DNA from: Lacibacter luteus
Lineage (GTDB): Bacteria; Bacteroidota; Bacteroidia; Chitinophagales; Chitinophagaceae
Length of the DNA: 64,000 bases
NCBI RefSeq assembly: GCF_004118265.1
Contig: NZ_SDHW01000003.1
Location: forward strand, 310,001 to 374,000
Direction of reading: 5' to 3'
The translations under genes and the position numbers were made by a program. Position 1 is the stretch's first letter. Every line of letters starts with the position of its first letter. The notes under the pieces were generated by a model. That model saw nothing but the letters and a program-made list of their open reading frames with translations. It was not told the DNA's origin and did not search any database. Positions 1-64,000 of the stretch are shown in pieces.

Positions 1-2
1 GG

Positions 3-1553
3 CGTTGGGAATCGTTAAACGTTAGTGATGGTTCTTTTTTGCTTTGTGAAGAACGTTTCAGCTGGGGTGATCGTCGTGTACTCGTACTCAGCAGCAATGG
101 TGCAATTACAACAACTGTACAGAATAATAATCAACTACGCTATCCCATGCATGCCGTAAAAAGCGGTAATGAAATATGGATAGCCGATTATGAAAAAGGC
201 TTGGTAAAAGCAGAAGCAACAGTATTTGAGCGTTACAACATCAACTCTCCATACGGTCCTTTGGATGGCGAACTTTTTTTCCATAAAAACAAATTGTATG
301 TAGCAGGTGGCAGTGTTAATGCCGCATGGAACTACCAATACAATGGCACAGGTTTTTTTACTTATGATGGGAATGAGTGGAAAGATTATAACCGCTTTAC
401 GTTGCCCTGGATGGATACGGTACTCGATGTAATTGCCGTTACAGTAGATCCAAGAGATGAAACGATTTATGCCGGTTCGTTTGGTGGCGGGTTGGTTGAA
501 TTAAAAACAGGAAACAGCTTTAAAATTTACAAACAAAATTCTCCGTTGAATGTTGCAGTAGGCGATCCGAATAACTATCGTGTTGGCGGCATGGCATTCG
601 ATCTCAATAACAATTTATGGATCAGCAATTTTGCCGGCAGCAATAATTTTCTGGTAAAGAAAGCCGATGGTAACTGGCGTAACTTTCGTGTGCCTTTTTT
701 AGTACAGGATAATATGGTGGGTGGTATTGTAATTGATGATGCAGATCAGAAATGGATACAGGTGCCTCAGGGGAACGGGTTGTTTTGTTACAATCACGGA
801 ACATCCATTGATAACACGGGCGATGATCGGTGGAAATGGTTTCAAACAGGTAGAGGAAGCGGTAACCTGCCAAGCAATATGGTTAACTGCATGGCAAAAG
901 ATAAAGATGGGTTTATCTGGATTGGCACCGATAAAGGCATTGCAGTTATTCAATGTCCTGGAGATGTGTTTACATCAAACGGATGTGAAGCTTTTCAACC
1001 GGTTGTACAGCAGGATAATTTTGCAGGGCTCTTATTCGAGAATGAAGATGTGCGTACAATTGCAGTTGATGCAGCAAATCGAAAATGGATCGGCACGCTC
1101 AATGGTGTTTGGCTAATAAGTGCTGACGGCGAAAAAGTGCTGCAACGGTTTACAGCAGAAAACAGCCCGTTACTAAGCAATGGTATTATACGCATTGCAA
1201 TCGATCAGGCAACAGGTGAAGTTTATTTTTCAACTTTCAATGGTATTTGCAGCTATCGGGGAAGTGCAACCGAAGCAAGTGAAAATCCCGATAAGGTAAT
1301 TGTATTTCCAAGCCCCGTACCTGCTGGTTACGGCGGCACCATCGGTATTCGTGGCTTGCCCGAAAATGCAATTGTAAAAATTGTTGAGTTAAACGGCCGG
1401 CTTGTTTATCAAACAAGAGCACTAGGTGGGCAGGCTGTTTGGAATGGTCGTGATTATAGGAACCAACGTGTTGCAAGCGGTGTTTATCTTGTACTTGCAA
1501 AAGATGAGTTTGGAGCGGAGAAGCAGGTTGGTAAAATTGTATTCATCAAATAA
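3..1553 (+). CDS. PorZ-like T9SS beta-propeller protein, 5' end outside window
   Basis: The reading frame is open from base 3, so the N-terminus lies upstream of the window; a TTG at 39 is only an internal codon. The protein has repeated propeller-blade motifs of the two-component-regulator type (IWIGTDKGIAVI near residue 300, KWIGTLNGVWLI near 365). It ends in a roughly 85-residue beta-sandwich starting VIVFPSPVP and ending GVYLVLAKDEFG...KIVFIK, typical of the Por/T9SS C-terminal sorting domain. The fold and the position just before recO (6 bp gap) fit PorZ, a surface component of the T9SS attachment complex in Bacteroidota. The PorZ name rests on architecture and synteny; another T9SS-exported propeller protein is possible. 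Confidence 0.75.
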   Translation, partial: RWESLNVSDGSFLLCEERFSWGDRRVLVLSSNGAITTTVQNNNQLRYPMHAVKSGNEIWIADYEKGLVKAEATVFERYNINSPYGPLDGELFFHKNKLYVAGGSVNAAWNYQYNGTGFFTYDGNEWKDYNRFTLPWMDTVLDVIAVTVDPRDETIYAGSFGGGLVELKTGNSFKIYKQNSPLNVAVGDPNNYRVGGMAFDLNNNLWISNFAGSNNFLVKKADGNWRNFRVPFLVQDNMVGGIVIDDADQKWIQVPQGNGLFCYNHGTSIDNTGDDRWKWFQTGRGSGNLPSNMVNCMAKDKDGFIWIGTDKGIAVIQCPGDVFTSNGCEAFQPVVQQDNFAGLLFENEDVRTIAVDAANRKWIGTLNGVWLISADGEKVLQRFTAENSPLLSNGIIRIAIDQATGEVYFSTFNGICSYRGSATEASENPDKVIVFPSPVPAGYGGTIGIRGLPENAIVKIVELNGRLVYQTRALGGQAVWNGRDYRNQRVASGVYLVLAKDEFGAEKQVGKIVFIK

Positions 1554-1559
1554 CAAGTA

Positions 1560-2309
1560 GTGAGCAATGTATTACATACAACAAAGGCCGTTGTTTTGCG
1601 TACAGTTAAGTATGGCGAAACAAGTCTTATTGTTGCCGCTTATACCGAATTGTATGGCTTGCAGAGTTATATAGTGCAGGGCGTAAGAGCAAGCAGTAAA
1701 AAAGGTGGAGCAAAAGCAAATTATTTTCAGCCGGGTTCAATACTGGAATTGGTTGTTTACCATCACGATCTCAAGAATCTGCAACGCATTAAAGAATTCC
1801 GCTGGAGTTTTTTATATACCGAACTGTTTGCAGATGTTATTAAAAACAGTGTAATGCTGTACATGATGGAGCTGTTGCAGAAATGTGTAAAGCAACCCGA
1901 AAACAATCCCGATCTGTTTTATTTTGTAGAAGAAGCATTGATGGAATTAGATACGGCCTCAGATACGGTTACAGCAAATTTTCCGTTATACTTTTCGTTA
2001 CACCTTACAAACTTCTTCGGCTTTCAAATGAATACCGATGATGCAGGAACGCATACGGTTTTTGATTTGCAGGAAGGAAGTTTTGTAGATACACATCCGC
2101 AACATGTGTATTACATTGAAGGGCAGGCTGCACAACTGATGAGTGAGGTTTTGAAAGCTATGCAGCCGCATGAGCTTGCCGAGGTACCTATGAATTACCT
2201 GCAGCGGCGCCAGTTACTCGAGGCTATTGAAACCTTTTACATGTTACATATGCCCGAATTTTCTAAACTGAAAACCTTACAGGTATTACAGGAAGTTTTA
2301 TCGCCATGA
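1560..2309 (+). CDS. recO: DNA repair protein RecO
   Basis: 249 residues, the usual RecO length. The N-terminal 80 residues form the OB-fold region (TTKAVVLRTVKYGETSLIV, then the GVRASSKKGG loop) and the remainder is the helical domain. RecO works with RecR to load RecA on SSB-coated single-stranded DNA in RecF-pathway recombination repair. The start is a GTG at 1560, because no in-frame ATG lies near it and the family N-terminus begins here. It follows the PorZ-like gene by 6 bp and is probably co-transcribed with it. The zinc-binding cysteine cluster found in some RecO proteins is absent. Confidence 0.93.
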   Translation: MSNVLHTTKAVVLRTVKYGETSLIVAAYTELYGLQSYIVQGVRASSKKGGAKANYFQPGSILELVVYHHDLKNLQRIKEFRWSFLYTELFADVIKNSVMLYMMELLQKCVKQPENNPDLFYFVEEALMELDTASDTVTANFPLYFSLHLTNFFGFQMNTDDAGTHTVFDLQEGSFVDTHPQHVYYIEGQAAQLMSEVLKAMQPHELAEVPMNYLQRRQLLEAIETFYMLHMPEFSKLKTLQVLQEVLSP

Positions 2310-2405
2310 AGAACATTTATACCGAACTTTAGCAAATTGTATGTGCATTCTTTTTAACTGCGCATCTTTATATAAACAACTATTCGAAACCACACTTTAA
2401 AACGT

Positions 2406-5400
2406 ATGAAATTCAAACCCTTTGTAGTTCTGTTACTCCTGCTTGTATGTAGCTCTGCTTTTGGCCAGGCAAACAAAAAGCCATCAAAGTATCCAAGCCT
2501 GTTTTGGGAAATTACCCGGAAGGGATCAAGCAAGCCTTCTTATTTATTCGGCACCATGCATGTAAGCAGTAAGCTGGTGTATAATTTACCCGATTCGTTT
2601 TACATGGGTATAAAAAATGTACAGGTAGTTGCCTTGGAAAATGATATGGCTTATTGGCAACAGGATATGGACAAGTACGACATGGACCCCATGAGCTTTA
2701 TCAGTAACCGCAACCGTAGCGGCGATAATTTGTCCATCAATACATTTAAAATTCATAAGTACGAAGAGCTCATCAAGTATGCATTGGCAAGTAATCCTTC
2801 GGTTATCAACAACCTGTTGTACAGAACATATGGCGGTAAAACATCCGACTTTGAAGAAGATACTTTCCTTGATATGTTCATTTACCAATGCGGAAGAAAA
2901 TATGGCAAGAAAACTGCCGGTCTTGAAAATTTTGATGAAAGCATGCAGCTGATGATCGAAGCTGTAAAGGATGCTGCAAAAGATAAAAACAAAAAACAAC
3001 GCAGCTACGATAACTACAACAGCGAATATTCGTTCGATAAACTGGAAGAAGCTTACCGCACAGGTAATCTCGACCTGCTTGATAGTATCAATCGTTACAA
3101 TTCACAGTCGGAATTGTTTGATGAAAAATTTCTTTATCGTCGTAACGAGATACAGGCTAATTCGATCGATTCAATTATAAAAGCAGGAGCATCGGTTTTT
3201 GCAGGTGTTGGTGCCGCACATTTACCGGGTAACCGTGGTGTAATTGAATTGCTGCGCAGTAAAGGGTACATTGTTCGTCCGGTTAAAATGTCGGGGCGAA
3301 GCAACCAGGAAAAAGATGCAGTTGATAAAATAACAGTACCTGCAGCAATGCAAAAAATAACTGCAGAAGATGGAACATATCAGTTACAGGCGCCGGGGGC
3401 TTTCTTTTCAACCAATCATCCGTTTTTTAACCAGGTACAGCATGCCGATGTTAGTAATGGCAGCTATTACATGGTAACAAAAATCAGCACCAACGCATTT
3501 ATGTGGGGACATAAAGATGCACGTGTACTGGAAGTAATCGACAGTTTATTGTACGAAAGCATACCTGGGAAAATTTTGTCGAAGGAAGTGATCAGCAAAA
3601 ATGGTTACCAGGGTTATGATATTGTAAACCGTACACGCCGTGGCGATGTGCAGCGTTATAACATTTTTGTTACACCTTTTGAAGTACTCATTTTTAAAAT
3701 GAGCGGTATTGGTAATTATGTAAGCAACAGTACCGAAGGCAAAGAGTTTTTTAACAGCGTTCAGCTAAAGAATTATAAGGAACAAAAAATAACGGGCAAA
3801 CTATTTACACCCGCAACAGGTGGTTTTGCAGCAGCATTTCCACACCAACCTTTTTTCAATATAAAAGAGAACAACAGATTGTACGATGCTGCAGATGAAC
3901 AGAACCATTACCGCATTGTTGCAACTTCAATACATAGCTATACAAAAAGCGATGAGGATACGTTTGAACTAAGTCTTGCTGAAGAAAGTTTTAAAGCGTC
4001 TGAATTTATAGACAAGCAGCTCGAACGTAAACAAATAAAACACAAAGGTTATCCTGCATTGCATACCCGCTTCAGAGATAAAGAAGGAAAACTGTTTACG
4101 GTACGGTTTATTTTGCAAGGCCCGCATTACTACGCTTTAATTGTGCATGCCGCAAAAGAAAATCCTGCAATAGAACAATTTATCAACAGCTTCGAAATAC
4201 AGCCATTTGTATATGGAAATGATGTGGTGCAGAAAGACACGGCACTTTATTATACAGTGAACACGCCTTACTATCCTGTTCCTAAAAGAAAAACAGATTT
4301 GAAAGAGCTTGCAGGTATTTACGAACGGTTGAGTAGTGAAGAGGATACAAAAGAAGAGTTTGTTTACAAAACAATCACTGAATCAAAAGTTATTCAGAAC
4401 GATACAACTGGCGAACGTATTGAAGTGAACTTTTATAAAATGCCTTTCTATACGTATGTAAAAGACAGTGCAAGCCTTGCGGATGATGAATACAACGATA
4501 CAACAAGGATTACACGCTGGCAGCAAAAAACAGTGTTGCCCGATAAGATGAATGTGTGGGATACTTATTTGTCTGACAAGGGGAGCAGCCGTATGGTGCG
4601 TGTAAAATCGTTTCTTAAAGATGGGATGGTATTTACCATACAAACCCTGGGAGATACGCTTACAAAACCAAGTCCGTTTATCAACCGGTTCTTTGAAACA
4701 TTTAAGCCCGACACTACATTGAAAGGCTTTGATATCATGGTAAAAAAATCAGGGTATTTTTTCAACGATTTTCAGAGTGCAGATACTGTATTGCACAAAA
4801 GAGCAAAAAAATATATTTCATCCATTGTATTAGACTCGGCTGATTTTCCTCAGCTGAAAAATGCAATTGAAAAAATTAACTGGAAAGAAAAAAACTATCT
4901 CGATACCAAGAGCGCTTTAATTAAACGCCTGGCAAGTATTAAAACAACAGCTTCATCAAAATACCTGCACGATTTATATTTTGCTGCAGGCGATACAATT
5001 CAGTTGCAGTATGTAGCATTGGAAGCTTTGTTGCGCCAGCAAACAGCGACTTCTTATTCTCTGTTCAGAGATATTGTAAAAGCAGAGCCACCCATTATTG
5101 AACAAGGAAGCGATGAATATAATTACCGACGTTACAGATCAAGCGGCTATGGTATCTTGTCTGATTTGCCTTATGGCGAAGAAGATGACAGTGATGATGA
5201 GTTTGTTGATAATATGAGCGATACCTTGTTGCTTGTAAAAGCAATTTTGCCCGACCTGTTACCCCTTGTAAACCTGGAAGATTACAAAGATGATATGATG
5301 GAATTACTGGCTGATATGGTTGAGGACAGTGTAATTACAGCAGCAGATTATCAGATGTATTTTGATAAGTTCTTACTGGAAGCAAAACATTTGTGGCGCA

Positions 5401-6218
5401 AGCAGGTTGTTGCAGAAAAGAAACAATCTATTCAAAAAGCAGAAGCAACAAAAAATAAAGAGGAGGATGCTGACGATACAGATATTCTAACAGTAAGATC
5501 GTATGATGAAGAAGATGAAACAAACGATGATCTTATTTTGTACAGCAGATTATTGATTCCTTCCATTACAAAAAACACATCGGTGCAGGCATTTGTAACG
5601 CAACTGCTGCAGTCGGAAAGTAAACAGCTTAAATACGATGTTATGGAAGTGTTGCTGAAAAACAAACAGCAGGTTCCCGACAGCTTGCTTCGCTTCTTTG
5701 CATCGAAAGACGAATACCGTTATCGCCTGTTAAGAGATTTGAAAGAATGGAAAATGGAAAAGTTGTTTCCTGCTAAATACCGTAACCATAAAGATCTTGC
5801 AATAAGCAAGCTGCTATGGGATAGCGATAATGACAAACCAGATACTGTTTCGTTTATGAAACGCTACGCTATTACCATTACCGGTAAAAAAGGATATATC
5901 TACTTCTTCCGTTACAAAATGAAGAAAGATGATGTGCAATGGAAAATTGCTACTGTTGGGTTAGTGCCCGAAGCTGAAAGTGAAATTGAGTTTGAAAGCG
6001 AGAAAATGTGGAAATACTATAACCGCTATTCGTTTAACAACAGCGGCGATTATGAATTTACACAGTTTACAAAAACGGCATTGGAAACAGATGTGCCCGA
6101 AGAAGAGCAACTGCAAAAACTCCTGAAGAGGATTTTAATTACGAGCCGTTCAAGCGGTGCAGATTTTTATAGGGGAGAAAAGAAATCGGTTGTAGATGTT
6201 GAATCGATGTACGAGTAA
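2406..6218 (+). CDS. Large secreted TraB/GumN family protein
   Basis: 1270 residues with an N-terminal signal peptide ending near AFGQ (residue 21). Residues about 30-295 form a TraB/GumN domain: SYLFGTMHVSS near the start and VGAAHLPG near 270, the two conserved motifs of this proposed metalloprotease-like family. The following ~975 residues match nothing I recognise. They include two similar segments near residues 320 and 465, each with a PFFN core, and an acidic, helical C-terminal half. Ordinary TraB/GumN proteins have about 300 residues, so this is a long lineage-specific extension. It is probably periplasmic. It ends at a strong bidirectional terminator. Confidence 0.8.
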   Translation: MKFKPFVVLLLLLVCSSAFGQANKKPSKYPSLFWEITRKGSSKPSYLFGTMHVSSKLVYNLPDSFYMGIKNVQVVALENDMAYWQQDMDKYDMDPMSFISNRNRSGDNLSINTFKIHKYEELIKYALASNPSVINNLLYRTYGGKTSDFEEDTFLDMFIYQCGRKYGKKTAGLENFDESMQLMIEAVKDAAKDKNKKQRSYDNYNSEYSFDKLEEAYRTGNLDLLDSINRYNSQSELFDEKFLYRRNEIQANSIDSIIKAGASVFAGVGAAHLPGNRGVIELLRSKGYIVRPVKMSGRSNQEKDAVDKITVPAAMQKITAEDGTYQLQAPGAFFSTNHPFFNQVQHADVSNGSYYMVTKISTNAFMWGHKDARVLEVIDSLLYESIPGKILSKEVISKNGYQGYDIVNRTRRGDVQRYNIFVTPFEVLIFKMSGIGNYVSNSTEGKEFFNSVQLKNYKEQKITGKLFTPATGGFAAAFPHQPFFNIKENNRLYDAADEQNHYRIVATSIHSYTKSDEDTFELSLAEESFKASEFIDKQLERKQIKHKGYPALHTRFRDKEGKLFTVRFILQGPHYYALIVHAAKENPAIEQFINSFEIQPFVYGNDVVQKDTALYYTVNTPYYPVPKRKTDLKELAGIYERLSSEEDTKEEFVYKTITESKVIQNDTTGERIEVNFYKMPFYTYVKDSASLADDEYNDTTRITRWQQKTVLPDKMNVWDTYLSDKGSSRMVRVKSFLKDGMVFTIQTLGDTLTKPSPFINRFFETFKPDTTLKGFDIMVKKSGYFFNDFQSADTVLHKRAKKYISSIVLDSADFPQLKNAIEKINWKEKNYLDTKSALIKRLASIKTTASSKYLHDLYFAAGDTIQLQYVALEALLRQQTATSYSLFRDIVKAEPPIIEQGSDEYNYRRYRSSGYGILSDLPYGEEDDSDDEFVDNMSDTLLLVKAILPDLLPLVNLEDYKDDMMELLADMVEDSVITAADYQMYFDKFLLEAKHLWRKQVVAEKKQSIQKAEATKNKEEDADDTDILTVRSYDEEDETNDDLILYSRLLIPSITKNTSVQAFVTQLLQSESKQLKYDVMEVLLKNKQQVPDSLLRFFASKDEYRYRLLRDLKEWKMEKLFPAKYRNHKDLAISKLLWDSDNDKPDTVSFMKRYAITITGKKGYIYFFRYKMKKDDVQWKIATVGLVPEAESEIEFESEKMWKYYNRYSFNNSGDYEFTQFTKTALETDVPEEEQLQKLLKRILITSRSSGADFYRGEKKSVVDVESMYE

Positions 6219-6230
6219 AAAAATATAGTC

Positions 6231-6273
6231 TTAAACAACAAAAGCATTCCACTGGAATGCTTTTGTTGTTTAA
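6231..6273. terminator. Bidirectional intrinsic terminator, 20-bp perfect stem
   Basis: Bases 6231-6250 and 6254-6273 are perfectly complementary over 20 bp with a 3-nt loop (ACT). The outer stem is rich in A/T, giving a T-rich 3' side on both strands. It serves the convergent TraB/GumN and amidohydrolase genes. The amidohydrolase stop codon (6270-6272) lies within the stem. Confidence 0.85.
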
Positions 6274-7424
6274 AGCAATCGCTTAGATGAGCTGAAATCT
6301 TTTTCAAGCAATACGATACCGGGTTGTTTATTTTTTTCGAAGCTGCCAAGATCGTTTTGCCATTGCAAAGCTTTTGCTCCATTGAGTGTAGCCATTTGTA
6401 ATGCCTGCTCTGCAGCTATTGAGCTGTGTTGAAGTAAAGCCTGTATTTCTTTTGTAACACTCAGTTGCCAGTTGCTGCTGTAACTGTCGGTGCCAAGCAC
6501 TATGTTGCAATGTTGTTGTTGAAACAGAGCAACGGCAGGCACTTTATTCTCAATGTATAAATTGGCGTTTATGCAAAAGCAATATACAAGTGTTAATCCG
6601 TTTGCTGCAGCGTATTCATTGGCCCACACAATATCTTCTTCGCACATGAATGTGTTGTGTATAAGAAGTATTGTTTGACCGTTGTTGAAATAGGGCAGGT
6701 AAGAACGTATACTGCATTTACCTGTTACGGGAAAAGGAGAACGATCGAGGCCAAATATTTTATAGAAGCGCAGAAAATCGCCGCTGCCTGTTTTATACAA
6801 CTCATCTTCTGCTGCAGTTTCCTGATTGTGTACAGAAATAATTTTTCCGGTTGTTGCAGTATTGATCAATTGAAACGTTAAAGGCGAAATACTGTAAGGG
6901 GCATGCGGTGTTAATGTTGTGCGATGATGAGTTTTTAATTCATCGGCAACACTTGTGTAATGTTGCAGATTGCTTGCTGCTTTTTCATCGCTGAAACCGA
7001 GCACTTCAACAAAATTGTGCCAACGTAGTTTACTGCTTTGTTTTACAACAACTGTATCGGCTGTATTGCCAATATCGCCAACGGCAACAATACCGTTTTC
7101 AAACATTTCCTGTTCTGCTTTTCGAATTTCTTCCTGTATCAGCTCCTGTTCAAATCCACGTTTCGAAACAACTGAACATAAAAAATCAACCAATCCTGTA
7201 TGTGGTGGAATGATGTTTTTCAAGTGACTCAGTTCGAGGTGGCAATGGCAGTTGATCAATCCCGGCGAAAGAATGCCTGAATAGGTTTCAACATCTTCTC
7301 CGGCATCAGCAGCAGCAGCAATCTCAATCACTTTCCCGGTTGCGTCTGCAATAAGTGTATCGTCGGTTTTTCGCAGCGTATAACCATCAAACAATTCATC
7401 TGCCCTGAATTTCCTGTATTGCAT
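6270..7424 (-). CDS. Amidohydrolase family protein (cytosine/aminofutalosine deaminase-like)
   Basis: 384 residues of the metal-dependent TIM-barrel amidohydrolase superfamily. Visible metal-ligand motifs are CHCHLEL (HxH) near residue 59, HAPYS and SVHNQET in the middle, and the LGTDSYSSN aspartate near 315. The flanking beta-sandwich begins at the N-terminus (GKVIEIAAA...SGILSPGLIN). The family deaminates or hydrolyses small cyclic substrates, and aminodeoxyfutalosine deaminase of menaquinone synthesis is one candidate. No other menaquinone gene is nearby, so the substrate is left open. It is transcribed divergently from prfA; the start at 7424 lies about 19 nt behind the predicted transcription start. 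Confidence 0.8.
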   Translation of the reverse strand: MQYRKFRADELFDGYTLRKTDDTLIADATGKVIEIAAAADAGEDVETYSGILSPGLINCHCHLELSHLKNIIPPHTGLVDFLCSVVSKRGFEQELIQEEIRKAEQEMFENGIVAVGDIGNTADTVVVKQSSKLRWHNFVEVLGFSDEKAASNLQHYTSVADELKTHHRTTLTPHAPYSISPLTFQLINTATTGKIISVHNQETAAEDELYKTGSGDFLRFYKIFGLDRSPFPVTGKCSIRSYLPYFNNGQTILLIHNTFMCEEDIVWANEYAAANGLTLVYCFCINANLYIENKVPAVALFQQQHCNIVLGTDSYSSNWQLSVTKEIQALLQHSSIAAEQALQMATLNGAKALQWQNDLGSFEKNKQPGIVLLEKDFSSSKRLL

Positions 7425-7436
7425 GCCGATTTCATT

Positions 7437-7457
7437 TAAATTTGCCGCTCAAATTTA
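7437..7457. promoter_or_regulatory. Symmetric divergent promoter for prfA and the amidohydrolase
   Basis: TAAATTTG at 7437-7444 matches the Bacteroidota -7 consensus TAnnTTTG on the plus strand. CAAATTTA at 7450-7457 is the same box on the minus strand. The boxes face each other across 5 bp (CCGCT), forming an inverted repeat. Predicted start sites fall inside the opposite box. A TTG at 7419-7421 is a possible -33 element for prfA. Confidence 0.6.
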
Positions 7458-7491
7458 AGACGAAAGCATTTCCTTTCAGGAGCAGATTACT

Positions 7492-8553
7492 ATGTTAGAT
7501 AAGTTAGAAGCAATACAGGCAAGATTTGATGAAGTTGGTGTAGCACTCACCAACCCCGAAATAGTTGCTAATAACAAGCAGTTCTCTGCCTTGAGTAAAG
7601 AGTACCGTAGTCTTGAAAAAATTGTGCAGGGCAGAAAGGAATATCTTTCCATCATCAGCGATGTGCAGAGTTATAAAGAGGCATTAAACGGTAGCGATGA
7701 AGAGTTGAGAGAACTGGCAAAAGAAGAATTACCTCAGCTGGAAGAAAAGCAAACGGAAATTGAAAAATACATTCGCCAGTTGCTTATTCCGAAAGACCCA
7801 CAGGATGATAAAAATGCTATTCTTGAAATACGTGCAGGAACCGGTGGCGATGAAGCAAGTCTTTTTGCCGGCGATCTGTTACGTATGTACATTAAATATT
7901 GCGAACGCAGGGGCTGGAAAACAGCTGTACTCAGCGAAAGTGAAGGAACAGTTGGTGGTTACAAAGAGGTGCAGCTGGAAGTTACAGGCGATGATGTATA
8001 TGGTATTTTGAAATTTGAAAGTGGTGTGCATCGTGTACAACGTGTACCAGCTACAGAAACCAGTGGCCGTGTACATACCAGCGCAGCAACTGTGGCTGTA
8101 ATGCCCGAAGCTGAAGAAATTGATTTTGAATTGCGGGATAGTGATGTAAAAATGGAAACTGCCCGAAGCGGTGGTGCAGGCGGACAGAACGTAAACAAAG
8201 TTGAAACGAAAGTAATGTTAACACACGTACCAACAGGTACAGTAGTAATATGCCAGACAGAACGTACACAGCTGGCTAACCGTGAAAAAGCCATGCAGAT
8301 GCTGCGTACACGCCTGTACGAAGAGCAGGTACGCAAGCAGGAAGAAGAAATTGCCCGCCAAAGAAAGAGCTTGGTAAGTACGGGCGACAGAAGTGCGAAA
8401 ATCAGAACGTATAACTTTCCACAGGGCCGGGTAACCGATCACCGTATTGGTCTTACCTTATACAATCTCGATGCGGTGTTAAACGGCGAAATTGAAGAGC
8501 TGATAGATGCTTTACAGTTTGCTGAAAATGCAGAAAAGCTTACGCTCCAGTAA
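7492..8553 (+). CDS. prfA: Peptide chain release factor 1
   Basis: 353 residues, the normal RF1 length. It carries the stop-codon-reading PxT tripeptide (RVPATET, residues near 184) that distinguishes RF1 from RF2, and the catalytic GGQ (residues about 229-231 in [13 protein letters not shown]), which triggers peptidyl-tRNA hydrolysis at UAA and UAG codons. The GGQ glutamine is normally methylated by PrmC, whose gene is not in the window. Start is ATG 7492, about 40 nt after the predicted transcription start. No T-rich terminator is visible just downstream. Confidence 0.97.
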
Positions 8554-8871
8554 GTAGAACTTCGCAAGGCTATAGATTTATAACTACACAGGGTTTGCTG
8601 ATTCCTCTATTTCCTTCGGAGGAATTACACAATTACTTTGCAGCATATTCAGATATGGTAGACGTGACATTATCTGAACTGCAGGTTCTTTTATTCGTAA
8701 GACAATTTGTTAGCCGCTTTGGCCTAAAGCAAAACTTTTATAAACAGTTGGCATATTCTTAGTTCAATTGGTTGCAGAAAGGAATGCAGAAGGCAATCGT
8801 GCAGTTTGTGTTTCGGTAAAAGAGTCTACTAACATAAAATCCAATATTTTAAAAAAACAAATCCGACCGTT
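8554..8871. other. 318-bp intergenic region without a recognised gene
   Basis: No credible ORF, tRNA or known RNA was seen. There is a weak 5-bp hairpin with a UCGG loop (TTCCT...AGGAA, near 8612-8625) that lacks a T-run. The last 40 bases are A-rich and lead to the lipoprotein start. It probably holds the promoter of the downstream gene. Confidence 0.5.
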
Positions 8872-9795
8872 ATGAAGAAGTTGATTGTCTATGCCTGTGC
8901 ATTAGTGCTGGTGGCATGCCAAAAAGAAAATTCAAATCTTGCAGAAAAAACCGTTACTGCAGAATCTGTATCCAAAAAGAAAATTGAGACCTGCGATTTC
9001 CTGCAGGGAAATTACAACAGCATTCGTAGGGGTGAATTATTTGCAGACAATGTTATTTCAGGAAGAGGGAAAGACGTGGATAAAGATGGTATTCCTGATA
9101 ATTCAGATAACTGTAAGTCTACCTACAACCCCGATCAGGCTGATAGTGATAAAGACGGTATCGGCGATGCCTGCGAAACCACAACTTCAATTGTTACCAA
9201 TCCGGTTGTTACCAGTTCTTCCTGGGTATTATTTCTCGATTTCGACGGGCAAACAGTAAGCAGCCCGTACTGGAATGGCGGTATTACTTTTTATGCAACT
9301 CCCTCTGGTTTTACCAGCACAGAGATAGCAAACATTATTGCAGAAGTTAAAAATGATTATTCTGCATTTGCTAATATTAAAATCACTACAGATTCAACTG
9401 CTTATTTTGCTGCAGCTGCTAACAGAAGACAGCGAATCATTGTTACACAATATCATGAATGGTATCCTGGAGCAGGTGGTGTTGCTTACATCGACTCATG
9501 GACATGGGGTCTTGATATTCCGGGCTTTGTATTTTCAAAAGCCTTAGGCTACAGTCAAAAAAATGTATGGGAAGCTTGCTCGCATGAAGGCGGACATACC
9601 ATTGGGTTATATCATCAAACAAAATATGATAGCAATTGTAACTTCCTGGCAGAATATAATTCCGGTGGAAACGGAGAAGCTCCAATTATGGGCAACTCTT
9701 ATAATCAGCCGATAGGCAGGTGGTGGGTAGGCTCATCAACAAGTTGTAATGCCATTCAGGACGATGCCGTAAAAATTGCTGCCAAAGTAAAATAA
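8872..9795 (+). CDS. Metzincin-type zinc metalloprotease lipoprotein with thrombospondin type 3 repeat
   Basis: 307 residues. The N-terminus has a lipobox (LVLVAC, Cys16), so it is a predicted lipoprotein. Residues about 66-103 (VDKDGIPDNSDNC...DSDKDGIGDACE) form a calcium-binding thrombospondin type 3 repeat. The C-terminal domain has the complete metzincin zinc site HEGGHTIGLYH (HExxHxxGxxH) near residue 240 and a plausible Met-turn (PIMGNSY) near 275. It is probably a cell-surface or secreted protease. The substrate is unknown. It stands alone, followed by a clear terminator. Confidence 0.82.
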   Translation: MKKLIVYACALVLVACQKENSNLAEKTVTAESVSKKKIETCDFLQGNYNSIRRGELFADNVISGRGKDVDKDGIPDNSDNCKSTYNPDQADSDKDGIGDACETTTSIVTNPVVTSSSWVLFLDFDGQTVSSPYWNGGITFYATPSGFTSTEIANIIAEVKNDYSAFANIKITTDSTAYFAAAANRRQRIIVTQYHEWYPGAGGVAYIDSWTWGLDIPGFVFSKALGYSQKNVWEACSHEGGHTIGLYHQTKYDSNCNFLAEYNSGGNGEAPIMGNSYNQPIGRWWVGSSTSCNAIQDDAVKIAAKVK

Positions 9796-9823
9796 TAACA
9801 TACCTCTGATTCTTATACTCCAA

Positions 9824-9852
9824 CGCCCGGTAGCAATACCGGGCGTTTGTTT
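9824..9852 (+). terminator. Intrinsic terminator after the metzincin gene
   Basis: Bases 9824-9832 pair with 9837-9845 (9 bp, G/C-rich) around a GCAA tetraloop, followed by TTTGTTTAT. Confidence 0.9.
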
Positions 9853-9938
9853 ATACAAGAAATAGTAATAAATATTTTATCTGTTGCACTTGCATCCCGA
9901 TGTGTTTTAATGTAATTTGATAGATAAAATGAATAAAC

Positions 9939-10514
9939 ATGTTTGATCAATTATTGAATCTTGTAAAACAACAGGCAGGCACCGCTATTATTGATAATCC
10001 CGATATTCCGAACGAGCGAAATGATGAAGCTGTGGCAGATATAACCAACAGTATTACCGGAGGTTTGCAACAAGCTCTTGCAGGTGGTCAGTTTAAAGAT
10101 GTGTTGAAGTTATTAGGAGGTAAAGGAGGTGATGTTGAAACAAATCCTTTGGCCGGCCAACTTTCGGGTAATGCAATCTCCTCATTAATGGAGAAATTTA
10201 ATCTCAACCAGGGCCAGGCGGGAAATATTGTAAGCAACCTTTTGCCGGGTGTATTAAACAAGTTCATTTCAAAAACAAACGACCCTTCGGATAATAGTGT
10301 CGATTTACAGGGAATTTTTAGTTCTCTAACCGGCGGTAGTACTAACAGTCTTGATATTCAAGGCTTACTCGGTCGTGTAACACAAGGCGGTTTGGATAAA
10401 GATGGGGACGGTGATACCGATTTCAACGATATTATCAATATGGTAAAAGGCGGCGCTTCTCAACAGTCTGGTGGAGGTGGTGTTATGGATATGGTTAAAG
10501 GGCTTTTTGGCTGA
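9939..10514 (+). CDS. Glycine-rich protein, DUF937-like
   Basis: 191 residues with no signal peptide. The first ~110 residues are helical with repeated small-residue stretches (ITGGLQQALAGGQF, GNAISSLMEKFNL, AGNIVSNLLPGVL), resembling DUF937/YidB-like proteins. Near residue 155 it has a DKDGDGDTDFND calcium-binding loop of the EF-hand/dockerin type. The C-terminus is glycine-rich and ends VKGLFG. The function is unknown. It is a single gene between a terminator and the duplicated hairpin region. Confidence 0.6.
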   Translation: MFDQLLNLVKQQAGTAIIDNPDIPNERNDEAVADITNSITGGLQQALAGGQFKDVLKLLGGKGGDVETNPLAGQLSGNAISSLMEKFNLNQGQAGNIVSNLLPGVLNKFISKTNDPSDNSVDLQGIFSSLTGGSTNSLDIQGLLGRVTQGGLDKDGDGDTDFNDIINMVKGGASQQSGGGGVMDMVKGLFG

Positions 10515-10727
10515 TAATTACTATTAATCAAAGCATGTTACAACTAGATGCTCCATTGAGTAAAATGTGGTTGGCATGGTTTTAGAAATAGATGGTATAG
10601 AGAACGCAAAAATGCTTTTAGGATATTTTAACAATCAAACCGTAAACTTTGGAATGCATTTAGCGTCTTAAATATGAAAGTTCTTTAAAGCAGTCAAATT
10701 TTCTCATAAGCAGTTAGTTTTGGTTAC

Positions 10728-10756
10728 GGCCCCTGTTTCTACCGGGGCCCGTTTTT
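10728..10756 (+). terminator. Intrinsic terminator, copy 1 of the duplicated element
   Basis: Bases 10728-10736 pair with 10741-10749 (9 bp, one mismatch), loop TTCT, followed by a CGTTTTT tail. It probably also ends transcription from the glycine-rich protein gene. Confidence 0.75.
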
Positions 10757-10877
10757 AAAACACAAATGCTTTAGAAAACATTAACATAGAGGTGACAGGT
10801 TAGCGTTGTGGATAGTGCGAACTTTGTGTAACAAATCTGAATTTAAATTTTTCTCATAAGCAGTTAGTTTTGGTTTC

Positions 10878-10907
10878 GACCCCGGTTTCTACCGGGGTCT
10901 TCTTTTT
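10878..10907 (+). terminator. Intrinsic terminator, copy 2, overlapping the VanZ gene 3' end
   Basis: Bases 10878-10886 pair perfectly with 10891-10899, loop TTCT, followed by TTCTTTTT. The TAG stop codon of the opposite-strand VanZ gene (10889-10891) sits at the loop/stem junction, so the antisense of this hairpin and its tail encodes the last five VanZ residues. Confidence 0.8.
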
Positions 10908-11266
10908 ATACCAACCCAACTTACAAATACAAAGGCTCCTGCAGCATCGGCAAACATATCCCAAACATCAAAATCCCGGCCCACCCAATCCTGTACATAT
11001 TCGGTAGCTATGCCATAAATACTGGTACAGATGAAAATAAGAAGGTAGTACAAAAAGTGGTTTTGCCTTTGACGGATATAGAAGGTCCATAAAGCCGCAA
11101 CTATTCCAAACAGGAAAAAATGAATGACTTTATCGAGTTGTACGATCTCGATCTTTCGTTCGCTGCCGAGTGCAGCTGGTGGAATAACAAGCAGTATAAA
11201 AACAATGACCGACCAAATAATGGCCGGCCATTTTGTAGAAAAGTATTGTTGAAGTTTAATTTTCAT
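10889..11266 (-). CDS. VanZ family membrane protein
   Basis: 125 residues with about four hydrophobic segments. It shows the VanZ-like features: LDKVIHFFLFGIVAALW in the second segment and the acidic loop YVQDWVGRDFDVWDMFADAAGA before the last helix. VanZ-like proteins are inner-membrane proteins of largely unknown role. Its ATG overlaps the gcvH stop by one base (TAATG), so the two are translationally coupled. The last residues, KRRPR, are encoded by the antisense of a terminator hairpin. Confidence 0.85.
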   Translation of the reverse strand: MKIKLQQYFSTKWPAIIWSVIVFILLVIPPAALGSERKIEIVQLDKVIHFFLFGIVAALWTFYIRQRQNHFLYYLLIFICTSIYGIATEYVQDWVGRDFDVWDMFADAAGAFVFVSWVGIKRRPR

Positions 11267-11643
11267 TACGCAACTAAAGCACTGTAAGCTGCTGCATCCA
11301 TCAGTTGCTCAACATCTGCAGGATTGTTTACAGTAACTTTTACCATCCAGCCAGCGCCGTATGGATCTGTATTCACCGATTCAGGTTGATCGTTCAAAGC
11401 ACTGTTTACTTCGCTGATGGTTCCTGCAACGGGTAAAAACAAATCACTTACTGTTTTTACAGCTTCTACTGTACCAAATACTTCTTCTGCATTTAATGCT
11501 TTACCAACGGTGCTGATATCAACATACACAATATCGCCTAATTCTCTTTGTGCAAAATCGGTAATGCCAATTGTTGCAACATTGCCTTCTAAGCTTATCC
11601 ATTCATGGTCTTTTGTGTAGCGGAGATTTTCTGGAAAATTCAT
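11266..11643 (-). CDS. gcvH: Glycine cleavage system H protein
   Basis: 125 residues, the full H-protein length. The lipoylation site is the lysine in [12 protein letters not shown] (about residue 62), which carries the lipoyl arm that shuttles the aminomethyl group between P, T and L proteins. The N-terminal [10 protein letters not shown] and central [16 protein letters not shown] motifs are typical. The genes for P and T proteins are not in the window. It heads a two-gene unit with the VanZ gene and has a 150-bp upstream region with a compound hairpin. Confidence 0.96.
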
Positions 11644-11704
11644 GTGTTTATTTTTTTGTTCGCCGTTTTCGGCTGTTGTTATTTGCCACCTGGTTTTTTG
11701 CCCA

Positions 11705-11755
11705 AATACCCGTTGCCGGTTGATATGCTTTACTAGTGAGCATATCGGGTGTATT
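11705..11755 (-). promoter_or_regulatory. Compound hairpin upstream of gcvH
   Basis: An inner perfect 8-bp stem (GATATGCT 11722-11729 with AGCATATC 11739-11746) lies inside an outer pairing (AATACCCG 11705-11712 with the CGGGTGTATT segment ending 11755, one bulge). It sits between the cyclophilin 3' end and gcvH, both on the minus strand. It could be a terminator, though its 3' tail on the minus strand has only a short T-rich stretch, or a leader structure. It does not resemble the glycine riboswitch. Confidence 0.45.
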
Positions 11756-11794
11756 TGTTTTTTAAGCGCTGCTAAATTGATTGTTTTATTGCAA

Positions 11795-12454
11795 TCAGAA
11801 AAATAAAAATTTCCGTTTCAGTTTCATGCGGATGATGCGTACATCTTCTTTAGGCCTGTCGTACTGATCACGCTCCATTTGCGCAATCGTATCCACTACA
11901 TTCAACCCTTTAACCACTTCGCCAAACACCGTATAGTTTTGATCGAGATGCGGGGCTCCACCAATAGTCTTATAAACAGTTCGGTAACGCTCGGGTATTT
12001 TTCGGCCACCCATCCGTTTTACTTCCACATCATTCAACGTACTGTCGGTAAACTTTTTCCCTTGAACAATATAAAAATGACTGCCACTGCTGGCCTTTTC
12101 AGGATTGTTATCTCTTGCCGCTGCCAGCACACCACGTTTGTGAAACAACGAGCTGTCGAACTCGGCAGGAATTTTATACGACAATCCGCCGTTACCATAA
12201 CGCTTACCGGGCACCGACTGCTTAGTAGAATCATCGCCGGCCTGGATCATGAAATCTTTTATTACACGATGAAATAAAATGCCGTTGTAAAATCCTTGCT
12301 TTACAAGCTTAACAAAGTTGTTGCGGTGTAAAGGTGTTTTATTGCTCAGCTTTACAATAATGGTTCCCTTACTGGTAATAATCTTCACCTTTCGGTTACG
12401 GGCATCCGCAGTAAACAGCAGCAACAAACAAAAAACGAATAAAAAATACTTCAT
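11795..12454 (-). CDS. Peptidyl-prolyl cis-trans isomerase, cyclophilin type, exported
   Basis: 219 residues with an N-terminal signal peptide of about 18 residues ending TADA. The cyclophilin core follows, with the diagnostic [14 protein letters not shown] motif (residues about 61-74, catalytic Arg) and later [11 protein letters not shown] and [16 protein letters not shown]. It probably helps fold periplasmic or outer-membrane proteins. Its start abuts the stop of the upstream small gene (TAG then ATG with no gap), so the two are co-transcribed. Confidence 0.92.
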
Positions 12455-12808
12455 CTAAAATCCGGTTTGTTCAAAGTAAAGCAATACATGATCCTTAATG
12501 AAATTTTCCTGTTCACGCATGGTCATGTTGGGCATTGCTTTTAACTGTTCAAAATGTGGCCAGCCATCATCATCAAAACGATCGAATTTAAAATAACCGC
12601 TTTGCGACAGAAGTGAGCATACTGCTACATGCATCAGATCCTGTTTTTGCTCTTTGCTGAATTTATCTTTCAATTCTCCGAACTCCTGAATGCCGATCAG
12701 GAACAGAATCGACTCGAGATCGGGCTTTTTACCAAAACGTTCTACCAGTTTTTGTTCAAGGTGCATCCACCTTACAAATAAATCATTCCTTGCATCCATA
12801 GAGTGCAA
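12455..12808 (-). CDS. Conserved hypothetical protein, 117 aa
   Basis: Not recognised as a named family. It is a soluble, mostly helical protein rich in charged and aromatic residues (RWMHLEQKLVERFGKKPDLESILFLIGIQEFG split across helices; FDRFDDDGWPHFEQL in the second half). There is no signal peptide. Its codon use is like its neighbours' and it sits immediately before the exported cyclophilin with zero spacing, which supports it being a real gene. The start may be either Met1 or Met4. Confidence 0.7.
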   Translation of the reverse strand: MHSMDARNDLFVRWMHLEQKLVERFGKKPDLESILFLIGIQEFGELKDKFSKEQKQDLMHVAVCSLLSQSGYFKFDRFDDDGWPHFEQLKAMPNMTMREQENFIKDHVLLYFEQTGF

Positions 12809-12992
12809 AGATAATTGTTCAGCAACTTCGTAAGTTTTCGAAGGTAGAAGTACGCAATGTTTTGTATTTCAAAAAAAATCATGAGCATTCAAAAAGTTCG
12901 GCCTTTTTTTTGCGTTCTTGGTAATGAATTTTAATACAAGCGTCAGGAAAAGAATTAGATGCGTTGTATTTTCACAAAAAAACCAAGATTAC

Positions 12993-13994
12993 ATGTTAAA
13001 AACCGCAGAAGACATCAAGGTATTGAACGAAAAGATCCAGTATGCAGGCAGTTTTCTCGATCGGCTTCGTGCAGAAGTGGGTAAAGTGCTGGTAGGGCAG
13101 ACATATATGGTAGATCGCCTGTTGGTTGGTTTACTCGGCAATGGCCATATTTTACTGGAAGGCGTTCCCGGTCTTGCAAAAACACTCACCATTAAATCGC
13201 TTTCGCAGGCAATTAATGCAAAGTTCAGCCGCATACAGTTTACACCCGATATGTTACCGGCCGATGTAATTGGCACCATGATCTATAACCAGCAGAAGAA
13301 CGAATTTTTTGTGCGTAAGGGGCCCATTTTTGCCAATTTTGTTTTGGCCGATGAAATAAACCGTGCCCCTGCAAAAGTGCAGAGTGCTTTGCTCGAAGCC
13401 ATGCAGGAACGCCAGGTAACGATTGGTGAAAACACGTTTAAGTTAGATGAACCATTTCTTGTACTGGCAACACAAAACCCATTGGAGCAGGAAGGTACGT
13501 ATCCGTTACCCGAAGCACAACAGGATCGTTTTATGTTGAAAGTGGTGATCGATTATCCCAAAAAAGAAGAAGAGCAACTCATCATCCGTCAAAATACGCA
13601 ACAGCTTTCTTCACCAACAATCAACCCGGTTGTTTCTATTCGTGAAGTAACAGAGGCAAGAGATCTTGCCCGTACGATTTACATGGATGAGAAGATTGAA
13701 AATTATATCCTCGATATTGTATTTGCAACACGTAAACCAGAACAGGTGGGGTTAAGTAATCTCAAACCATTGATCTCTTACGGCGGTTCGCCACGTGCAT
13801 CGATTAATATGGCATTGGCGTCAAAGTCTGTAGCGTTTATTCATAAGCGTGGGTATGTATTACCTGAGGATGTGCGTTCAATTGCAGCTGATGTATTGCG
13901 TCATCGTATTGGTTTAACCTACGAAGCCGAAGCAGAAAATATTTCGGTAGAGGAGATCATTAACCAGGTATTGAACACGGTAAAAGTGCCGTAA
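12993..13994 (+). CDS. MoxR-family AAA+ ATPase
   Basis: 333 residues. Walker A EGVPGLAKTLTIKS (near residue 50), Walker B VLADEINR, sensor motif ATQNP and the PEAQQDRF arginine-finger region are all present. MoxR ATPases act as chaperone-like partners of VWA-domain proteins, here encoded directly downstream. I chose ATG 12993 because the family N-terminus (EDIKVLNEKI) starts there. An in-frame TTG at 12918 would add 25 residues unlike the family. It leads a four-gene cluster (gap of 26 bp to the DUF58 gene). Confidence 0.93.
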   Translation: MLKTAEDIKVLNEKIQYAGSFLDRLRAEVGKVLVGQTYMVDRLLVGLLGNGHILLEGVPGLAKTLTIKSLSQAINAKFSRIQFTPDMLPADVIGTMIYNQQKNEFFVRKGPIFANFVLADEINRAPAKVQSALLEAMQERQVTIGENTFKLDEPFLVLATQNPLEQEGTYPLPEAQQDRFMLKVVIDYPKKEEEQLIIRQNTQQLSSPTINPVVSIREVTEARDLARTIYMDEKIENYILDIVFATRKPEQVGLSNLKPLISYGGSPRASINMALASKSVAFIHKRGYVLPEDVRSIAADVLRHRIGLTYEAEAENISVEEIINQVLNTVKVP

Positions 13995-14020
13995 ACCTTA
14001 ACTCATAACTCGTAACGGTT

Positions 14021-14893
14021 TTGTTAACTACCGAAGAAATATTAAAGAAGGTACGTTCGCTTGAAATTAAAAGCAAACGGCTCACCAATCACATGTTTAC
14101 CGGCGAATACCACTCGGCATTTAAAGGACAGGGCATGAGCTATAAAGAAGTGCGTGAGTATCAGCCCGGCGATGATATCCGTTTCATTGATTGGAATGTA
14201 AGTGCACGTTACGCACATCCGTACAGCAAAGTGTTTGAAGAAGAACGTGAGCAAATGGTGTTCCTGTTAATTGATAACAGTGCAAGCATCAGTTTTGGTA
14301 CACATCTGCAACGAAAAAAAGATCTTGTAACTGAGTTGGCGGCTGTACTTGCTTTTTCGGCAGTAAACAATAACGATAAAGTAGGTGCTATTATGTTTGG
14401 CGATAAAGTGCAACGGTTTATTTCACCCAAAAAAGCAAAACAGCACACGCTTTATATTGTTCGTGAAATGTTGAGTAACGATGCAGCATCGAGCAGAACA
14501 AATTATGCAGATGCGTTTCGTATGTTCAATAATGTGTGCAGGCGTAAAAGTATCTGTTTCCTCATAAGCGATTTTTTAGGCAAGGGTTATGAAGAAGCAT
14601 TGCGTGTAGCTGCTGGTAAACACGATGTAATTGGTATAAAAATTTACGACCAGCTGGATATGCGTTTGCCCGATGCAGGATTGTTACAGGTTGCCGACGC
14701 AGAAACCGGCGAGCAACGCTGGCTCGATACATCGAGTGCATTGGTACGTTACGAATACGAAAAAGATTTTCATAAGCATAACGATTATGTAAAGGAAGTG
14801 TTTCGTCGTGCAGGTGCCGATCTGTTGCATATGCGTGCAGGAGATGATTATGTAAAAGTGTTACAGAAATTTTTTATTAACCGCAGCAGATGA
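14021..14893 (+). CDS. DUF58 domain protein (VWA-like), Bat cluster
   Basis: 290 residues. The family hallmarks are GEYHSAFKGQGMSYKEVREYQPGDD (residues 28-52, shown here only as a landmark by its GEYHSAFKG and REYQPGDD ends) and the IDWNVSAR box. A VWA-like MIDAS variant, LIDNSASIS, lies near residue 87. The start is TTG 14021, since the conserved N-terminal helix begins there and the first ATG would remove it. It overlaps the next gene by 4 bp (ATGA). It is expected to work with MoxR at the envelope. Confidence 0.9.
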   Translation: MLTTEEILKKVRSLEIKSKRLTNHMFTGEYHSAFKGQGMSYKEVREYQPGDDIRFIDWNVSARYAHPYSKVFEEEREQMVFLLIDNSASISFGTHLQRKKDLVTELAAVLAFSAVNNNDKVGAIMFGDKVQRFISPKKAKQHTLYIVREMLSNDAASSRTNYADAFRMFNNVCRRKSICFLISDFLGKGYEEALRVAAGKHDVIGIKIYDQLDMRLPDAGLLQVADAETGEQRWLDTSSALVRYEYEKDFHKHNDYVKEVFRRAGADLLHMRAGDDYVKVLQKFFINRSR

Positions 14894-15780
14894 GTCAACG
14901 CATTATCATTTTGTTTTTTTGTTTGATGCTTTCGCTTTGTATACATGCACAGGTAACAGGCGTTGTTTCGACTAATAAAGAAAAAATATTAATCGGCGAG
15001 CCGTTTACTATGCGGTTCGAGTTAAAAGCCATCAGCTCATCTGCAAACATACAATGGCAACTGCCCGACACCATTCCACATTTTGAAGTGATAAGCATCG
15101 ACAGCTCGGATGTATTAATACGGAAGATTACATTAACCAGTTTCGACAGTGGTTTGTGGGCTGTTGAAAACGTTGCTGCATTTGTTCCTTCAAACGTAAA
15201 CGGGCAACCACAGTTGCTCAGGTTTTCGCCAAAGGAAATGCTGATCGAATATGATACAACCGGAAATCAACTGATGAATGATATTAAACCGATTGTTGAA
15301 GTAAATGCAGGCCAGTGGTGGATAGGAGTAATTGTGGCTGCAGCAGCACTCATCAGCTTAATTGCTTTGATTATCCTTTTCAGAAAATGGAAACAAAAGA
15401 AAGCAGCTGTAGTAATTGATGAATCGCCTGGTACAGCACTGGAAGATGTGTTGAAAAAAATTCAACAGTTGCGAAAAGAAGCATGGTCTGCACAACTCGA
15501 TCAGAAAAGAAATTTTTCCGAATTGTCGTTTGCAGTAAAACGTTATTACGAACGAAAATTGCGGGTGCCATTTACTAAACTTACTACCGACGATTTTGTG
15601 TTGCAGTTAAAGCCGCATCTCATCAACGATCGTGTTATTACACTTACACAGGCTTTGCGTTTGGGTGATTCTGTAAAGTTTGCAAAATTTGCTGCTGCGG
15701 AAAGCGAATGTGTACAGGCATTGGATAACCTGGAGGCAACCATTAAACAATCAGAAAAAGAATTGAATCCCGATGCTTAG
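14890..15780 (+). CDS. BatD-like membrane protein of the Bat cluster
   Basis: 296 residues with a signal peptide ending CIHAQ (residue 21), a beta-rich extracytoplasmic domain of about 120 residues (ILIGEPFTMRFEL... ends in LIEYDTTGN), one transmembrane helix near residues 140-160, and a basic, helical cytoplasmic tail with a SELSFAVKRYYERKL motif. This layout matches the BatD/DUF4381-like partner found in Bacteroidota Bat operons. It overlaps the DUF58 gene by 4 bp and batA by 8 bp, so translation is coupled. Confidence 0.75.
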   Translation: MSQRIIILFFCLMLSLCIHAQVTGVVSTNKEKILIGEPFTMRFELKAISSSANIQWQLPDTIPHFEVISIDSSDVLIRKITLTSFDSGLWAVENVAAFVPSNVNGQPQLLRFSPKEMLIEYDTTGNQLMNDIKPIVEVNAGQWWIGVIVAAAALISLIALIILFRKWKQKKAAVVIDESPGTALEDVLKKIQQLRKEAWSAQLDQKRNFSELSFAVKRYYERKLRVPFTKLTTDDFVLQLKPHLINDRVITLTQALRLGDSVKFAKFAAAESECVQALDNLEATIKQSEKELNPDA

Positions 15781-16777
15781 TGAATGGTATCAACATATTG
15801 TATTTGCTTATCCTTACTTGTTATGGTTACTCTTGTTGTTGCCTTTGCTTATTGTTTGGTATACGCTCTCTCAACGTAAGGCAAGTTCTTCTGTAACTGT
15901 ATCTACACTCAGCATTTACCGCAGCACAGGAACAACAAAAAATGTATTGCGGCACATGCCGTTTGTGTTGCGTTTACTTTCACTCGTATTACTCATTGTT
16001 GCAATAGCACGGCCGCAAACACGCAGCAACGAAGAACGTGTTGAAGGAGAAGGTATCGATATTATTTTGTGTATGGATGTAAGTGGAAGTATGCTGGCAG
16101 AAGATTTTAGCCCCAACCGTTTAGAAGCAATGAAAAAAGTTGCCAACGATTTTGTAGATGCACGTAAAACGGATCGTATCGGGCTGGTTATTTTTTCAGG
16201 CGAATCGTTTACACAATGTCCGCCAACAACCGATTATGCAGCATTAAAAAGCCAGATATATGCAGTGCGTAGTGGTATTTTGCAGGATGGTACTGCTATT
16301 GGTTCGGGATTAGCTACAAGTGTTGAACGGTTGAAAGAAAGCGAATCGAAAAGCAAAGTGGTTATTCTTTTAACTGACGGTGAAAACAACGGAGGATTAA
16401 TACCGCCAAGCACTGCCAAAGAAATTGCCAAAGCCTACCAGGTTAAAGTGTACACCATTGGTATGGGTACAGAAGGTTATGCAGCTTTACCACAGCAAAC
16501 AGCCGGTGGTGTAGTGCGTACAATGGAAAAAGTAAATATTGATGAAAAGCTGTTAACCGAAATTGCCAACGAAACAGGGGGCAATTATTTCCGGGCAAAG
16601 GATAATGAAACGCTTAGTAAAATTTATGCTGATATAGATCAACTGGAAAAATCGAAAATTGAAACAAGCCAATTTTCCCGTTACTCCGAAGAATACTATC
16701 CGCTCGTTTTTGCAATAATGGCCTTGCTTTTACTGGAAGTTTGGTTGCGGTATAAAGTGTTGCGGAAGTTTCCGTAG
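15773..16777 (+). CDS. batA: VWA domain-containing membrane protein BatA
   Basis: 334 residues. Two N-terminal transmembrane helices (residues about 10-30 and 60-80), then a VWA domain with a complete MIDAS motif (CMDVSGSML near residue 100; LTDGENNGG near 205), and a C-terminal helix (VFAIMALLLLEVWLRY). Bat proteins were named for aerotolerance in Bacteroides and act at the envelope with MoxR. The usual batB to batE genes do not follow. The stop codon is directly followed by the left arm of the GxxExxY element. Confidence 0.88.
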   Translation: MLSEWYQHIVFAYPYLLWLLLLLPLLIVWYTLSQRKASSSVTVSTLSIYRSTGTTKNVLRHMPFVLRLLSLVLLIVAIARPQTRSNEERVEGEGIDIILCMDVSGSMLAEDFSPNRLEAMKKVANDFVDARKTDRIGLVIFSGESFTQCPPTTDYAALKSQIYAVRSGILQDGTAIGSGLATSVERLKESESKSKVVILLTDGENNGGLIPPSTAKEIAKAYQVKVYTIGMGTEGYAALPQQTAGGVVRTMEKVNIDEKLLTEIANETGGNYFRAKDNETLSKIYADIDQLEKSKIETSQFSRYSEEYYPLVFAIMALLLLEVWLRYKVLRKFP

Positions 16778-16804
16778 TTGCCACGGAGGCACGGAATACA
16801 CGGA
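16778..16804 (+). repeat. Left inverted repeat of the GxxExxY element
   Basis: Contains three CACGGA units spaced 8 and 9 bp apart. Its first base directly follows the batA stop codon. Confidence 0.8.
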
Positions 16805-16806
16805 GG

Positions 16807-17199
16807 TTAATACACCACACGTTTTATAGCAAGCTTCGTTCTTCCAAAGTTTAAGATTAACCCGACTTTGCAGCCAGAGCATTTTAAGTAGTTGATTGTT
16901 TGAGCGTAGTCTTCATCCACAATTCCTTCTTTTGCCTTCACTTCAAGGATGACATTATCAAACACAACAAAATCTGCATAAAATTTATGCGGTAGAATAA
17001 TTTCTTTGTAAGGAATGCTATACATTTTTTCACGTGTATACTTGTGACTTCTTTTTCTGAACTCGTATTCAAAAGCATCCTTATAAACGATTTCTAAAAA
17101 TCCATGACCAAGTATTTTGTGTATTTCTATTCCGGCGTTGATGATCTTATCTGTCTCATCTTTAAAGGGGAAGTCTGCAATTCTGATTTCAGGTGCCAT
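16807..17199 (-). CDS. GxxExxY family protein, PD-(D/E)XK nuclease-like
   Basis: 130 residues. The name-giving motif is G33-x-x-E36-x-x-Y39 in HGFLEIVYK. Further on, D76 (YADFVVF) and E86-x-K88 (ILEVKAK) give a D...ExK pattern like the PD-(D/E)XK nuclease core. The family is widespread in environmental bacteria and has no established function. The gene lies alone, opposite to its neighbours, inside a pair of inverted repeats. A nuclease role is inferred from the residues only. Confidence 0.85.
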   Translation of the reverse strand: MAPEIRIADFPFKDETDKIINAGIEIHKILGHGFLEIVYKDAFEYEFRKRSHKYTREKMYSIPYKEIILPHKFYADFVVFDNVILEVKAKEGIVDEDYAQTINYLKCSGCKVGLILNFGRTKLAIKRVVY

Positions 17200-17267
17200 G
17201 TTGGTTATTTTTTGTACATCAAATTACTAAGCAACAAAATCACATACAAGCATCGTCTCAATACATT

Positions 17268-17294
17268 TCCGTGCATTCCGTGACTCCGTGGCAA
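17268..17294 (-). repeat. Right inverted repeat of the GxxExxY element
   Basis: The reverse complement matches the left arm at 25 of 27 positions and also carries three CACGGA units. It ends 21 bp before the rsgA start. Confidence 0.8.
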
Positions 17295-17315
17295 AAAACA
17301 CTTTTCTTTGCATCA

Positions 17316-18242
17316 ATGAAGGCCGTCATTTATAAATCTACAGGTAGCTGGTACGTGGCAAAAACCACCGAAGGTAAATTTGTGCAGGCTCGTATCAAAG
17401 GCAAGTTTAAAATTGATGGTATTACATCTACCAACCCTATTGCTGTTGGTGACGAAGTGGAGATGATGCTGGATAACGATGTTGAACAGACATGGATCAT
17501 TTCAGAAATCAGCGACAGGCGCAACTACATCAACCGGCAAAGCCCGCATAACAAACATCAGCACCATATCATTGCATCCAATCTCGACCAGAGTTTGTTG
17601 TTTGCTACATTGAAAGAGCCCCGTACTTCGCAAGGGTTTATTGATCGTTTTTTAATTGCATCAGAAGCCTACCATATTCCCAGCATTATTGTATTTAATA
17701 AAGCTGATGTGTACCGGAAAAAAGAACAGGAACAGTTTGAAGAATGGAAGAATATGTACGAAGCAGTTGGCTACAAAGTGTTTCTTATTTCGATGGAAAC
17801 GGGAGTGGGCGTTGATGCGGTAAAGGCGTTGTTGAAAGATAAAACTACATTACTGAGCGGTCATTCAGGAGTTGGCAAATCAACTTTTATTAATGCGGTA
17901 ATGCCCCATCTTGATCTGCGAACGGAAGAAGTAAGTGGCTGGAGTGGAAAGGGTATGCATACCACCACATTTGCTGAAATGTTCGACCTGCCTTTCGGTG
18001 GTTGTATTATTGATACACCGGGTGTAAAAGAATTTGGTTTGTTTGAGATCAGCCGACAGGAACTATCGCATTATTTTCCCGAAATGCAGGCCCTCATAGG
18101 CGAATGTCAGTTTAATAATTGTCTTCATCTTGAAGAGCCGGGATGTGCGGTGAAGCAGGCGGTGTCAACAAAAAAAATACATCCTTTACGTTACATTAGT
18201 TATTGCGGCATACTGGCCACTATCGATACAAAGAGTTACTAA
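17316..18242 (+). CDS. rsgA: Ribosome small-subunit-dependent GTPase A
   Basis: 308 residues. An N-terminal OB-fold is followed by a circularly permuted GTPase: G4 VFNKADV, then G1 LSGHSGVGKST, then G3 DTPGVKEFG. The C-terminal zinc motif is C-x4-C-x-H-x5-C (CQFNNCLHLEEPGC). RsgA checks late 30S maturation. The start is ATG 17316. The frame is open upstream to 17193, but those 41 codons would translate the inverted repeat and lack family similarity. Confidence 0.95.
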   Translation: MKAVIYKSTGSWYVAKTTEGKFVQARIKGKFKIDGITSTNPIAVGDEVEMMLDNDVEQTWIISEISDRRNYINRQSPHNKHQHHIIASNLDQSLLFATLKEPRTSQGFIDRFLIASEAYHIPSIIVFNKADVYRKKEQEQFEEWKNMYEAVGYKVFLISMETGVGVDAVKALLKDKTTLLSGHSGVGKSTFINAVMPHLDLRTEEVSGWSGKGMHTTTFAEMFDLPFGGCIIDTPGVKEFGLFEISRQELSHYFPEMQALIGECQFNNCLHLEEPGCAVKQAVSTKKIHPLRYISYCGILATIDTKSY

Positions 18243-18285
18243 CTGCAGAAGATCATCGGCAGCAAACAAAACTTAGCAGAACTTA

Positions 18286-18597
18286 TTATTCTTCCGGAGA
18301 GGCATCTTTCAAAGCATCAACCAATTCTGCAATTGCAGCATTTTCAAAATGATCGCTTTTTTCTTCCAATGAAGGAAAAACAGAAACACCATTAAAAATG
18401 TTGAAGCTGAGGGTTAGTGCTGTGCCTTTGTACAAAAAGTCCCAATAAAGCGCTTCAAAATCGTCGAGCTTTTTGGTAAAAGAAATTTTCAGTCTGTCGG
18501 CAAGGATATCTGCCCAGCGATGAAATTCTTCAAAACTGGCGTCATCGTCTAAAACTGCTTCGTTATATCCTACATGGTTGCGTAATGTTGGATTCAT
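18286..18597 (-). CDS. Conserved hypothetical protein, 103 aa
   Basis: Not recognised. It is a small acidic soluble protein (many D and E) without a signal peptide, starting MNPTLRNHVGYNEAVL. Features seen are an aromatic-rich centre (EFHRWADILADRL, EALYWDFLYKG) and a helical acidic C-terminus (ELVDALKDASPEE). It lies convergent to rsgA with 43 bp between them and has its own 50-bp gap from the small lipoprotein gene. Composition and codon use match the neighbourhood. Confidence 0.65.
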   Translation of the reverse strand: MNPTLRNHVGYNEAVLDDDASFEEFHRWADILADRLKISFTKKLDDFEALYWDFLYKGTALTLSFNIFNGVSVFPSLEEKSDHFENAAIAELVDALKDASPEE

Positions 18598-18651
18598 AGC
18601 GGTATTTTTTTGGGTGTTATTAATGGGGGTTAGTAAGCCCGTATATATCTG

Positions 18652-18828
18652 TTAACTGTTAAATCGTTTTGCTTTCTTCACTTTTTCACCGCTCAGCAAT
18701 CGCTCCGCACCAACATTTTTGCCATTGGTAGGACAGCCTTCTTTAGGTGTACGTTTAAATACGTTGCAACTGGTCATCATAAATGACAATAAAAAAAGGA
18801 CAAGTGCTGCTTTGATTATGCTCTTCAT
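18652..18828 (-). CDS. Small lipoprotein, 58 aa
   Basis: The N-terminus has a classic lipoprotein signal with lipobox MMTSC (Cys21), so the mature peptide has only about 38 residues. The segment CPTNGKNVGAERLLSG is distinctive and looks conserved in character, followed by a basic tail (KKAKRF). I chose ATG 18828 because the signal peptide starts there; an in-frame start 33 bp upstream would add 11 charged residues in front of it. Function unknown. Confidence 0.65.
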   Translation of the reverse strand: MKSIIKAALVLFLLSFMMTSCNVFKRTPKEGCPTNGKNVGAERLLSGEKVKKAKRFNS

Positions 18829-18875
18829 ATACGTTTTATTTTGACGTTTGGATATGGACAATAGTTGTACCGTTT

Positions 18876-19409
18876 TTATTTTTCTTCTGTTACGCTTTCC
18901 TTAAACCAACCTGCATACTTAAGGTAGTTATTGGCAATGCGGTTTATTTCTCCTTGTATCAACTCCTGGCTGATGTCTTTTACTTTTTTTGCAGGCACAC
19001 CGGCATAAATGGTTCCGGCTTCAACAATCGTTCCCTCAAGTACCACCGCACCTGCTGCTATAATGGAATTGCTGTGTACCACTGCATTATCCATTACAAT
19101 AGATCCCATACCAATCAACACATTGTCGTGCAGGGTGCAACCGTGAACCAATGCATTATGGCCGATGCTTACATTATTACCAACGATTGTTTTCGTTTTT
19201 TGGTATGTGGCATGCAGCACCGCACCATCCTGTACGTTTACTTTATTGCCCAGCCGAATGCTGTTTACATCGCCACGTATTACGGCATTGAACCAAATAC
19301 TGCATTCGTCGCCCATTACTACATCACCAACAATGGTAGCATTGGGAGCTATAAAACAATCGTTGCCAAACTCGGGATAAACACCTTCAACAGGAAGTAT
19401 TACGGGCAT
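18876..19409 (-). CDS. Gamma-class carbonic anhydrase family protein
   Basis: 177 residues folding as a left-handed parallel beta-helix, visible as hexapeptide repeats (IAPNATIVGDVVMGDECSIW in part, VIRGDVNSIRLG). The zinc-ligand histidines of the gamma carbonic anhydrase / YrdA / PaaY group lie in DGAVLHATY (about residue 67) and GHNALVHGC (about 88 and 93). The C-terminal helix begins ISQELIQGEI. These proteins hydrate CO2 or act on related substrates. Activity cannot be judged from sequence alone. No operon partner is evident. Confidence 0.88.
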   Translation of the reverse strand: MPVILPVEGVYPEFGNDCFIAPNATIVGDVVMGDECSIWFNAVIRGDVNSIRLGNKVNVQDGAVLHATYQKTKTIVGNNVSIGHNALVHGCTLHDNVLIGMGSIVMDNAVVHSNSIIAAGAVVLEGTIVEAGTIYAGVPAKKVKDISQELIQGEINRIANNYLKYAGWFKESVTEEK

Positions 19410-19577
19410 CGGAAGCGGGTTTTAATTGAACTGTAAATTTCGCAATGTTTTTTGAGGGTTCATATTATTTCATTGTTTTTTTCAGAGAAAATTGAACGTA
19501 TCGAACCTCGAATGCCTGCAAAAGCTTGTTTTTAGCAACAGCTGCCTTAAGTTTCCCGACATTTGCATCCATCAGTT

Positions 19578-20759
19578 ATGAATCAACGGGAACTTTTTCT
19601 GAAACACGTGGCACAAACATCGCCTGCACCACTTGCACTTGAAATTGTAAAAGCCGAAGGCTGCAATATGTGGGATGCGAAGGGGAAAGAATACATCGAT
19701 CTTATTGCGGGCATCAGTGTTTGCAATGTGGGGCACCGGCATCCGAAAGTGCTTGCAGCTATTCAACAGCAGTTAGACAAATACATGCACCTCATTGTGT
19801 ATGGCGAGTTTGTTGAAACGCCGCAGGTACAATATGCCAAACTGCTTACCGATCATTTACCTGCATCGCTTAATTCGGTCTATTTTACCAATTCCGGTGC
19901 CGAAGCAACCGAAGGTGCTATGAAGCTGGCTAAACGTGTTACCAACCGTGCAGAAATTGTTGCGTTTAAAAACAGCTACCATGGCAGCACACAAGGTGCG
20001 TTGAGTATTATGGGAGATGAATACTGGCGCAATGCATTTCGTCCGTTGTTACCGGCAGTACATCATGCCAACTATAATTCGTTTGAAGATCTTTCCCTCA
20101 TCACCACAAAAACAGCTTGCGTTATTGCAGAAACTATACAGGCAGAAGCAGGTGTAAATGCTCCAACAAAAGAATGGATGCAGGTATTACGACAACGTTG
20201 TACCGAAACGGGAACATTATTAATACTCGACGAAATACAATGTGGCTTTGGCCGCAACGGAACGTTGTGGGCCTTTGAACAGTTTGATGTGGTGCCCGAT
20301 GTGTTACTCTTAGGCAAAGCATTGGGCGGCGGGATGCCGTTGGGCGCTTTCATTGCAAACAGGGAGTTGATGTGGAAGTTTACTGAGAACCCGGTGTTAG
20401 GCCATATCAGTACGTTTGGTGGACACCCGGTTTGTTGTGCAGCAGGTATGGCTGCAATGCAGGTATTGCTCGAAGAGAAATTAGTTGATGCGGTGTTTGA
20501 AAAAGAACAGTTGTTCCGCAGTTTATTACAACATCCGAAAGTTGAAGCTATCCGTTCACGTGGTTTGATGATGACGTTGGTCTTTGATAGTTTCGAAACA
20601 AACAAAAAAGTAATTGATGCATGTATTGCCAATAGCGTAATTACCGATTGGTTTTTGTTTGCAGCCAACTGTTTACGTATTGCCCCGCCATTAACTATAA
20701 CGAAAGAAGAAATTAAAAAGGCTTGTTCGGTAATTGTGCGTTGCTTAGATGAGCTGTGA
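19578..20759 (+). CDS. Class III PLP-dependent aminotransferase
   Basis: 393 residues. Hallmarks are the phosphate-binding TNSGAEATEGAMKLA, the PLP-ring aspartate in LILDEIQCGFGR (near residue 220), and the Schiff-base lysine in LLGKALGGGMPLGAF (near 250). The family includes acetylornithine and ornithine aminotransferases; the length and motifs fit the acetylornithine-type subgroup but no arginine-synthesis gene is nearby, so the substrate is not assigned. Start is ATG 19578; an in-frame TTG at 19563 would add five residues. Confidence 0.85.
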   Translation: MNQRELFLKHVAQTSPAPLALEIVKAEGCNMWDAKGKEYIDLIAGISVCNVGHRHPKVLAAIQQQLDKYMHLIVYGEFVETPQVQYAKLLTDHLPASLNSVYFTNSGAEATEGAMKLAKRVTNRAEIVAFKNSYHGSTQGALSIMGDEYWRNAFRPLLPAVHHANYNSFEDLSLITTKTACVIAETIQAEAGVNAPTKEWMQVLRQRCTETGTLLILDEIQCGFGRNGTLWAFEQFDVVPDVLLLGKALGGGMPLGAFIANRELMWKFTENPVLGHISTFGGHPVCCAAGMAAMQVLLEEKLVDAVFEKEQLFRSLLQHPKVEAIRSRGLMMTLVFDSFETNKKVIDACIANSVITDWFLFAANCLRIAPPLTITKEEIKKACSVIVRCLDEL

Positions 20760-20778
20760 TTTGCTTCTGTGGCAACAA

Positions 20779-23277
20779 TTAAAACTGCAACCTGAAGCTT
20801 CCAAAAATACCAAAGCGTTTGTATTGTTCCTGTGGCAAGGGTTGTGGTAACAAACGCCACACAAAATCGAAACGCAGTACACGAAAGATGTTATCTACAC
20901 CTGTTCCCACTTCCATATAAGTTTTGCCATTAAGCGATTGAAATTGATGGCCACGATCGAATACTGTACCCACCTGGTTAAAGCTGCGGTTGGCTTCGCT
21001 TAAACTGCCCCAGAGCATTTTCGCTGTCCAGAACTGGCGGAACTTGAGTTTGCGTGTTGGAGCTAACCAGCGGAACATACCGTTGCCGATATTGTGTTCT
21101 AAATTGATGCCTGCATATTCATCACTCAAATATTCAAACCTGTTCATGAGGTTGAACGCATACTTGTTGTAATAAAAAATTTCATTACCGGGATGCATTT
21201 CCAGCAGAGGGAAAGGTAATGTGCCATACACTTTTCCGCCATATACATTGTAATAGAGCTCGCCGTAGTTGGCTACTTTAAAATAATCGTGTACGGATAA
21301 ACTTACACGATGGTATTGATAATTGCTTTTCAAAAAACCGGGAAATCCTCTGCTGTATTTCAATTCAGCAATAGGATAAGGGCTGCCTAAACTGGAACGT
21401 AAGAAAGTACCTTCTAAAAAACGTTCGAGGTAAGCATAACGTATACGGAAACCAACTTCTGTATTATTCAATGCTTCACCTGTACCATCCGGGTAAATTG
21501 ATTTGTCAGGTAAGGAACGGATAGGGTTGAATTTTTTTCGTGTTGCAGAAATCTCAAACGTAAAACCTGCATGTGTTTCTTTTGAAAACTCAATGCGTTG
21601 TTGTTCTACATGTAAAAACTTTATCGGCACCTGCGATTTGCGTGCGGCAAGTGTAAACACATTATCTGTTCCAACTTCATCGTAATAACGTTGACCATTA
21701 TCGTAATCGTTGGTGTAGGACATGTATAAACGCACACGGGGATCACGCTTAAACAAATGCGTTATTTCTGCACGGCCTTTAAATTTTTTATCAGTAAAGC
21801 CATAAGCAAGGTAACCACGCAACCACCATGTTTTACTGAAGTTTGTACTTGTTCCAATATCCAGTCGTGTACGGAAACCTTCCACAATATTTGAACTCAT
21901 TACATTGAACCATGGACCATATTCAAAACTGCCGAAAGCTTTATAACCGGTTGCCAGGAAATTAGCAATATCGCTGTAGCGTTTAAACAATGGCATATTC
22001 TGCAACGTATCGATCATGTTGTAAATGGCTTTTTCATTTTTAGCCAAGTCTTCATGTCTCGATTCTGTCCAATAGGTTTCCGGTTGTTCAGTAGAACCCG
22101 CCAGTAAAATGGTTTCTTCTAGCTTTTTATTTTTCTGCAGTTTCTCCCACACCGTACCCGAGTTGATAAGAATGTCTTTGTAGGTAGTGGTCTTTCTTCC
22201 CGTAACCCCGAATTTTTGTTTACCTATGGCCGATACATCCATGATGAATTTATCCTTTGCTAAGAACCAAACACTGTCGTTCACCAGTTTGTACTCCTGT
22301 ACAATGCTCAGCTTTTCTACATAGTTTACATTAGCTTCTTTGGATAAACGCAGGTTCATTTTTTGCACGGCAAAGGTTGTATCATGTATCCAACAATCGC
22401 CTTCAAATGTATTTTCACCTTTTCGTTTTGGAGAGAATACCAAATGAAAAAAGCGTTTGCCTGCAACGTATTGTGTATCGGGCACACGGTAATTGTAAAA
22501 CGCATCACCATTATCGCTGATGGGGCTGATGAAGCGTTTATCGAAAACCGGTATGTAGTTGTTGTACACGTTAATGTTCTGATCCATACCACCTAATAAC
22601 TTCTGCACGCTTTCGTTTTTTAAACCCGATGTGCGGCTGGCTTTAATTTCTTCTCTACGGCGTAACGGCGTTTTTTGAAAATAGTAATTGGAAATCGTTT
22701 CGGTAAGGAACACCGGAAGAAATGGTTTTTCTTCACTTGTACTGTCGATGTTCTGATCCATGATAAAACCAAACGGTTTTAATGGGCGAATGTTCTTGAA
22801 CTTTTCTTTATTGAAACGGTTGAGATCGATCTCCAGTTTGTTATATAATTCGTATCCAAAGTTTTCAAAGCGGTAGCGATCGTTTACAGGTTTTTGCCGA
22901 ACTACTTTTCGCCATAAAATCCATCCTCTTCCGTATTTCGATTTCACTACTACTTCTTTTCCTGCGCTGCCACGTTCGAGTTGAATGGTTAGAAAAACAG
23001 TATCGGTATTTGTATTGGGAATGGGAGCAGTAATGCTGTTATAGCCAACATAGCTGATGAGTAATGAATCGGCAGAAGTGATAGCCGTAAGATGCAGTGT
23101 GAAATTTCCTGCAGAATCAGTAAGCTTACCGGTGTTTGTGTTTTTTAAAACAACAGATGCAAACGGGATGGGTTCGTCGGAGTGTGAATCTTTAACGATG
23201 CCGGTTATCACTTTTACTTGCGAAAAAGCCGAAATACCTGCAACACATAACAGTACTAAAAGAAAGCTATACTTCAT
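20779..23277 (-). CDS. DUF5686 outer-membrane protein with carboxypeptidase-like domain
   Basis: 832 residues with a signal peptide ending SAFSQ (residue 20). Residues about 22-105 form a carboxypeptidase-regulatory-like beta-sandwich (VITGIVKDSHSDEPIPFASV). The rest is DUF5686, a family found in Bacteroidota, with the last ~350 residues predicted as an outer-membrane beta-barrel ending in aromatic GIFGSFRLQF. It is probably surface-exposed or part of envelope assembly. The gene is convergent with the aminotransferase (19 bp apart) and divergent from the creD cluster. Confidence 0.85.
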   Translation of the reverse strand: MKYSFLLVLLCVAGISAFSQVKVITGIVKDSHSDEPIPFASVVLKNTNTGKLTDSAGNFTLHLTAITSADSLLISYVGYNSITAPIPNTNTDTVFLTIQLERGSAGKEVVVKSKYGRGWILWRKVVRQKPVNDRYRFENFGYELYNKLEIDLNRFNKEKFKNIRPLKPFGFIMDQNIDSTSEEKPFLPVFLTETISNYYFQKTPLRRREEIKASRTSGLKNESVQKLLGGMDQNINVYNNYIPVFDKRFISPISDNGDAFYNYRVPDTQYVAGKRFFHLVFSPKRKGENTFEGDCWIHDTTFAVQKMNLRLSKEANVNYVEKLSIVQEYKLVNDSVWFLAKDKFIMDVSAIGKQKFGVTGRKTTTYKDILINSGTVWEKLQKNKKLEETILLAGSTEQPETYWTESRHEDLAKNEKAIYNMIDTLQNMPLFKRYSDIANFLATGYKAFGSFEYGPWFNVMSSNIVEGFRTRLDIGTSTNFSKTWWLRGYLAYGFTDKKFKGRAEITHLFKRDPRVRLYMSYTNDYDNGQRYYDEVGTDNVFTLAARKSQVPIKFLHVEQQRIEFSKETHAGFTFEISATRKKFNPIRSLPDKSIYPDGTGEALNNTEVGFRIRYAYLERFLEGTFLRSSLGSPYPIAELKYSRGFPGFLKSNYQYHRVSLSVHDYFKVANYGELYYNVYGGKVYGTLPFPLLEMHPGNEIFYYNKYAFNLMNRFEYLSDEYAGINLEHNIGNGMFRWLAPTRKLKFRQFWTAKMLWGSLSEANRSFNQVGTVFDRGHQFQSLNGKTYMEVGTGVDNIFRVLRFDFVWRLLPQPLPQEQYKRFGIFGSFRLQF

Positions 23278-23423
23278 CCGGTTATCTGAGTGATCGTTGA
23301 AGCGATAAAATTAGCGATTCCTGTTTTGCTGCCATCAGGAGATTTACTTCGATGATTGCGCTTTTTCGGAAGTTAATGTTAAAAAGAAGCTTCAAAATTT
23401 GGAGAAATGGCTTTTTTTGAATT

Positions 23424-23447
23424 TACTTTGTAAAACAAAGTGCTTTT
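23424..23447 (+). promoter_or_regulatory. Palindromic promoter/operator element before the first creD-cluster gene
   Basis: Contains a perfect 7-3-7 palindrome (ACTTTGT-AAA-ACAAAGT, 23425-23441) ending 6 bp before the ATG. A 24-nt segment matches one at 24451-24474 at 20 positions. The left half (TTACTTTG) overlaps a near-consensus -7 box. Confidence 0.55.
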
Positions 23448-24113
23448 ATGACAGATCAAAATCAAACGCTTGAAACAATAAGGGACATCCGTAACATTAT
23501 GGACAGAAGCAGCCGCTTTTTAAGCTTAAGCGGTTTAAGTGGCGTTGCGGCAGGTGTTTGTGCTCTCATTGGTGCATGGTTTGCCAACAATGTTATTGAG
23601 GGATCTGATGCAGCGAGAACAGTAAAGGCTGGAGGTGTGCGTGAATACAAAACTGTAGATGATGGTCTGGGTATTCTTCATTCGTTTATGGGGCACCGTT
23701 TGTTTATGATTGCAGGTATAACATTGGTATCGGCAATTGTTGTAGCAGTTATATTCACTTATCTGCGCAGCAGTAAACAAGGTATTCCTTTGTGGAGTTC
23801 AACATCGCAACGTCTTATATGGAATGTAGCAGTACCACTTGCAGCCGGCGGATTGTTTTTATTAAAATTGATTGAAGCAGGAGTGTTTGGTTTAATAGCA
23901 TCAGGCTGTTTAATTTTTTATGGTCTGGCATTGGTAAACGGCGCAAAGTATACACTTGGGGAAATACGGTTTTTAGGATATGGTATGCTGCTGCTGGGTA
24001 TAATCAGTTGTTGGTTTCCGGGTTATGGTCTTTATTTTTGGGCCGCCGGTTTTGGATTACTGCACATTATTTACGGAATTGTAATGTGGAATAAATACGA
24101 GCGGCAGGCTTAA
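23448..24113 (+). CDS. Multi-pass membrane protein, first gene of creD cluster
   Basis: 221 residues. A soluble, charged N-terminal helix (residues 1-25) is followed by about six transmembrane segments (near 27-47, 83-105, 120-150 as two, and 165-215 as two). Not recognised as a named family, but the order membrane protein / winged-helix regulator / creD fits a Bacteroidota envelope-stress cluster. It is separated by 20 bp from the regulator gene. The start is ATG 23448, directly behind the palindromic element. Confidence 0.7.
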   Translation: MTDQNQTLETIRDIRNIMDRSSRFLSLSGLSGVAAGVCALIGAWFANNVIEGSDAARTVKAGGVREYKTVDDGLGILHSFMGHRLFMIAGITLVSAIVVAVIFTYLRSSKQGIPLWSSTSQRLIWNVAVPLAAGGLFLLKLIEAGVFGLIASGCLIFYGLALVNGAKYTLGEIRFLGYGMLLLGIISCWFPGYGLYFWAAGFGLLHIIYGIVMWNKYERQA

Positions 24114-24133
24114 GCGAATCAGAACAGGAATGC

Positions 24134-24436
24134 ATGAAGAATCCGATTGAACAATTACAGAAAGTTTTCGACAGCCGTGTGCGGCTGGGCGTTATGAGTG
24201 CACTGATGGTGAATGACCAGGTAAGTTTTAATGAGCTGAAAGAACTTATACAGGTAACCGACGGTAATCTTGCATCGCATTTAAAGGCATTAGAAGAAAA
24301 TGGTTTTATAAAAGTGAACAAGGGCTTCGTTGGCCGTAAAACAAACACAACTTATGCTGTTACAAAAGCAGGAGAGAAAGCTTTTCGTTTACATCTCGAC
24401 GCATTGGAGCAAATGATCAAACAAATGGGGAAGTAA
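24134..24436 (+). CDS. Winged-helix transcriptional regulator
   Basis: 100 residues, almost entirely a winged helix-turn-helix (HTH_34/ArsR-like): FNELKELIQVTDGNLASHLKALEENGFI covers helices 2-3, and GRKTNTTYAVTKAGEKAF the wing. There is no sensor domain. It is likely a dimer and probably regulates its own cluster through the palindromes at 23424 and 24451. This is an inference from position. A 51-bp gap precedes creD, which holds the second palindrome. Confidence 0.85.
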   Translation: MKNPIEQLQKVFDSRVRLGVMSALMVNDQVSFNELKELIQVTDGNLASHLKALEENGFIKVNKGFVGRKTNTTYAVTKAGEKAFRLHLDALEQMIKQMGK

Positions 24437-24450
24437 TTTTTTTGCATATA

Positions 24451-24474
24451 TACTTTGTAATTCAAAGCACTTTT
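24451..24474 (+). promoter_or_regulatory. Second copy of the palindromic element, before creD
   Basis: The same 24-nt segment as at 23424 (20 of 24 positions): TACTTTGTAA, two variable bases, CAAAG, two variable bases, CTTTT. The inner arms CTTTG (24453-24457) and CAAAG (24463-24467) are inverted. It is 13 bp before the creD ATG. Confidence 0.55.
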
Positions 24475-24487
24475 AAAAAATGATACA

Positions 24488-25834
24488 ATGGACACACAAC
24501 AACAAACATTCTGGCAACGCTACGGGCTCTTTTTTAAATCGATGGTCGTTGGTTTTCTTATGCTCGTATTACTTATTCCTGCTTCTTTTATTCAAGGCCT
24601 GGTGCGGGAGCGGCAGGAGCGTCAAACGGAGGTAATTGCAGAGGTAAGTTCAAAATGGGCTTCGGCACAAACCATCAATGGTCCGTTTTTATTAATTCCT
24701 TATTTAGATTATCAGCCTGCAGAAAATGGAAAAGTACTTGCATACAAACGCATGCTGCATTACATGCCCGATGCATTGGAAGTTGATGGCAAACTCATGC
24801 CCGAAGTAAAACACAGAAGTATATTCAAAATTGTATTATACAAATCGGATATTCTGCTAAAGGGGAAAATTTCTCCTTTGCAATTGACAAAAGCAGGAAT
24901 TGATCCCAACAATATTCAATGGAACGAAGTGCGGTTGTGTTTAGGCATTACCGATAACCGTGGTATTGCGGAATCGCTTGTATTGAACTGGAATGGTCAG
25001 CCAATGGAAATGGAGCCCGGCTTTCCCGAAACAGAAATTGCAGCTTCGGGAGTAAGTATGCTGGTGCCCGATGCTGTCCGTTTAAAAGATTCCGCATCAA
25101 CATTTCAATTAAAACTAAAGCTTAACGGATCGGAACGTTTATACTTTACACCATTGGCGAAACAAACCAGCGTACAAATGCAATCGAGCTGGCCCGATCC
25201 TGCATTTGACGGAAAATTTTTACCACAGCAATCTGTTGTAAAACCCGAAGGCTTTACAGCAAAATGGAACATCCTGCATTTTACAAGAGATATTCCACAG
25301 GTATGGAAAACAGGTAAGCACGATGTACATACGTATGTTTTTGGTGTTGGGTTATTGCAGGGCATCGACTCGTACAGTAAAACCATGCGTGCAGTAAAAT
25401 ATGCATTGCTGTTTATTGCACTTACCTTCTGCTTATTCTTCTTTATTGAAATACTGAAAAAGCGGAGTGTGCATCCGTTGCAATACATTCTTGTTGGGCT
25501 GGCGCTTTGTATTTTTTATACGTTGCTTTTGTCGGTATCGGAATACACAGGTTTTAATATTGCTTATGTTATTGCATCGCTGGCAACAATTGGTCTTATT
25601 ACAACCTACACGTACAGCATTTTTAAAAAAGCCGGAGTAGCTGCTGCACTAGCCGCTTTCCTCTCTGCTCTTTATGGCTTCATTTATATTTTAATTCAGT
25701 TGCAGGACGGTGCATTGTTATTCGGCAGTATTGGCTTATTTATTCTGCTTGCAATTGTTATGTTTTATTCAAGAAGAATTGATTGGTATGGTGACACTAA
25801 AAAATCTGTAAACAATTCAACACCTGTTGTATGA
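24488..25834 (+). CDS. creD: Cell envelope integrity protein CreD
   Basis: 448 residues, the usual CreD length. A transmembrane helix near residues 15-35 precedes a large extracytoplasmic domain (with FLLIPYLDY and MLHYMPDALEVDGKL), and five C-terminal helices follow from about residue 290 (YTLLLSVSEYTGFNIAYVIA is typical). CreD is an inner-membrane protein whose loss or excess alters envelope properties in E. coli. Its stop overlaps the next gene by 4 bp (ATGA). Confidence 0.9.
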   Translation: MDTQQQTFWQRYGLFFKSMVVGFLMLVLLIPASFIQGLVRERQERQTEVIAEVSSKWASAQTINGPFLLIPYLDYQPAENGKVLAYKRMLHYMPDALEVDGKLMPEVKHRSIFKIVLYKSDILLKGKISPLQLTKAGIDPNNIQWNEVRLCLGITDNRGIAESLVLNWNGQPMEMEPGFPETEIAASGVSMLVPDAVRLKDSASTFQLKLKLNGSERLYFTPLAKQTSVQMQSSWPDPAFDGKFLPQQSVVKPEGFTAKWNILHFTRDIPQVWKTGKHDVHTYVFGVGLLQGIDSYSKTMRAVKYALLFIALTFCLFFFIEILKKRSVHPLQYILVGLALCIFYTLLLSVSEYTGFNIAYVIASLATIGLITTYTYSIFKKAGVAAALAAFLSALYGFIYILIQLQDGALLFGSIGLFILLAIVMFYSRRIDWYGDTKKSVNNSTPVV

Positions 25835-26307
25835 TAAAGTTGCTGAAGAAATTACGGAGCCAGTTGCTGGTATTGCTTACACATACGTTTGCATTGCCGG
25901 TGTTAAAGATCGTGCGGCGGAAAAAGAAGTTCCCGTACAACATGGAACAATTGAGCGCATTGCCTTTTGATACTGTTGGCAACGAAGTGTGGCAATTGCT
26001 GAATGAAAATAATCTTCGTCTGCTGCCTTATTACGAACGGCACGATATTAAGCATGTGGTGCTGGGTTATCCCTTTAGCGATGAAGGAGAAGTGTGTCTG
26101 CAGTTCTTTATGCTGGCAAACAGGCGTGTTTCGTTTCCTGTACTTGCAACAGTTATTTATGGGTTGGCAACAATGCCGGAGTATTATACTTCGTTCCGTA
26201 AAGCTTATGCAAGAGGAAAGGAAGCCGGAGATCTTTCGAAGCTTGATTGGTTTGGTATTATGCCCGAACTGTTGATGGATGTTCGCAAAAACTATAATGT
26301 AAAATAA
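25831..26307 (+). CDS. Coq4-like protein
   Basis: 158 residues. The C-terminal part contains H71-D72-x-x-H75-x11-E87, which exactly matches the HDxxH(x11)E metal site of the Coq4 family, within YYERHDIKHVVLGYPFSDEGE. The N-terminus is basic and hydrophobic. In eukaryotes Coq4 takes part in ubiquinone synthesis, a pathway not expected here because Bacteroidota use menaquinone, so the role is unknown. It overlaps creD by 4 bp and is 6 bp from the kinase gene. Confidence 0.75.
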   Translation: MIKLLKKLRSQLLVLLTHTFALPVLKIVRRKKKFPYNMEQLSALPFDTVGNEVWQLLNENNLRLLPYYERHDIKHVVLGYPFSDEGEVCLQFFMLANRRVSFPVLATVIYGLATMPEYYTSFRKAYARGKEAGDLSKLDWFGIMPELLMDVRKNYNVK

Positions 26308-26313
26308 AATTGT

Positions 26314-26655
26314 ATGCGATCGTTTTATTATGCCATTAGTGGTTTAATGTATGCATTACGAAGAGAGTATAACCTGCGGTTACATGCAGGCAGTGCAGCT
26401 GCTGTATGCATCGCAGGACTCTTTCTGCATATTTCAAAAACAGAATGGTTGCTTGTGGTTGCAGCAGTTGCAGCAGTTATTGCAGCAGAGTTGATTAATA
26501 CGGCCATCGAAGTATTGTGCAATCATGTAACGCCCGAACATCACCCGGCCATAAAACAAGTGAAAGATATTTCAGCTGCAGCAGTACTGGTAGTTAGTGG
26601 TGCTGCGGCAATAACCGGGGCTATCATCTTTATTCCTAAACTTTTTTCATTGTAA
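26314..26655 (+). CDS. DgkA-type lipid kinase (diacylglycerol/undecaprenol kinase)
   Basis: 113 residues with three transmembrane helices, the DgkA layout. The catalytic signature is AELINTAIEVLCNHV (residues about 60-74), with a downstream KQVKDISAAAVLV helix. Members phosphorylate diacylglycerol or undecaprenol in the inner membrane; Gram-positive and Bacteroidota forms more often act on undecaprenol, but the choice cannot be made from sequence. Gaps to neighbours are 6 and 4 bp, so it is in the creD operon. Confidence 0.88.
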   Translation: MRSFYYAISGLMYALRREYNLRLHAGSAAAVCIAGLFLHISKTEWLLVVAAVAAVIAAELINTAIEVLCNHVTPEHHPAIKQVKDISAAAVLVVSGAAAITGAIIFIPKLFSL

Positions 26656-26659
26656 ATCT

Positions 26660-27301
26660 ATGCAACGCATCTTTATCTATTCTGTGGGCTTTTCCATTTT
26701 ATTGTTTGCTTTTCGGGTATTCTATACCGGTAGTTTCATGTTTTTCTTTATACCGTGGAATTTATTTCTGGCATGGTTGCCCTTATTCTTCAGCACTAAA
26801 CTCAACGATGCAGCTTACAGTTTTCGCAATGTATTGTTGTTTGGGTTGTGGTTACTCTTTTTTCCAAACTCGCCTTATTTAATTACCGATCTGTTTCATT
26901 TGCAGGAACGGGCAGGTGTGCCATTGTATTTCGACCTGGTATTGTTGTTTATGGCTGCCTGGAACGGTTTAATGATGGGTTTGTTTTCGCTGCGTAATAT
27001 TGAACGTGTATTGCTGCAACGGTTCCCGGCAAAAAAAGTAAATGTACTGATCGTGTGTTTTATTGTATTGTGTGGTTTTGGTATTTACCTCGGCAGGTAC
27101 GATCGGTATAACAGCTGGCATATACTTACACAGCCATTCGATCTGCTTTATGGAATTGGTACGAAGTTGATTTCTCCATTTGAATACCCACGTGTGTGGG
27201 CAGTAACAATTTTGTTTACAGTCGTGCTGTTGCTGATCTATGAAACACTAAAGAAAATGCCTGCTCTTTTTGGAGAGCAGGCATCTGTAAAAAAGAATTG
27301 A
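26660..27301 (+). CDS. DUF1361 membrane protein
   Basis: 213 residues with about six transmembrane helices. The motifs FPNSPYLITDLFHL (residues about 72-85) and FGIYLGRYDRYNSW (near 150) mark DUF1361. The function is unknown. It is the last gene of the creD run, 4 bp after the lipid kinase gene. Its C-terminal codons overlap a hairpin that works as a terminator for the opposite-strand gene. Confidence 0.85.
   Translation: MQRIFIYSVGFSILLFAFRVFYTGSFMFFFIPWNLFLAWLPLFFSTKLNDAAYSFRNVLLFGLWLLFFPNSPYLITDLFHLQERAGVPLYFDLVLLFMAAWNGLMMGLFSLRNIERVLLQRFPAKKVNVLIVCFIVLCGFGIYLGRYDRYNSWHILTQPFDLLYGIGTKLISPFEYPRVWAVTILFTVVLLLIYETLKKMPALFGEQASVKKN
27257..27284 (-). terminator. Terminator for the leftward TolB-like gene, inside the DUF1361 gene
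   Basis: Bases 27257-27267 and 27274-27284 form an 11-bp perfect stem. On the minus strand it is followed by TTTTCTTT. It lies within the last codons of DUF1361. Confidence 0.65.
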
Positions 27302-27305
27302 ATCA

Positions 27306-30300
27306 TTAGAAGTCGAAGCCCAACGACACATGCATTTGCGGACGGCCTTTGAATATGCCACTCATCTGCCAGCCTGCATCGTAACGGATAAAATAACCAA
27401 GCAGTGTACTTCTTGCACCAAAACCATAGCTGCCGAGGAAAGGACCAATGCCCGGTGCTTTAATGGTTACAGTTACAGGGCTGTTTGGATTACTGGGATC
27501 GCTGTACGTAATTTCCGGACGACCAATTTTATTGTACTGACCATTCCATGCAGTACCTAAATCGATAAACTGCACCAGCTGGAAGTTGCGCAGAAATGCA
27601 TTGTTAATTGGCTTATTAAAGAGTGTAGCAAAAACAGGCAAACGTAATTCACTGTTAATTACAACTGCATTATTTCCGTTAGCAGCGTTTTGTGTAAAAC
27701 CTCGTAAGTTAACAGCAAGCGATTCGTAAACATAGCTTACATCATTTGCTGGTTTGTTGGCAGTATTAAAGTAACGTTCTTTAACCGCACCATTTCTTAT
27801 AACCTGGTTTGGTCCAAACATTAACCAGCCATCAGTACCACCAAGGTAGTAAACCAATTTATTATCTCCCCATGAAACATCTGCTGCACCACGTACTGCC
27901 CAGATAAAGTTGCGGTAAATGCGCAGGTAATGCCGTACATCAAAACCAAAATTAAATGTATTATCGCCGGGGCGCACTGCATAGTTACCTCCTAAACGAT
28001 GGAACATTTCCATCCACGCTTTTGCACGGAACCCAACCCAGATATTTGTTGCAGGGTTGATACTGTTATCGTGTACAAATTCTGCACGACCTACTGCAAA
28101 ATTTTCATCAAACGGTTGTTGTTGTAATGAGCCGGGTACCTGGTCATCGCTCTTGATATGATACATATCACGACGTAAAGCTGCGGTAAAACGTAAGCTT
28201 TGTACTTCGTTGAAAGGATAAGAAACATTACCTTGATAAATGCTGGTAATGCCCTGTACTGAATTACTGATGGTGCCGCCGGATGTTTGCAAACCAAGTG
28301 AAGAAGTTGAGCGGTAGTAAGTAAGTCCCCAATCGATACGGCGACGAAGATTATCGAAACGCATGTACACTTCATTATCCTGCAAACCATAGTTCATACG
28401 GAACATACCGGTAAACTTATAATCCTCCATAAACTCCATTGCACCTACACGGAACATGCCGTTTAACGGATTATTATTTCCAAGATTTACAGGGCCTGTT
28501 GCACCGGAATAAGGTTGAAAGCGGTTAATGAGCAATGCACTGTTCGATGCAAAGTTTGTACTTACATTATCAATAAAATATTTCTTCTTGTATGGGAACA
28601 AACGCATGCGGCTAAGCACTTCTTCTCTGCTTTGTGCTTTAGCACCCATCAGCTTTTCTGTAGTTTGTTGAGCAGAATCAGTTTTAAATTCTGTTTCAAA
28701 AAAATCGGTAGGTGGTTTTTGTATTGCCGATGAACTATCTACAATATCGGTACGTTGATTTTTATCTTCGCCTGCAATTTTATCGAGCCTTGTCATACGT
28801 TTCACATACTCGGTAGGACGTGCATTTACATTACGTTTGCGCAATGTGTTTTCATCAACTTTTAATTTGTACAGGAATTTAAACTCGCCCTGGCGGTTAA
28901 CTTCTGTAACCTGCCCGTTATCGCCTGCAATGCGTGTTTCCAACACACTACTTTGATAGTTGGTGATGGGGAAGGTGTACGAACTATCGTCGGTAACACG
29001 GAAGGTGTAAACCGAATCGGGCTCCTGTTTATTCCATGCCTGTAAGGTTGAATCGAGTTCTTTCGGTTCGGGGTTACGCAACAGTTCATCGCCAACCTGG
29101 AAAATAGTATCTAAACCTGCCGCAGTAGTACTGAAGAAACCTGCCCAGCGGTTACCAATACCATTTTGCTCACTGATGAATGTAAAGTGATTCATGTTGT
29201 ATTGCATGGGGTAGCGGGCATTACCATAAGGTATATTACTCAGCTGCGAAATTTGTTTGAATTCTGATTTGTTCCAGTTATCGATGAGGAAAACATTGTA
29301 ACGGTCTTTGGGTAAAACCGTATCGCCTGTTGGAGCATTGGGCGATGGACGGTTACTGGAAAAGATGATGCCTGTTTTGTTAGGAAAGGCAACAAAGCTT
29401 GCATCCAGATCGTCGTACACATCGTTGGTAACCTGTTCTTCTTTCATGCGATCGATCTTGTAAACAAACACATCGCTTTGGCCACCTTTAACAGCACTCA
29501 TCACCAATGTATTTGCATCGAGCATGTATTGCATATCATTCACCTGTTCAAAAGGCAACTCCACATTCTTTACTGTTTTAATGCGGCGAAAAGCATCGTA
29601 CACATTCAACAACACTTTTCCTTTTTCCCAAACAATCATTGCAATACGAGTGCCTTTCGGATCCCATGCCAGCAATGGATAATTCGGATTGGGTTGTTCT
29701 TCGAGGTTACGAACACCACTCTTCCACAATACCTTTTCCGAAATAAAATTCTCGTTCAGTATAACTCTTGTTTGTCCTTTTTTGTATTCAACAACAGCGT
29801 AGGTAAAGCTCTTTGGATTGGGGTTTGCCTGGAAACGGAAATAATCAGCTTTGCCAATTTCTTTTGGTAAGGTTAAACGACCTGCAGGTACATTTCTTCT
29901 TGCACGGATATCTTTAAAATATTTATCACGGTTGTAAACCATGAAATCTTTGAGTAAATCCTTCAGTTTCTTTTTTGCAATGGTATTGGTTGCACGGTTT
30001 ACATTTTTATAAATACGGCTGAGGTAAAGCATGTACGTAACATTTTCTTTACGATACTTCTCTTCAATATAATACCAGAATGCATGGCCGGCCAATTCGG
30101 GTTGTACATGTGCAAAGTGGTAGAAGTTTTTGTACTCCGAACCAATCATCGCACTTTTTAATTCGTTATCAAGTTTAGGGCTCCAGTTTTCTGCTACGTA
30201 AGAAATATAACCATCCGTCATCCATTGTGGTAAATCCAGCAAAGCCTGGTTTTGTGCAAACTCACCCAAATCATCACCAAACAATAATGTTTCAACAAGC

Positions 30301-30752
30301 ACTTTGGCAATACCTTGTTTTATCTGGCGGCGGAGATCGTTATGATCGCCATTGTAATAAACCACCATCTTGTTATTAACGAGCTTGGTTAAACCGCCGG
30401 CGTTGGGGTAGTCGAGCCCCATGCCAATGTTTGATTGTTTAAAATCGTTGAAGTTGTTATAAAGTACAATATTGATGCGGCGCTGTACTGCAAACTCAAC
30501 AAAATCTTCAATGCCCGGCAATTCTTCTTCTGCCACCTGTGTTGCAAACTTGGCCAGCTCCAAACCGTTAAGCGTATAGTGTACATTAAAGTTTGGACTT
30601 TGATAAAAGCTCCATTTAAACTTAGTATGCTGCACACGGTTCTTCCCAAACTCCACCGTGTTTACCTGCGCAGAAATATGATTTAAGAACAAAATAAAAA
30701 GAAGCGATGCTGTAACAGTAAGTCTTAGGAAGCCTTTCACTTGAATTCGCAT
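27306..30752 (-). CDS. Outer-membrane protein with TolB-like propeller and C-terminal barrel
   Basis: 1148 residues from ATG 30752 (an in-frame ATG at 30770 would add six residues ahead of the signal peptide). Signal peptide ends ISAQ. Residues about 30-290 resemble a peptidase-MA-like fold with LPQWMTDGYISYVAE, but no HExxH motif is seen. A WD40/TolB-like propeller follows (FSSNRPSPNAP near 465). The last ~400 residues are a beta-barrel ending MHVSLGFDF, a typical outer-membrane C-terminus. Function unknown. Its terminator lies inside the convergent gene. Confidence 0.72.
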   Translation of the reverse strand: MRIQVKGFLRLTVTASLLFILFLNHISAQVNTVEFGKNRVQHTKFKWSFYQSPNFNVHYTLNGLELAKFATQVAEEELPGIEDFVEFAVQRRINIVLYNNFNDFKQSNIGMGLDYPNAGGLTKLVNNKMVVYYNGDHNDLRRQIKQGIAKVLVETLLFGDDLGEFAQNQALLDLPQWMTDGYISYVAENWSPKLDNELKSAMIGSEYKNFYHFAHVQPELAGHAFWYYIEEKYRKENVTYMLYLSRIYKNVNRATNTIAKKKLKDLLKDFMVYNRDKYFKDIRARRNVPAGRLTLPKEIGKADYFRFQANPNPKSFTYAVVEYKKGQTRVILNENFISEKVLWKSGVRNLEEQPNPNYPLLAWDPKGTRIAMIVWEKGKVLLNVYDAFRRIKTVKNVELPFEQVNDMQYMLDANTLVMSAVKGGQSDVFVYKIDRMKEEQVTNDVYDDLDASFVAFPNKTGIIFSSNRPSPNAPTGDTVLPKDRYNVFLIDNWNKSEFKQISQLSNIPYGNARYPMQYNMNHFTFISEQNGIGNRWAGFFSTTAAGLDTIFQVGDELLRNPEPKELDSTLQAWNKQEPDSVYTFRVTDDSSYTFPITNYQSSVLETRIAGDNGQVTEVNRQGEFKFLYKLKVDENTLRKRNVNARPTEYVKRMTRLDKIAGEDKNQRTDIVDSSSAIQKPPTDFFETEFKTDSAQQTTEKLMGAKAQSREEVLSRMRLFPYKKKYFIDNVSTNFASNSALLINRFQPYSGATGPVNLGNNNPLNGMFRVGAMEFMEDYKFTGMFRMNYGLQDNEVYMRFDNLRRRIDWGLTYYRSTSSLGLQTSGGTISNSVQGITSIYQGNVSYPFNEVQSLRFTAALRRDMYHIKSDDQVPGSLQQQPFDENFAVGRAEFVHDNSINPATNIWVGFRAKAWMEMFHRLGGNYAVRPGDNTFNFGFDVRHYLRIYRNFIWAVRGAADVSWGDNKLVYYLGGTDGWLMFGPNQVIRNGAVKERYFNTANKPANDVSYVYESLAVNLRGFTQNAANGNNAVVINSELRLPVFATLFNKPINNAFLRNFQLVQFIDLGTAWNGQYNKIGRPEITYSDPSNPNSPVTVTIKAPGIGPFLGSYGFGARSTLLGYFIRYDAGWQMSGIFKGRPQMHVSLGFDF

Positions 30753-30822
30753 ATTTTCGTGTTGAATCATTAAGAGAAGTTGGTTTGGGAAAACCAGTAT
30801 TTAAAAGTACAAAAATCAATCC

Positions 30823-31464
30823 ATGTTCATTGTTAAAGCTTTTACATTCAGCCCTGTTCAGGAAAACACATATGTACTGTATAACGAACAAAAGGAGGCG
30901 TTCATTATAGACCCCGGCTGTTATTTTGAAGAAGAACGGGAAGAGCTGGCCCGGTTTCTTCACCAAAACAAACTCACTCCTGTAAAGCTCCTTAACACGC
31001 ATTGCCACCTCGACCATGTGTTTGGTAATAAGTGGGTACATGAACAATATGGTTTGGAATTACACCTGCATCCAAATGAACAGCGTGTATTAGACTATGC
31101 TCCGGCCAGTGGTTTAATGTGGAACCTACCTTTTGATAATTACAATGGTCCGCTGCATTGGTTGAACGAAGGCGATGAAATTTTACTGGGAAGCGATAAG
31201 GTTAAGGTTTTGTTTGCTCCCGGTCATGCTCCCGGGCATGTTTGTTTTTATTGCGAAGCACAAGGCTTTGTTATTGGAGGCGATGTATTGTTCAGGGGAA
31301 GCATTGGCCGTACCGATTTACCCGGTGGTAACCACGAAACTTTGCTCAACAGCATCCGTACACAACTGTTTACATTGCCCGACGAAACAACGGTGTATAG
31401 CGGTCATGGACAACCGACAACCATCGGTTACGAAAAAAAGTACAATCCTTTTTTAGCGGGCTGA
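30823..31464 (+). CDS. MBL-fold metallo-hydrolase
   Basis: 213 residues, short form. The zinc motif THCHLDHVFG (HxHxDH, residues about 60-69) is followed by GHAPGHVCFYC (His ligand), a GGDVLFRGSIGRTD aspartate motif, and the terminal SGHGQPTTIG. These are all typical of the glyoxalase II-like hydrolase group, which cleaves thioesters or related compounds; the actual substrate is open. It converges on the flippase gene and their 3' ends overlap by 12 bp. Confidence 0.9.
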   Translation: MFIVKAFTFSPVQENTYVLYNEQKEAFIIDPGCYFEEEREELARFLHQNKLTPVKLLNTHCHLDHVFGNKWVHEQYGLELHLHPNEQRVLDYAPASGLMWNLPFDNYNGPLHWLNEGDEILLGSDKVKVLFAPGHAPGHVCFYCEAQGFVIGGDVLFRGSIGRTDLPGGNHETLLNSIRTQLFTLPDETTVYSGHGQPTTIGYEKKYNPFLAG

Positions 31465-32964
31465 TATAAACTTGCCAATGTAGGGCAGGCCTTGCAATTC
31501 CTTTCGTTCCACCTGTACCACAAGCCAGGTAAAAAAGCCCAGCAATAATGTGCCGGTAAGTATGCTGAACCATAACGGTGCATACAGTAACAGAATCAGT
31601 TTATGCAGCACTACCAGAATGGTTACAACTATAAGATAGTTGATGATTTTTTTACGGGCATAAGGAACAGGATAATGCTTTTGGCCCAACACATAACTGC
31701 TCACCATCATCAATAAATAACAGCTGAAGGTTGCAATGGCTGCACCCCAGTAATGAAACTTGGGAATTAATACAATGTTGAGTAACACGGTTACTACAGC
31801 CCCGGCAATGGTAATAACTGCACCATACATATTTTTATTGGTGAGCTTATACCAAACGCTGAGGTTATAATAAATGCCGAGGAAAATATTGCCCATTGCC
31901 AGCAACAGCACCACATTCATACCCTCGCCCCATGCTTTCGATTTTAGAGTGAGGATCCATTTCAAAACATCGAGATACAACCCAATGCCAAGGAACAAAA
32001 AGCAGCAGGCTATTACAAAAAACTTCATTACCCGTGCATAGGTGCGTGGCGCATCTTCGTCTTTGGCCCGGTTAAAAAAGAAAGGCTCGGCTGCCATACG
32101 AAAAGCCTGTATCATAATTGTAATGAGTACAGCAATACGATAAATATTGGCAAACACACCCAGTTCATGTTTGGCTTGTTCCTTTGGCAGATCAACCACA
32201 TGCTGGTACACCAGCCGGCTAAGCATATCATTGATCATACCACCTAAACCAACAACGATAAGTGGGTAGCTGTAGTTCATTACTTCTTTCCACAATGCAC
32301 TGTCGAAATTGAAACGGATCTGCTTCCATTCCTTCCAAAGCAATAGAAAGGTAAACAGGCTGCCACACAAATTACCAATGAGGTAATAACCAATGCCCAC
32401 ATCTTTACTGTAAAAAGTGCCAATGAAGCTATCGGGATTGTTTTTTGCGTAAGAAGGAAGAATACCAAGAAACGTAAATACAATAAGAATGTTTACAGCA
32501 ATGCCTGCCACACGAACAAAAGCATATTTCTTCGGACGGTTCTCCTGTCGCAAACGGGCAAAGGGTAAAGTAGCTAACGTGTCGAAGAACAAAATACCCA
32601 GCATCCAGATAATATATTCAGGGTGATCGTTAAGCCCGGCCGCTCCCGCAATGCTGCCACGAAAAATATAAAGCAAAACCGAAAACAAAATGGTTGTAAC
32701 AAAAATGGAAAGGCTTAAGGTATTGTAAAGAGCTGTTCTGTCTTTTTCGTTCGAGTAACGGAAGTAAGCTGTTTCAACACCATAGGTAAATACAATACTT
32801 AAAAAAGGAATGATGGCATAAACCTGCGTAAGATCGGCCGTAACGGATGGCTGTGCAAAAATGAATGGCAATGCCATGTTCATTAAATAACCCAGGAAGC
32901 GACTTGCGATCGTGGGTAAACCATACCATAAAGTTTGTCCGGCTAATTTTTTTACGCTGCTCAA
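31453..32964 (-). CDS. Polysaccharide-type flippase (MOP/Wzx-like)
   Basis: 503 residues with about 12-14 predicted transmembrane helices and the MATE/Wzx-like layout. The N-terminal segment LAGQTLWYGLPTIASRFLGYL and the ETAYFRYSN motif are typical of lipopolysaccharide and polysaccharide exporters. It would flip lipid-linked sugars across the inner membrane. No glycosyltransferases are nearby, so no specific polymer is assigned. The 100-bp region upstream is shared with the divergent coiled-coil protein gene. Confidence 0.85.
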   Translation of the reverse strand: MSSVKKLAGQTLWYGLPTIASRFLGYLMNMALPFIFAQPSVTADLTQVYAIIPFLSIVFTYGVETAYFRYSNEKDRTALYNTLSLSIFVTTILFSVLLYIFRGSIAGAAGLNDHPEYIIWMLGILFFDTLATLPFARLRQENRPKKYAFVRVAGIAVNILIVFTFLGILPSYAKNNPDSFIGTFYSKDVGIGYYLIGNLCGSLFTFLLLWKEWKQIRFNFDSALWKEVMNYSYPLIVVGLGGMINDMLSRLVYQHVVDLPKEQAKHELGVFANIYRIAVLITIMIQAFRMAAEPFFFNRAKDEDAPRTYARVMKFFVIACCFLFLGIGLYLDVLKWILTLKSKAWGEGMNVVLLLAMGNIFLGIYYNLSVWYKLTNKNMYGAVITIAGAVVTVLLNIVLIPKFHYWGAAIATFSCYLLMMVSSYVLGQKHYPVPYARKKIINYLIVVTILVVLHKLILLLYAPLWFSILTGTLLLGFFTWLVVQVERKELQGLPYIGKFISAR

Positions 32965-33064
32965 GTAAGGATAATTACGATTTGTAAAAATAGGGAAACA
33001 TCAAACCAATATCATGCAACCGATATGTATTGTTTTCTATCTTCAACTCACAAAATAAGTTTAT

Positions 33065-33703
33065 ATGAAAAAACAGCTACTCTTTTTAGTTGCTATCTTT
33101 TTGGTTGCAGTGAGTGTGAAGGCTCAGAACTTTGGCGAACTGGAAGTGCAAAAGAAAAAAATTCCTGCTATTATTACTGATGTACCCTACACTCCATCTG
33201 TAACTGAAGATGCCATCAGGCAAAAATTCAGCCAAATGGGCTATAGTGCAAAAGAAAGTAAAGGGGTGTACACGTATAAAGCAGTACGGATTCCTGAAAT
33301 AATGGAAGAAACCTTTGATCTGTTATTGAAAGTTGAACGCAAGAGTCGTAAGGAAAAAGATGAAAGCGTTGTGTACTTCGTGGTAACCCGGGCAAATGAA
33401 AATTATGTAAAAGCTACTGATGATGCAGTATTGATCGCTAAAATAAAACAGTATTGTCTTGGATTTATTCCGTTAGCAGAAGCACAGGCATTGGAAGTAG
33501 AAATTAAAGGCCAGGAAGACAAAGTAAAATCGAATGAGAAAAAGCTGAAAGATTATGAAGATGAAAGTGTGAGCCTGGAAAAACGTTTACGCAAACTGCA
33601 GGAAGATATTGAAGAGAATAAGAAGAATATTGAAAAGCAGAAAGGCGAAGTAGAAAATCAGAAAAAAGCATTGGATATACTTAGAGCAAAACGAAAAGCT
33701 TAG
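33065..33703 (+). CDS. Secreted protein with C-terminal coiled coil
   Basis: 212 residues. The N-terminal signal peptide ends VKAQ (residue 21). Residues about 22-135 form a small folded domain with no recognised family. Residues about 140-210 are strongly charged with heptad spacing (LEKRLRKLQEDIEENKKNIE), a long coiled coil with a basic end. It is probably periplasmic and oligomeric. No operon partner is visible, and a terminator follows the stop. Confidence 0.65.
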   Translation: MKKQLLFLVAIFLVAVSVKAQNFGELEVQKKKIPAIITDVPYTPSVTEDAIRQKFSQMGYSAKESKGVYTYKAVRIPEIMEETFDLLLKVERKSRKEKDESVVYFVVTRANENYVKATDDAVLIAKIKQYCLGFIPLAEAQALEVEIKGQEDKVKSNEKKLKDYEDESVSLEKRLRKLQEDIEENKKNIEKQKGEVENQKKALDILRAKRKA

Positions 33704-33721
33704 TGCAATGTTTAATAGCAG

Positions 33722-33746
33722 CCCCGGTAATGCCGGGGTTTTTTTA
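33722..33746 (+). terminator. Intrinsic terminator after the coiled-coil protein gene
   Basis: CCCCGG (33722-33727) pairs with CCGGGG (33733-33738), loop TAATG, followed by a run of Ts. It lies just before the stop of the convergent peroxidase gene (33744). Confidence 0.88.
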
Positions 33747-34775
33747 TTGTGGTGCGGCAAAGTTGCTGTTGCCGGTAAAATTGTTATCGGTTAATGTGCG
33801 GAAGAAATCGATGAGTGCTGTGCGTTCGTTTGTTGACAGTGAAATGCCATTGCTGAGCAACGGATCGATTGTTACACTTTGCTGCACACCTGTCTGGTAA
33901 TGATCGAATACCTGAGAGAAGGCAACAAATCTGCCATCGTGCATAAACGGGTAACTTTTAAACAGGTTGCGTAAAGAAGGTACACGAAATTTCAACGAAT
34001 CGGTTTTGTTATTTGTTACACGCATACGTCCGAAATCGTTTAATGCAGTAACGGGCAAACCTATATTGCGGTAGCTGTTGTTGGTGAACAGTGGCTCGGT
34101 ATGGCAACTGTTGCATTTGCTTAAGAAAACACTATAACCCGCTTGCTCACTGATTGTAAACGATGCAAGGCCCAGTTTAACTGAATCGTATTTTGTATTG
34201 GCGCTGATGAATGCGGAAATAAATTGCGTGAGTGCAGCATAGATACGCTGCTGATTTATTTCGGTACTGCCATACATTTTCGCAAACTGTTGTGGATAGC
34301 GGCTATCGGTTTTAAGTTTATTGATAACAGATGTTATGTTTTCGTCAAACTCAATACTGCTGTTAATATGTGCAGTGTAAACATCTTCCAGGGCAGTGTA
34401 TTTTCCGTCCCAGCCAAAGCTTGTTTGCCATGCAAGGTTAAATAAACTCATGGCATTGCGTATGCCATGCGCACCATTTACACCATGACTTAAATCGTGA
34501 TTGTATGTACCAAATGCAGCAACCTGTTCGTGGCAGGAGCCGCAGGAAATGCTGCCATCTTTTGAAAAACGGTTATCGTAAAATAAACGGCGGCCCAGCT
34601 CAAACCCTTCTTTGGTTATTGGGTTACGTTGATAATAATCTGAAGCAGGGAAATACGCAGGTACAGCAACAGGATAAGCCGTTAGTTCCAGCTTATGTTT
34701 ACGGCAGGCATCCATTGTCCAAACAAAGAGAACAATGAAGGTTGCAATAAAAAAAATGCTGTTTCTTTTTTGCAT
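33744..34775 (-). CDS. Di-haem cytochrome c peroxidase/MauG-family lipoprotein
   Basis: 343 residues. The N-terminus has a signal with a possible lipobox (MDAC). Two c-type haem sites are visible: CGSCH near residue 78 and CNSCH near 222. LGRRLFYDNRFSKDGSISC and FRVPSLRNLFKSYPFMHDGR match the cytochrome c peroxidase/MauG family. It is expected in the periplasm, reducing peroxides or modifying a substrate. The arfB gene is 2 bp upstream, so the two are co-transcribed. Confidence 0.92.
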   Translation of the reverse strand: MQKRNSIFFIATFIVLFVWTMDACRKHKLELTAYPVAVPAYFPASDYYQRNPITKEGFELGRRLFYDNRFSKDGSISCGSCHEQVAAFGTYNHDLSHGVNGAHGIRNAMSLFNLAWQTSFGWDGKYTALEDVYTAHINSSIEFDENITSVINKLKTDSRYPQQFAKMYGSTEINQQRIYAALTQFISAFISANTKYDSVKLGLASFTISEQAGYSVFLSKCNSCHTEPLFTNNSYRNIGLPVTALNDFGRMRVTNNKTDSLKFRVPSLRNLFKSYPFMHDGRFVAFSQVFDHYQTGVQQSVTIDPLLSNGISLSTNERTALIDFFRTLTDNNFTGNSNFAAPQ

Positions 34776-34777
34776 AG

Positions 34778-35185
34778 TTAATAATCCGATAAACGCACTT
34801 TCTTACGGGTTTGTTTTTGCTCGCCCTGCTTTTTCTTGCTCTCGATCCGTTTTTCTTTTGCTGCCCTGGAAGGTTTGCTGGCAATGCGTGCTTTTTTAGG
34901 TGTCAGCGCTGTTGCAATCAGCTCGTTTATTTTTCGTATCACTTCTTCTTTGTTCGATTGCTGTGTACGGTGCACCTGACTTTTTACCAGCAGCATTCCT
35001 TCTTTATTAATACGGTTGCTGAGCTTTTCGAGCAGCAATTGTTTTTGCTGATCGGTGAACATAGCCGATGATGCAACAGCCCAATAGCCCATCACCATTG
35101 TTTCTACCTTGTTTACATTTTGTCCGCCGGCGCCGCCGCTACGTGCAGTCTGAAACTGAATTTCGCTGCTCACATCTTTTATCAT
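34778..35185 (-). CDS. arfB: Alternative ribosome-rescue factor ArfB-like (GGQ) protein
   Basis: 135 residues, the ArfB (YaeJ) size. The GGQ motif is at residues 20-22 in [14 protein letters not shown], and the C-terminal 40 residues are highly basic (KKARIASKPSRAAKEKRIE), as needed to enter the empty mRNA channel of stalled ribosomes. It lacks the codon-reading domain of RF1/RF2. The peroxidase gene follows on the same strand after 2 bp. Divergent from dtd, with a 59-bp shared upstream region. Confidence 0.92.
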   Translation of the reverse strand: MIKDVSSEIQFQTARSGGAGGQNVNKVETMVMGYWAVASSAMFTDQQKQLLLEKLSNRINKEGMLLVKSQVHRTQQSNKEEVIRKINELIATALTPKKARIASKPSRAAKEKRIESKKKQGEQKQTRKKVRLSDY

Positions 35186-35244
35186 ACATCAAACCCGAAG
35201 CGTTGTATTTTCGGTTTTCGAATGTACAACCAAATAAAGAATTT

Positions 35245-35697
35245 ATGAGAGCGGTACTGCAACGAACAGCACATGCATCTGTTAAAGTTGATGGACAAAT
35301 TACCGGTGCCATTGCAAAAGGGTTGCTGGTTTTAATTGGTATTGAAGATGCAGATACAACAGAAGATATGGAATGGCTGGCAGCAAAAATTGTGAACCTG
35401 CGCATTTTTGATGATGAGAGTGGCGTAATGAACTTGAGTGTAAAAGATGTAGGTGCCGATATTTTACTGGTGAGCCAGTTTACATTGCATGCATCAACAA
35501 AGAAAGGAAACAGGCCATCGTACATAAAAGCAAGTAAGCCCGATTTTGCAGTGCCGATGTATGAAAAGATGATCGTACAACTGGAAAAAGAACTGGACAA
35601 AAAAATTGAAACAGGGCTGTTTGGTGCCGATATGAAAGTAGAGTTGTTGAATGATGGTCCGGTTACGATTGTAATTGATACGAAGAATAAGGAGTAA
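35245..35697 (+). CDS. dtd: D-aminoacyl-tRNA deacylase
   Basis: 150 residues, the normal DTD length. The signature motif SQFTLHASTKKGNRPSY lies near residues 77-93, and NDGPVTIVID near 135-144 carries the cross-subunit Gly-Pro motif used for chiral proofreading. DTD hydrolyses D-amino acids mischarged on tRNA. I chose ATG 35245 (MRAVLQRT is the family start); the frame stays open for 59 codons upstream, which overlap the opposite-strand arfB gene. Confidence 0.95.
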   Translation: MRAVLQRTAHASVKVDGQITGAIAKGLLVLIGIEDADTTEDMEWLAAKIVNLRIFDDESGVMNLSVKDVGADILLVSQFTLHASTKKGNRPSYIKASKPDFAVPMYEKMIVQLEKELDKKIETGLFGADMKVELLNDGPVTIVIDTKNKE

Positions 35698-35733
35698 TTT
35701 GATAATTATTGAATTTGAAAATTTGAAAATGAA

Positions 35734-36072
35734 ATGGCAACAGAATTGACAATTAAACAGGCGCAGGTTGAAGTGGATCAATGGATTAAAACAGTAGGCG
35801 TGCGTTATTTTAACGAGTTGACCAACCTTGGAATTTTGATGGAAGAAGTGGGAGAGTTGTCGAGGTTAATGGTAAGAAAGTACGGCGAGCAATCATTTAA
35901 AGAAAGCGATAAAGGAAAAGAACTGAGCGACGAGATGGCCGATGTGCTGTGGGTATTGATTTGCCTGGCTAACCAAACAGGTGTTGATTTAACAGAAGCA
36001 CTTGAGAAGAATTTTGAGAAGAAGAATATTCGTGATGCCAACCGGCACCAGGAAAATGAAAAGTTGAAATGA
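35734..36072 (+). CDS. MazG-like nucleotide pyrophosphohydrolase
   Basis: 112 residues. The metal-binding pattern is E37-E38-x-x-E41 with E67-x-x-D70 (ILMEEVGELSRLM and LSDEMADVLW), the MazG/dUTPase-like all-alpha core. Such proteins hydrolyse NTPs or dNTPs to monophosphates and pyrophosphate. It sits 36 bp after dtd, and its stop overlaps the next start by 4 bp (ATGA), so it is probably co-transcribed with both. Confidence 0.9.
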   Translation: MATELTIKQAQVEVDQWIKTVGVRYFNELTNLGILMEEVGELSRLMVRKYGEQSFKESDKGKELSDEMADVLWVLICLANQTGVDLTEALEKNFEKKNIRDANRHQENEKLK

Positions 36073-37010
36073 TGAATAGTGTTGACCTGTCTGAAGAACA
36101 ACGAATAGAACAAGCTATAGAATATTGCCTGTTGTTATTTGAGGAAGGAATGTTTGAAAGCCAAATTATAACTACAATACAGAATGTTTTTAAGTTAAGT
36201 AAAGTAAATGCTGAATTATCTTTTTTAAAAGCTAAGCAGTTAAATGCAAAAAAGTACAGTAAATCAAGGGTTAGAAAAGTTTGGATAGTAGCTGTCAATT
36301 TTATTTTAACGACGCTAACTTCTTTATTGATTTATATAGCAGCAGATGAAATGGAGAGTATAGTTTATAAAATTGTTGCTGCTTTGTTTGCACTAACCTC
36401 ATTTTCCAGTTTAATTATTCTGTTCAAACTTTTGTTTGAACGATTAGAGTTAAACAAAAATATTACAACTAAAAGCAGATCCAATCCAGTAATTTTTCAA
36501 ATACTTGTTATTGCTGTTTTCTTCTTTTGTGCCTTCCTGTTCATCTACAAAACAAAAGATGGGGAAGTTGATATCAATAAAATAAAAGAAATTAATCATT
36601 TGATTTTAAAAGAGAAAGTAAAAAAGGGAGAAACCGGTGGCAAAACATCCTATTATTATTACGAATTTTATTTTCATAATAATCCACATAAATTTCGGAT
36701 TCCGCAGCAGATATATAAATATTCGAATGAAAGAATTGGTGAAACCGATTTTAAAGTTGGAGATACTCTTTCTATTCAGGTACGTGAATTTGATTTGCCG
36801 GAATTTGAACAAAAAACAGATCCGACGGTCATAAATATTATTAATATAACTCTAAATGGGAGATTTGTCATTGATCATGTTAAACGAAATCTAAGTATAC
36901 GAAGGTCAAACCGAGAGAATTTTTCCTATGCAGCCATCGCCTTACTGATGATTGTTTTAGGAATTGTTTTTTTTGAAATTTATCAAAGGTATCTAAAGCC
37001 CAATCACTAA
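36069..37010 (+). CDS. Multi-pass membrane protein, unrecognised
   Basis: 313 residues with an N-terminal ~65-residue soluble helical region, transmembrane helices near 75-97, 103-122 and 143-162, a ~110-residue soluble domain (YYYYEFYFHNNPHKFRIP near 195-212) and a final helix near 285-305. No family recognised. Codon use is visibly more A/T-rich than its neighbours', which may mean later acquisition. It overlaps the MazG-like gene by 4 bp. Confidence 0.7.
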   Translation: MMNSVDLSEEQRIEQAIEYCLLLFEEGMFESQIITTIQNVFKLSKVNAELSFLKAKQLNAKKYSKSRVRKVWIVAVNFILTTLTSLLIYIAADEMESIVYKIVAALFALTSFSSLIILFKLLFERLELNKNITTKSRSNPVIFQILVIAVFFFCAFLFIYKTKDGEVDINKIKEINHLILKEKVKKGETGGKTSYYYYEFYFHNNPHKFRIPQQIYKYSNERIGETDFKVGDTLSIQVREFDLPEFEQKTDPTVINIINITLNGRFVIDHVKRNLSIRRSNRENFSYAAIALLMIVLGIVFFEIYQRYLKPNH

Positions 37011-37041
37011 CGTTACTGCATAAACTACCCTCCAAAACGCT

Positions 37042-37049
37042 TATCTTTG
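37042..37049 (+). promoter_or_regulatory. -7 box of the glyQS promoter
   Basis: TATCTTTG matches the TAnnTTTG consensus. The predicted transcript start lies near 37056, giving a 16-nt leader to ATG 37072. Confidence 0.65.
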
Positions 37050-37071
37050 CCCACCTTCAAAAACAGCGAAC

Positions 37072-38529
37072 ATGGCGAACGAAAAGCTTTTTGCAAATAT
37101 TATCTCTCACGCTAAGGAGTATGGCTATATTTTTCAGTCTTCAGAAATTTACGATGGTTTAAGTGCGGTGTACGATTACGGCCAGTACGGATCGCAGCTG
37201 AAGAAAAACATTCGTGATTTTTGGTGGAAAAGCATGACCCAGCTGCACGACAATATCGTTGGTATTGATGCGGCCATCTTTATGCATCCCACCACCTGGA
37301 AAGCCAGCGGCCACGTAGATAATTTCAGCGATCCCATGATCGATAACAAGGACAGTAAAAAACGCTACCGTGTAGATCATTTAATTGAAGGTTTTGCAGA
37401 AACACTGCCTGCTGCTGAAAATGCAGCTTTGATTGCAAAAATGGAACAGCTGTTAGCGGCAGATGATTTTGCCGGCATTAAACAGCTGATCGAGGATAAT
37501 AAGATCAAGTGTTCGGTAAGTGGCACTGCTAACTGGACCGATGTGCGTCAATTCAACCTCATGTTCTCCACCGAGTTTGGAGCTGTAAGCAGCGACAATC
37601 CGGACGATAATATTGTGTACCTGCGTCCCGAAACGGCACAGGGTATTTTTGTAAACTTCCTCAACGTGCAAAAAACCGGCCGTATGAAAATACCGTTTGG
37701 TATTGCACAAACAGGTAAAGCTTTTCGTAACGAAATTGTGGCCCGTCAGTTCATTTTTCGTATGCGAGAGTTTGAACAAATGGAGATGCAGTTTTTTGTT
37801 CGCCCCGGCACAGAACTGGATTGGTATGCAAAATGGAAAGAAACCCGTTTGCAATGGCATAAAGATCTTGGATTACCTGCTGAGAAATTGCGTTTTCACG
37901 ATCACGTAAAGCTGGCACACTACGCTAATGCAGCGGTTGATATTGAATTTGATTTCCCATTTGGCTGGAAAGAACTGGAAGGTATTCACTCCAGAACCGA
38001 TTACGACCTCCGTCGCCACCAGGAGTTCAGCAAAAAGAAAATGCAGTATTTCGATAACGATCTTAATGCAGAAGGTAAACCATACGGCAACTATATTCCT
38101 TATGTAGTTGAAACTTCGGTTGGTTTAGATCGTTTGTTCCTCACTGTGTTGAGCAATGCCTACCACGAAGAAGAAGTACCGACAGCGGAAGAAGGCAAAA
38201 CAGATGTTCGTACAGTTTTACGTCTTCCGGCTAAAATTGCTCCCATTAAGCTGGCGGTGTTTCCGCTAACTAAAAAAGACGGTTTGCCCGAACTGGCAGA
38301 AGACATTATTAAAGATTGCCGTCCGCATTTTGCCTGTTTTTACGAAGAGAAGGATGCAATCGGTAAGCGTTACCGCCGCCAGGATGCCATTGGAACTCCT
38401 TTCTGCGTAACAGTTGACCATCAAACCAAAGAAGATGGAACCGTTACCATCCGAAACAGGGATACTTTAGTACAGGAAAGAATACCCGCTTCAGCCGTTA
38501 AACAATTTATTATCAATTCTATTGCATAA
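37072..38529 (+). CDS. glyQS: Glycine--tRNA ligase
   Basis: 485 residues, a class II single-chain (homodimeric) glycyl-tRNA synthetase. Visible signatures are MHPTTWKASGHVDNFSDPM, motif 2 (FRNEIVARQFIFRMREFEQMEM, seen around residues 222-243), motif 3 (VETSVGLDRLFL), and the C-terminal anticodon-binding domain (PIKLAVFPLTKKDGL). It attaches glycine to tRNA-Gly in the cytoplasm. The two-subunit bacterial glyQ/glyS form is absent here. It has its own promoter. Confidence 0.97.
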   Translation: MANEKLFANIISHAKEYGYIFQSSEIYDGLSAVYDYGQYGSQLKKNIRDFWWKSMTQLHDNIVGIDAAIFMHPTTWKASGHVDNFSDPMIDNKDSKKRYRVDHLIEGFAETLPAAENAALIAKMEQLLAADDFAGIKQLIEDNKIKCSVSGTANWTDVRQFNLMFSTEFGAVSSDNPDDNIVYLRPETAQGIFVNFLNVQKTGRMKIPFGIAQTGKAFRNEIVARQFIFRMREFEQMEMQFFVRPGTELDWYAKWKETRLQWHKDLGLPAEKLRFHDHVKLAHYANAAVDIEFDFPFGWKELEGIHSRTDYDLRRHQEFSKKKMQYFDNDLNAEGKPYGNYIPYVVETSVGLDRLFLTVLSNAYHEEEVPTAEEGKTDVRTVLRLPAKIAPIKLAVFPLTKKDGLPELAEDIIKDCRPHFACFYEEKDAIGKRYRRQDAIGTPFCVTVDHQTKEDGTVTIRNRDTLVQERIPASAVKQFIINSIA

Positions 38530-38635
38530 TTGCTGGAAGTGAATTAATTTGCCCCCTGAGCGCTCAAATTTTTATTAGCAGACCCAAATCAATACTTGCA
38601 AACGGCAATGTTATTGACCTAAACTTTAGGAAGAA

Positions 38636-38989
38636 ATGATAGACCTTACTCAATTAACCCTTGAAATCCTAGGTTTCATACCAGGTGACATCTTTGGCCT
38701 AACACAATCAACCCTTGAAATTCATATCGTTCTTTTCGGTGGTTTGGTTTTTGTGAGCATGCTTGTTGGGTTCTTGTATGGCCGCAAGAGCATAAAGGCT
38801 AAAGAAAAGCGGATATTAGAAGTTGAAGAAGAGATGCTGGCTGCCCATCAGGAAATTCTGCAATATGCAAAAGCCAATAAGCAGCTGAAAGAAACCCTGG
38901 AAAAAGCAAAAATCCCTTATCCTGTTACCCGAATAGATGAGGAAGAAGATGAAAAAGTAAGAAAAATTCCTCTTGGTAAAATTGGATAA
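38636..38989 (+). CDS. Small single-pass membrane protein with coiled coil
   Basis: 117 residues. One transmembrane helix (residues about 30-50, IVLFGGLVFVSMLVGFLYG) is followed by a coiled-coil tail rich in E and K. The N-terminal 29 residues contain an 18-residue internal repeat: LTQLTLEI at 4-11 and LTQSTLEI at 22-29, with 18 of 20 identical DNA bases (38648-38667 and 38702-38721). A palindrome CCTAAACTTTAGG (38618-38630) precedes the ATG. Function unknown. Confidence 0.65.
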   Translation: MIDLTQLTLEILGFIPGDIFGLTQSTLEIHIVLFGGLVFVSMLVGFLYGRKSIKAKEKRILEVEEEMLAAHQEILQYAKANKQLKETLEKAKIPYPVTRIDEEEDEKVRKIPLGKIG

Positions 38990-39010
38990 CTTCAATAAAC
39001 GAAATAAAAA

Positions 39011-39035
39011 AAAGAGCCATTTGGCTCTTTTTTTT
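39011..39035. terminator. Bidirectional terminator between convergent genes
   Basis: AAAGAGCC (39011-39018) pairs with GGCTCTTT (39023-39030), loop ATTT, with A and T runs on both sides. It serves the small membrane protein gene and the subtilase gene. Confidence 0.9.
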
Positions 39036-39053
39036 ATTGACTGTATGTTTAGC

Positions 39054-42000
39054 TTATAACTTGCCTTTCGTTATTTTCTTCGTGTATTTTTCTTTCCCTT
39101 TTGTATCTCTTATTTCTACAAAGTAAATACCCTGTGGCAGTTGGCTGATGTTGATTCTTGTGTCGCTGTAATCTGTTTGCAGCAGTTTCATTTCCTGGCC
39201 AATACTGTTTACGATACGTACTGTAATTGAACGCACCTGTGGTTTATTGCCTACATCAATCATTAAGTTGCCCGCCTCATCAGGAAAAACGTTTTTAATA
39301 AATACGCCTGTTTCCGGCACGTTGGGTACATCGGTTACCAGTTGTGTTAAACCCATATCTACAGCATTGATCCAGAATTCGGAGAAGCTTTTTACTTTAA
39401 ACTCTGCATAATAGCCGTTGTTAAATGGCACAACATCAACTTTACCCGAATCAATAAACTGGAAAGTGCCATCTGTACCATCGTTAAGTAACCCGTTTTC
39501 GAACGAGGCGTAACCGCTGTATTTTGTTACTGCCGCAAGAAACGCATCGGTCAACTTAATGCAACCCGTGCAACTTGTTGCAGATAGTAACCTGACAACT
39601 TCCTGTTCTGTAAAATACAATCGTACAAGCACACTGTCGGTTGGTGCATTTGCAGAGCTGATGACAAGATTACGATCGAGATAATACTGGTTGTTCATGT
39701 AGCGCACAGGGTTCGTATTGATGTAAACACTAACATCGGTGCTGCCAAGATTTTGTCCTAATGGATTGATAGATGCAATACGGTTACCGCCGCTGTTAAA
39801 ATGTACCCAGTTATTACCGGTTACTGTTTGGTTGTTATTTATAACATCAGCACCGGTGTAAACTGTTACTTTATCAAAGATGTGGATATCATCAATGCCC
39901 GCACCTTCGTATTGTGTTAATTCATCGCTTTCCAAAACAAAACGGAAACGGATATTAGCTGCATTCGGCAACTCTGTACTCGATACATGCCAGCGCTGTA
40001 TACTTTTTCTCCACGATTGATTATTACTCGAATCGAACCAGTTGGTTCCGTTAACAGCTGTTAAACGTTGCCAGTTGTTACCATTATCAATACTGTATTC
40101 AAGCGAATGATAATCGCAATTACAATTATCTTCCTGTTGCGATATATGACTAAAGCTTAGAACAGGTTGTGTTAAACCACTCAGGTTAAAGCATGGAGAA
40201 TAGAGATAAGCAATTTCATTTTGTTTGTATCCGCCGTTTAAAGTGTTGTACCAGCCTTTGCCTTCGCTTGCCGATCTGTTCATGAGCGATTTATCGGGTT
40301 TACCCCAGCGCCAGCTGCTGTAACTTAACGTGTCGGTAAACCAGTTGCCGTTGCTGTTATTAAAACGTTCGAGATATGGAAATGTATTTACAACAGCACT
40401 GCTGTAAACGTACTGATTGGTAATGCTGTCGTTTACAGGATAATCATCACCTGGTAATTGAACCCATGCGTCAATTTTATGTGCTTTTAAAACAGATAAG
40501 TCGGCAGTTGTGGTAAACGTATAATTTATTTCGCTGTTGGCAGGTAACGAACTGATGCTGCCTGCAACAGCCGTTCCATTATTAATGCGGTAGTAAACCG
40601 GTACGTTATTAAATACAGATGCAGTTGTATTTTTTACTTTGATGGTTACAGCAGTTGCACCTGCATTGCAAAGGAATGTGTCTGGTGCAATCAACTGTGT
40701 CAATAACACATCGTTGTTTGTTTGTACAATCCGTAAATCGTCGAAAGTAAAACCATCGTCCATGTCGGTTGCGTCAAGATCGTAGGTGGCGTTGTTGGCA
40801 GACGTTGTACTCTGCTGGTCGAATCGGATTTGAAAACTTGAACTTAATGTTTGTCCGAGTTCATTAATATTAATGCTGATTCTTTTTGTGTCGCCAGGCT
40901 TACCTTGATTTGCGGAAAGATCATATATTTTCACCCAAGGTTGTACATCGCTGCCACGCATCCAAACAGCAGTTCCGGGTTGTTTTAATTGCCCGTGATT
41001 TTTAAAATTGAAATCGAAACGTAAACCTTGTGCGGCAGTATAGTTGCTAAGGTTTACTGTAGCCGATAATTGATTGTTTGCTAATGTGCCGTTGTAAGTT
41101 ATCGCATCTAATGTAATAGCTTTACCTCCGTTTACAGCAACACCACTGTTTACAAAAGTGCGCAGGCGGCCATTGTTGCCGGTAGTAAAATCAAAAGCAG
41201 GTAAGCTGTTTAATGCAAAAAAACTTGTTTTGTATTCTGATGTATCAGCAGCTTCAAATGTTTCAATAAAAGGTAACAGCACCGGAGCATTCGCAACATG
41301 TCGTACGGTATAAGTAAACTCATCATTTGCTGTTTGAGCATCGCCTGTTTGTTTTACGGTTACCTTAACGCTGTACGTTCCGGGAACAACAAAGTTTGCA
41401 GGTGTGGTAAAAGTGTAATTTGCAGTTCCTCCTGCTGCAATAGCCGCAGATGATATTTCAGAAATAACAGCACCTCCGTTTATTTGATAGGTTAATGTAT
41501 AACTGCCGCTTGTTGCAGCATCGTCGAGATTTTTAATACGCACTGTTACAGGATGTGCAGCCGTTAACGCATTGCTCGTAAATAGTCGCCCGTTTAACGG
41601 AGAAAGTAGAGAGTCTATTTTTAAATCTTTATCAAATTCAGCAGCAGTACAGGGAGTGCTACCTGTAGGTGTAATTGTTCTTGCAGTTGCTCTTATGCCA
41701 ATCGAATCGTTTATGCGTGCACGTACTGTAAACCAGTATGCCTGTGTTTTATTTAAGCCATTTACACGATAGCTGGTACTTGTAGTTGTACCCAATGATA
41801 AAAAACTCCCGTTTTGTACTTGCAATACTTCATAATCGGTAGCTCCGGTTACAGTAGCCCAACTAAGGTTTACATACCCCTCGCAAGGAGCTGCAACGGT
41901 AATTACAGGACTTGAAAGAATTGTAAAAGTACCGGACATCGTTACAGTAGTACCAGTACCATTTCGGGTTACCCTTATTTTCCCTTTGTTTGTGGGTGTA

Positions 42001-44159
42001 TTAGGAACAATCCAAACATACCTGTTTGTACTTGCAGAAACATTGTTATTAATTACTGACCAAGATACTCCTTCATCCAACGATACTTCAATTGTAAACG
42101 AATTATTGCTGTTATCGCTGGCATTCCATCGAATTACTTCCGAAGTGGCGGGACCGATTTTTTCTCCTCCAACAGGGTATTCAAGTTTTATTTCATTTCT
42201 AAGAAACTCATATGTAACAAAATACTCCTGTGGCCCGGTTGGGATTGTACTACCGTTCACCTGAATGGTAATATTTGAGCCGGGATTTGAAAATGTAACC
42301 TGCTCTATATTGTTAATATTATCGATACCACGAACGGCATTGTTATTAACAGTACCGGGTGAAGGATTCAATATCCATGGTTGGTAGGTTGTAACTCCAT
42401 CTGTAACGGTAAGGTCAAGATCGTTTACCAATGCTTTTGGCGCCAATGGTGAAGCTTCTTTATCGTGCCAGTACAACATCACTTTTACCTGTGTGGTTCC
42501 AGGCGGTACTGCGATTATTTGAGATTGTAAAGTGCCTGTTGTTATACTATTACTGTAATAACGTACTTGCTCAATGGCTTCTACCGCTTTTCTCGGGTTA
42601 ATTAAACCGAAGCCCCAGTTATAATCGGGTCCGGGGTTTCCACGGTCATCGCCTGTGTTACAAATGATCGCTTTTAACAATGCCGATTTCGGAAGGCTGT
42701 TTGCATGAATTTGTTTATAGCGTTCTGTTAGCAAAGCCCAAACACCTGTAACAAAAGGAGCTGAGTGGCTGGTACCATAACCGCCAGCATATCCATTATT
42801 CGATGAAGTGGAAACAACATTATATCCACTGGCTACAATTTCAGGCTTAATACGTCCGTCTTTTACGGGTCCACGACTTGAACTTACATTTAGTGTATCG
42901 CTGTCAATGGAGTAATCGCCAACATCTAAAACATTCTTCGCTACCTGGTACCCACTTTTGATTGTTGCAAAAGAAGCAGGATAAGGAGAACAGGTTTTAC
43001 CGCCATCGTTGCCACAGGCGAATATATGTTGCAGAAAAGGATTGTTACGCATTTGCAGGTCGGCATACAAACTCAGTTCGTTGTACTCGCTGTTACCTGG
43101 ACAATTCGCCAAACCATTATAATACGAGTTGTTGGTAACTGTCATCTTATAATCAGCAAAATATAGTCCCGACTTAATAAGAATATTATCATAGAAATCA
43201 GCAATTACAACTGCCTTAGGAGCAGCTCCTCCGTAACGTTCAACAATTAATCCTTTGCCAATAACAGAACCTGTTACAAGCCGTCCGTGGTTATACGAAA
43301 TAAACACGGGGTTACGATTAATGAGATTGTCGTCATTGTCAAGATGGCTGGGATTTGCATCATCTCCAACGCCGACAAATACACCAGAGCCGGATAGTTT
43401 TCTTCCGGAAGTTTGACTGCCGGTAAGATTGGTCAGTCCAAACATTTGCCTCTCCCTTCCGTTTAATGGTTGCACTTTTAAAAAAGAAAGATTAATATAT
43501 GCTACAAACGGAAGTTCACTCACAGCTTTAATAATAGTTGATGAAATTGAAACCTGTGCCAACCCTTGGTTAAGGAAGTCGCTTTTTGTAAGCTGAACCC
43601 CTAAGCCTTCCAGTTTGCTTTTTACATCAGTCCATTTAACGCCTTGTACAAGTTGTAGATTAAGTAAAGTAGAAACCTCCTGTTTGTTGTCGGATAAATA
43701 AACGATCAATTCATTTCCCAGTTTTGCTTCAGCTGGCATTTGTACAAAAGCTCTTACACCGGCATTGTACAATTGAGAAAACAACGGCAGTTTTTTCATA
43801 CGTACCTGGTAAACATTATCAGGTAAATAGGTAAGTAATTCAACTCCAATTTCTTTAAGCAATAGTTGTTGGGCGTTGGTAGTTGGTTTTTCAAATGCAA
43901 GTAAAGAATAACTCCACTCGCCCATTCTGCCTTTACGAAATTCGTTATTAATGCTTTCAACAGTCATGTTTTCCCTAACTGTTAAGTCGCCGGTTTTTAA
44001 CCGGATGGTTGTTATGCTTTTTTGCGCATAAAGCGAAAAGGAAAGGCTGGAGAACAACAGAAACACAATTAAGATCCTGCAACCAGAATATAAAGTCCCC
44101 AAAGTTGTTTTTTGAAATAATCTACGTAAAAGAAGGAAAGGCGGATATGCGTATTTCAT
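39054..44159 (-). CDS. Secreted S8 (subtilisin-like) protease with T9SS sorting domain
   Basis: 1701 residues. After the signal peptide (ends SLYAQ) a propeptide-like region precedes the subtilase domain: Asp in GVGDDANPSHLD (near 265), His in YNHGRLVTG (near 290) and Ser in GYGTSHSAPFVTGVWAL (near 465), the full triad. Fibronectin-III-like and CARDB-like beta modules follow. The C-terminus (VFIKNVFPDEAGNLMIDVG onward) is a T9SS type A sorting domain. It is a cell-surface or secreted protease. ATG 44159 is chosen because a -7 box lies just upstream of it. Confidence 0.92.
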   Translation of the reverse strand: MKYAYPPFLLLRRLFQKTTLGTLYSGCRILIVFLLFSSLSFSLYAQKSITTIRLKTGDLTVRENMTVESINNEFRKGRMGEWSYSLLAFEKPTTNAQQLLLKEIGVELLTYLPDNVYQVRMKKLPLFSQLYNAGVRAFVQMPAEAKLGNELIVYLSDNKQEVSTLLNLQLVQGVKWTDVKSKLEGLGVQLTKSDFLNQGLAQVSISSTIIKAVSELPFVAYINLSFLKVQPLNGRERQMFGLTNLTGSQTSGRKLSGSGVFVGVGDDANPSHLDNDDNLINRNPVFISYNHGRLVTGSVIGKGLIVERYGGAAPKAVVIADFYDNILIKSGLYFADYKMTVTNNSYYNGLANCPGNSEYNELSLYADLQMRNNPFLQHIFACGNDGGKTCSPYPASFATIKSGYQVAKNVLDVGDYSIDSDTLNVSSSRGPVKDGRIKPEIVASGYNVVSTSSNNGYAGGYGTSHSAPFVTGVWALLTERYKQIHANSLPKSALLKAIICNTGDDRGNPGPDYNWGFGLINPRKAVEAIEQVRYYSNSITTGTLQSQIIAVPPGTTQVKVMLYWHDKEASPLAPKALVNDLDLTVTDGVTTYQPWILNPSPGTVNNNAVRGIDNINNIEQVTFSNPGSNITIQVNGSTIPTGPQEYFVTYEFLRNEIKLEYPVGGEKIGPATSEVIRWNASDNSNNSFTIEVSLDEGVSWSVINNNVSASTNRYVWIVPNTPTNKGKIRVTRNGTGTTVTMSGTFTILSSPVITVAAPCEGYVNLSWATVTGATDYEVLQVQNGSFLSLGTTTSTSYRVNGLNKTQAYWFTVRARINDSIGIRATARTITPTGSTPCTAAEFDKDLKIDSLLSPLNGRLFTSNALTAAHPVTVRIKNLDDAATSGSYTLTYQINGGAVISEISSAAIAAGGTANYTFTTPANFVVPGTYSVKVTVKQTGDAQTANDEFTYTVRHVANAPVLLPFIETFEAADTSEYKTSFFALNSLPAFDFTTGNNGRLRTFVNSGVAVNGGKAITLDAITYNGTLANNQLSATVNLSNYTAAQGLRFDFNFKNHGQLKQPGTAVWMRGSDVQPWVKIYDLSANQGKPGDTKRISININELGQTLSSSFQIRFDQQSTTSANNATYDLDATDMDDGFTFDDLRIVQTNNDVLLTQLIAPDTFLCNAGATAVTIKVKNTTASVFNNVPVYYRINNGTAVAGSISSLPANSEINYTFTTTADLSVLKAHKIDAWVQLPGDDYPVNDSITNQYVYSSAVVNTFPYLERFNNSNGNWFTDTLSYSSWRWGKPDKSLMNRSASEGKGWYNTLNGGYKQNEIAYLYSPCFNLSGLTQPVLSFSHISQQEDNCNCDYHSLEYSIDNGNNWQRLTAVNGTNWFDSSNNQSWRKSIQRWHVSSTELPNAANIRFRFVLESDELTQYEGAGIDDIHIFDKVTVYTGADVINNNQTVTGNNWVHFNSGGNRIASINPLGQNLGSTDVSVYINTNPVRYMNNQYYLDRNLVISSANAPTDSVLVRLYFTEQEVVRLLSATSCTGCIKLTDAFLAAVTKYSGYASFENGLLNDGTDGTFQFIDSGKVDVVPFNNGYYAEFKVKSFSEFWINAVDMGLTQLVTDVPNVPETGVFIKNVFPDEAGNLMIDVGNKPQVRSITVRIVNSIGQEMKLLQTDYSDTRINISQLPQGIYFVEIRDTKGKEKYTKKITKGKL

Positions 44160-44188
44160 GGAACAGGTTTTCAGAATTTGGATTAACT

Positions 44189-44196
44189 CAAAAATA
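44189..44196 (-). promoter_or_regulatory. -7 box for the subtilase gene
   Basis: The minus strand reads TATTTTTG, matching TAnnTTTG. The predicted start near 44182 gives a 23-nt leader to ATG 44159 and rules out a start at 44210. Confidence 0.65.
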
Positions 44197-44263
44197 GGTA
44201 ATATAACCATAAAACGAAAGCTTTTGAGCGATTAGTTCTTATGGAAGATAAAGGCCGCCTTTG

Positions 44264-44271
44264 TATCTTTG
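44264..44271 (+). promoter_or_regulatory. -7 box of mfd, directly before the start codon
   Basis: TATCTTTG matches TAnnTTTG, and its last base is 6 nt before the GTG at 44278. The transcript should begin at or next to the start codon. Confidence 0.65.
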
Positions 44272-44277
44272 CCGCCT

Positions 44278-47200
44278 GTGAATTTTGAGTTGTTGCAGCA
44301 AAAGTTTAGTGATGACCCCCGCCTTTTTCAACTGGCGGACAGGCTTTCTTTTGCCCAAACGCAACGCATCTATCTCAAAAACCTGCTGGGAAGTGCTTCG
44401 CAGTTTGTAGCAGCTTCGGTGTTTAATCATCCATCTCAGGAAAATTACAACCACCTGTTTATTGTAAACGATGCGGAAGAGGCGGCTTACTTCCACAATT
44501 CGCTGGAGAGTATTACCAACGAACTCAACCTGTTTTATTTCCCGTCATCGTTCAAACATCCCAAGAATTTCCGGCTGCTCAACTCATCGCATGTAATGTT
44601 GCGTACGGAAGCGTTGACGAAGTTTTCCATGCCCACAGGCCAACGTGTTGGAGCAATGGTCACTTATCCCGATGCGTTGTTTGAAAAAGTTGTGTTGCCC
44701 AAAAAACTGCAAGGCAATATGCTGCTCATCAAAACCAACGACACGCTTGACGTTGACAACATGATGGGCTTTTTGGTTGATCTTGGTTTTACAAGAACTG
44801 ATTTTGTGTACCAGCCCGGGCAGTTTGCCGTACGTGGTGGTATCCTCGATATTTATTCATTCGGTAATGAGAAACCATATCGTATTGAGTTGTTTGGCAA
44901 CGATGTGGACAGCATCCGCATCTTTGATCCCGAAACACAGTTGAGCGAACGGAGATTGGTGCAGGTAAGCATCATTCCCAATGTGGAAACGCAATTTGAA
45001 AGTGGAGAGAAGGTTTCGTTGTTTGATTTCCTTCCGGAAAACACCGTTGTGTGGGTGAAAGATTTTGATGTGGTGAAGGAGCGACTACTCACTATGGAAG
45101 AAGATCTGGAGCAGTTCCTGAAATTACCTGCATCGAAACAGGATCATGATGAAGATGATCGACTGGAAAAAATTGATCTGAACGAACAAGATTTTATCAC
45201 TGCTGCAATCGTTGAAAAACAAGTACAGCAATATCATACAATTGAGTTTGGTTATGAACCGCACTTGTTAAACACTGTTGAAGAACAGAACAGGTTCGTG
45301 TTGGAATATCATACCAAATTACAACCTGCATTTAATCGTCGCTTTGAATTACTGATAAGTGATTTGAAGAGTTGGAGTACAAAGAAATTCGAGTTATTCA
45401 TCTTCGCCGAAAATCCTAAACAACTCGAAAGGCTGCACAGCATCTTTGCTGATCTGAAAGCAGAAATACCCTTCACTCCAATTGCATTGGCAATTCATGA
45501 AGGGTTTATTGATGAAGGCCTGAAGATCGTTTGCTATACCGATCATGAAATTTTTCAGCGTTATCATAAGTACAAAGTCAAGCAGGCGTATAACAAGAGC
45601 AAGGCATTAACCATTCGTGCATTAAAAGAATTGCAGCCCGGCGATTATGTAACGCATATCGATCATGGTGTGGGTACATATAGTGGTTTGCAGAAGATAG
45701 AAGTGAATGGTGTAATGCAGGAAGCTGTGCGGCTGATCTATAAAGACAGTGATATTTTGTATGTGAACATCAACTCACTCCACAAAATTTCGAAATACAC
45801 CGGTAAGGAAGGTAGTGTTCCCAAGATCAACAAACTCGGCAGCGATGCATGGCAGCGACTGAAGGAAAAAACAAAAACGAAAGTAAAAGAGATCGCTTTC
45901 GATTTGATTCAACTGTATGCACAGCGAAAAGCACAGGAAGGTTTTGCACATACTCCCGACAGTTATTTGCAAACGGAACTGGAAGCTTCGTTCATGTATG
46001 AAGACACGCCTGATCAGAGCAAAGCAACGGCTGACGTAAAGAAAGATATGGAATCGCCATCACCAATGGATCGTTTGGTGTGTGGTGATGTTGGTTTTGG
46101 TAAAACAGAAATTGCAATCCGTGCAGCGTTCAAAACTGTGTGCGATGGAAAGCAGGCTGCCATCATGGTGCCAACAACCATTCTTGCTTATCAACACTAC
46201 AAAACATTTAAAGATCGACTTAAAGATTTTCCTGTCACAGTTGATTATGTGAACCGTTTCAAATCAACCAAAGAGAAGAAAGAAACCTACAAGCAGTTAG
46301 AGGAAGGCAAAGTTGACATCATCGTTGGTACACATGCCTTGCTGGCAAAAGATGTACACTTTAAGAATCTTGGTTTACTGGTAGTGGATGAAGAACAGAA
46401 GTTTGGTGTAGGGCATAAAGAAAAAATTAAAACACTCAAGACGAATGTAGATTCGCTCACACTAACGGCTACACCTATTCCACGTACGTTGCAATTCAGT
46501 TTGATGGGTGCAAGAGATCTCAGCATTATGAACACGCCACCGCCTAACCGTCAGCCGATACAAACGGAAGTGCAGGTGTTCCAGGAAGATTTTATTCGTG
46601 ATGCAGTTTATTTCGAAACAGAACGTGGCGGGCAAGTCTTCTTTATTCATAATCGTATTGCTGGGTTAGCGGAGATGGCTGCTATCATTCAACGTTTGTG
46701 TCCCGACCTCAGCATTGGTTTTGCACACGGACAAATGGAAGGTCATGAACTGGAAGAACGCATCTTCGATTTTATCGATAAGAAATACGATGTACTTGTT
46801 TGTACAAACATTGTAGAAAGTGGTGTGGACATTCCGAATGTAAACACCATCATGATCAACAATGCCCATCAGTTTGGTTTAAGCGATCTGCACCAGTTGC
46901 GTGGACGTGTAGGCCGCAGCAACAAAAAAGCATTCTGTTATTTGCTGGCGCCACCCATGAGTACATTACCGAACGATAGTCGTAAGCGTTTGCAAACATT
47001 GGAACAACACAGCGAATTGGGAAGCGGTTTCCAGATAGCCATGCGTGATCTGGATATTCGTGGTGCAGGTAATATGCTTGGCGGTGAGCAAAGTGGTTTT
47101 ATGGCCGAGATCGGTTTTGAAATGTATCAGAAAGTATTGGATGAAGCCATTCGTGAATTGAAACGTACCAAGTTCCGTGAACTGTTTAAAGAAGAAATTC

Positions 47201-47697
47201 AGGAGCAGGAAAACTATGTGAAAGATTGTGTGATCGATACTGATCTTGAAATATTGATTCCCGATGCGTATGTTGAAAGTATTGCTGAACGTTTGAGTTT
47301 GTATACAAGACTCGACAACTGTGAAACAGAAGAAGATCTTGTTGCATTCCATACAGAACTTATCGATCGTTTTGGTCCCATACCTCCACAGGTGGAAGAT
47401 CTGTTTACCACTGTGCGTTGCCGTAAGCTGGCGGTTGAACTTGGTTTTGAAAAAATGACCTTGAAGGAACAAATACTCCGTTGTTACTTCATTAACAATC
47501 CCGATTCGCCTTATTTTGAATCACCGGTGTTCCAGGGCATCATGCAGTTTGTGCAAACCTCACTCAACAAAGCGCAACTGAAACAAACCGGCAAACTCTT
47601 CCTGTTGGTTGTAAGAGATATGGATAGTATGGAAGCATTGCTGCGCCTGTTAACCCGTATGCATGCTGCGGTTGTGGAAAAACCGGTTTCTGCTTAA
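44278..47697 (+). CDS. mfd: Transcription-repair coupling factor Mfd
   Basis: 1139 residues with the whole Mfd layout: UvrB-homologous N-terminal part, RNA polymerase-interaction domain (LQPGDYVTHIDHGVGTY near 465), then the superfamily 2 translocase (Walker A GDVGFGKTEIAIR near 607, VVDEEQKFG, SGVDIPNVNT and GRVGRSNKKAFC) and the C-terminal TRG/D7 part. Mfd removes stalled RNA polymerase and recruits UvrA. The GTG at 44278 is chosen because an in-frame TTG at 44269 overlaps the -7 box. The mRNA may be leaderless. Confidence 0.96.
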   Translation: MNFELLQQKFSDDPRLFQLADRLSFAQTQRIYLKNLLGSASQFVAASVFNHPSQENYNHLFIVNDAEEAAYFHNSLESITNELNLFYFPSSFKHPKNFRLLNSSHVMLRTEALTKFSMPTGQRVGAMVTYPDALFEKVVLPKKLQGNMLLIKTNDTLDVDNMMGFLVDLGFTRTDFVYQPGQFAVRGGILDIYSFGNEKPYRIELFGNDVDSIRIFDPETQLSERRLVQVSIIPNVETQFESGEKVSLFDFLPENTVVWVKDFDVVKERLLTMEEDLEQFLKLPASKQDHDEDDRLEKIDLNEQDFITAAIVEKQVQQYHTIEFGYEPHLLNTVEEQNRFVLEYHTKLQPAFNRRFELLISDLKSWSTKKFELFIFAENPKQLERLHSIFADLKAEIPFTPIALAIHEGFIDEGLKIVCYTDHEIFQRYHKYKVKQAYNKSKALTIRALKELQPGDYVTHIDHGVGTYSGLQKIEVNGVMQEAVRLIYKDSDILYVNINSLHKISKYTGKEGSVPKINKLGSDAWQRLKEKTKTKVKEIAFDLIQLYAQRKAQEGFAHTPDSYLQTELEASFMYEDTPDQSKATADVKKDMESPSPMDRLVCGDVGFGKTEIAIRAAFKTVCDGKQAAIMVPTTILAYQHYKTFKDRLKDFPVTVDYVNRFKSTKEKKETYKQLEEGKVDIIVGTHALLAKDVHFKNLGLLVVDEEQKFGVGHKEKIKTLKTNVDSLTLTATPIPRTLQFSLMGARDLSIMNTPPPNRQPIQTEVQVFQEDFIRDAVYFETERGGQVFFIHNRIAGLAEMAAIIQRLCPDLSIGFAHGQMEGHELEERIFDFIDKKYDVLVCTNIVESGVDIPNVNTIMINNAHQFGLSDLHQLRGRVGRSNKKAFCYLLAPPMSTLPNDSRKRLQTLEQHSELGSGFQIAMRDLDIRGAGNMLGGEQSGFMAEIGFEMYQKVLDEAIRELKRTKFRELFKEEIQEQENYVKDCVIDTDLEILIPDAYVESIAERLSLYTRLDNCETEEDLVAFHTELIDRFGPIPPQVEDLFTTVRCRKLAVELGFEKMTLKEQILRCYFINNPDSPYFESPVFQGIMQFVQTSLNKAQLKQTGKLFLLVVRDMDSMEALLRLLTRMHAAVVEKPVSA

Positions 47698-47699
47698 GC

Positions 47700-47732
47700 C
47701 TTCTCATCGACAGATTTTCCCCTTTCGTCGCA
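47700..47732 (+). promoter_or_regulatory. LytTR-type direct-repeat site before the histidine kinase gene
   Basis: Two copies of a CTTYTCGTCGCA-like motif, at 47700-47711 (CTTCTCATCGAC) and 47721-47732 (CCTTTCGTCGCA), start exactly 21 bp apart. LytTR regulators bind two direct repeats about two helical turns apart. The second copy ends 29 nt before the -7 box. Confidence 0.5.
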
Positions 47733-47761
47733 AAACAGAAAACTTTCAACTGAATAAATAA

Positions 47762-47769
47762 GTACTTTG
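47762..47769 (+). promoter_or_regulatory. -7 box of the histidine kinase operon
   Basis: GTACTTTG, a near-match to TAnnTTTG (6 of 6 for TTTG and adjacent bases except the first T), lies 5 nt before the ATG at 47775, which suggests a leaderless mRNA. Confidence 0.45.
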
Positions 47770-47774
47770 TATGC

Positions 47775-48815
47775 ATGAGCGGCAAATGGTATACACGCAA
47801 ATCGGTTGTTTTTGGAATGCATGTTTTATTCTGGGCATTATTCCTTGCGCTTCCTTTTTTACTAAGACCTGTATCTGATAGCAGGGCACACACAGACGAG
47901 AAGCCTGATGGCATGTATTACCTGCATTTTATTAAAAACTTTCTCTGGATCTCGCTCTTTTATTTCAATGCGTATTTTTTGATACCGGTATTGTTTTATA
48001 CAAGAAAATATAAACGTTACATACTTGCATTGCTGGCATCGCTTCTTTTTATATGGCTGGCCGACAGGTTTATGTTCGCTTTGTTAATGCAGGGATATGA
48101 ATACAGGTTGCGTAACTTTTTAGTGTTTAATCTTCCTGTGTTTATTTTCATCACATTGGCAAGCACCGCTTTCCGTACTATTCGTGACAGGATTACAGAA
48201 GACAGTGAAAAGCAGCAACGACAGAATGAGAACCTGAAGACTGAACTTTCATTTTTACGTTCGCAGGTAAGTCCACACTTCATGTTCAATATCTTAAACA
48301 ACATGGTGGCACTGGCAAGAAAGAAATCGGATATACTGGAACCTTCACTGATCAAACTTTCTTCACTCTTACGTTATATGTTATACGAAACAGATGAAGA
48401 CAAAGTATTGCTTGATAAGGAAGTTGATTACCTGCAAAGTTATATTGATCTGCAACGTTTACGTTTTGGCAAGAATGTACAGATCAATACCGAACTGCAG
48501 CAAACAGCCATTGCTTATACCATTGAACCAATGTTGCTGATCCCATTTGTGGAAAATGCATTTAAGCATGGTGTTGGTATGATCGAAGATGCACAGATCG
48601 ATGTCAACCTGAAAGTAGAAAAAGATCAATTGTATTTTTCTGTGCGGAATAAATTCAGTGCTGCGAGCGAAAATGAACCGAAAGACAAAACATCGGGCAT
48701 TGGTTTGGCGAATGTAAAAAGACGTTTAAATTTATTGTATCATCAAAATCATTCGTTGATGATTGATAAACGGGATGGTTGGTTTACTGTTTCACTTCAA
48801 TTAAAACTGCATTAA
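47775..48815 (+). CDS. LytS-type sensor histidine kinase
   Basis: 346 residues. Four transmembrane helices lie in residues about 15-135, then a HisKA-like His_kinase domain with LRSQVSPHFMFNILNNMVAL (phosphoacceptor His near residue 170) and an ATP-binding C-terminal part (IPFVENAFKHGVG, SGIGLANVKRRL). The family lacks a sensor domain of known specificity. Its stop codon overlaps the response-regulator start by one base (TAATG). Confidence 0.92.
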   Translation: MSGKWYTRKSVVFGMHVLFWALFLALPFLLRPVSDSRAHTDEKPDGMYYLHFIKNFLWISLFYFNAYFLIPVLFYTRKYKRYILALLASLLFIWLADRFMFALLMQGYEYRLRNFLVFNLPVFIFITLASTAFRTIRDRITEDSEKQQRQNENLKTELSFLRSQVSPHFMFNILNNMVALARKKSDILEPSLIKLSSLLRYMLYETDEDKVLLDKEVDYLQSYIDLQRLRFGKNVQINTELQQTAIAYTIEPMLLIPFVENAFKHGVGMIEDAQIDVNLKVEKDQLYFSVRNKFSAASENEPKDKTSGIGLANVKRRLNLLYHQNHSLMIDKRDGWFTVSLQLKLH

Positions 48816-49522
48816 TGCTTCGTTGTATTGCAATAGATGATGAAGAACTGGCACTTGAACTGCTGGCAGATAACATCAGCAAAGTTCCTTTTCTGCAATT
48901 GGTAGCGGCCTGCAACAATCCGCTGGAAGCGTTACGCATTATGCAGCAGGAACAGGTTGATCTTGTTTTTATTGATATACAAATGCCGGGGTTGAATGGT
49001 CTGCAGTTTATTCAAAGCAGTCCGCAACAATGCATGTTCATTCTTATTACCGCATACGAAAAATATGCACTGGAAGGTTACAACCTGAATGTGGTTGATT
49101 ATCTGTTGAAGCCGGTCGAGTTGAATCGTTTTATACAGGCATGCAATAAAGCCAACGAACTGCATCAGCTCAAACAAAAACCAAAACAGGAATCTACTCA
49201 ACAGTCTTATTTTTTTGTGAACGTAGAATACAGTCTGCACAAAATTGAAAAGGCTGACATTACCTGGATCGAAAGCCTGAAAGATTATATTAAGATTCAT
49301 CTCAAAAGCTCAACCAAACCGGTTATCACCCGCATGAGTTTAAAATCGGTGGAAGAGCAATTGCCTGCACAGCAGTTTGTGCGTATTCACAAGTCTTTCA
49401 TCGTGGCTGTTGCGGCCATTACTTCTATTCGTAAAAGCAGTGTGTTTATCCAGGATATGGAATTGCCCATCAGTGATAATTTCAGGGAGAAGCTCTTTGC
49501 AGTTATCGGTCGTGCTGAATAG
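48815..49522 (+). CDS. LytTR-family response regulator
   Basis: 235 residues. The receiver domain has the acidic pair IAIDDEE (residues 5-11), the phosphorylated Asp in LVFIDIQMPGLNG (near 54) and the conserved Lys in VDYLLKPVEL (near 103). A linker rich in K and Q is followed by a LytTR DNA-binding domain (IESLKDYIKIHLKSSTK and FVRIHKSFIVAVAAITSI). It should be phosphorylated by the kinase encoded directly before it. Repeat sites upstream of this operon and of the barrel gene are its likely targets. Confidence 0.93.
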   Translation: MLRCIAIDDEELALELLADNISKVPFLQLVAACNNPLEALRIMQQEQVDLVFIDIQMPGLNGLQFIQSSPQQCMFILITAYEKYALEGYNLNVVDYLLKPVELNRFIQACNKANELHQLKQKPKQESTQQSYFFVNVEYSLHKIEKADITWIESLKDYIKIHLKSSTKPVITRMSLKSVEEQLPAQQFVRIHKSFIVAVAAITSIRKSSVFIQDMELPISDNFREKLFAVIGRAE

Positions 49523-49549
49523 CCAGTCCGAAGCTTACAAGTGCCTTTT

Positions 49550-49641
49550 CGTCATTTCGATCCCGCCCGTAGCGGGAGAGAAATCCCTTTTTTTTCGGAC
49601 AGTTTAAAATTTATGAGACCTCTCCTTACGTCGAGGTGACG
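49550..49641. repeat. 92-bp palindromic intergenic repeat
   Basis: The outer arms CGTCATTTCGA (49550-49560) and TCGAGGTGACG (49631-49641) pair over 11 bp with two G-U wobbles. Inside is a hairpin TCCCGC-CCGTA-GCGGGA (49561-49577). The layout is that of dispersed palindromic repeats seen in Bacteroidota intergenic regions. Only one copy occurs in the window. Confidence 0.6.
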
Positions 49642-49660
49642 TTAACTTACAGATATCGCT

Positions 49661-49721
49661 CTTTTCGTCGCATCATTTTCCCTTCTCGTCTCATTTGCCC
49701 TAATCAGCCCTTCTCGCCGGT
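49661..49721 (+). promoter_or_regulatory. LytTR-type direct repeats before the barrel protein gene
   Basis: CTTTTCGTCGCA (49661-49672) and CTTCTCGTCTCA (49682-49693) start exactly 21 bp apart, as at 47700. A third, weaker copy, CTTCTCGCCGGT, is at 49710-49721. The second copy ends 29 nt before the -7 box, the same distance as at the kinase promoter. Confidence 0.55.
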
Positions 49722-49722
49722 C

Positions 49723-49730
49723 TACTTTTA
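49723..49730 (+). promoter_or_regulatory. -7 box of the barrel protein gene
   Basis: TACTTTTA, 7 of 8 matches to TAnnTTTG. The predicted start near 49737 gives a leader of about 12 nt. Confidence 0.45.
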
Positions 49731-49748
49731 CATTATAAATTATCTCAA

Positions 49749-52376
49749 ATGAAAAAGTTTATTCTGGCACTTGTGGCAATCGTCACTTTTCAAATAGCAA
49801 AGGCGCAAATGCCCGGTGCTGCTCCTAACCAGGCACCTCCAAGTATTGGTCGCATTTATGGAAAATTGATTGATAGTACAGGAAAGTCAATTGAAGGCGC
49901 TTCGATTGTTGTATTGCAAAATAAATACGACAGTGCAACGAAGAAAAGAAAGGATGTATTGTTGAAAGGAACCATCAGTGCAGCCAATGGCGATTTTAAT
50001 ATTGAAGCCTTGCCGATCATGGGCCCATTGAAATTAACCGTATCGGCTACAGGATTTGAAGCATATACACAAACAGTAACGTTTCAACCGAAAATGCCTG
50101 CGGGTGCTGCACAGCAAAAACCTGCTAACGGACAAATGCCCGATATGAGTGCAATGGCTTCTGCATTTGAAAAAGATTTAGGTAAGCTGAGCCTGGTAAA
50201 ATCGGTAAAAGAATTATCGGAAGTTGTTGTAACAGCAACAAAGGGAAGATTGAAAATGGATATTGATAAAAAGGTATTCAGTGTTGATCAAAATATTGTG
50301 AGTGCAGGAGGTACTGCAGTTGATATTATGAAGAACGTTCCTTCGGTGAATGTTGATATTGATGGAAATGTAACTATGCGTAATGCATCACCACAAATTT
50401 ATATTGATGGTCGCCCAACAACTTTATCACTTGATCAGATTCCTGCAGATGCCATTGAAAGCGTAGAGATCATTACAAACCCATCTGCAAAATATGATGC
50501 ATCGGGTGGCAATGCGGGTATATTAAATATTGTATTGAAGAAAAATAAAAAGAACGGTTACAACGGTAACGTAAATGTGGGTATTGATAAACGTGGTGCG
50601 ATCAATGGCGGCGCAAGTTTAAATCTCCGTCAGAATAAATTTAATCTTTCATTGAGCGGTTTTGGTAACCAGATGAAAAACCGTAACACAAGTTCAACAG
50701 ATATTACAAGTTTGCTTACAACGCCGAATGTATTGGTAAATCAAACAGGTAGTACAATTATGAATGGTGGTTTTCTGTTTGGCCGTGCAGGTGTAGATTA
50801 TTTTGCCACTAACCGTTTAACGCTTTCATTGTCTGCTGTAAGAGTGCATGGTGAGTTTAGTCCTGATGCTGTTTTGAAAACGGACAGCAGTTATAACAAT
50901 GCTTCGTACATCAGTTTCAGCAACCGTACAACAGCAACAAAAAGAGAGTTCAACGCAACCGGCATACAAGGTGGGTTTAAATATTTATTTCCAAAAGAAG
51001 GAGAGGAGTTAACAGCCGACTTCAACATTTTCAATGGCCGCAATAGTAACAACCTTAATTACAACACCGGCATCTATACCTATGAAGGCGGTGCAAAAAC
51101 AGGAGAAGTATTGCAGCAGATATTGGGCAGTGGCACAAACAACTTTGTTACCATCCAGGCCGATTATGTAAAACCATTCAGCAAAGCCGGTAAAATTGAA
51201 ACAGGTGCAAGAGTGCAGTTGCGCACCATGACGAATAATCAATCGAACTACATGTTCAATAATTCAACAAATGAATATGTGTTGGTGCCGAACGCAACAA
51301 GCAATTATAAAAACAAAGACAATGTATATGCAGCATATATTTCAGTAGGAAATCAGCATAATAATTTTGGGTACAAAGTTGGTTTGCGTGCAGAAAGCTC
51401 TGATTATACCGGAGAGTTGACAGATACAAAACAAAGCTTCAGCAATAAATATCCGTTGAGCTTATTTCCATCATTGTTCTTAAGTCAGAAGCTGAGCGAT
51501 AAGCAGGAGTTGCAGTTTAGTGTAACACGTCGTGTAAACCGTCCGTTCTTTATGCAGGTGATTCCGTTTATTGATTCAACAGATCAGTTGAACTGGACAA
51601 GAGGTAATGCAGCGTTGAAACCTGAGTTTACCAACTCGGCTGAAGTATCGTATTCAAAAACATTTAAAGGAGGCAATACAGTTTTAGTGTCGGCGTATTA
51701 TAAATACACAACCAACTTAATCACACGCTTCCTTGATACAGTTACACTGGCATCAGGCGAAAAACGTCCGATCAGTACGTATCAGAATGCACAGTCAAGT
51801 CAATCGTATGGTGTTGAGTTTACATCACAAAATGTATTGACAAAGTGGTGGGATCTGAATTCGAATCTCAACATTTATAATTCAAAGATCAATACAGATA
51901 ATATTACAGGCACATCGCAGGCTGCAATGTGGAGCTGGTTTGCAAAAGTGAACAATAACTTTAAACTGCCTGCCGATTTTAAAATTCAGTTATCGGGTAC
52001 GTATCAATCAAAAACCAATTTGCCGGTGAACCAGAACAGTGGTATGGGAGGTCCGCCAATGGGTGGTGCGCAAAGTGCAGCGCAAGGATATATTAAAGCC
52101 AACTGGGGTATTGATGCCGCTATCTCCAAAAGTTTCTTAAAGAACAAAGCAGCAACTGTAACATTTAATGTGAATGATATTTTCAGAACAAGAAAGATGG
52201 ATCAGTATTCAGCAAGTTCGTTCTACATACAGAACAGTTATCGTTTAAACGATGTGCCGATGTTCCGTATCAACTTTGCATACAAGTTTGGCCAAATGGA
52301 TATGTCGCTCTTCAAGCGTAAAAATATGAAAGCAGAATCTGAAGGCTCGCAAGGAGCCATGCAGGGAATGCAGTAA
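49749..52376 (+). CDS. Outer-membrane beta-barrel protein (OMP_b-brl_3, TonB-receptor-like)
   Basis: 875 residues. The signal peptide ends IAKAQ (residue 19). Residues about 33-120 form a carboxypeptidase-like sandwich (GRIYGKLIDSTGKSIEGASI). A plug-like region follows (LSEVVVTATKGRLK, IYIDGRPTTLS, KYDASGGNAGILNIV), then a barrel of about 600 residues. Met- and Gly-rich stretches lie near the end (GMGGPPMGG; GAMQGMQ). It probably imports or exports an unknown ligand. Promoter repeats shared with the adjacent LytTR operon suggest control by it. Confidence 0.86.
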   Translation: MKKFILALVAIVTFQIAKAQMPGAAPNQAPPSIGRIYGKLIDSTGKSIEGASIVVLQNKYDSATKKRKDVLLKGTISAANGDFNIEALPIMGPLKLTVSATGFEAYTQTVTFQPKMPAGAAQQKPANGQMPDMSAMASAFEKDLGKLSLVKSVKELSEVVVTATKGRLKMDIDKKVFSVDQNIVSAGGTAVDIMKNVPSVNVDIDGNVTMRNASPQIYIDGRPTTLSLDQIPADAIESVEIITNPSAKYDASGGNAGILNIVLKKNKKNGYNGNVNVGIDKRGAINGGASLNLRQNKFNLSLSGFGNQMKNRNTSSTDITSLLTTPNVLVNQTGSTIMNGGFLFGRAGVDYFATNRLTLSLSAVRVHGEFSPDAVLKTDSSYNNASYISFSNRTTATKREFNATGIQGGFKYLFPKEGEELTADFNIFNGRNSNNLNYNTGIYTYEGGAKTGEVLQQILGSGTNNFVTIQADYVKPFSKAGKIETGARVQLRTMTNNQSNYMFNNSTNEYVLVPNATSNYKNKDNVYAAYISVGNQHNNFGYKVGLRAESSDYTGELTDTKQSFSNKYPLSLFPSLFLSQKLSDKQELQFSVTRRVNRPFFMQVIPFIDSTDQLNWTRGNAALKPEFTNSAEVSYSKTFKGGNTVLVSAYYKYTTNLITRFLDTVTLASGEKRPISTYQNAQSSQSYGVEFTSQNVLTKWWDLNSNLNIYNSKINTDNITGTSQAAMWSWFAKVNNNFKLPADFKIQLSGTYQSKTNLPVNQNSGMGGPPMGGAQSAAQGYIKANWGIDAAISKSFLKNKAATVTFNVNDIFRTRKMDQYSASSFYIQNSYRLNDVPMFRINFAYKFGQMDMSLFKRKNMKAESEGSQGAMQGMQ

Positions 52377-52400
52377 GATTGTTTTTAGATGAGAGGTTTA

Positions 52401-52433
52401 AACCCTGTGCACTTGTTGCACGGGGTTCTTTTT
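52401..52433 (+). terminator. Intrinsic terminator after the barrel protein gene
   Basis: Bases 52401-52411 pair with 52417-52427 (11 bp, one G-U), loop CTTGT, followed by CTTTTTT. Confidence 0.9.
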
Positions 52434-52529
52434 TATGGGCAGTACAAAATTTAGTCTTATTTTTAAGGAGACAAAGTTGCTGTTCTTCCTTCTTTAACCG
52501 AATACTTTAAACATTAAACCTTTTAATCA

Positions 52530-52895
52530 ATGGAACAAAACTTTGCAGATTTAAGAGAAGTACGGTATGCCAATGTTAGCGGCGATGAACGCTCTATAGC
52601 GATCCTAACACATGTCTTATCGATTTTCTTTTCAATTATTGCCCCACTCATTATTTATCTTGTAAAAAAGAACGACTCACGTTATGTTGGTGAACATGCA
52701 AAAGAAGCTTTGAATTTCGGAATCAGTGTGTTTATCTATTGCATCATCTGCATACCGCTGATCTTTTTAATAATTGGTATTTTTCTGTTGATTGCTATCG
52801 GTATCGGTTCTCTCATTCTTTATATTCTTGCTGCAGTAAAAGCGGCAGATGATGTATTGTACAGGTATCCGTTTACCATCCGCTTCATCAAGTAA
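52530..52895 (+). CDS. DUF4870 membrane protein
   Basis: 121 residues with three transmembrane helices. The motifs LTHVLSIFFSIIAPLIIYLVKK and YVGEHAKEALNF mark DUF4870. The function is unknown. It is monocistronic: 150 bp separate it from the barrel gene, and a terminator (52925-52949) follows 30 bp after its stop. Confidence 0.88.
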   Translation: MEQNFADLREVRYANVSGDERSIAILTHVLSIFFSIIAPLIIYLVKKNDSRYVGEHAKEALNFGISVFIYCIICIPLIFLIIGIFLLIAIGIGSLILYILAAVKAADDVLYRYPFTIRFIK

Positions 52896-52924
52896 TTTTA
52901 CTTTTTTTAAGTTAATTCATTGAT

Positions 52925-52957
52925 AAAGGCTTTCAATATGAAAGCCTTTTCTATTTT
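52925..52957 (+). terminator. Intrinsic terminator after the DUF4870 gene
   Basis: AAAGGCTTTC (52925-52934) pairs with GAAAGCCTTT (52940-52949), loop AATAT, followed by TCTATTTTT. Confidence 0.85.
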
Positions 52958-52959
52958 TG
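52952..52959 (+). promoter_or_regulatory. -7 box for the downstream lipoprotein gene
   Basis: TATTTTTG matches TAnnTTTG. Transcription would begin near 52966, 50 nt before ATG 53016, and overlaps the end of the preceding terminator tail. Confidence 0.55.
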
Positions 52960-53015
52960 GTACTGCAATTGATCCTTTTCCTATGACATGTTGTTGTTCA
53001 TTAAAACCGAAGCTT

Positions 53016-53672
53016 ATGAAGCATATTCTACTCTTACTCTCTCTTTCTTTAGTTATTTCTTCCTGCGCCAGAAAAAAAATGATGGAACGTGTACAGCAGT
53101 ACAACATCCGCACTATTGCTATCTTACCGGCACAACTGGAAGTAACAGGTAATATTCCCAAAAAGCTTACAGCAGAACAGGTAAAGGAAATGATTGCCAA
53201 AAACAACGCATTTCTTAATCGTGCTTTATACATCGACCTGGTGCAGTATGTAGATACCCGCTTGCGTCGTTACTCACAAGTACAGTTTCAAAGTTCGGAG
53301 CGAACAAAAAAGCTGTTGGAAGAAAAAGGGCTTAGTGATTCTGCTGTTTGGCAAATGGATCCGATGGAGCTGTCGAAAATATTAGGTGTTGATGCGGTAG
53401 TTTCAACTAAGGTTACGCAAAATCATATTCTCAGCGATGAAGTAGCATTGGGCGTGGATATTGTTGGTGGTATTTTAAACAGAACAATACCCGGCATTGG
53501 TGTACCTACGGGTGCAGCACGCACCAGCGATATGTTTGTGAGCAGTGCTTTAATTAAAGAAGGATATACGGTTTGGAGCACTCGCTTTACCAACCAAACC
53601 GACTGGAATTATCCGTTCCAGCAATCCATACAAAATGTAACAAGAGCTATTGCAAGACGGTTCCCGTTATAA
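53016..53672 (+). CDS. Predicted lipoprotein, 218 aa
   Basis: The signal peptide has a lipobox VISSC (Cys17). The rest has a mixed alpha/beta domain with IRTIAILPAQLEVTGN and ILGVDAVVSTKVTQN, resembling the CsgG/TolB-N-like surface lipoproteins, and a C-terminal stretch (DWNYPFQQSIQNVTRAIARRFP) typical of that type. The assignment to a family is tentative. ATG 53016 is used because upstream in-frame codons would read through the preceding terminator. Confidence 0.72.
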   Translation: MKHILLLLSLSLVISSCARKKMMERVQQYNIRTIAILPAQLEVTGNIPKKLTAEQVKEMIAKNNAFLNRALYIDLVQYVDTRLRRYSQVQFQSSERTKKLLEEKGLSDSAVWQMDPMELSKILGVDAVVSTKVTQNHILSDEVALGVDIVGGILNRTIPGIGVPTGAARTSDMFVSSALIKEGYTVWSTRFTNQTDWNYPFQQSIQNVTRAIARRFPL

Positions 53673-53690
53673 GAAAGCAAAAGCAATAAA

Positions 53691-53721
53691 AAAGTCCTGT
53701 ACACATTGTACAGGACTTTTA
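53691..53721. terminator. Bidirectional terminator, 14-bp stem
   Basis: Bases 53691-53704 pair perfectly with 53708-53721, loop CAT, with A and T ends. It serves the lipoprotein gene and the convergent 65-aa gene. Confidence 0.9.
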
Positions 53722-53739
53722 CTTTATGGTAGAAATTAA

Positions 53740-53937
53740 TTAATCCCAACCTTTCTTAGCAGTACCTGCTTCAATGGCAGCCAATGCTTTTGCTTCGCTC
53801 AGCAAAGAAGTTAATTTGTTCCCTTTACCGTCGTTGCCTTGAGCCATATATCCGCCCTTAGCTGTACGTGTGATCACTGCATCCAGAATTGGAACATTCT
53901 TCTCTTTCGTTTTTACATTATACGCTGTTAATTGCAT
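53740..53937 (-). CDS. Small conserved hypothetical protein, 65 aa
   Basis: Not recognised by name. The sequence TAYNVKTKEKNVPILDAVITRTAKGGYMAQG is compact and without a signal peptide, followed by a glycine- and lysine-rich middle and a C-terminal AKALAAIEAGTAKKGWD. The codon use matches the genome, it has its own terminator (53691-53721), and a hairpin (54002-54022) lies upstream. This supports a real gene. Function unknown. Confidence 0.65.
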   Translation of the reverse strand: MQLTAYNVKTKEKNVPILDAVITRTAKGGYMAQGNDGKGNKLTSLLSEAKALAAIEAGTAKKGWD

Positions 53938-54065
53938 AGTTTAAATGTTTATGGTATTAGTAAATTAGTTGTCTTTCGGCTTTGCCGTGCGGGCTAAAGT
54001 ACGGCTTTTAGGCAAAAAGCCGGTAAAATGCTTTCCACAGCTGTAACCAAGTGGTTTTCAACAAA

Positions 54066-54089
54066 AAAAGCGACTTTACAAGTCGCTTT
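54066..54089 (-). terminator. Terminator for gyrB
   Basis: Bases 54067-54076 pair with 54080-54089 (10 bp), loop TAC. On the minus strand a long T-run follows. Confidence 0.85.
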
Positions 54090-54110
54090 CTGTATATGCT
54101 TTGTTCTTAA

Positions 54111-56195
<2,085 letters not shown>

Positions 56196-56340
56196 TCACC
56201 CACAAATTCCACATTTCGCAGCCATTTTTGAGCGCTGTTTTTGATATACGAGCGAAAGCGCAAGCCTGCATTTGCGTAAGTAGTTTAAAACATGACAAAA
56301 CTCTGTCAATCAACAGCTCTTTACAGCAAGTGTAAGTAGT

Positions 56341-56348
56341 TATCTTTG
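56341..56348 (+). promoter_or_regulatory. -7 box of the AraC-type regulator
   Basis: TATCTTTG matches TAnnTTTG and ends 7 nt before ATG 56356, so the mRNA is probably leaderless. Confidence 0.65.
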
Positions 56349-56355
56349 CTGGCCC

Positions 56356-57288
56356 ATGCAGCAGGTAAATGACATACTTACACTCGCCAACCGAAATCCG
56401 GTTTTAACCCATGAGCTGGATTTGGTGTATGAGCAGGAAAAACAGATTCCGGGCTCTGTGCAGTATGGTATTTACCGGTATAAACTGCAACCGCATGTTA
56501 CTCCCGAAGACACGGCCGTACTGCTGTACAATTACGAAACCAAGCACACCAAAGAACGTAATATTGAATTACGCTTTTGTGTAAACGGCAATAAGTATTG
56601 TAACAGCAAAACCTGTGCAAACGGTGTTTGTAAAAAAACATCGGCCGATTGCGAAGCAAACCCAACAATTGATGTGTTTCTGTTCCGCTTTTCTCCTGCT
56701 TATCTTACACCCTTTGTAAAAGGCAGAACCATTGTTACCAAAAGCGATCGTGTACTGGCGTTTAAAGAAAAACAATCGTTTTCTACTACGGTTACTCTTT
56801 GCAGCAAAATCAGAACAGTACTCGATAATCTTTTGCAGCACAACTACAGCAATGCACTTGAAAATATTTATGTAAACAGTCAGCTGCAGAGCCTGTTGCT
56901 TTATGGGCTGGAGTGTTTAACCGATCAGAAAGCTGAAGAAAGTTTTGTTTGCCGTTTTCTTGCAACCGATACAGCACAGGAAACTATTTTGCAGGCACGT
57001 GAAGTGCTGCTGCAACGCATTGGCGAACCTATTACCATTAAAGAGTTGAGTCGTAAAGTAGGTACCAATGAATGTTATTTAAAGAAAGGGTTTAAAGAAA
57101 TGTTTGGTACCACCATTTTCGAATTCTATCAAACACAACGGATGGAGCATGCAAAATATTTGTTGTACGAGAAAGGATTAAGTGTAACAGAAGTAAGTGC
57201 AATGCTTGGCTATTCTTCCATCTCTCATTTTTCCACCGCATTTAAAAAACACACCGGGTTAAAACCTTGTGAGTTGTTATTCCGCTAA
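56356..57288 (+). CDS. AraC-family regulator with Cys-rich N-terminal part
   Basis: 310 residues. The C-terminal ~95 residues are an AraC double helix-turn-helix (ITIKELSRKVGTNECYLKKGFKEMFG and VTEVSAMLGYSSISHFSTAFKKHTGL). The N-terminal domain has Cys75, 82, 87, 92 and 99 in a short span (RFCVNGNKYCNSKTCANGVC), a likely metal- or redox-binding cluster. Position beside two TonB-dependent receptors suggests that it controls iron uptake, like PchR-type regulators, but this is inferred. A membrane-protein gene converges 6 bp after its stop. Confidence 0.87.
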   Translation: MQQVNDILTLANRNPVLTHELDLVYEQEKQIPGSVQYGIYRYKLQPHVTPEDTAVLLYNYETKHTKERNIELRFCVNGNKYCNSKTCANGVCKKTSADCEANPTIDVFLFRFSPAYLTPFVKGRTIVTKSDRVLAFKEKQSFSTTVTLCSKIRTVLDNLLQHNYSNALENIYVNSQLQSLLLYGLECLTDQKAEESFVCRFLATDTAQETILQAREVLLQRIGEPITIKELSRKVGTNECYLKKGFKEMFGTTIFEFYQTQRMEHAKYLLYEKGLSVTEVSAMLGYSSISHFSTAFKKHTGLKPCELLFR

Positions 57289-57294
57289 AACTTT

Positions 57295-57993
57295 TCAGGA
57301 GTTGATGTTTGCATGAAAGCTTTTTACAACAGCTTCATTATCGTTTTTAAGTACAAGAGAACCGGTAAAAATTAACAGAAGTCCCACAAGCTCTGTAAAG
57401 TAGAATATTATACTGATGTCCATATTGCTGTGCGATTTTCCAAAACCGGGCAGCAGACCTCCAATTGTAATAATAAGAATACCGAAAAACCTTGTTCTGA
57501 ATCTGGTTGACTTGCTGTATTGAAACGCAGAAAAAAATGCAGCTCCGGTAAGTAAAACAAAACTGTATAAATGAACAACTCTTGTCATTGGCCGGATGAA
57601 CTCCCATTCAAACGCAGATCCGTTTAAACGGTTACCATCAGGAATAACAGAAACAGGAGAAAGCAAAACATATACTGCGGCAACAAGAATATATGCTGCG
57701 CCAATAAGCATTAGTATATCGGCAGTTTTTTTACGAAGTATAAGATAGAGTAAACCCGTAACCAGTGCCCAGCCGCCTACCAATGCACCGCTTATATACC
57801 AAAGCTTGAAGTTAAATGCATTAAATCCTGATAAGGAATGGATGCTTTCTGCAAAAGCCCCTGCTCCGTATGCAGCCATGCCTAAAGCAAACCACAACAT
57901 ATAAGATGTATGGGAACGACGTAGAAAATCCTTCAGGAGGATTGCAAAAAAAACAAACGACAAAACCGTTGTTGCTACAGGTAAAAGGTACAT
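57295..57993 (-). CDS. Seven-helix membrane protein, unrecognised
   Basis: 232 residues with about seven transmembrane helices evenly spread through the length. The sequence YMLWFALGMAAYGAGAFAES and a short polar loop near 130 are typical of multi-pass sensors but no domain is recognised. There is no catalytic motif. It converges with the AraC gene and is divergent from the siderophore receptor gene. Function unknown. Confidence 0.7.
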   Translation of the reverse strand: MYLLPVATTVLSFVFFAILLKDFLRRSHTSYMLWFALGMAAYGAGAFAESIHSLSGFNAFNFKLWYISGALVGGWALVTGLLYLILRKKTADILMLIGAAYILVAAVYVLLSPVSVIPDGNRLNGSAFEWEFIRPMTRVVHLYSFVLLTGAAFFSAFQYSKSTRFRTRFFGILIITIGGLLPGFGKSHSNMDISIIFYFTELVGLLLIFTGSLVLKNDNEAVVKSFHANINS

Positions 57994-58174
57994 AAAAGTT
58001 TTGGTTGCTGATTTAAAAGTACAAAAAAACCGACAAGTAAACTTTCGACATAACGAAAATCATAAAACGTATTTGTTATGATGTAACTGCAACAAGGGTA
58101 TGCATGTAAATTGAAGTTTCCCATTTGCGTAAACCAATTTCCCGATTCGGGAGCACTCATCATTTCTGCACAAA

Positions 58175-58204
58175 TATTTTTGCATCCGCTTAACAGTAAC
58201 TGTT
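58175..58204 (+). promoter_or_regulatory. -7 box and palindromic site before the siderophore receptor
   Basis: TATTTTTG (58175-58182) matches TAnnTTTG. Just downstream lies the palindrome AACAGT-A-ACTGTT (58192-58204), near the predicted start site (about 58189), a good place for a repressor. The leader is about 93 nt. Within 57994-58281 there is also a TCCCGA-TTCGGGA-like inverted repeat near 58140. Confidence 0.5.
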
Positions 58205-58281
58205 GAGCAGTTAACAACTTGCAGAAGCAACGTATTTTCTTCTGTATGCATGCCATCGAACCCAATCAATGATTCAAAAAG

Positions 58282-60633
58282 ATGAAACAAATCTGCTTAC
58301 TTATCCTGTTGTGCAGTACTCTGTGTTTTTCGTTTGCACAAACTGCAACAGGTATTATTAAAGGAAAAATCACCACTGCCGATAACAAACCCGGTGAAGG
58401 TGTAACCGTATTAGTAAAGAACTCTGTAAAAAATGCTGTGGCCGATAATGAAGGTGTGTTTGAATTAAAGAACATGCAGCCCGGCAGTTATACACTTGTT
58501 ATCAGTCTTGTTGGTTATAAAGATACCGAACAGGATGTAACCGTTGAACCTGGTAAAACAGCTACGGTTGATGTGCAACTCAGCTTATCAGATAAAGAAC
58601 TGAATGAAGTTGTTGTTGTTGCCAACAAAAACAGTTTTAAAACAAACCGTGTATCAGGATCGTTGCGTTTAAATACGCCTATTCTTGAAATACCACAAAA
58701 CATACAGGTAGTTACAGCACGCCTTATTAATAACCAGCAGATCTTTGATATGCTGGAAGGCGTTACACGTAACGTTAGTGGTGCAACACGTGTTGAGCAT
58801 TGGGATAACTATGCACGCATCACCATGCGTGGCAGCAATGTAGCAGCATTCCGTAATGGTATGAATGTATCTACAACATGGGGACCATTAACAGAAGATA
58901 TGAGCATGGTGGAGCGTATTGAATTTGTAAAAGGACCAGCAGGTTTTATGTTGGCGAATGGCGACCCAAGTGGTTTTTATAACGTCGTAACCAAAAAGCC
59001 TAGCGGCCGTAACAAAGGCGAAGTAAGTGTATCGGTTGGTAGTTTTGATTTTTACCGTGCTACCGCTGACCTTGATGGTAAATTATCAAAAGATGGAAAG
59101 CTGTTGTACCGCATAAATGTAATGGGACAATTGAAAGGTTCTCATCGTCCGTACGATTTTAACAACCGTTATACTGTTGTGCCGGTGTTGAAATATTTAA
59201 TTGATGAAAAAACATCGGTTACATTAGAATATACGCACCAGTTCTCCGAAGTAAATGTGATCGGCTCCAACTATGCTTTCTCCAAAAGAAAGTATGCTGA
59301 TCTGCCTCGCACTTACACCACTGCAGAAGTAAACATGCCTTCTACAAAAATGAACGACCGCAATGCGTTGCTCATCTTCGATCATAAATTTAACGACGAC
59401 TGGAAGTTTACTGCACAGGCTGCATATTTCAATTACACACAGGTAGGTGCTTCGCTCTGGCCATGGGGTTTTGATGCAAGCAACGACAGCTTAATGCAAC
59501 GTGGTATGAGCATCTGGGATATTCTCGGCATCAGCAAAATGGGACAGATGTATGTGAGTGGTGAAGTGGCAACCGGCAAAGTATCGCACAAAATACTGGC
59601 AGGTGTGGACATGAGTAATAAAGAATACTTCCACGACTGGAACCAAGGTGGAGTTGTTGGTACCGCTGATTTTAATATTTACAATCCGCAATATGGTACT
59701 TCCATTATCCCAACGTTTGATCGTTCAAAAGATATTCGTCAGCGTGGTGTGCGTTATTATAATGGCTACAGTGCATTTTATGCGCAGGATGAAATTGGTT
59801 TCTTCGAAAACAAACTTCGTTTAACACTGGCCGGTAGATATACCACACTCAACACCGGTAATGTGTACAGCGGTGATTTTAAAAGCAGCAAATTCACACC
59901 ACGTGTTGGGTTGAGTTATTCAATTGATCGCAACACAGCCGTGTATTTTGTAAACGATCAATCTTTCCTTGAAAACTTTGGTGCCGATTGGCAAGGCAAA
60001 GCATTTGATCCGCTTACAGGTACAAATCTGGAATTGGGGATTAAGCGTGACTGGTTAAAAGGTAAATGGAATACATCGGTATCTGCTTACCAGATCACAC
60101 GTAATAATGTATTAACTGCCGATCTGGATCATCCGAATCCTACCGGTGGTTTTTATAACCGTCAATCAGGTCAGCAGCAAACAAAAGGTGTTGAAGTAGA
60201 TATTCGTGGCGAAGTGGTGAGTGGACTTGACATTTTGGTAAACTATGCCTTTACCGAAGCGAAAGTGACAAAAGACAGCGATCCTAAAAATGTAGGTGTG
60301 CAGGTGCCCGGATCAAGCAAGCATATTCAAAACAGCTGGATCAATTATAAAGTACAGAATGGAGCATTGGCCGGTTTCGGTGTATCACTCGGTTACCAAT
60401 GGCAGGTGCAACGTTCTTCCTGGTATGTGTTTGATGGCAGCGATAAAAGTTTACCTGATTACTTCCGTTTAGATGGCGGTATTTCATATCAAAAAGACAA
60501 GATCGGGTTCAACTTGTTTGTCAATAATCTTCTCAATAAGTATCTCTATTCGGGTGGTCCTTATGCCGATTATTTTTACTGGCAGGCAGAACCCGGTACC
60601 AATGCACGTTTCAGCATTAACTATCGCTTTTAA
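58282..60633 (+). CDS. TonB-dependent siderophore receptor
   Basis: 783 residues. The signal peptide ends SFAQ, followed by a carboxypeptidase-like domain (GIIKGKITTADNKPGEGVTV, residues 24-105), the TonB box/plug region (IPQNIQVVTARLINNQQ, ITMRGSNVAAFRNGM, VEFVKGPAGFM) and a 22-strand barrel ending FSINYRF with the terminal aromatic. The plug motifs match FpvA/FhuE-type siderophore receptors. It is followed by a PepSY protein gene 11 bp downstream, so the two probably form an operon. Confidence 0.92.
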   Translation: MKQICLLILLCSTLCFSFAQTATGIIKGKITTADNKPGEGVTVLVKNSVKNAVADNEGVFELKNMQPGSYTLVISLVGYKDTEQDVTVEPGKTATVDVQLSLSDKELNEVVVVANKNSFKTNRVSGSLRLNTPILEIPQNIQVVTARLINNQQIFDMLEGVTRNVSGATRVEHWDNYARITMRGSNVAAFRNGMNVSTTWGPLTEDMSMVERIEFVKGPAGFMLANGDPSGFYNVVTKKPSGRNKGEVSVSVGSFDFYRATADLDGKLSKDGKLLYRINVMGQLKGSHRPYDFNNRYTVVPVLKYLIDEKTSVTLEYTHQFSEVNVIGSNYAFSKRKYADLPRTYTTAEVNMPSTKMNDRNALLIFDHKFNDDWKFTAQAAYFNYTQVGASLWPWGFDASNDSLMQRGMSIWDILGISKMGQMYVSGEVATGKVSHKILAGVDMSNKEYFHDWNQGGVVGTADFNIYNPQYGTSIIPTFDRSKDIRQRGVRYYNGYSAFYAQDEIGFFENKLRLTLAGRYTTLNTGNVYSGDFKSSKFTPRVGLSYSIDRNTAVYFVNDQSFLENFGADWQGKAFDPLTGTNLELGIKRDWLKGKWNTSVSAYQITRNNVLTADLDHPNPTGGFYNRQSGQQQTKGVEVDIRGEVVSGLDILVNYAFTEAKVTKDSDPKNVGVQVPGSSKHIQNSWINYKVQNGALAGFGVSLGYQWQVQRSSWYVFDGSDKSLPDYFRLDGGISYQKDKIGFNLFVNNLLNKYLYSGGPYADYFYWQAEPGTNARFSINYRF

Positions 60634-60644
60634 TTGCATTGAGT

Positions 60645-61766
60645 ATGACGTTTAAAAAACTCATTGGAAAAATTCACCTCTGGCTCGGACTAGCGTCCGG
60701 GCTGGTGGTTTTAATACTAGGCATCACCGGTTGCATTCTTGCATTTGAAGTGGAGATACGAAATGCAACAGAGAAATTCCGTTTTGTAAAAGCGGAAGAC
60801 AAACCTTTTCTGCCGCCATCTGCATTAAAAACAATCGCAGAAAAACATCTTGCTTCTAAACTTGCGTTAGGTGTTGAATACCCGGGAAAGAATAAAGCCG
60901 CATCAGTGATGTACTATGATGAAACACATTATGAGATCGTGTTCATCAATCCCTACAACGGTGAAGTACTGAAGCATAAAAACATGACCAAAGACTTCTT
61001 TCGGATTGTACTCGATGGTCATTTTTACTTATGGTTGCCACATGAAATCGGTCAGCCAATTGCAGCAAGCGCAACACTTATTTTTTTAGTAATGATGATC
61101 ACCGGATTAATTCTTTGGTGGCCACGCAACAAAGCTGCACGCAAACAACGCTTCAGTGTTAAGTGGAGTGCAAAATGGAAACGTAAGAATTATGATCTGC
61201 ATAATGTGCTTGGTTTTTACATGACATGGGTGGCCATCTTTTTGGCCATTACAGGTTTGGTATTCGGCTTTCAGTGGTTTGCAAAATCGGTGTACTGGGT
61301 TACAAGCGGCGGTGAAACAAAACAGGAAGACAAACATCCTGTTTCGGATACAACAAAGCCTGCAACTGTTGCCAACATGGCCGATTATCTCTGGCAAAAA
61401 CATTTGCATGAAGTGCAGCCGAATGAAAGCATGGGTATTTATTTCGCACATACATCAACCGATCCGTTTGAAGTGGTGGTGAATCATAAGCCAGGCACTT
61501 ATTACAAATCCGATTTTTATCATTACGATCAATACAGTGGTAAACATTTACCTGCGCAGGGTAGTTACGATGGCAAGTTCAAGGATGCAAAGCTGGCCGA
61601 TAAGATCGTTCGCATGAACTACGATATGCATGTGGGCGCCGTGCTGGGTATTGCCGGTAAGCTGCTGGCCTTTTTTGCCAGCTTGATTGCCGCCAGTTTA
61701 CCCGTAACCGGTCTGCTCATTTGGCTGGGACGAAGGCGAAAACAAGCAACTGTTTTTTCTAAATAA
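60645..61766 (+). CDS. PepSY-domain membrane protein (iron-uptake associated)
   Basis: 373 residues. Four transmembrane helices (near 14-37, 144-165, 192-215 and 335-360) enclose an extracytoplasmic part with PepSY-like features. Conserved motifs are KIHLWLGLASGLVV at the start, GHFYLWLP and HNVLGFYMTWVAIFLAITGL. Such proteins are often next to TonB-dependent siderophore receptors and may reduce ferric complexes. The start is ATG 60645 rather than a TTG at 60639. A terminator follows the stop. Confidence 0.9.
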   Translation: MTFKKLIGKIHLWLGLASGLVVLILGITGCILAFEVEIRNATEKFRFVKAEDKPFLPPSALKTIAEKHLASKLALGVEYPGKNKAASVMYYDETHYEIVFINPYNGEVLKHKNMTKDFFRIVLDGHFYLWLPHEIGQPIAASATLIFLVMMITGLILWWPRNKAARKQRFSVKWSAKWKRKNYDLHNVLGFYMTWVAIFLAITGLVFGFQWFAKSVYWVTSGGETKQEDKHPVSDTTKPATVANMADYLWQKHLHEVQPNESMGIYFAHTSTDPFEVVVNHKPGTYYKSDFYHYDQYSGKHLPAQGSYDGKFKDAKLADKIVRMNYDMHVGAVLGIAGKLLAFFASLIAASLPVTGLLIWLGRRRKQATVFSK

Positions 61767-61767
61767 C

Positions 61768-61797
61768 AAGAGGCACGCTCAAAGCGTGCCTCTTTCT
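61768..61797 (+). terminator. Intrinsic terminator after the PepSY gene
   Basis: Bases 61768-61779 pair perfectly with 61783-61794 (12 bp), loop CAA, then CTGTTTTG. Confidence 0.9.
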
Positions 61798-61861
61798 GTT
61801 TTGAAACCTGCATAAATTCCTTATTTCGTAAACGCTTTTTACTGATAGATGATGGCTATCA

Positions 61862-61920
61862 ATCTTAGCTGACTGACATTTGCGGTCTGAAAAAATAAAA
61901 CAGATAAATCAAGCTAAGAT
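61862..61920 (+). repeat. 9-bp inverted repeat covering the receptor start codon
   Basis: ATCTTAGCT (61862-61870) and AGCTAAGAT (61912-61920) are perfectly complementary, 41 bp apart. The downstream arm includes the first two bases of the ATG at 61919, so folding could hide the start codon. Confidence 0.5.
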
Positions 61921-64000
61921 GAACAGACGATTTTTATTCCTTTGCCTTTTTGTGTTTCCACTGATTGCATTTGCACAAACAGGAACAATTAAAGGAACCG
62001 TACAAACCAATAACAAAAAAGCAGCTGCTTCAGCTTCTGTTCGTTTGAAAGGACAGAAGAAAGCAACCATTACTGATAACGAAGGAAGTTTTGTTTTTGA
62101 ACAGGTTGAAGCAGGTATTTATAAACTCGAAATATCAGGTGTTGGCTACCAGCTCACGGAAAAAGAAGTAACTGTTGCGGGTGGTGAAACAACTGAAGTA
62201 AACATTGAGGTAACAGAACTGCAAACACAATTAACAGAGATCATTGTTTCCGCAGGCCGTACTAAAGAAACCATCGACAAAGTACCGGCTTCAGTTTCAG
62301 TAGTAGGCTATAAAACACTTCAACAGAATCTGACCATTACGAGCAATCCTGGCGATATCTTAGAAAACCGTGTTCCGGGTCTTGCTCCAAGTACTGGTCT
62401 TAGCAGCAACTCGGGGCAAACACTGCGTGGCCGTAGTTTGTTGATAATGGTGGACGGAGTACCACAATCAACACCATTACGTAACGGAGCTATGGATCTT
62501 CGTGCATTGGACCCTGCCGTTGTAGAACGTATTGAAGTAGTAAAAGGCGCTACGGCTATTTACGGTAATGGTGCTGCCGGTGGTTTGATCAATTATTTTA
62601 CCCGTGCACCTAAAACAGGTAAACTTTTTAACAGCCAGACTTCTGTAGGTTCAACCGGTTCGCTGGTAAATAATTCCAATAGTATGGGTGGGCGCTTAAG
62701 CCAGATGTTTTATGGTAATACAGGAAAACTGAGTTATGTACTGAGTGGTGTGTATGAACAGACAGGCGAATATAAAGATGCTGATGGCGATGTGTTACCT
62801 CCTGTATATGGTTTGGGCGAAACTGATTCGTACAACGCTTTTGCAAAACTTGGTTATGAATTTTCGCCAAAGCATAAAGTGCAGGCCAGCTATAACTTTT
62901 TCAGCAGCCGCCAAACAACCAATTATGTTACAGTAAACGGCGATTATAAAACCGGTAAAAAAACATCGGCCACCGAAGGCCAGTCCAAAGGTGTGCCACA
63001 AGGTGTAAGGGGAAATCATAACCTGGGCGTGCAATTCAGTGGAGAAACAGGTGTTGCCAATACACGCTACGATGCTGATGTGTATTATCAGAGCGTAGAT
63101 AATATCTTTTTCTTTTCCGAAGCATTTGTGGGCGGTGGTATCTCCCGCATTTTATCGAAGAAAACAGGTGCACGATTGGTGCTCAACACTCCGCTTACTT
63201 ATAACAACTTTGATGCAAACTTTACTTATGGTTTAGATGCACAACGTGATGTTACATCGCAACCACTGGTTGATGGTCGTGTGTGGGTACCTGAGATGGA
63301 TATGTTTAACCTTGCACCATTTGTTCAAACAAAACTTACCTTTTTTGATAAACTGGTATTGAAAGCTGGTGTGCGTTACGAAACAGTAAATATCGGTGTG
63401 GATGATTATGCAACATTACCAAGCCGAAATACAACAACAGGTGTTGTTACGCCAGCAATGGATGTAAAAGGCGGTACTTTAAAATATAAAGCACTGGTGG
63501 CAAACGCAGGCTTGCGTTATAATCTTTCCGATTATTTTTCTCCTTTCGTCAGCTTTTCACAAGGGTTCAGTGTATCGGATATTGGTTTGGTGCTTCGCTC
63601 TGCAAGAGTAAATGATATTGCAAAGATCAATACCGAAGCTGTAATTGTAAACAGTTACGAAACGGGTTTTACCAGCAAGATCAAAAACATTCGTTTTGAA
63701 GCAACCGGTTATATCAGCACTTCGAGCCTGGGCGCCAACAGTGTGTACAACAACGGTGCATTTGTTGTTGTGCGGGCTCCTGAATTCATCTATGGGTTTG
63801 AACTGGCAGCTGATGTACAGGTGTTGAAAAACCTGCAGGCAGGAGTTTCGTATAGTTATGTAGAAGGCAAACTGGATGCAAACAACGATGGCGATTACAA
63901 AGGGCAAACGGATGAATACCTGCCCGGTCAGCGTATTTCGCCTCCCAAAATTGCAGGGCATGTTGATTATGCAATTCTGCCCGGTAAGCTGAATGTGCTT
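61919..64000 (+). CDS. TonB-dependent receptor, 3' end outside window
   Basis: 694 codons are visible and the frame runs to the last base. A signal peptide (ends IAFAQ) is followed by a carboxypeptidase-like domain (GTIKGTVQTNNKKAAASASV), a plug with SVSVVGYKTLQQN, LRGRSLLIMVDGVPQ and VERIEVVKGATAIYGNGAAGG, and a barrel. The plug motifs resemble FecA-like receptors for ferric chelates or other metal complexes. It lies 152 bp after the PepSY gene, behind a terminator, so it has its own promoter. The start is ATG 61919. Confidence 0.92.
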   Translation, partial: MNRRFLFLCLFVFPLIAFAQTGTIKGTVQTNNKKAAASASVRLKGQKKATITDNEGSFVFEQVEAGIYKLEISGVGYQLTEKEVTVAGGETTEVNIEVTELQTQLTEIIVSAGRTKETIDKVPASVSVVGYKTLQQNLTITSNPGDILENRVPGLAPSTGLSSNSGQTLRGRSLLIMVDGVPQSTPLRNGAMDLRALDPAVVERIEVVKGATAIYGNGAAGGLINYFTRAPKTGKLFNSQTSVGSTGSLVNNSNSMGGRLSQMFYGNTGKLSYVLSGVYEQTGEYKDADGDVLPPVYGLGETDSYNAFAKLGYEFSPKHKVQASYNFFSSRQTTNYVTVNGDYKTGKKTSATEGQSKGVPQGVRGNHNLGVQFSGETGVANTRYDADVYYQSVDNIFFFSEAFVGGGISRILSKKTGARLVLNTPLTYNNFDANFTYGLDAQRDVTSQPLVDGRVWVPEMDMFNLAPFVQTKLTFFDKLVLKAGVRYETVNIGVDDYATLPSRNTTTGVVTPAMDVKGGTLKYKALVANAGLRYNLSDYFSPFVSFSQGFSVSDIGLVLRSARVNDIAKINTEAVIVNSYETGFTSKIKNIRFEATGYISTSSLGANSVYNNGAFVVVRAPEFIYGFELAADVQVLKNLQAGVSYSYVEGKLDANNDGDYKGQTDEYLPGQRISPPKIAGHVDYAILPGKLNVL

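Follow-up and report, generated by a model that had tools for sequence, protein, structure and literature searches.

A candidate LytTR operator before a kinase-regulator operon and the adjacent outer-membrane barrel gene of Lacibacter luteus

The locus

The stretch of DNA that was analysed, here called the window, is 64,000 nucleotides of the Lacibacter luteus genome, which is 5.07 Mb in size and lies in 28 contigs. The genes of interest are:

47775..48815, + strand: sensor histidine kinase, LytS type (PF06580, 80 bits; PF14501)
48815..49522, + strand: response regulator with LytTR DNA-binding domain (PF00072, PF04397)
49749..52376, + strand: outer-membrane barrel, TonB-dependent-transporter-like (CarboxypepD_reg, Plug, OMP_b-brl_3)

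The gene 5' of the kinase looks like mfd from a reading of its sequence. The kinase has the two properties that define the kinase of a LytS/LytTR system, a PF06580-type domain and several membrane helices, seen as four hydrophobic segments by hydropathy; it also has an HFMFN motif, and no separate sensor domain was found by domain search and hydropathy. The stop of the kinase gene is overlapped by the start of the regulator gene. In the regulator both PF00072 (66 bits) and PF04397 (64 bits) score above the cut-off, as expected of the regulator of a LytS/LytTR system; there are 13 LytTR matches in the genome, 12 besides the local regulator. The best NCBIfam match of the regulator is BtsR (NF008677) with 116.4 bits, and because the curated cut-off is 246 it was not filed as BtsR; the protein is BtsR-like only. 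Kinase and barrel found no match in NCBIfam.

The barrel protein is 875 residues long, and Plug (PF07715) and OMP_b-brl_3 (PF14905), that is, a plug and a large barrel, are above cut-off. An AlphaFold2 model built with 34 sequences has a mean pLDDT of 68.6, with the plug part (residues about 153-267) below 50. Compared with the PDB the model finds PhuR at the top (E 2e-18, TM 0.45 by query length), and further matches are Cir, the enterobactin receptor and OprC; by sequence the barrel has no match among solved structures. We describe it as TonB-dependent-transporter-like, and it would be expected to transport.

Two other features should be mentioned. The gap between regulator and barrel contains a stretch of about 106 nt (49540-49645) with the look of an inverted repeat and two partial copies elsewhere in the genome, which we take to be akin to dispersed intergenic repeats; it is missing from the same-genus genome G160, where the gap is 108 nt. 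An ORF of 250 residues at 52920-53672, 3' of a DUF4870 gene, has no Pfam or NCBIfam match at E 0.001.

The two half-site pairs

Each of the two promoters carries a pair of half-sites:

47700..47711, + strand: kinase promoter, distal half-site, weak, CTTCTCATCGAC; core 47703-47711, 6 of 9 core letters
47721..47732, + strand: kinase promoter, proximal half-site, CCTTTCGTCGCA; core TTCGTCGCA at 47724-47732
49661..49672, + strand: barrel promoter, distal half-site, CTTTTCGTCGCA; core TTCGTCGCA at 49664-49672; in alignment A1
49682..49693, + strand: barrel promoter, proximal half-site, CTTCTCGTCTCA; core CTCGTCTCA at 49685-49693; in alignment A1

A preliminary description of this DNA had postulated two repeats 21 bp apart at both promoters, and this is correct to the letter, with starts at 47700 and 47721 and at 49661 and 49682. 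The half-site at 47700 is weak; it agrees in 9 of 12 letters, and in the core register, where CTCATCGAC at 47703 is set against YTCGTCKCA, in 6 of 9. If at most five mismatches in total to CTTYTCGTCGCA are allowed, spacing 21 gives two pairs in the window, namely the kinase and the barrel pair; the 27 other spacings (12 to 39) give, with the same limit, three pairs in the window, all of them with the same barrel half-sites.

In a scan of the 5.07-Mb genome with zero mismatch the pair pattern matches only the kinase and barrel pairs, which is a measure of rarity and not of function because the pattern was written from these very sites; with up to three mismatches the pairs are no commoner than in a control, 143 against 194 for the reversed pattern. 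A third copy had also been proposed at the barrel promoter (49710-49721), and 9 of its 12 letters are indeed present, but it is not conserved in G160 and a third half-site at 49710 was rejected.

Conservation of the sites

The comparison set consisted of 80 named loci and 30 loci from family genomes. Removal of near-copies via shared 12-mers reduced the barrel promoters from 62 to 51 and the kinase promoters from 107 to 93. A word count made on these non-redundant promoters with no prior motif found TTCGTCGC as the commonest 8-mer of both groups; it occurs in 38 of the 51 promoters of the barrel and in 32 of the 93 of the kinase. The self-match of the promoters is best at a lag of 21 in both groups: for the kinase promoters it is 6.60, the mean over lags being 5.56 (sd 0.26), and for the barrel promoters 6.31 with a mean of 5.59 (sd 0.23), lag 18 being close with 6.22.

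The barrel sites, picked by core score, could be put into a gap-free alignment of 38 columns (A1), from which the model R1 was made; it holds 49 of the 51 non-redundant barrel promoters, the two with less than 13 of 18 core letters being excluded, and reads TTCGTCGCAaCATTTt-CC--CTYRTCTCATTTG. Cores of 9 nt with 12 nt between them, as expected of an operator, are thus kept in 49 of 51 barrel promoters. A LytTR operator is described as a pair of repeats, each 9-11 nt long and separated by 11-13 nt (PMC4847170), and the repeat distance of about 21 bp, which had been brought forward as typical of LytTR domains, fits this rule. For the kinase promoters an alignment A2 and a model R2 were made from 49 sites picked by hand from 61, with the window's own site among them; the registers of the window and of the nearest record, L042, were set by hand, since L042 was placed wrongly by MAFFT. 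L042 has a poor half-site at the kinase promoter. As a separate observation, the half-sites before the barrel are altered in L087 and L079.

The proteins of G160 are 95% (regulator), 78% (kinase) and 89% (barrel) identical to those of the window. At its barrel site the distal core is identical, the proximal core has 7 of 9 letters with the GTCTCATTTG part whole, and much of the flank is changed. At its kinase site the distal core agrees in 8 of 9 letters and the proximal core in all 9; as most of the sequence from there to the box is kept as well, the evidence for the kinase site rests on the wider family.

When the genome was scanned with R1, the barrel site came out with E 7e-9 and the next hit with 0.64, the barrel site being one of the 49 in the model. 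A scan with R2 placed the kinase pair at the top (E 0.0014), and the next hit, at 0.19, was the barrel site. There is thus no third strong R1 or R2 site and no excess of pairs over the control, and a large regulon in the Lacibacter luteus genome was rejected.

The -7 boxes and the distance to the site

Both sites are followed by a -7 box:

47763..47769, + strand: kinase -7 box TACTTTG (7-letter type), 30 nt after the site and 5 nt before the ATG
49723..49730, + strand: barrel -7 box TACTTTTA (8-letter type), 29 nt after the site

The preliminary description gave 29 nt between site and box at both promoters. This is exact at the barrel; at the kinase the distance is 30 nt, and 29 is obtained only if the box is read as eight letters from 47762. 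If the measurement is anchored on TTT[G/A], the gap is 33 nt at both promoters, and in this sense the "identical geometry" of that description is true of the window. It fails as a rule, because most relatives have some 10 bp more between kinase site and box, and the two promoters have their strong and weak half-sites in opposite order. The promoters are not alike either, their -7 boxes being of different kinds with the kinase box one base shorter. The counterpart of the barrel box in G160 is TACTTTTG.

The distance at the barrel promoter could be followed in a larger material, as R1 ends 6 nt beyond the second half-site and has no -7 box in it. We classified 125 distinct loci with R1 hits from the own genome and from 117 and 394 family genomes, which are overlapping samples; besides the hits that already were loci, 60 stretches were taken by hand, and the classification covers part of the hits. 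Of the 68 barrel hits, which overlap the sites that built R1, 54 have a TAnnTTTG whose start lies 28-30 nt beyond the second half-site, and none has one elsewhere within 70 nt. The 29 nt thus stands as a conserved distance at the barrel. The non-barrel hits numbered 57, and 12 which scored below 20 in the matrix were excluded; among the 45 kept, several of which are clipped at contig ends (e.g., L169, L278, L280) and may belong to barrels, 18 have the box at 28-30 nt and 2 at other offsets.

Kinase and barrel promoters were compared for loci with a scorable site and a regulator of at least 55% identity, those below 55% being excluded. The 58 kinase promoters have a strict 7-letter box, TAn[TC]TTG, in 36 cases, an 8-letter box in 5 and neither where expected in 17, whereas the 46 barrel promoters have an 8-letter box in 40 cases and a 7-letter box in one; in 40 of these 46 promoters of relatives a TAnnTTT[GA] follows the site at 28-29 nt. 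Counted from the site, the start of the 7-letter box lies at 37-40 nt in 29 of the 36 kinase promoters that have one and at 28-30 nt in the other 7; the two classes are about one helical turn apart, and the window with its 30 nt belongs to the minority. The better half-site is the proximal one at 48 kinase promoters and the distal one at 4 (n = 58); at the barrel promoters (n = 46) it is distal in 43 and proximal in 1. The window follows both rules.

In 31 of 36 kinase promoters exactly 5 nt separate the 7-letter box from the ATG. A 7-letter box at 5 nt was found at 29 of 1,003 ORF starts (975 kb, the window and the named loci), and 25 of these 29 are kinase genes. The -7 box of Flavobacterium psychrophilum has been mapped at -12 to -5 (PMC9723704), and a box 5 nt upstream would therefore make the A of the ATG the first transcribed base, so that the kinase mRNA, made from the 7-letter box (47763-47777), probably has no leader. 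A more tentative idea, which we regard as rather doubtful, is that one LytTR regulator uses the same operator at two kinds of promoter: that of the barrel with its standard TAnnTTTG box, and that of its own operon, which would be leaderless, have the TAn[TC]TTG box shortened by one base and, in most relatives, bear the operator about one helical turn higher up. The latter could then possibly be read by an alternative sigma factor, and if the idea is true, feedback and output would go through different forms of the polymerase or different contacts with it.

The link between site and regulator

A half-site was called when it had at least 8 of 9 core letters. With a regulator at least 60% identical to that of the window, 48 of 60 loci have it before the kinase; the figures are 6 of 14 at 55-60% and 1 of 19 below 55%, compared to 12 of 465 random stretches from the same loci. 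In 117 genomes, with thresholds of E <= 1e-3 for the site (R1) and E <= 1e-72 for the regulator, both were present in 23, the regulator only in 19, the site only in 2 and neither in 73 (Fisher p 6e-11, a value which overstates the association because related genomes are not independent). A strong R1 site is missing from 19 of the 42 genomes that have a close regulator, in a scan whose filters lose weak matches. In a tree of the regulators one clade of 72 (support 94) has 53 of the 54 site-bearing loci.

Eleven of the 19 siteless members of this clade sit in one branch. In six loci of this branch (L079, L087, L144, L146, L150, L151) we observed the barrel gene directly 5' of the kinase on the same strand, and barrel, kinase and regulator may therefore form one operon there; efflux-type gene clusters occur in the branch too, in L081-L083. 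G028 has a kinase pair of this type, and 5.9 kb before it, on the same strand of the same contig, is a TolC-like gene that carries the site. Considering these upstream genes, the kinase site may be absent from the branch because the operon starts further up.

Kinase and regulator are neighbours at all 53 loci. Of 46 loci, 33 have the barrel no more than 6 kb downstream, with the barrel as next gene in 21; among the 13 others, 2 have the barrel upstream. Four residues of the regulator, T203, S209, F211 and E216, differ between the 53 site-bearing regulators and 19 distant ones and would be candidates for specificity; the LytTR domain matches solved LytTR structures too weakly (best E 0.016) for a placement of these residues at DNA contacts.

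Further sites and genes in relatives

Several kinds of genes follow the non-barrel hits that have a TAnnTTT box at 28-30 nt. They code for YceI proteins (L194, L195, L235, L250, L255, L289), small exported proteins (L268, L277, L280), an efflux adaptor (L181, L192), TolC (L187, L199, L283), FG-GAP proteins with CxxCH (L233, L249), a cytochrome-like protein (L276), an ApbE-like protein (L200), a beta-propeller (L201) and others. One example each of YceI, HlyD, FG-GAP and propeller was confirmed with Pfam, three other targets had no Pfam match, and the remaining names come from a reading of the sequence. A YceI cluster, identified via likeness to L255 and L194, is also present at 11 of the 80 named loci. 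The local hits of HlyD and TolC type may in part reflect operons that hold the kinase pair. In relatives the YceI, efflux and cytochrome-like genes are possibly additional targets of the regulator.

Two families of exported proteins were noticed on the way. Those of L268, L277 and L237, about 145 residues long, lie 3' of R1 hits and are alike by eye; the one of L277 has no Pfam match. The other, a 241-residue protein (L048:6743-7468), is a neighbour of the kinase-regulator pair at 12 of the 80 named loci, and its first 120 residues have no Pfam match.

A model for the control of the two promoters

The model we prefer, with a probability of about 0.8, is that both pairs are operators of the LytTR regulator encoded between them, which would activate its own operon and the barrel gene. 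That the site belongs to the kinase-regulator operon and the barrel, as first proposed, agrees with the footprint, the lag of 21, the fixed distance to the box, the co-occurrence and the linkage of the genes; from these comparisons of sequences we infer binding and activation at both promoters. Points against the model are the 19 of 42 genomes that lack a strong site, the 17 of 58 kinase promoters with neither box, the 13 of 46 loci with no barrel close downstream, the poor half-site of L042 and the 12 further LytTR matches of the genome. A signal sensed in the membrane would make the four-helix kinase phosphorylate the regulator. Two regulator molecules would then bind the two half-sites, which from their spacing and from what is seen in the family would be separated by two helical turns and point to the same side of the DNA, and the bound regulator would activate RNA polymerase at the -7 box, the distance to which is fixed. 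The targets in Lacibacter luteus would be the kinase-regulator operon, giving positive feedback, and the adjacent barrel gene. Because the sites of some relatives precede YceI, efflux/TolC, cytochrome-like and small exported-protein genes, the system probably serves envelope transport or stress.

The regulator could also bind its sites mainly as a repressor, so that the targets are freed on signal. There is a precedent in CoxC, a LytTR repressor bound to three direct repeats that cover the -35 box (PMC11347149). The sites described here stop short of the -7 box by 28-30 nt (or 37-40 nt), which puts them upstream of the core promoter and not over it, where the site of most LytTR activators is found (PMC11347149), and a distance that is fixed and stepped by about one turn would speak for contact with the polymerase. 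Repression is on these grounds unlikely.

According to another hypothesis the pair is bound by a different protein, either one of the other LytTR regulators or a member of another family, and the local regulator has sites of a different kind. Candidates are at hand among the 13 LytTR matches in the genome, and some sites in relatives precede genes far from any kinase pair; but the pair is found at both promoters of the local module, it tracks the identity and the presence of the local regulator across genomes, and nearly all site-bearing loci fall into the single regulator clade. We judge this hypothesis to be quite improbable. A chance likeness of short T/C-rich words near promoters, for which the weak distal half-site of the window's kinase promoter and the kept stretch between site and box in G160 could be quoted, is very unlikely because of the footprint, with 49 of 51 barrel sites aligned, a box outside the model at a fixed distance in 54 of 68 barrel hits and half-sites in 48 of 60 promoters against 12 of 465 random stretches.

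Comparison with known systems

The BtsS/BtsR system of Escherichia coli has a narrow transporter regulon. Its regulator has the same domain layout as the one described here; site and target are different, and our regulator reaches 116 bits where 246 are needed.

YpdA/YpdB of E. coli with its target yhjX is a parallel in that it consists of a LytS-type kinase and a LytTR regulator, has a direct-repeat pair and a very narrow regulon of a transport gene, and works by activation (PMC4847170), as the system in Lacibacter luteus probably does. The YpdB repeat is another sequence, GGCATTTCAT, and the target is an inner-membrane MFS carrier (PMC4847170), whereas here it would be the adjacent TonB-dependent-transporter-like barrel of the outer membrane, and here the kinase operon carries the site too. 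CoxC and RcoM have in common with our regulator the LytTR domain and direct repeats at two-turn steps, and the RcoM1 repeat, TTCNNGCA, has some likeness to the core TTCGTCGCA; unlike the system here they are one-component gas sensors with three repeats, and CoxC is a repressor (PMC11347149).

The 7-letter boxes share one trait with the SM5 promoters of F. psychrophilum, in which TA and TTG are one base closer than in TAnnTTTG, as in the kinase promoters (PMC9723704). The SM5 box, TAnnTTGY, has a pyrimidine after the G; C or T follows the G in 20 of the 36 kinase 7-letter boxes, and the window has T. No LytTR site is named in the description of the SM5 promoters (PMC9723704).

Significance

We found no study of a LytTR operator in Bacteroidota in the open-licence literature. 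LytS/LytTR systems with a narrow transporter regulon, such as YpdAB of E. coli, are already known, and this one would be of their kind; what is new is the sequence of the operator, together with its regulon and the arrangement with two promoters. The finding supplies a defined candidate operator at a fixed distance to the -7 box which is Bacteroidota's own, and a regulon that can be read across the family. It ties an uncharacterised family of TonB-dependent-transporter-like proteins to a sensor, and it offers a clean system in which to test how a LytTR activator meets the polymerase of Bacteroidota, with a natural shift of one turn between the two promoters.
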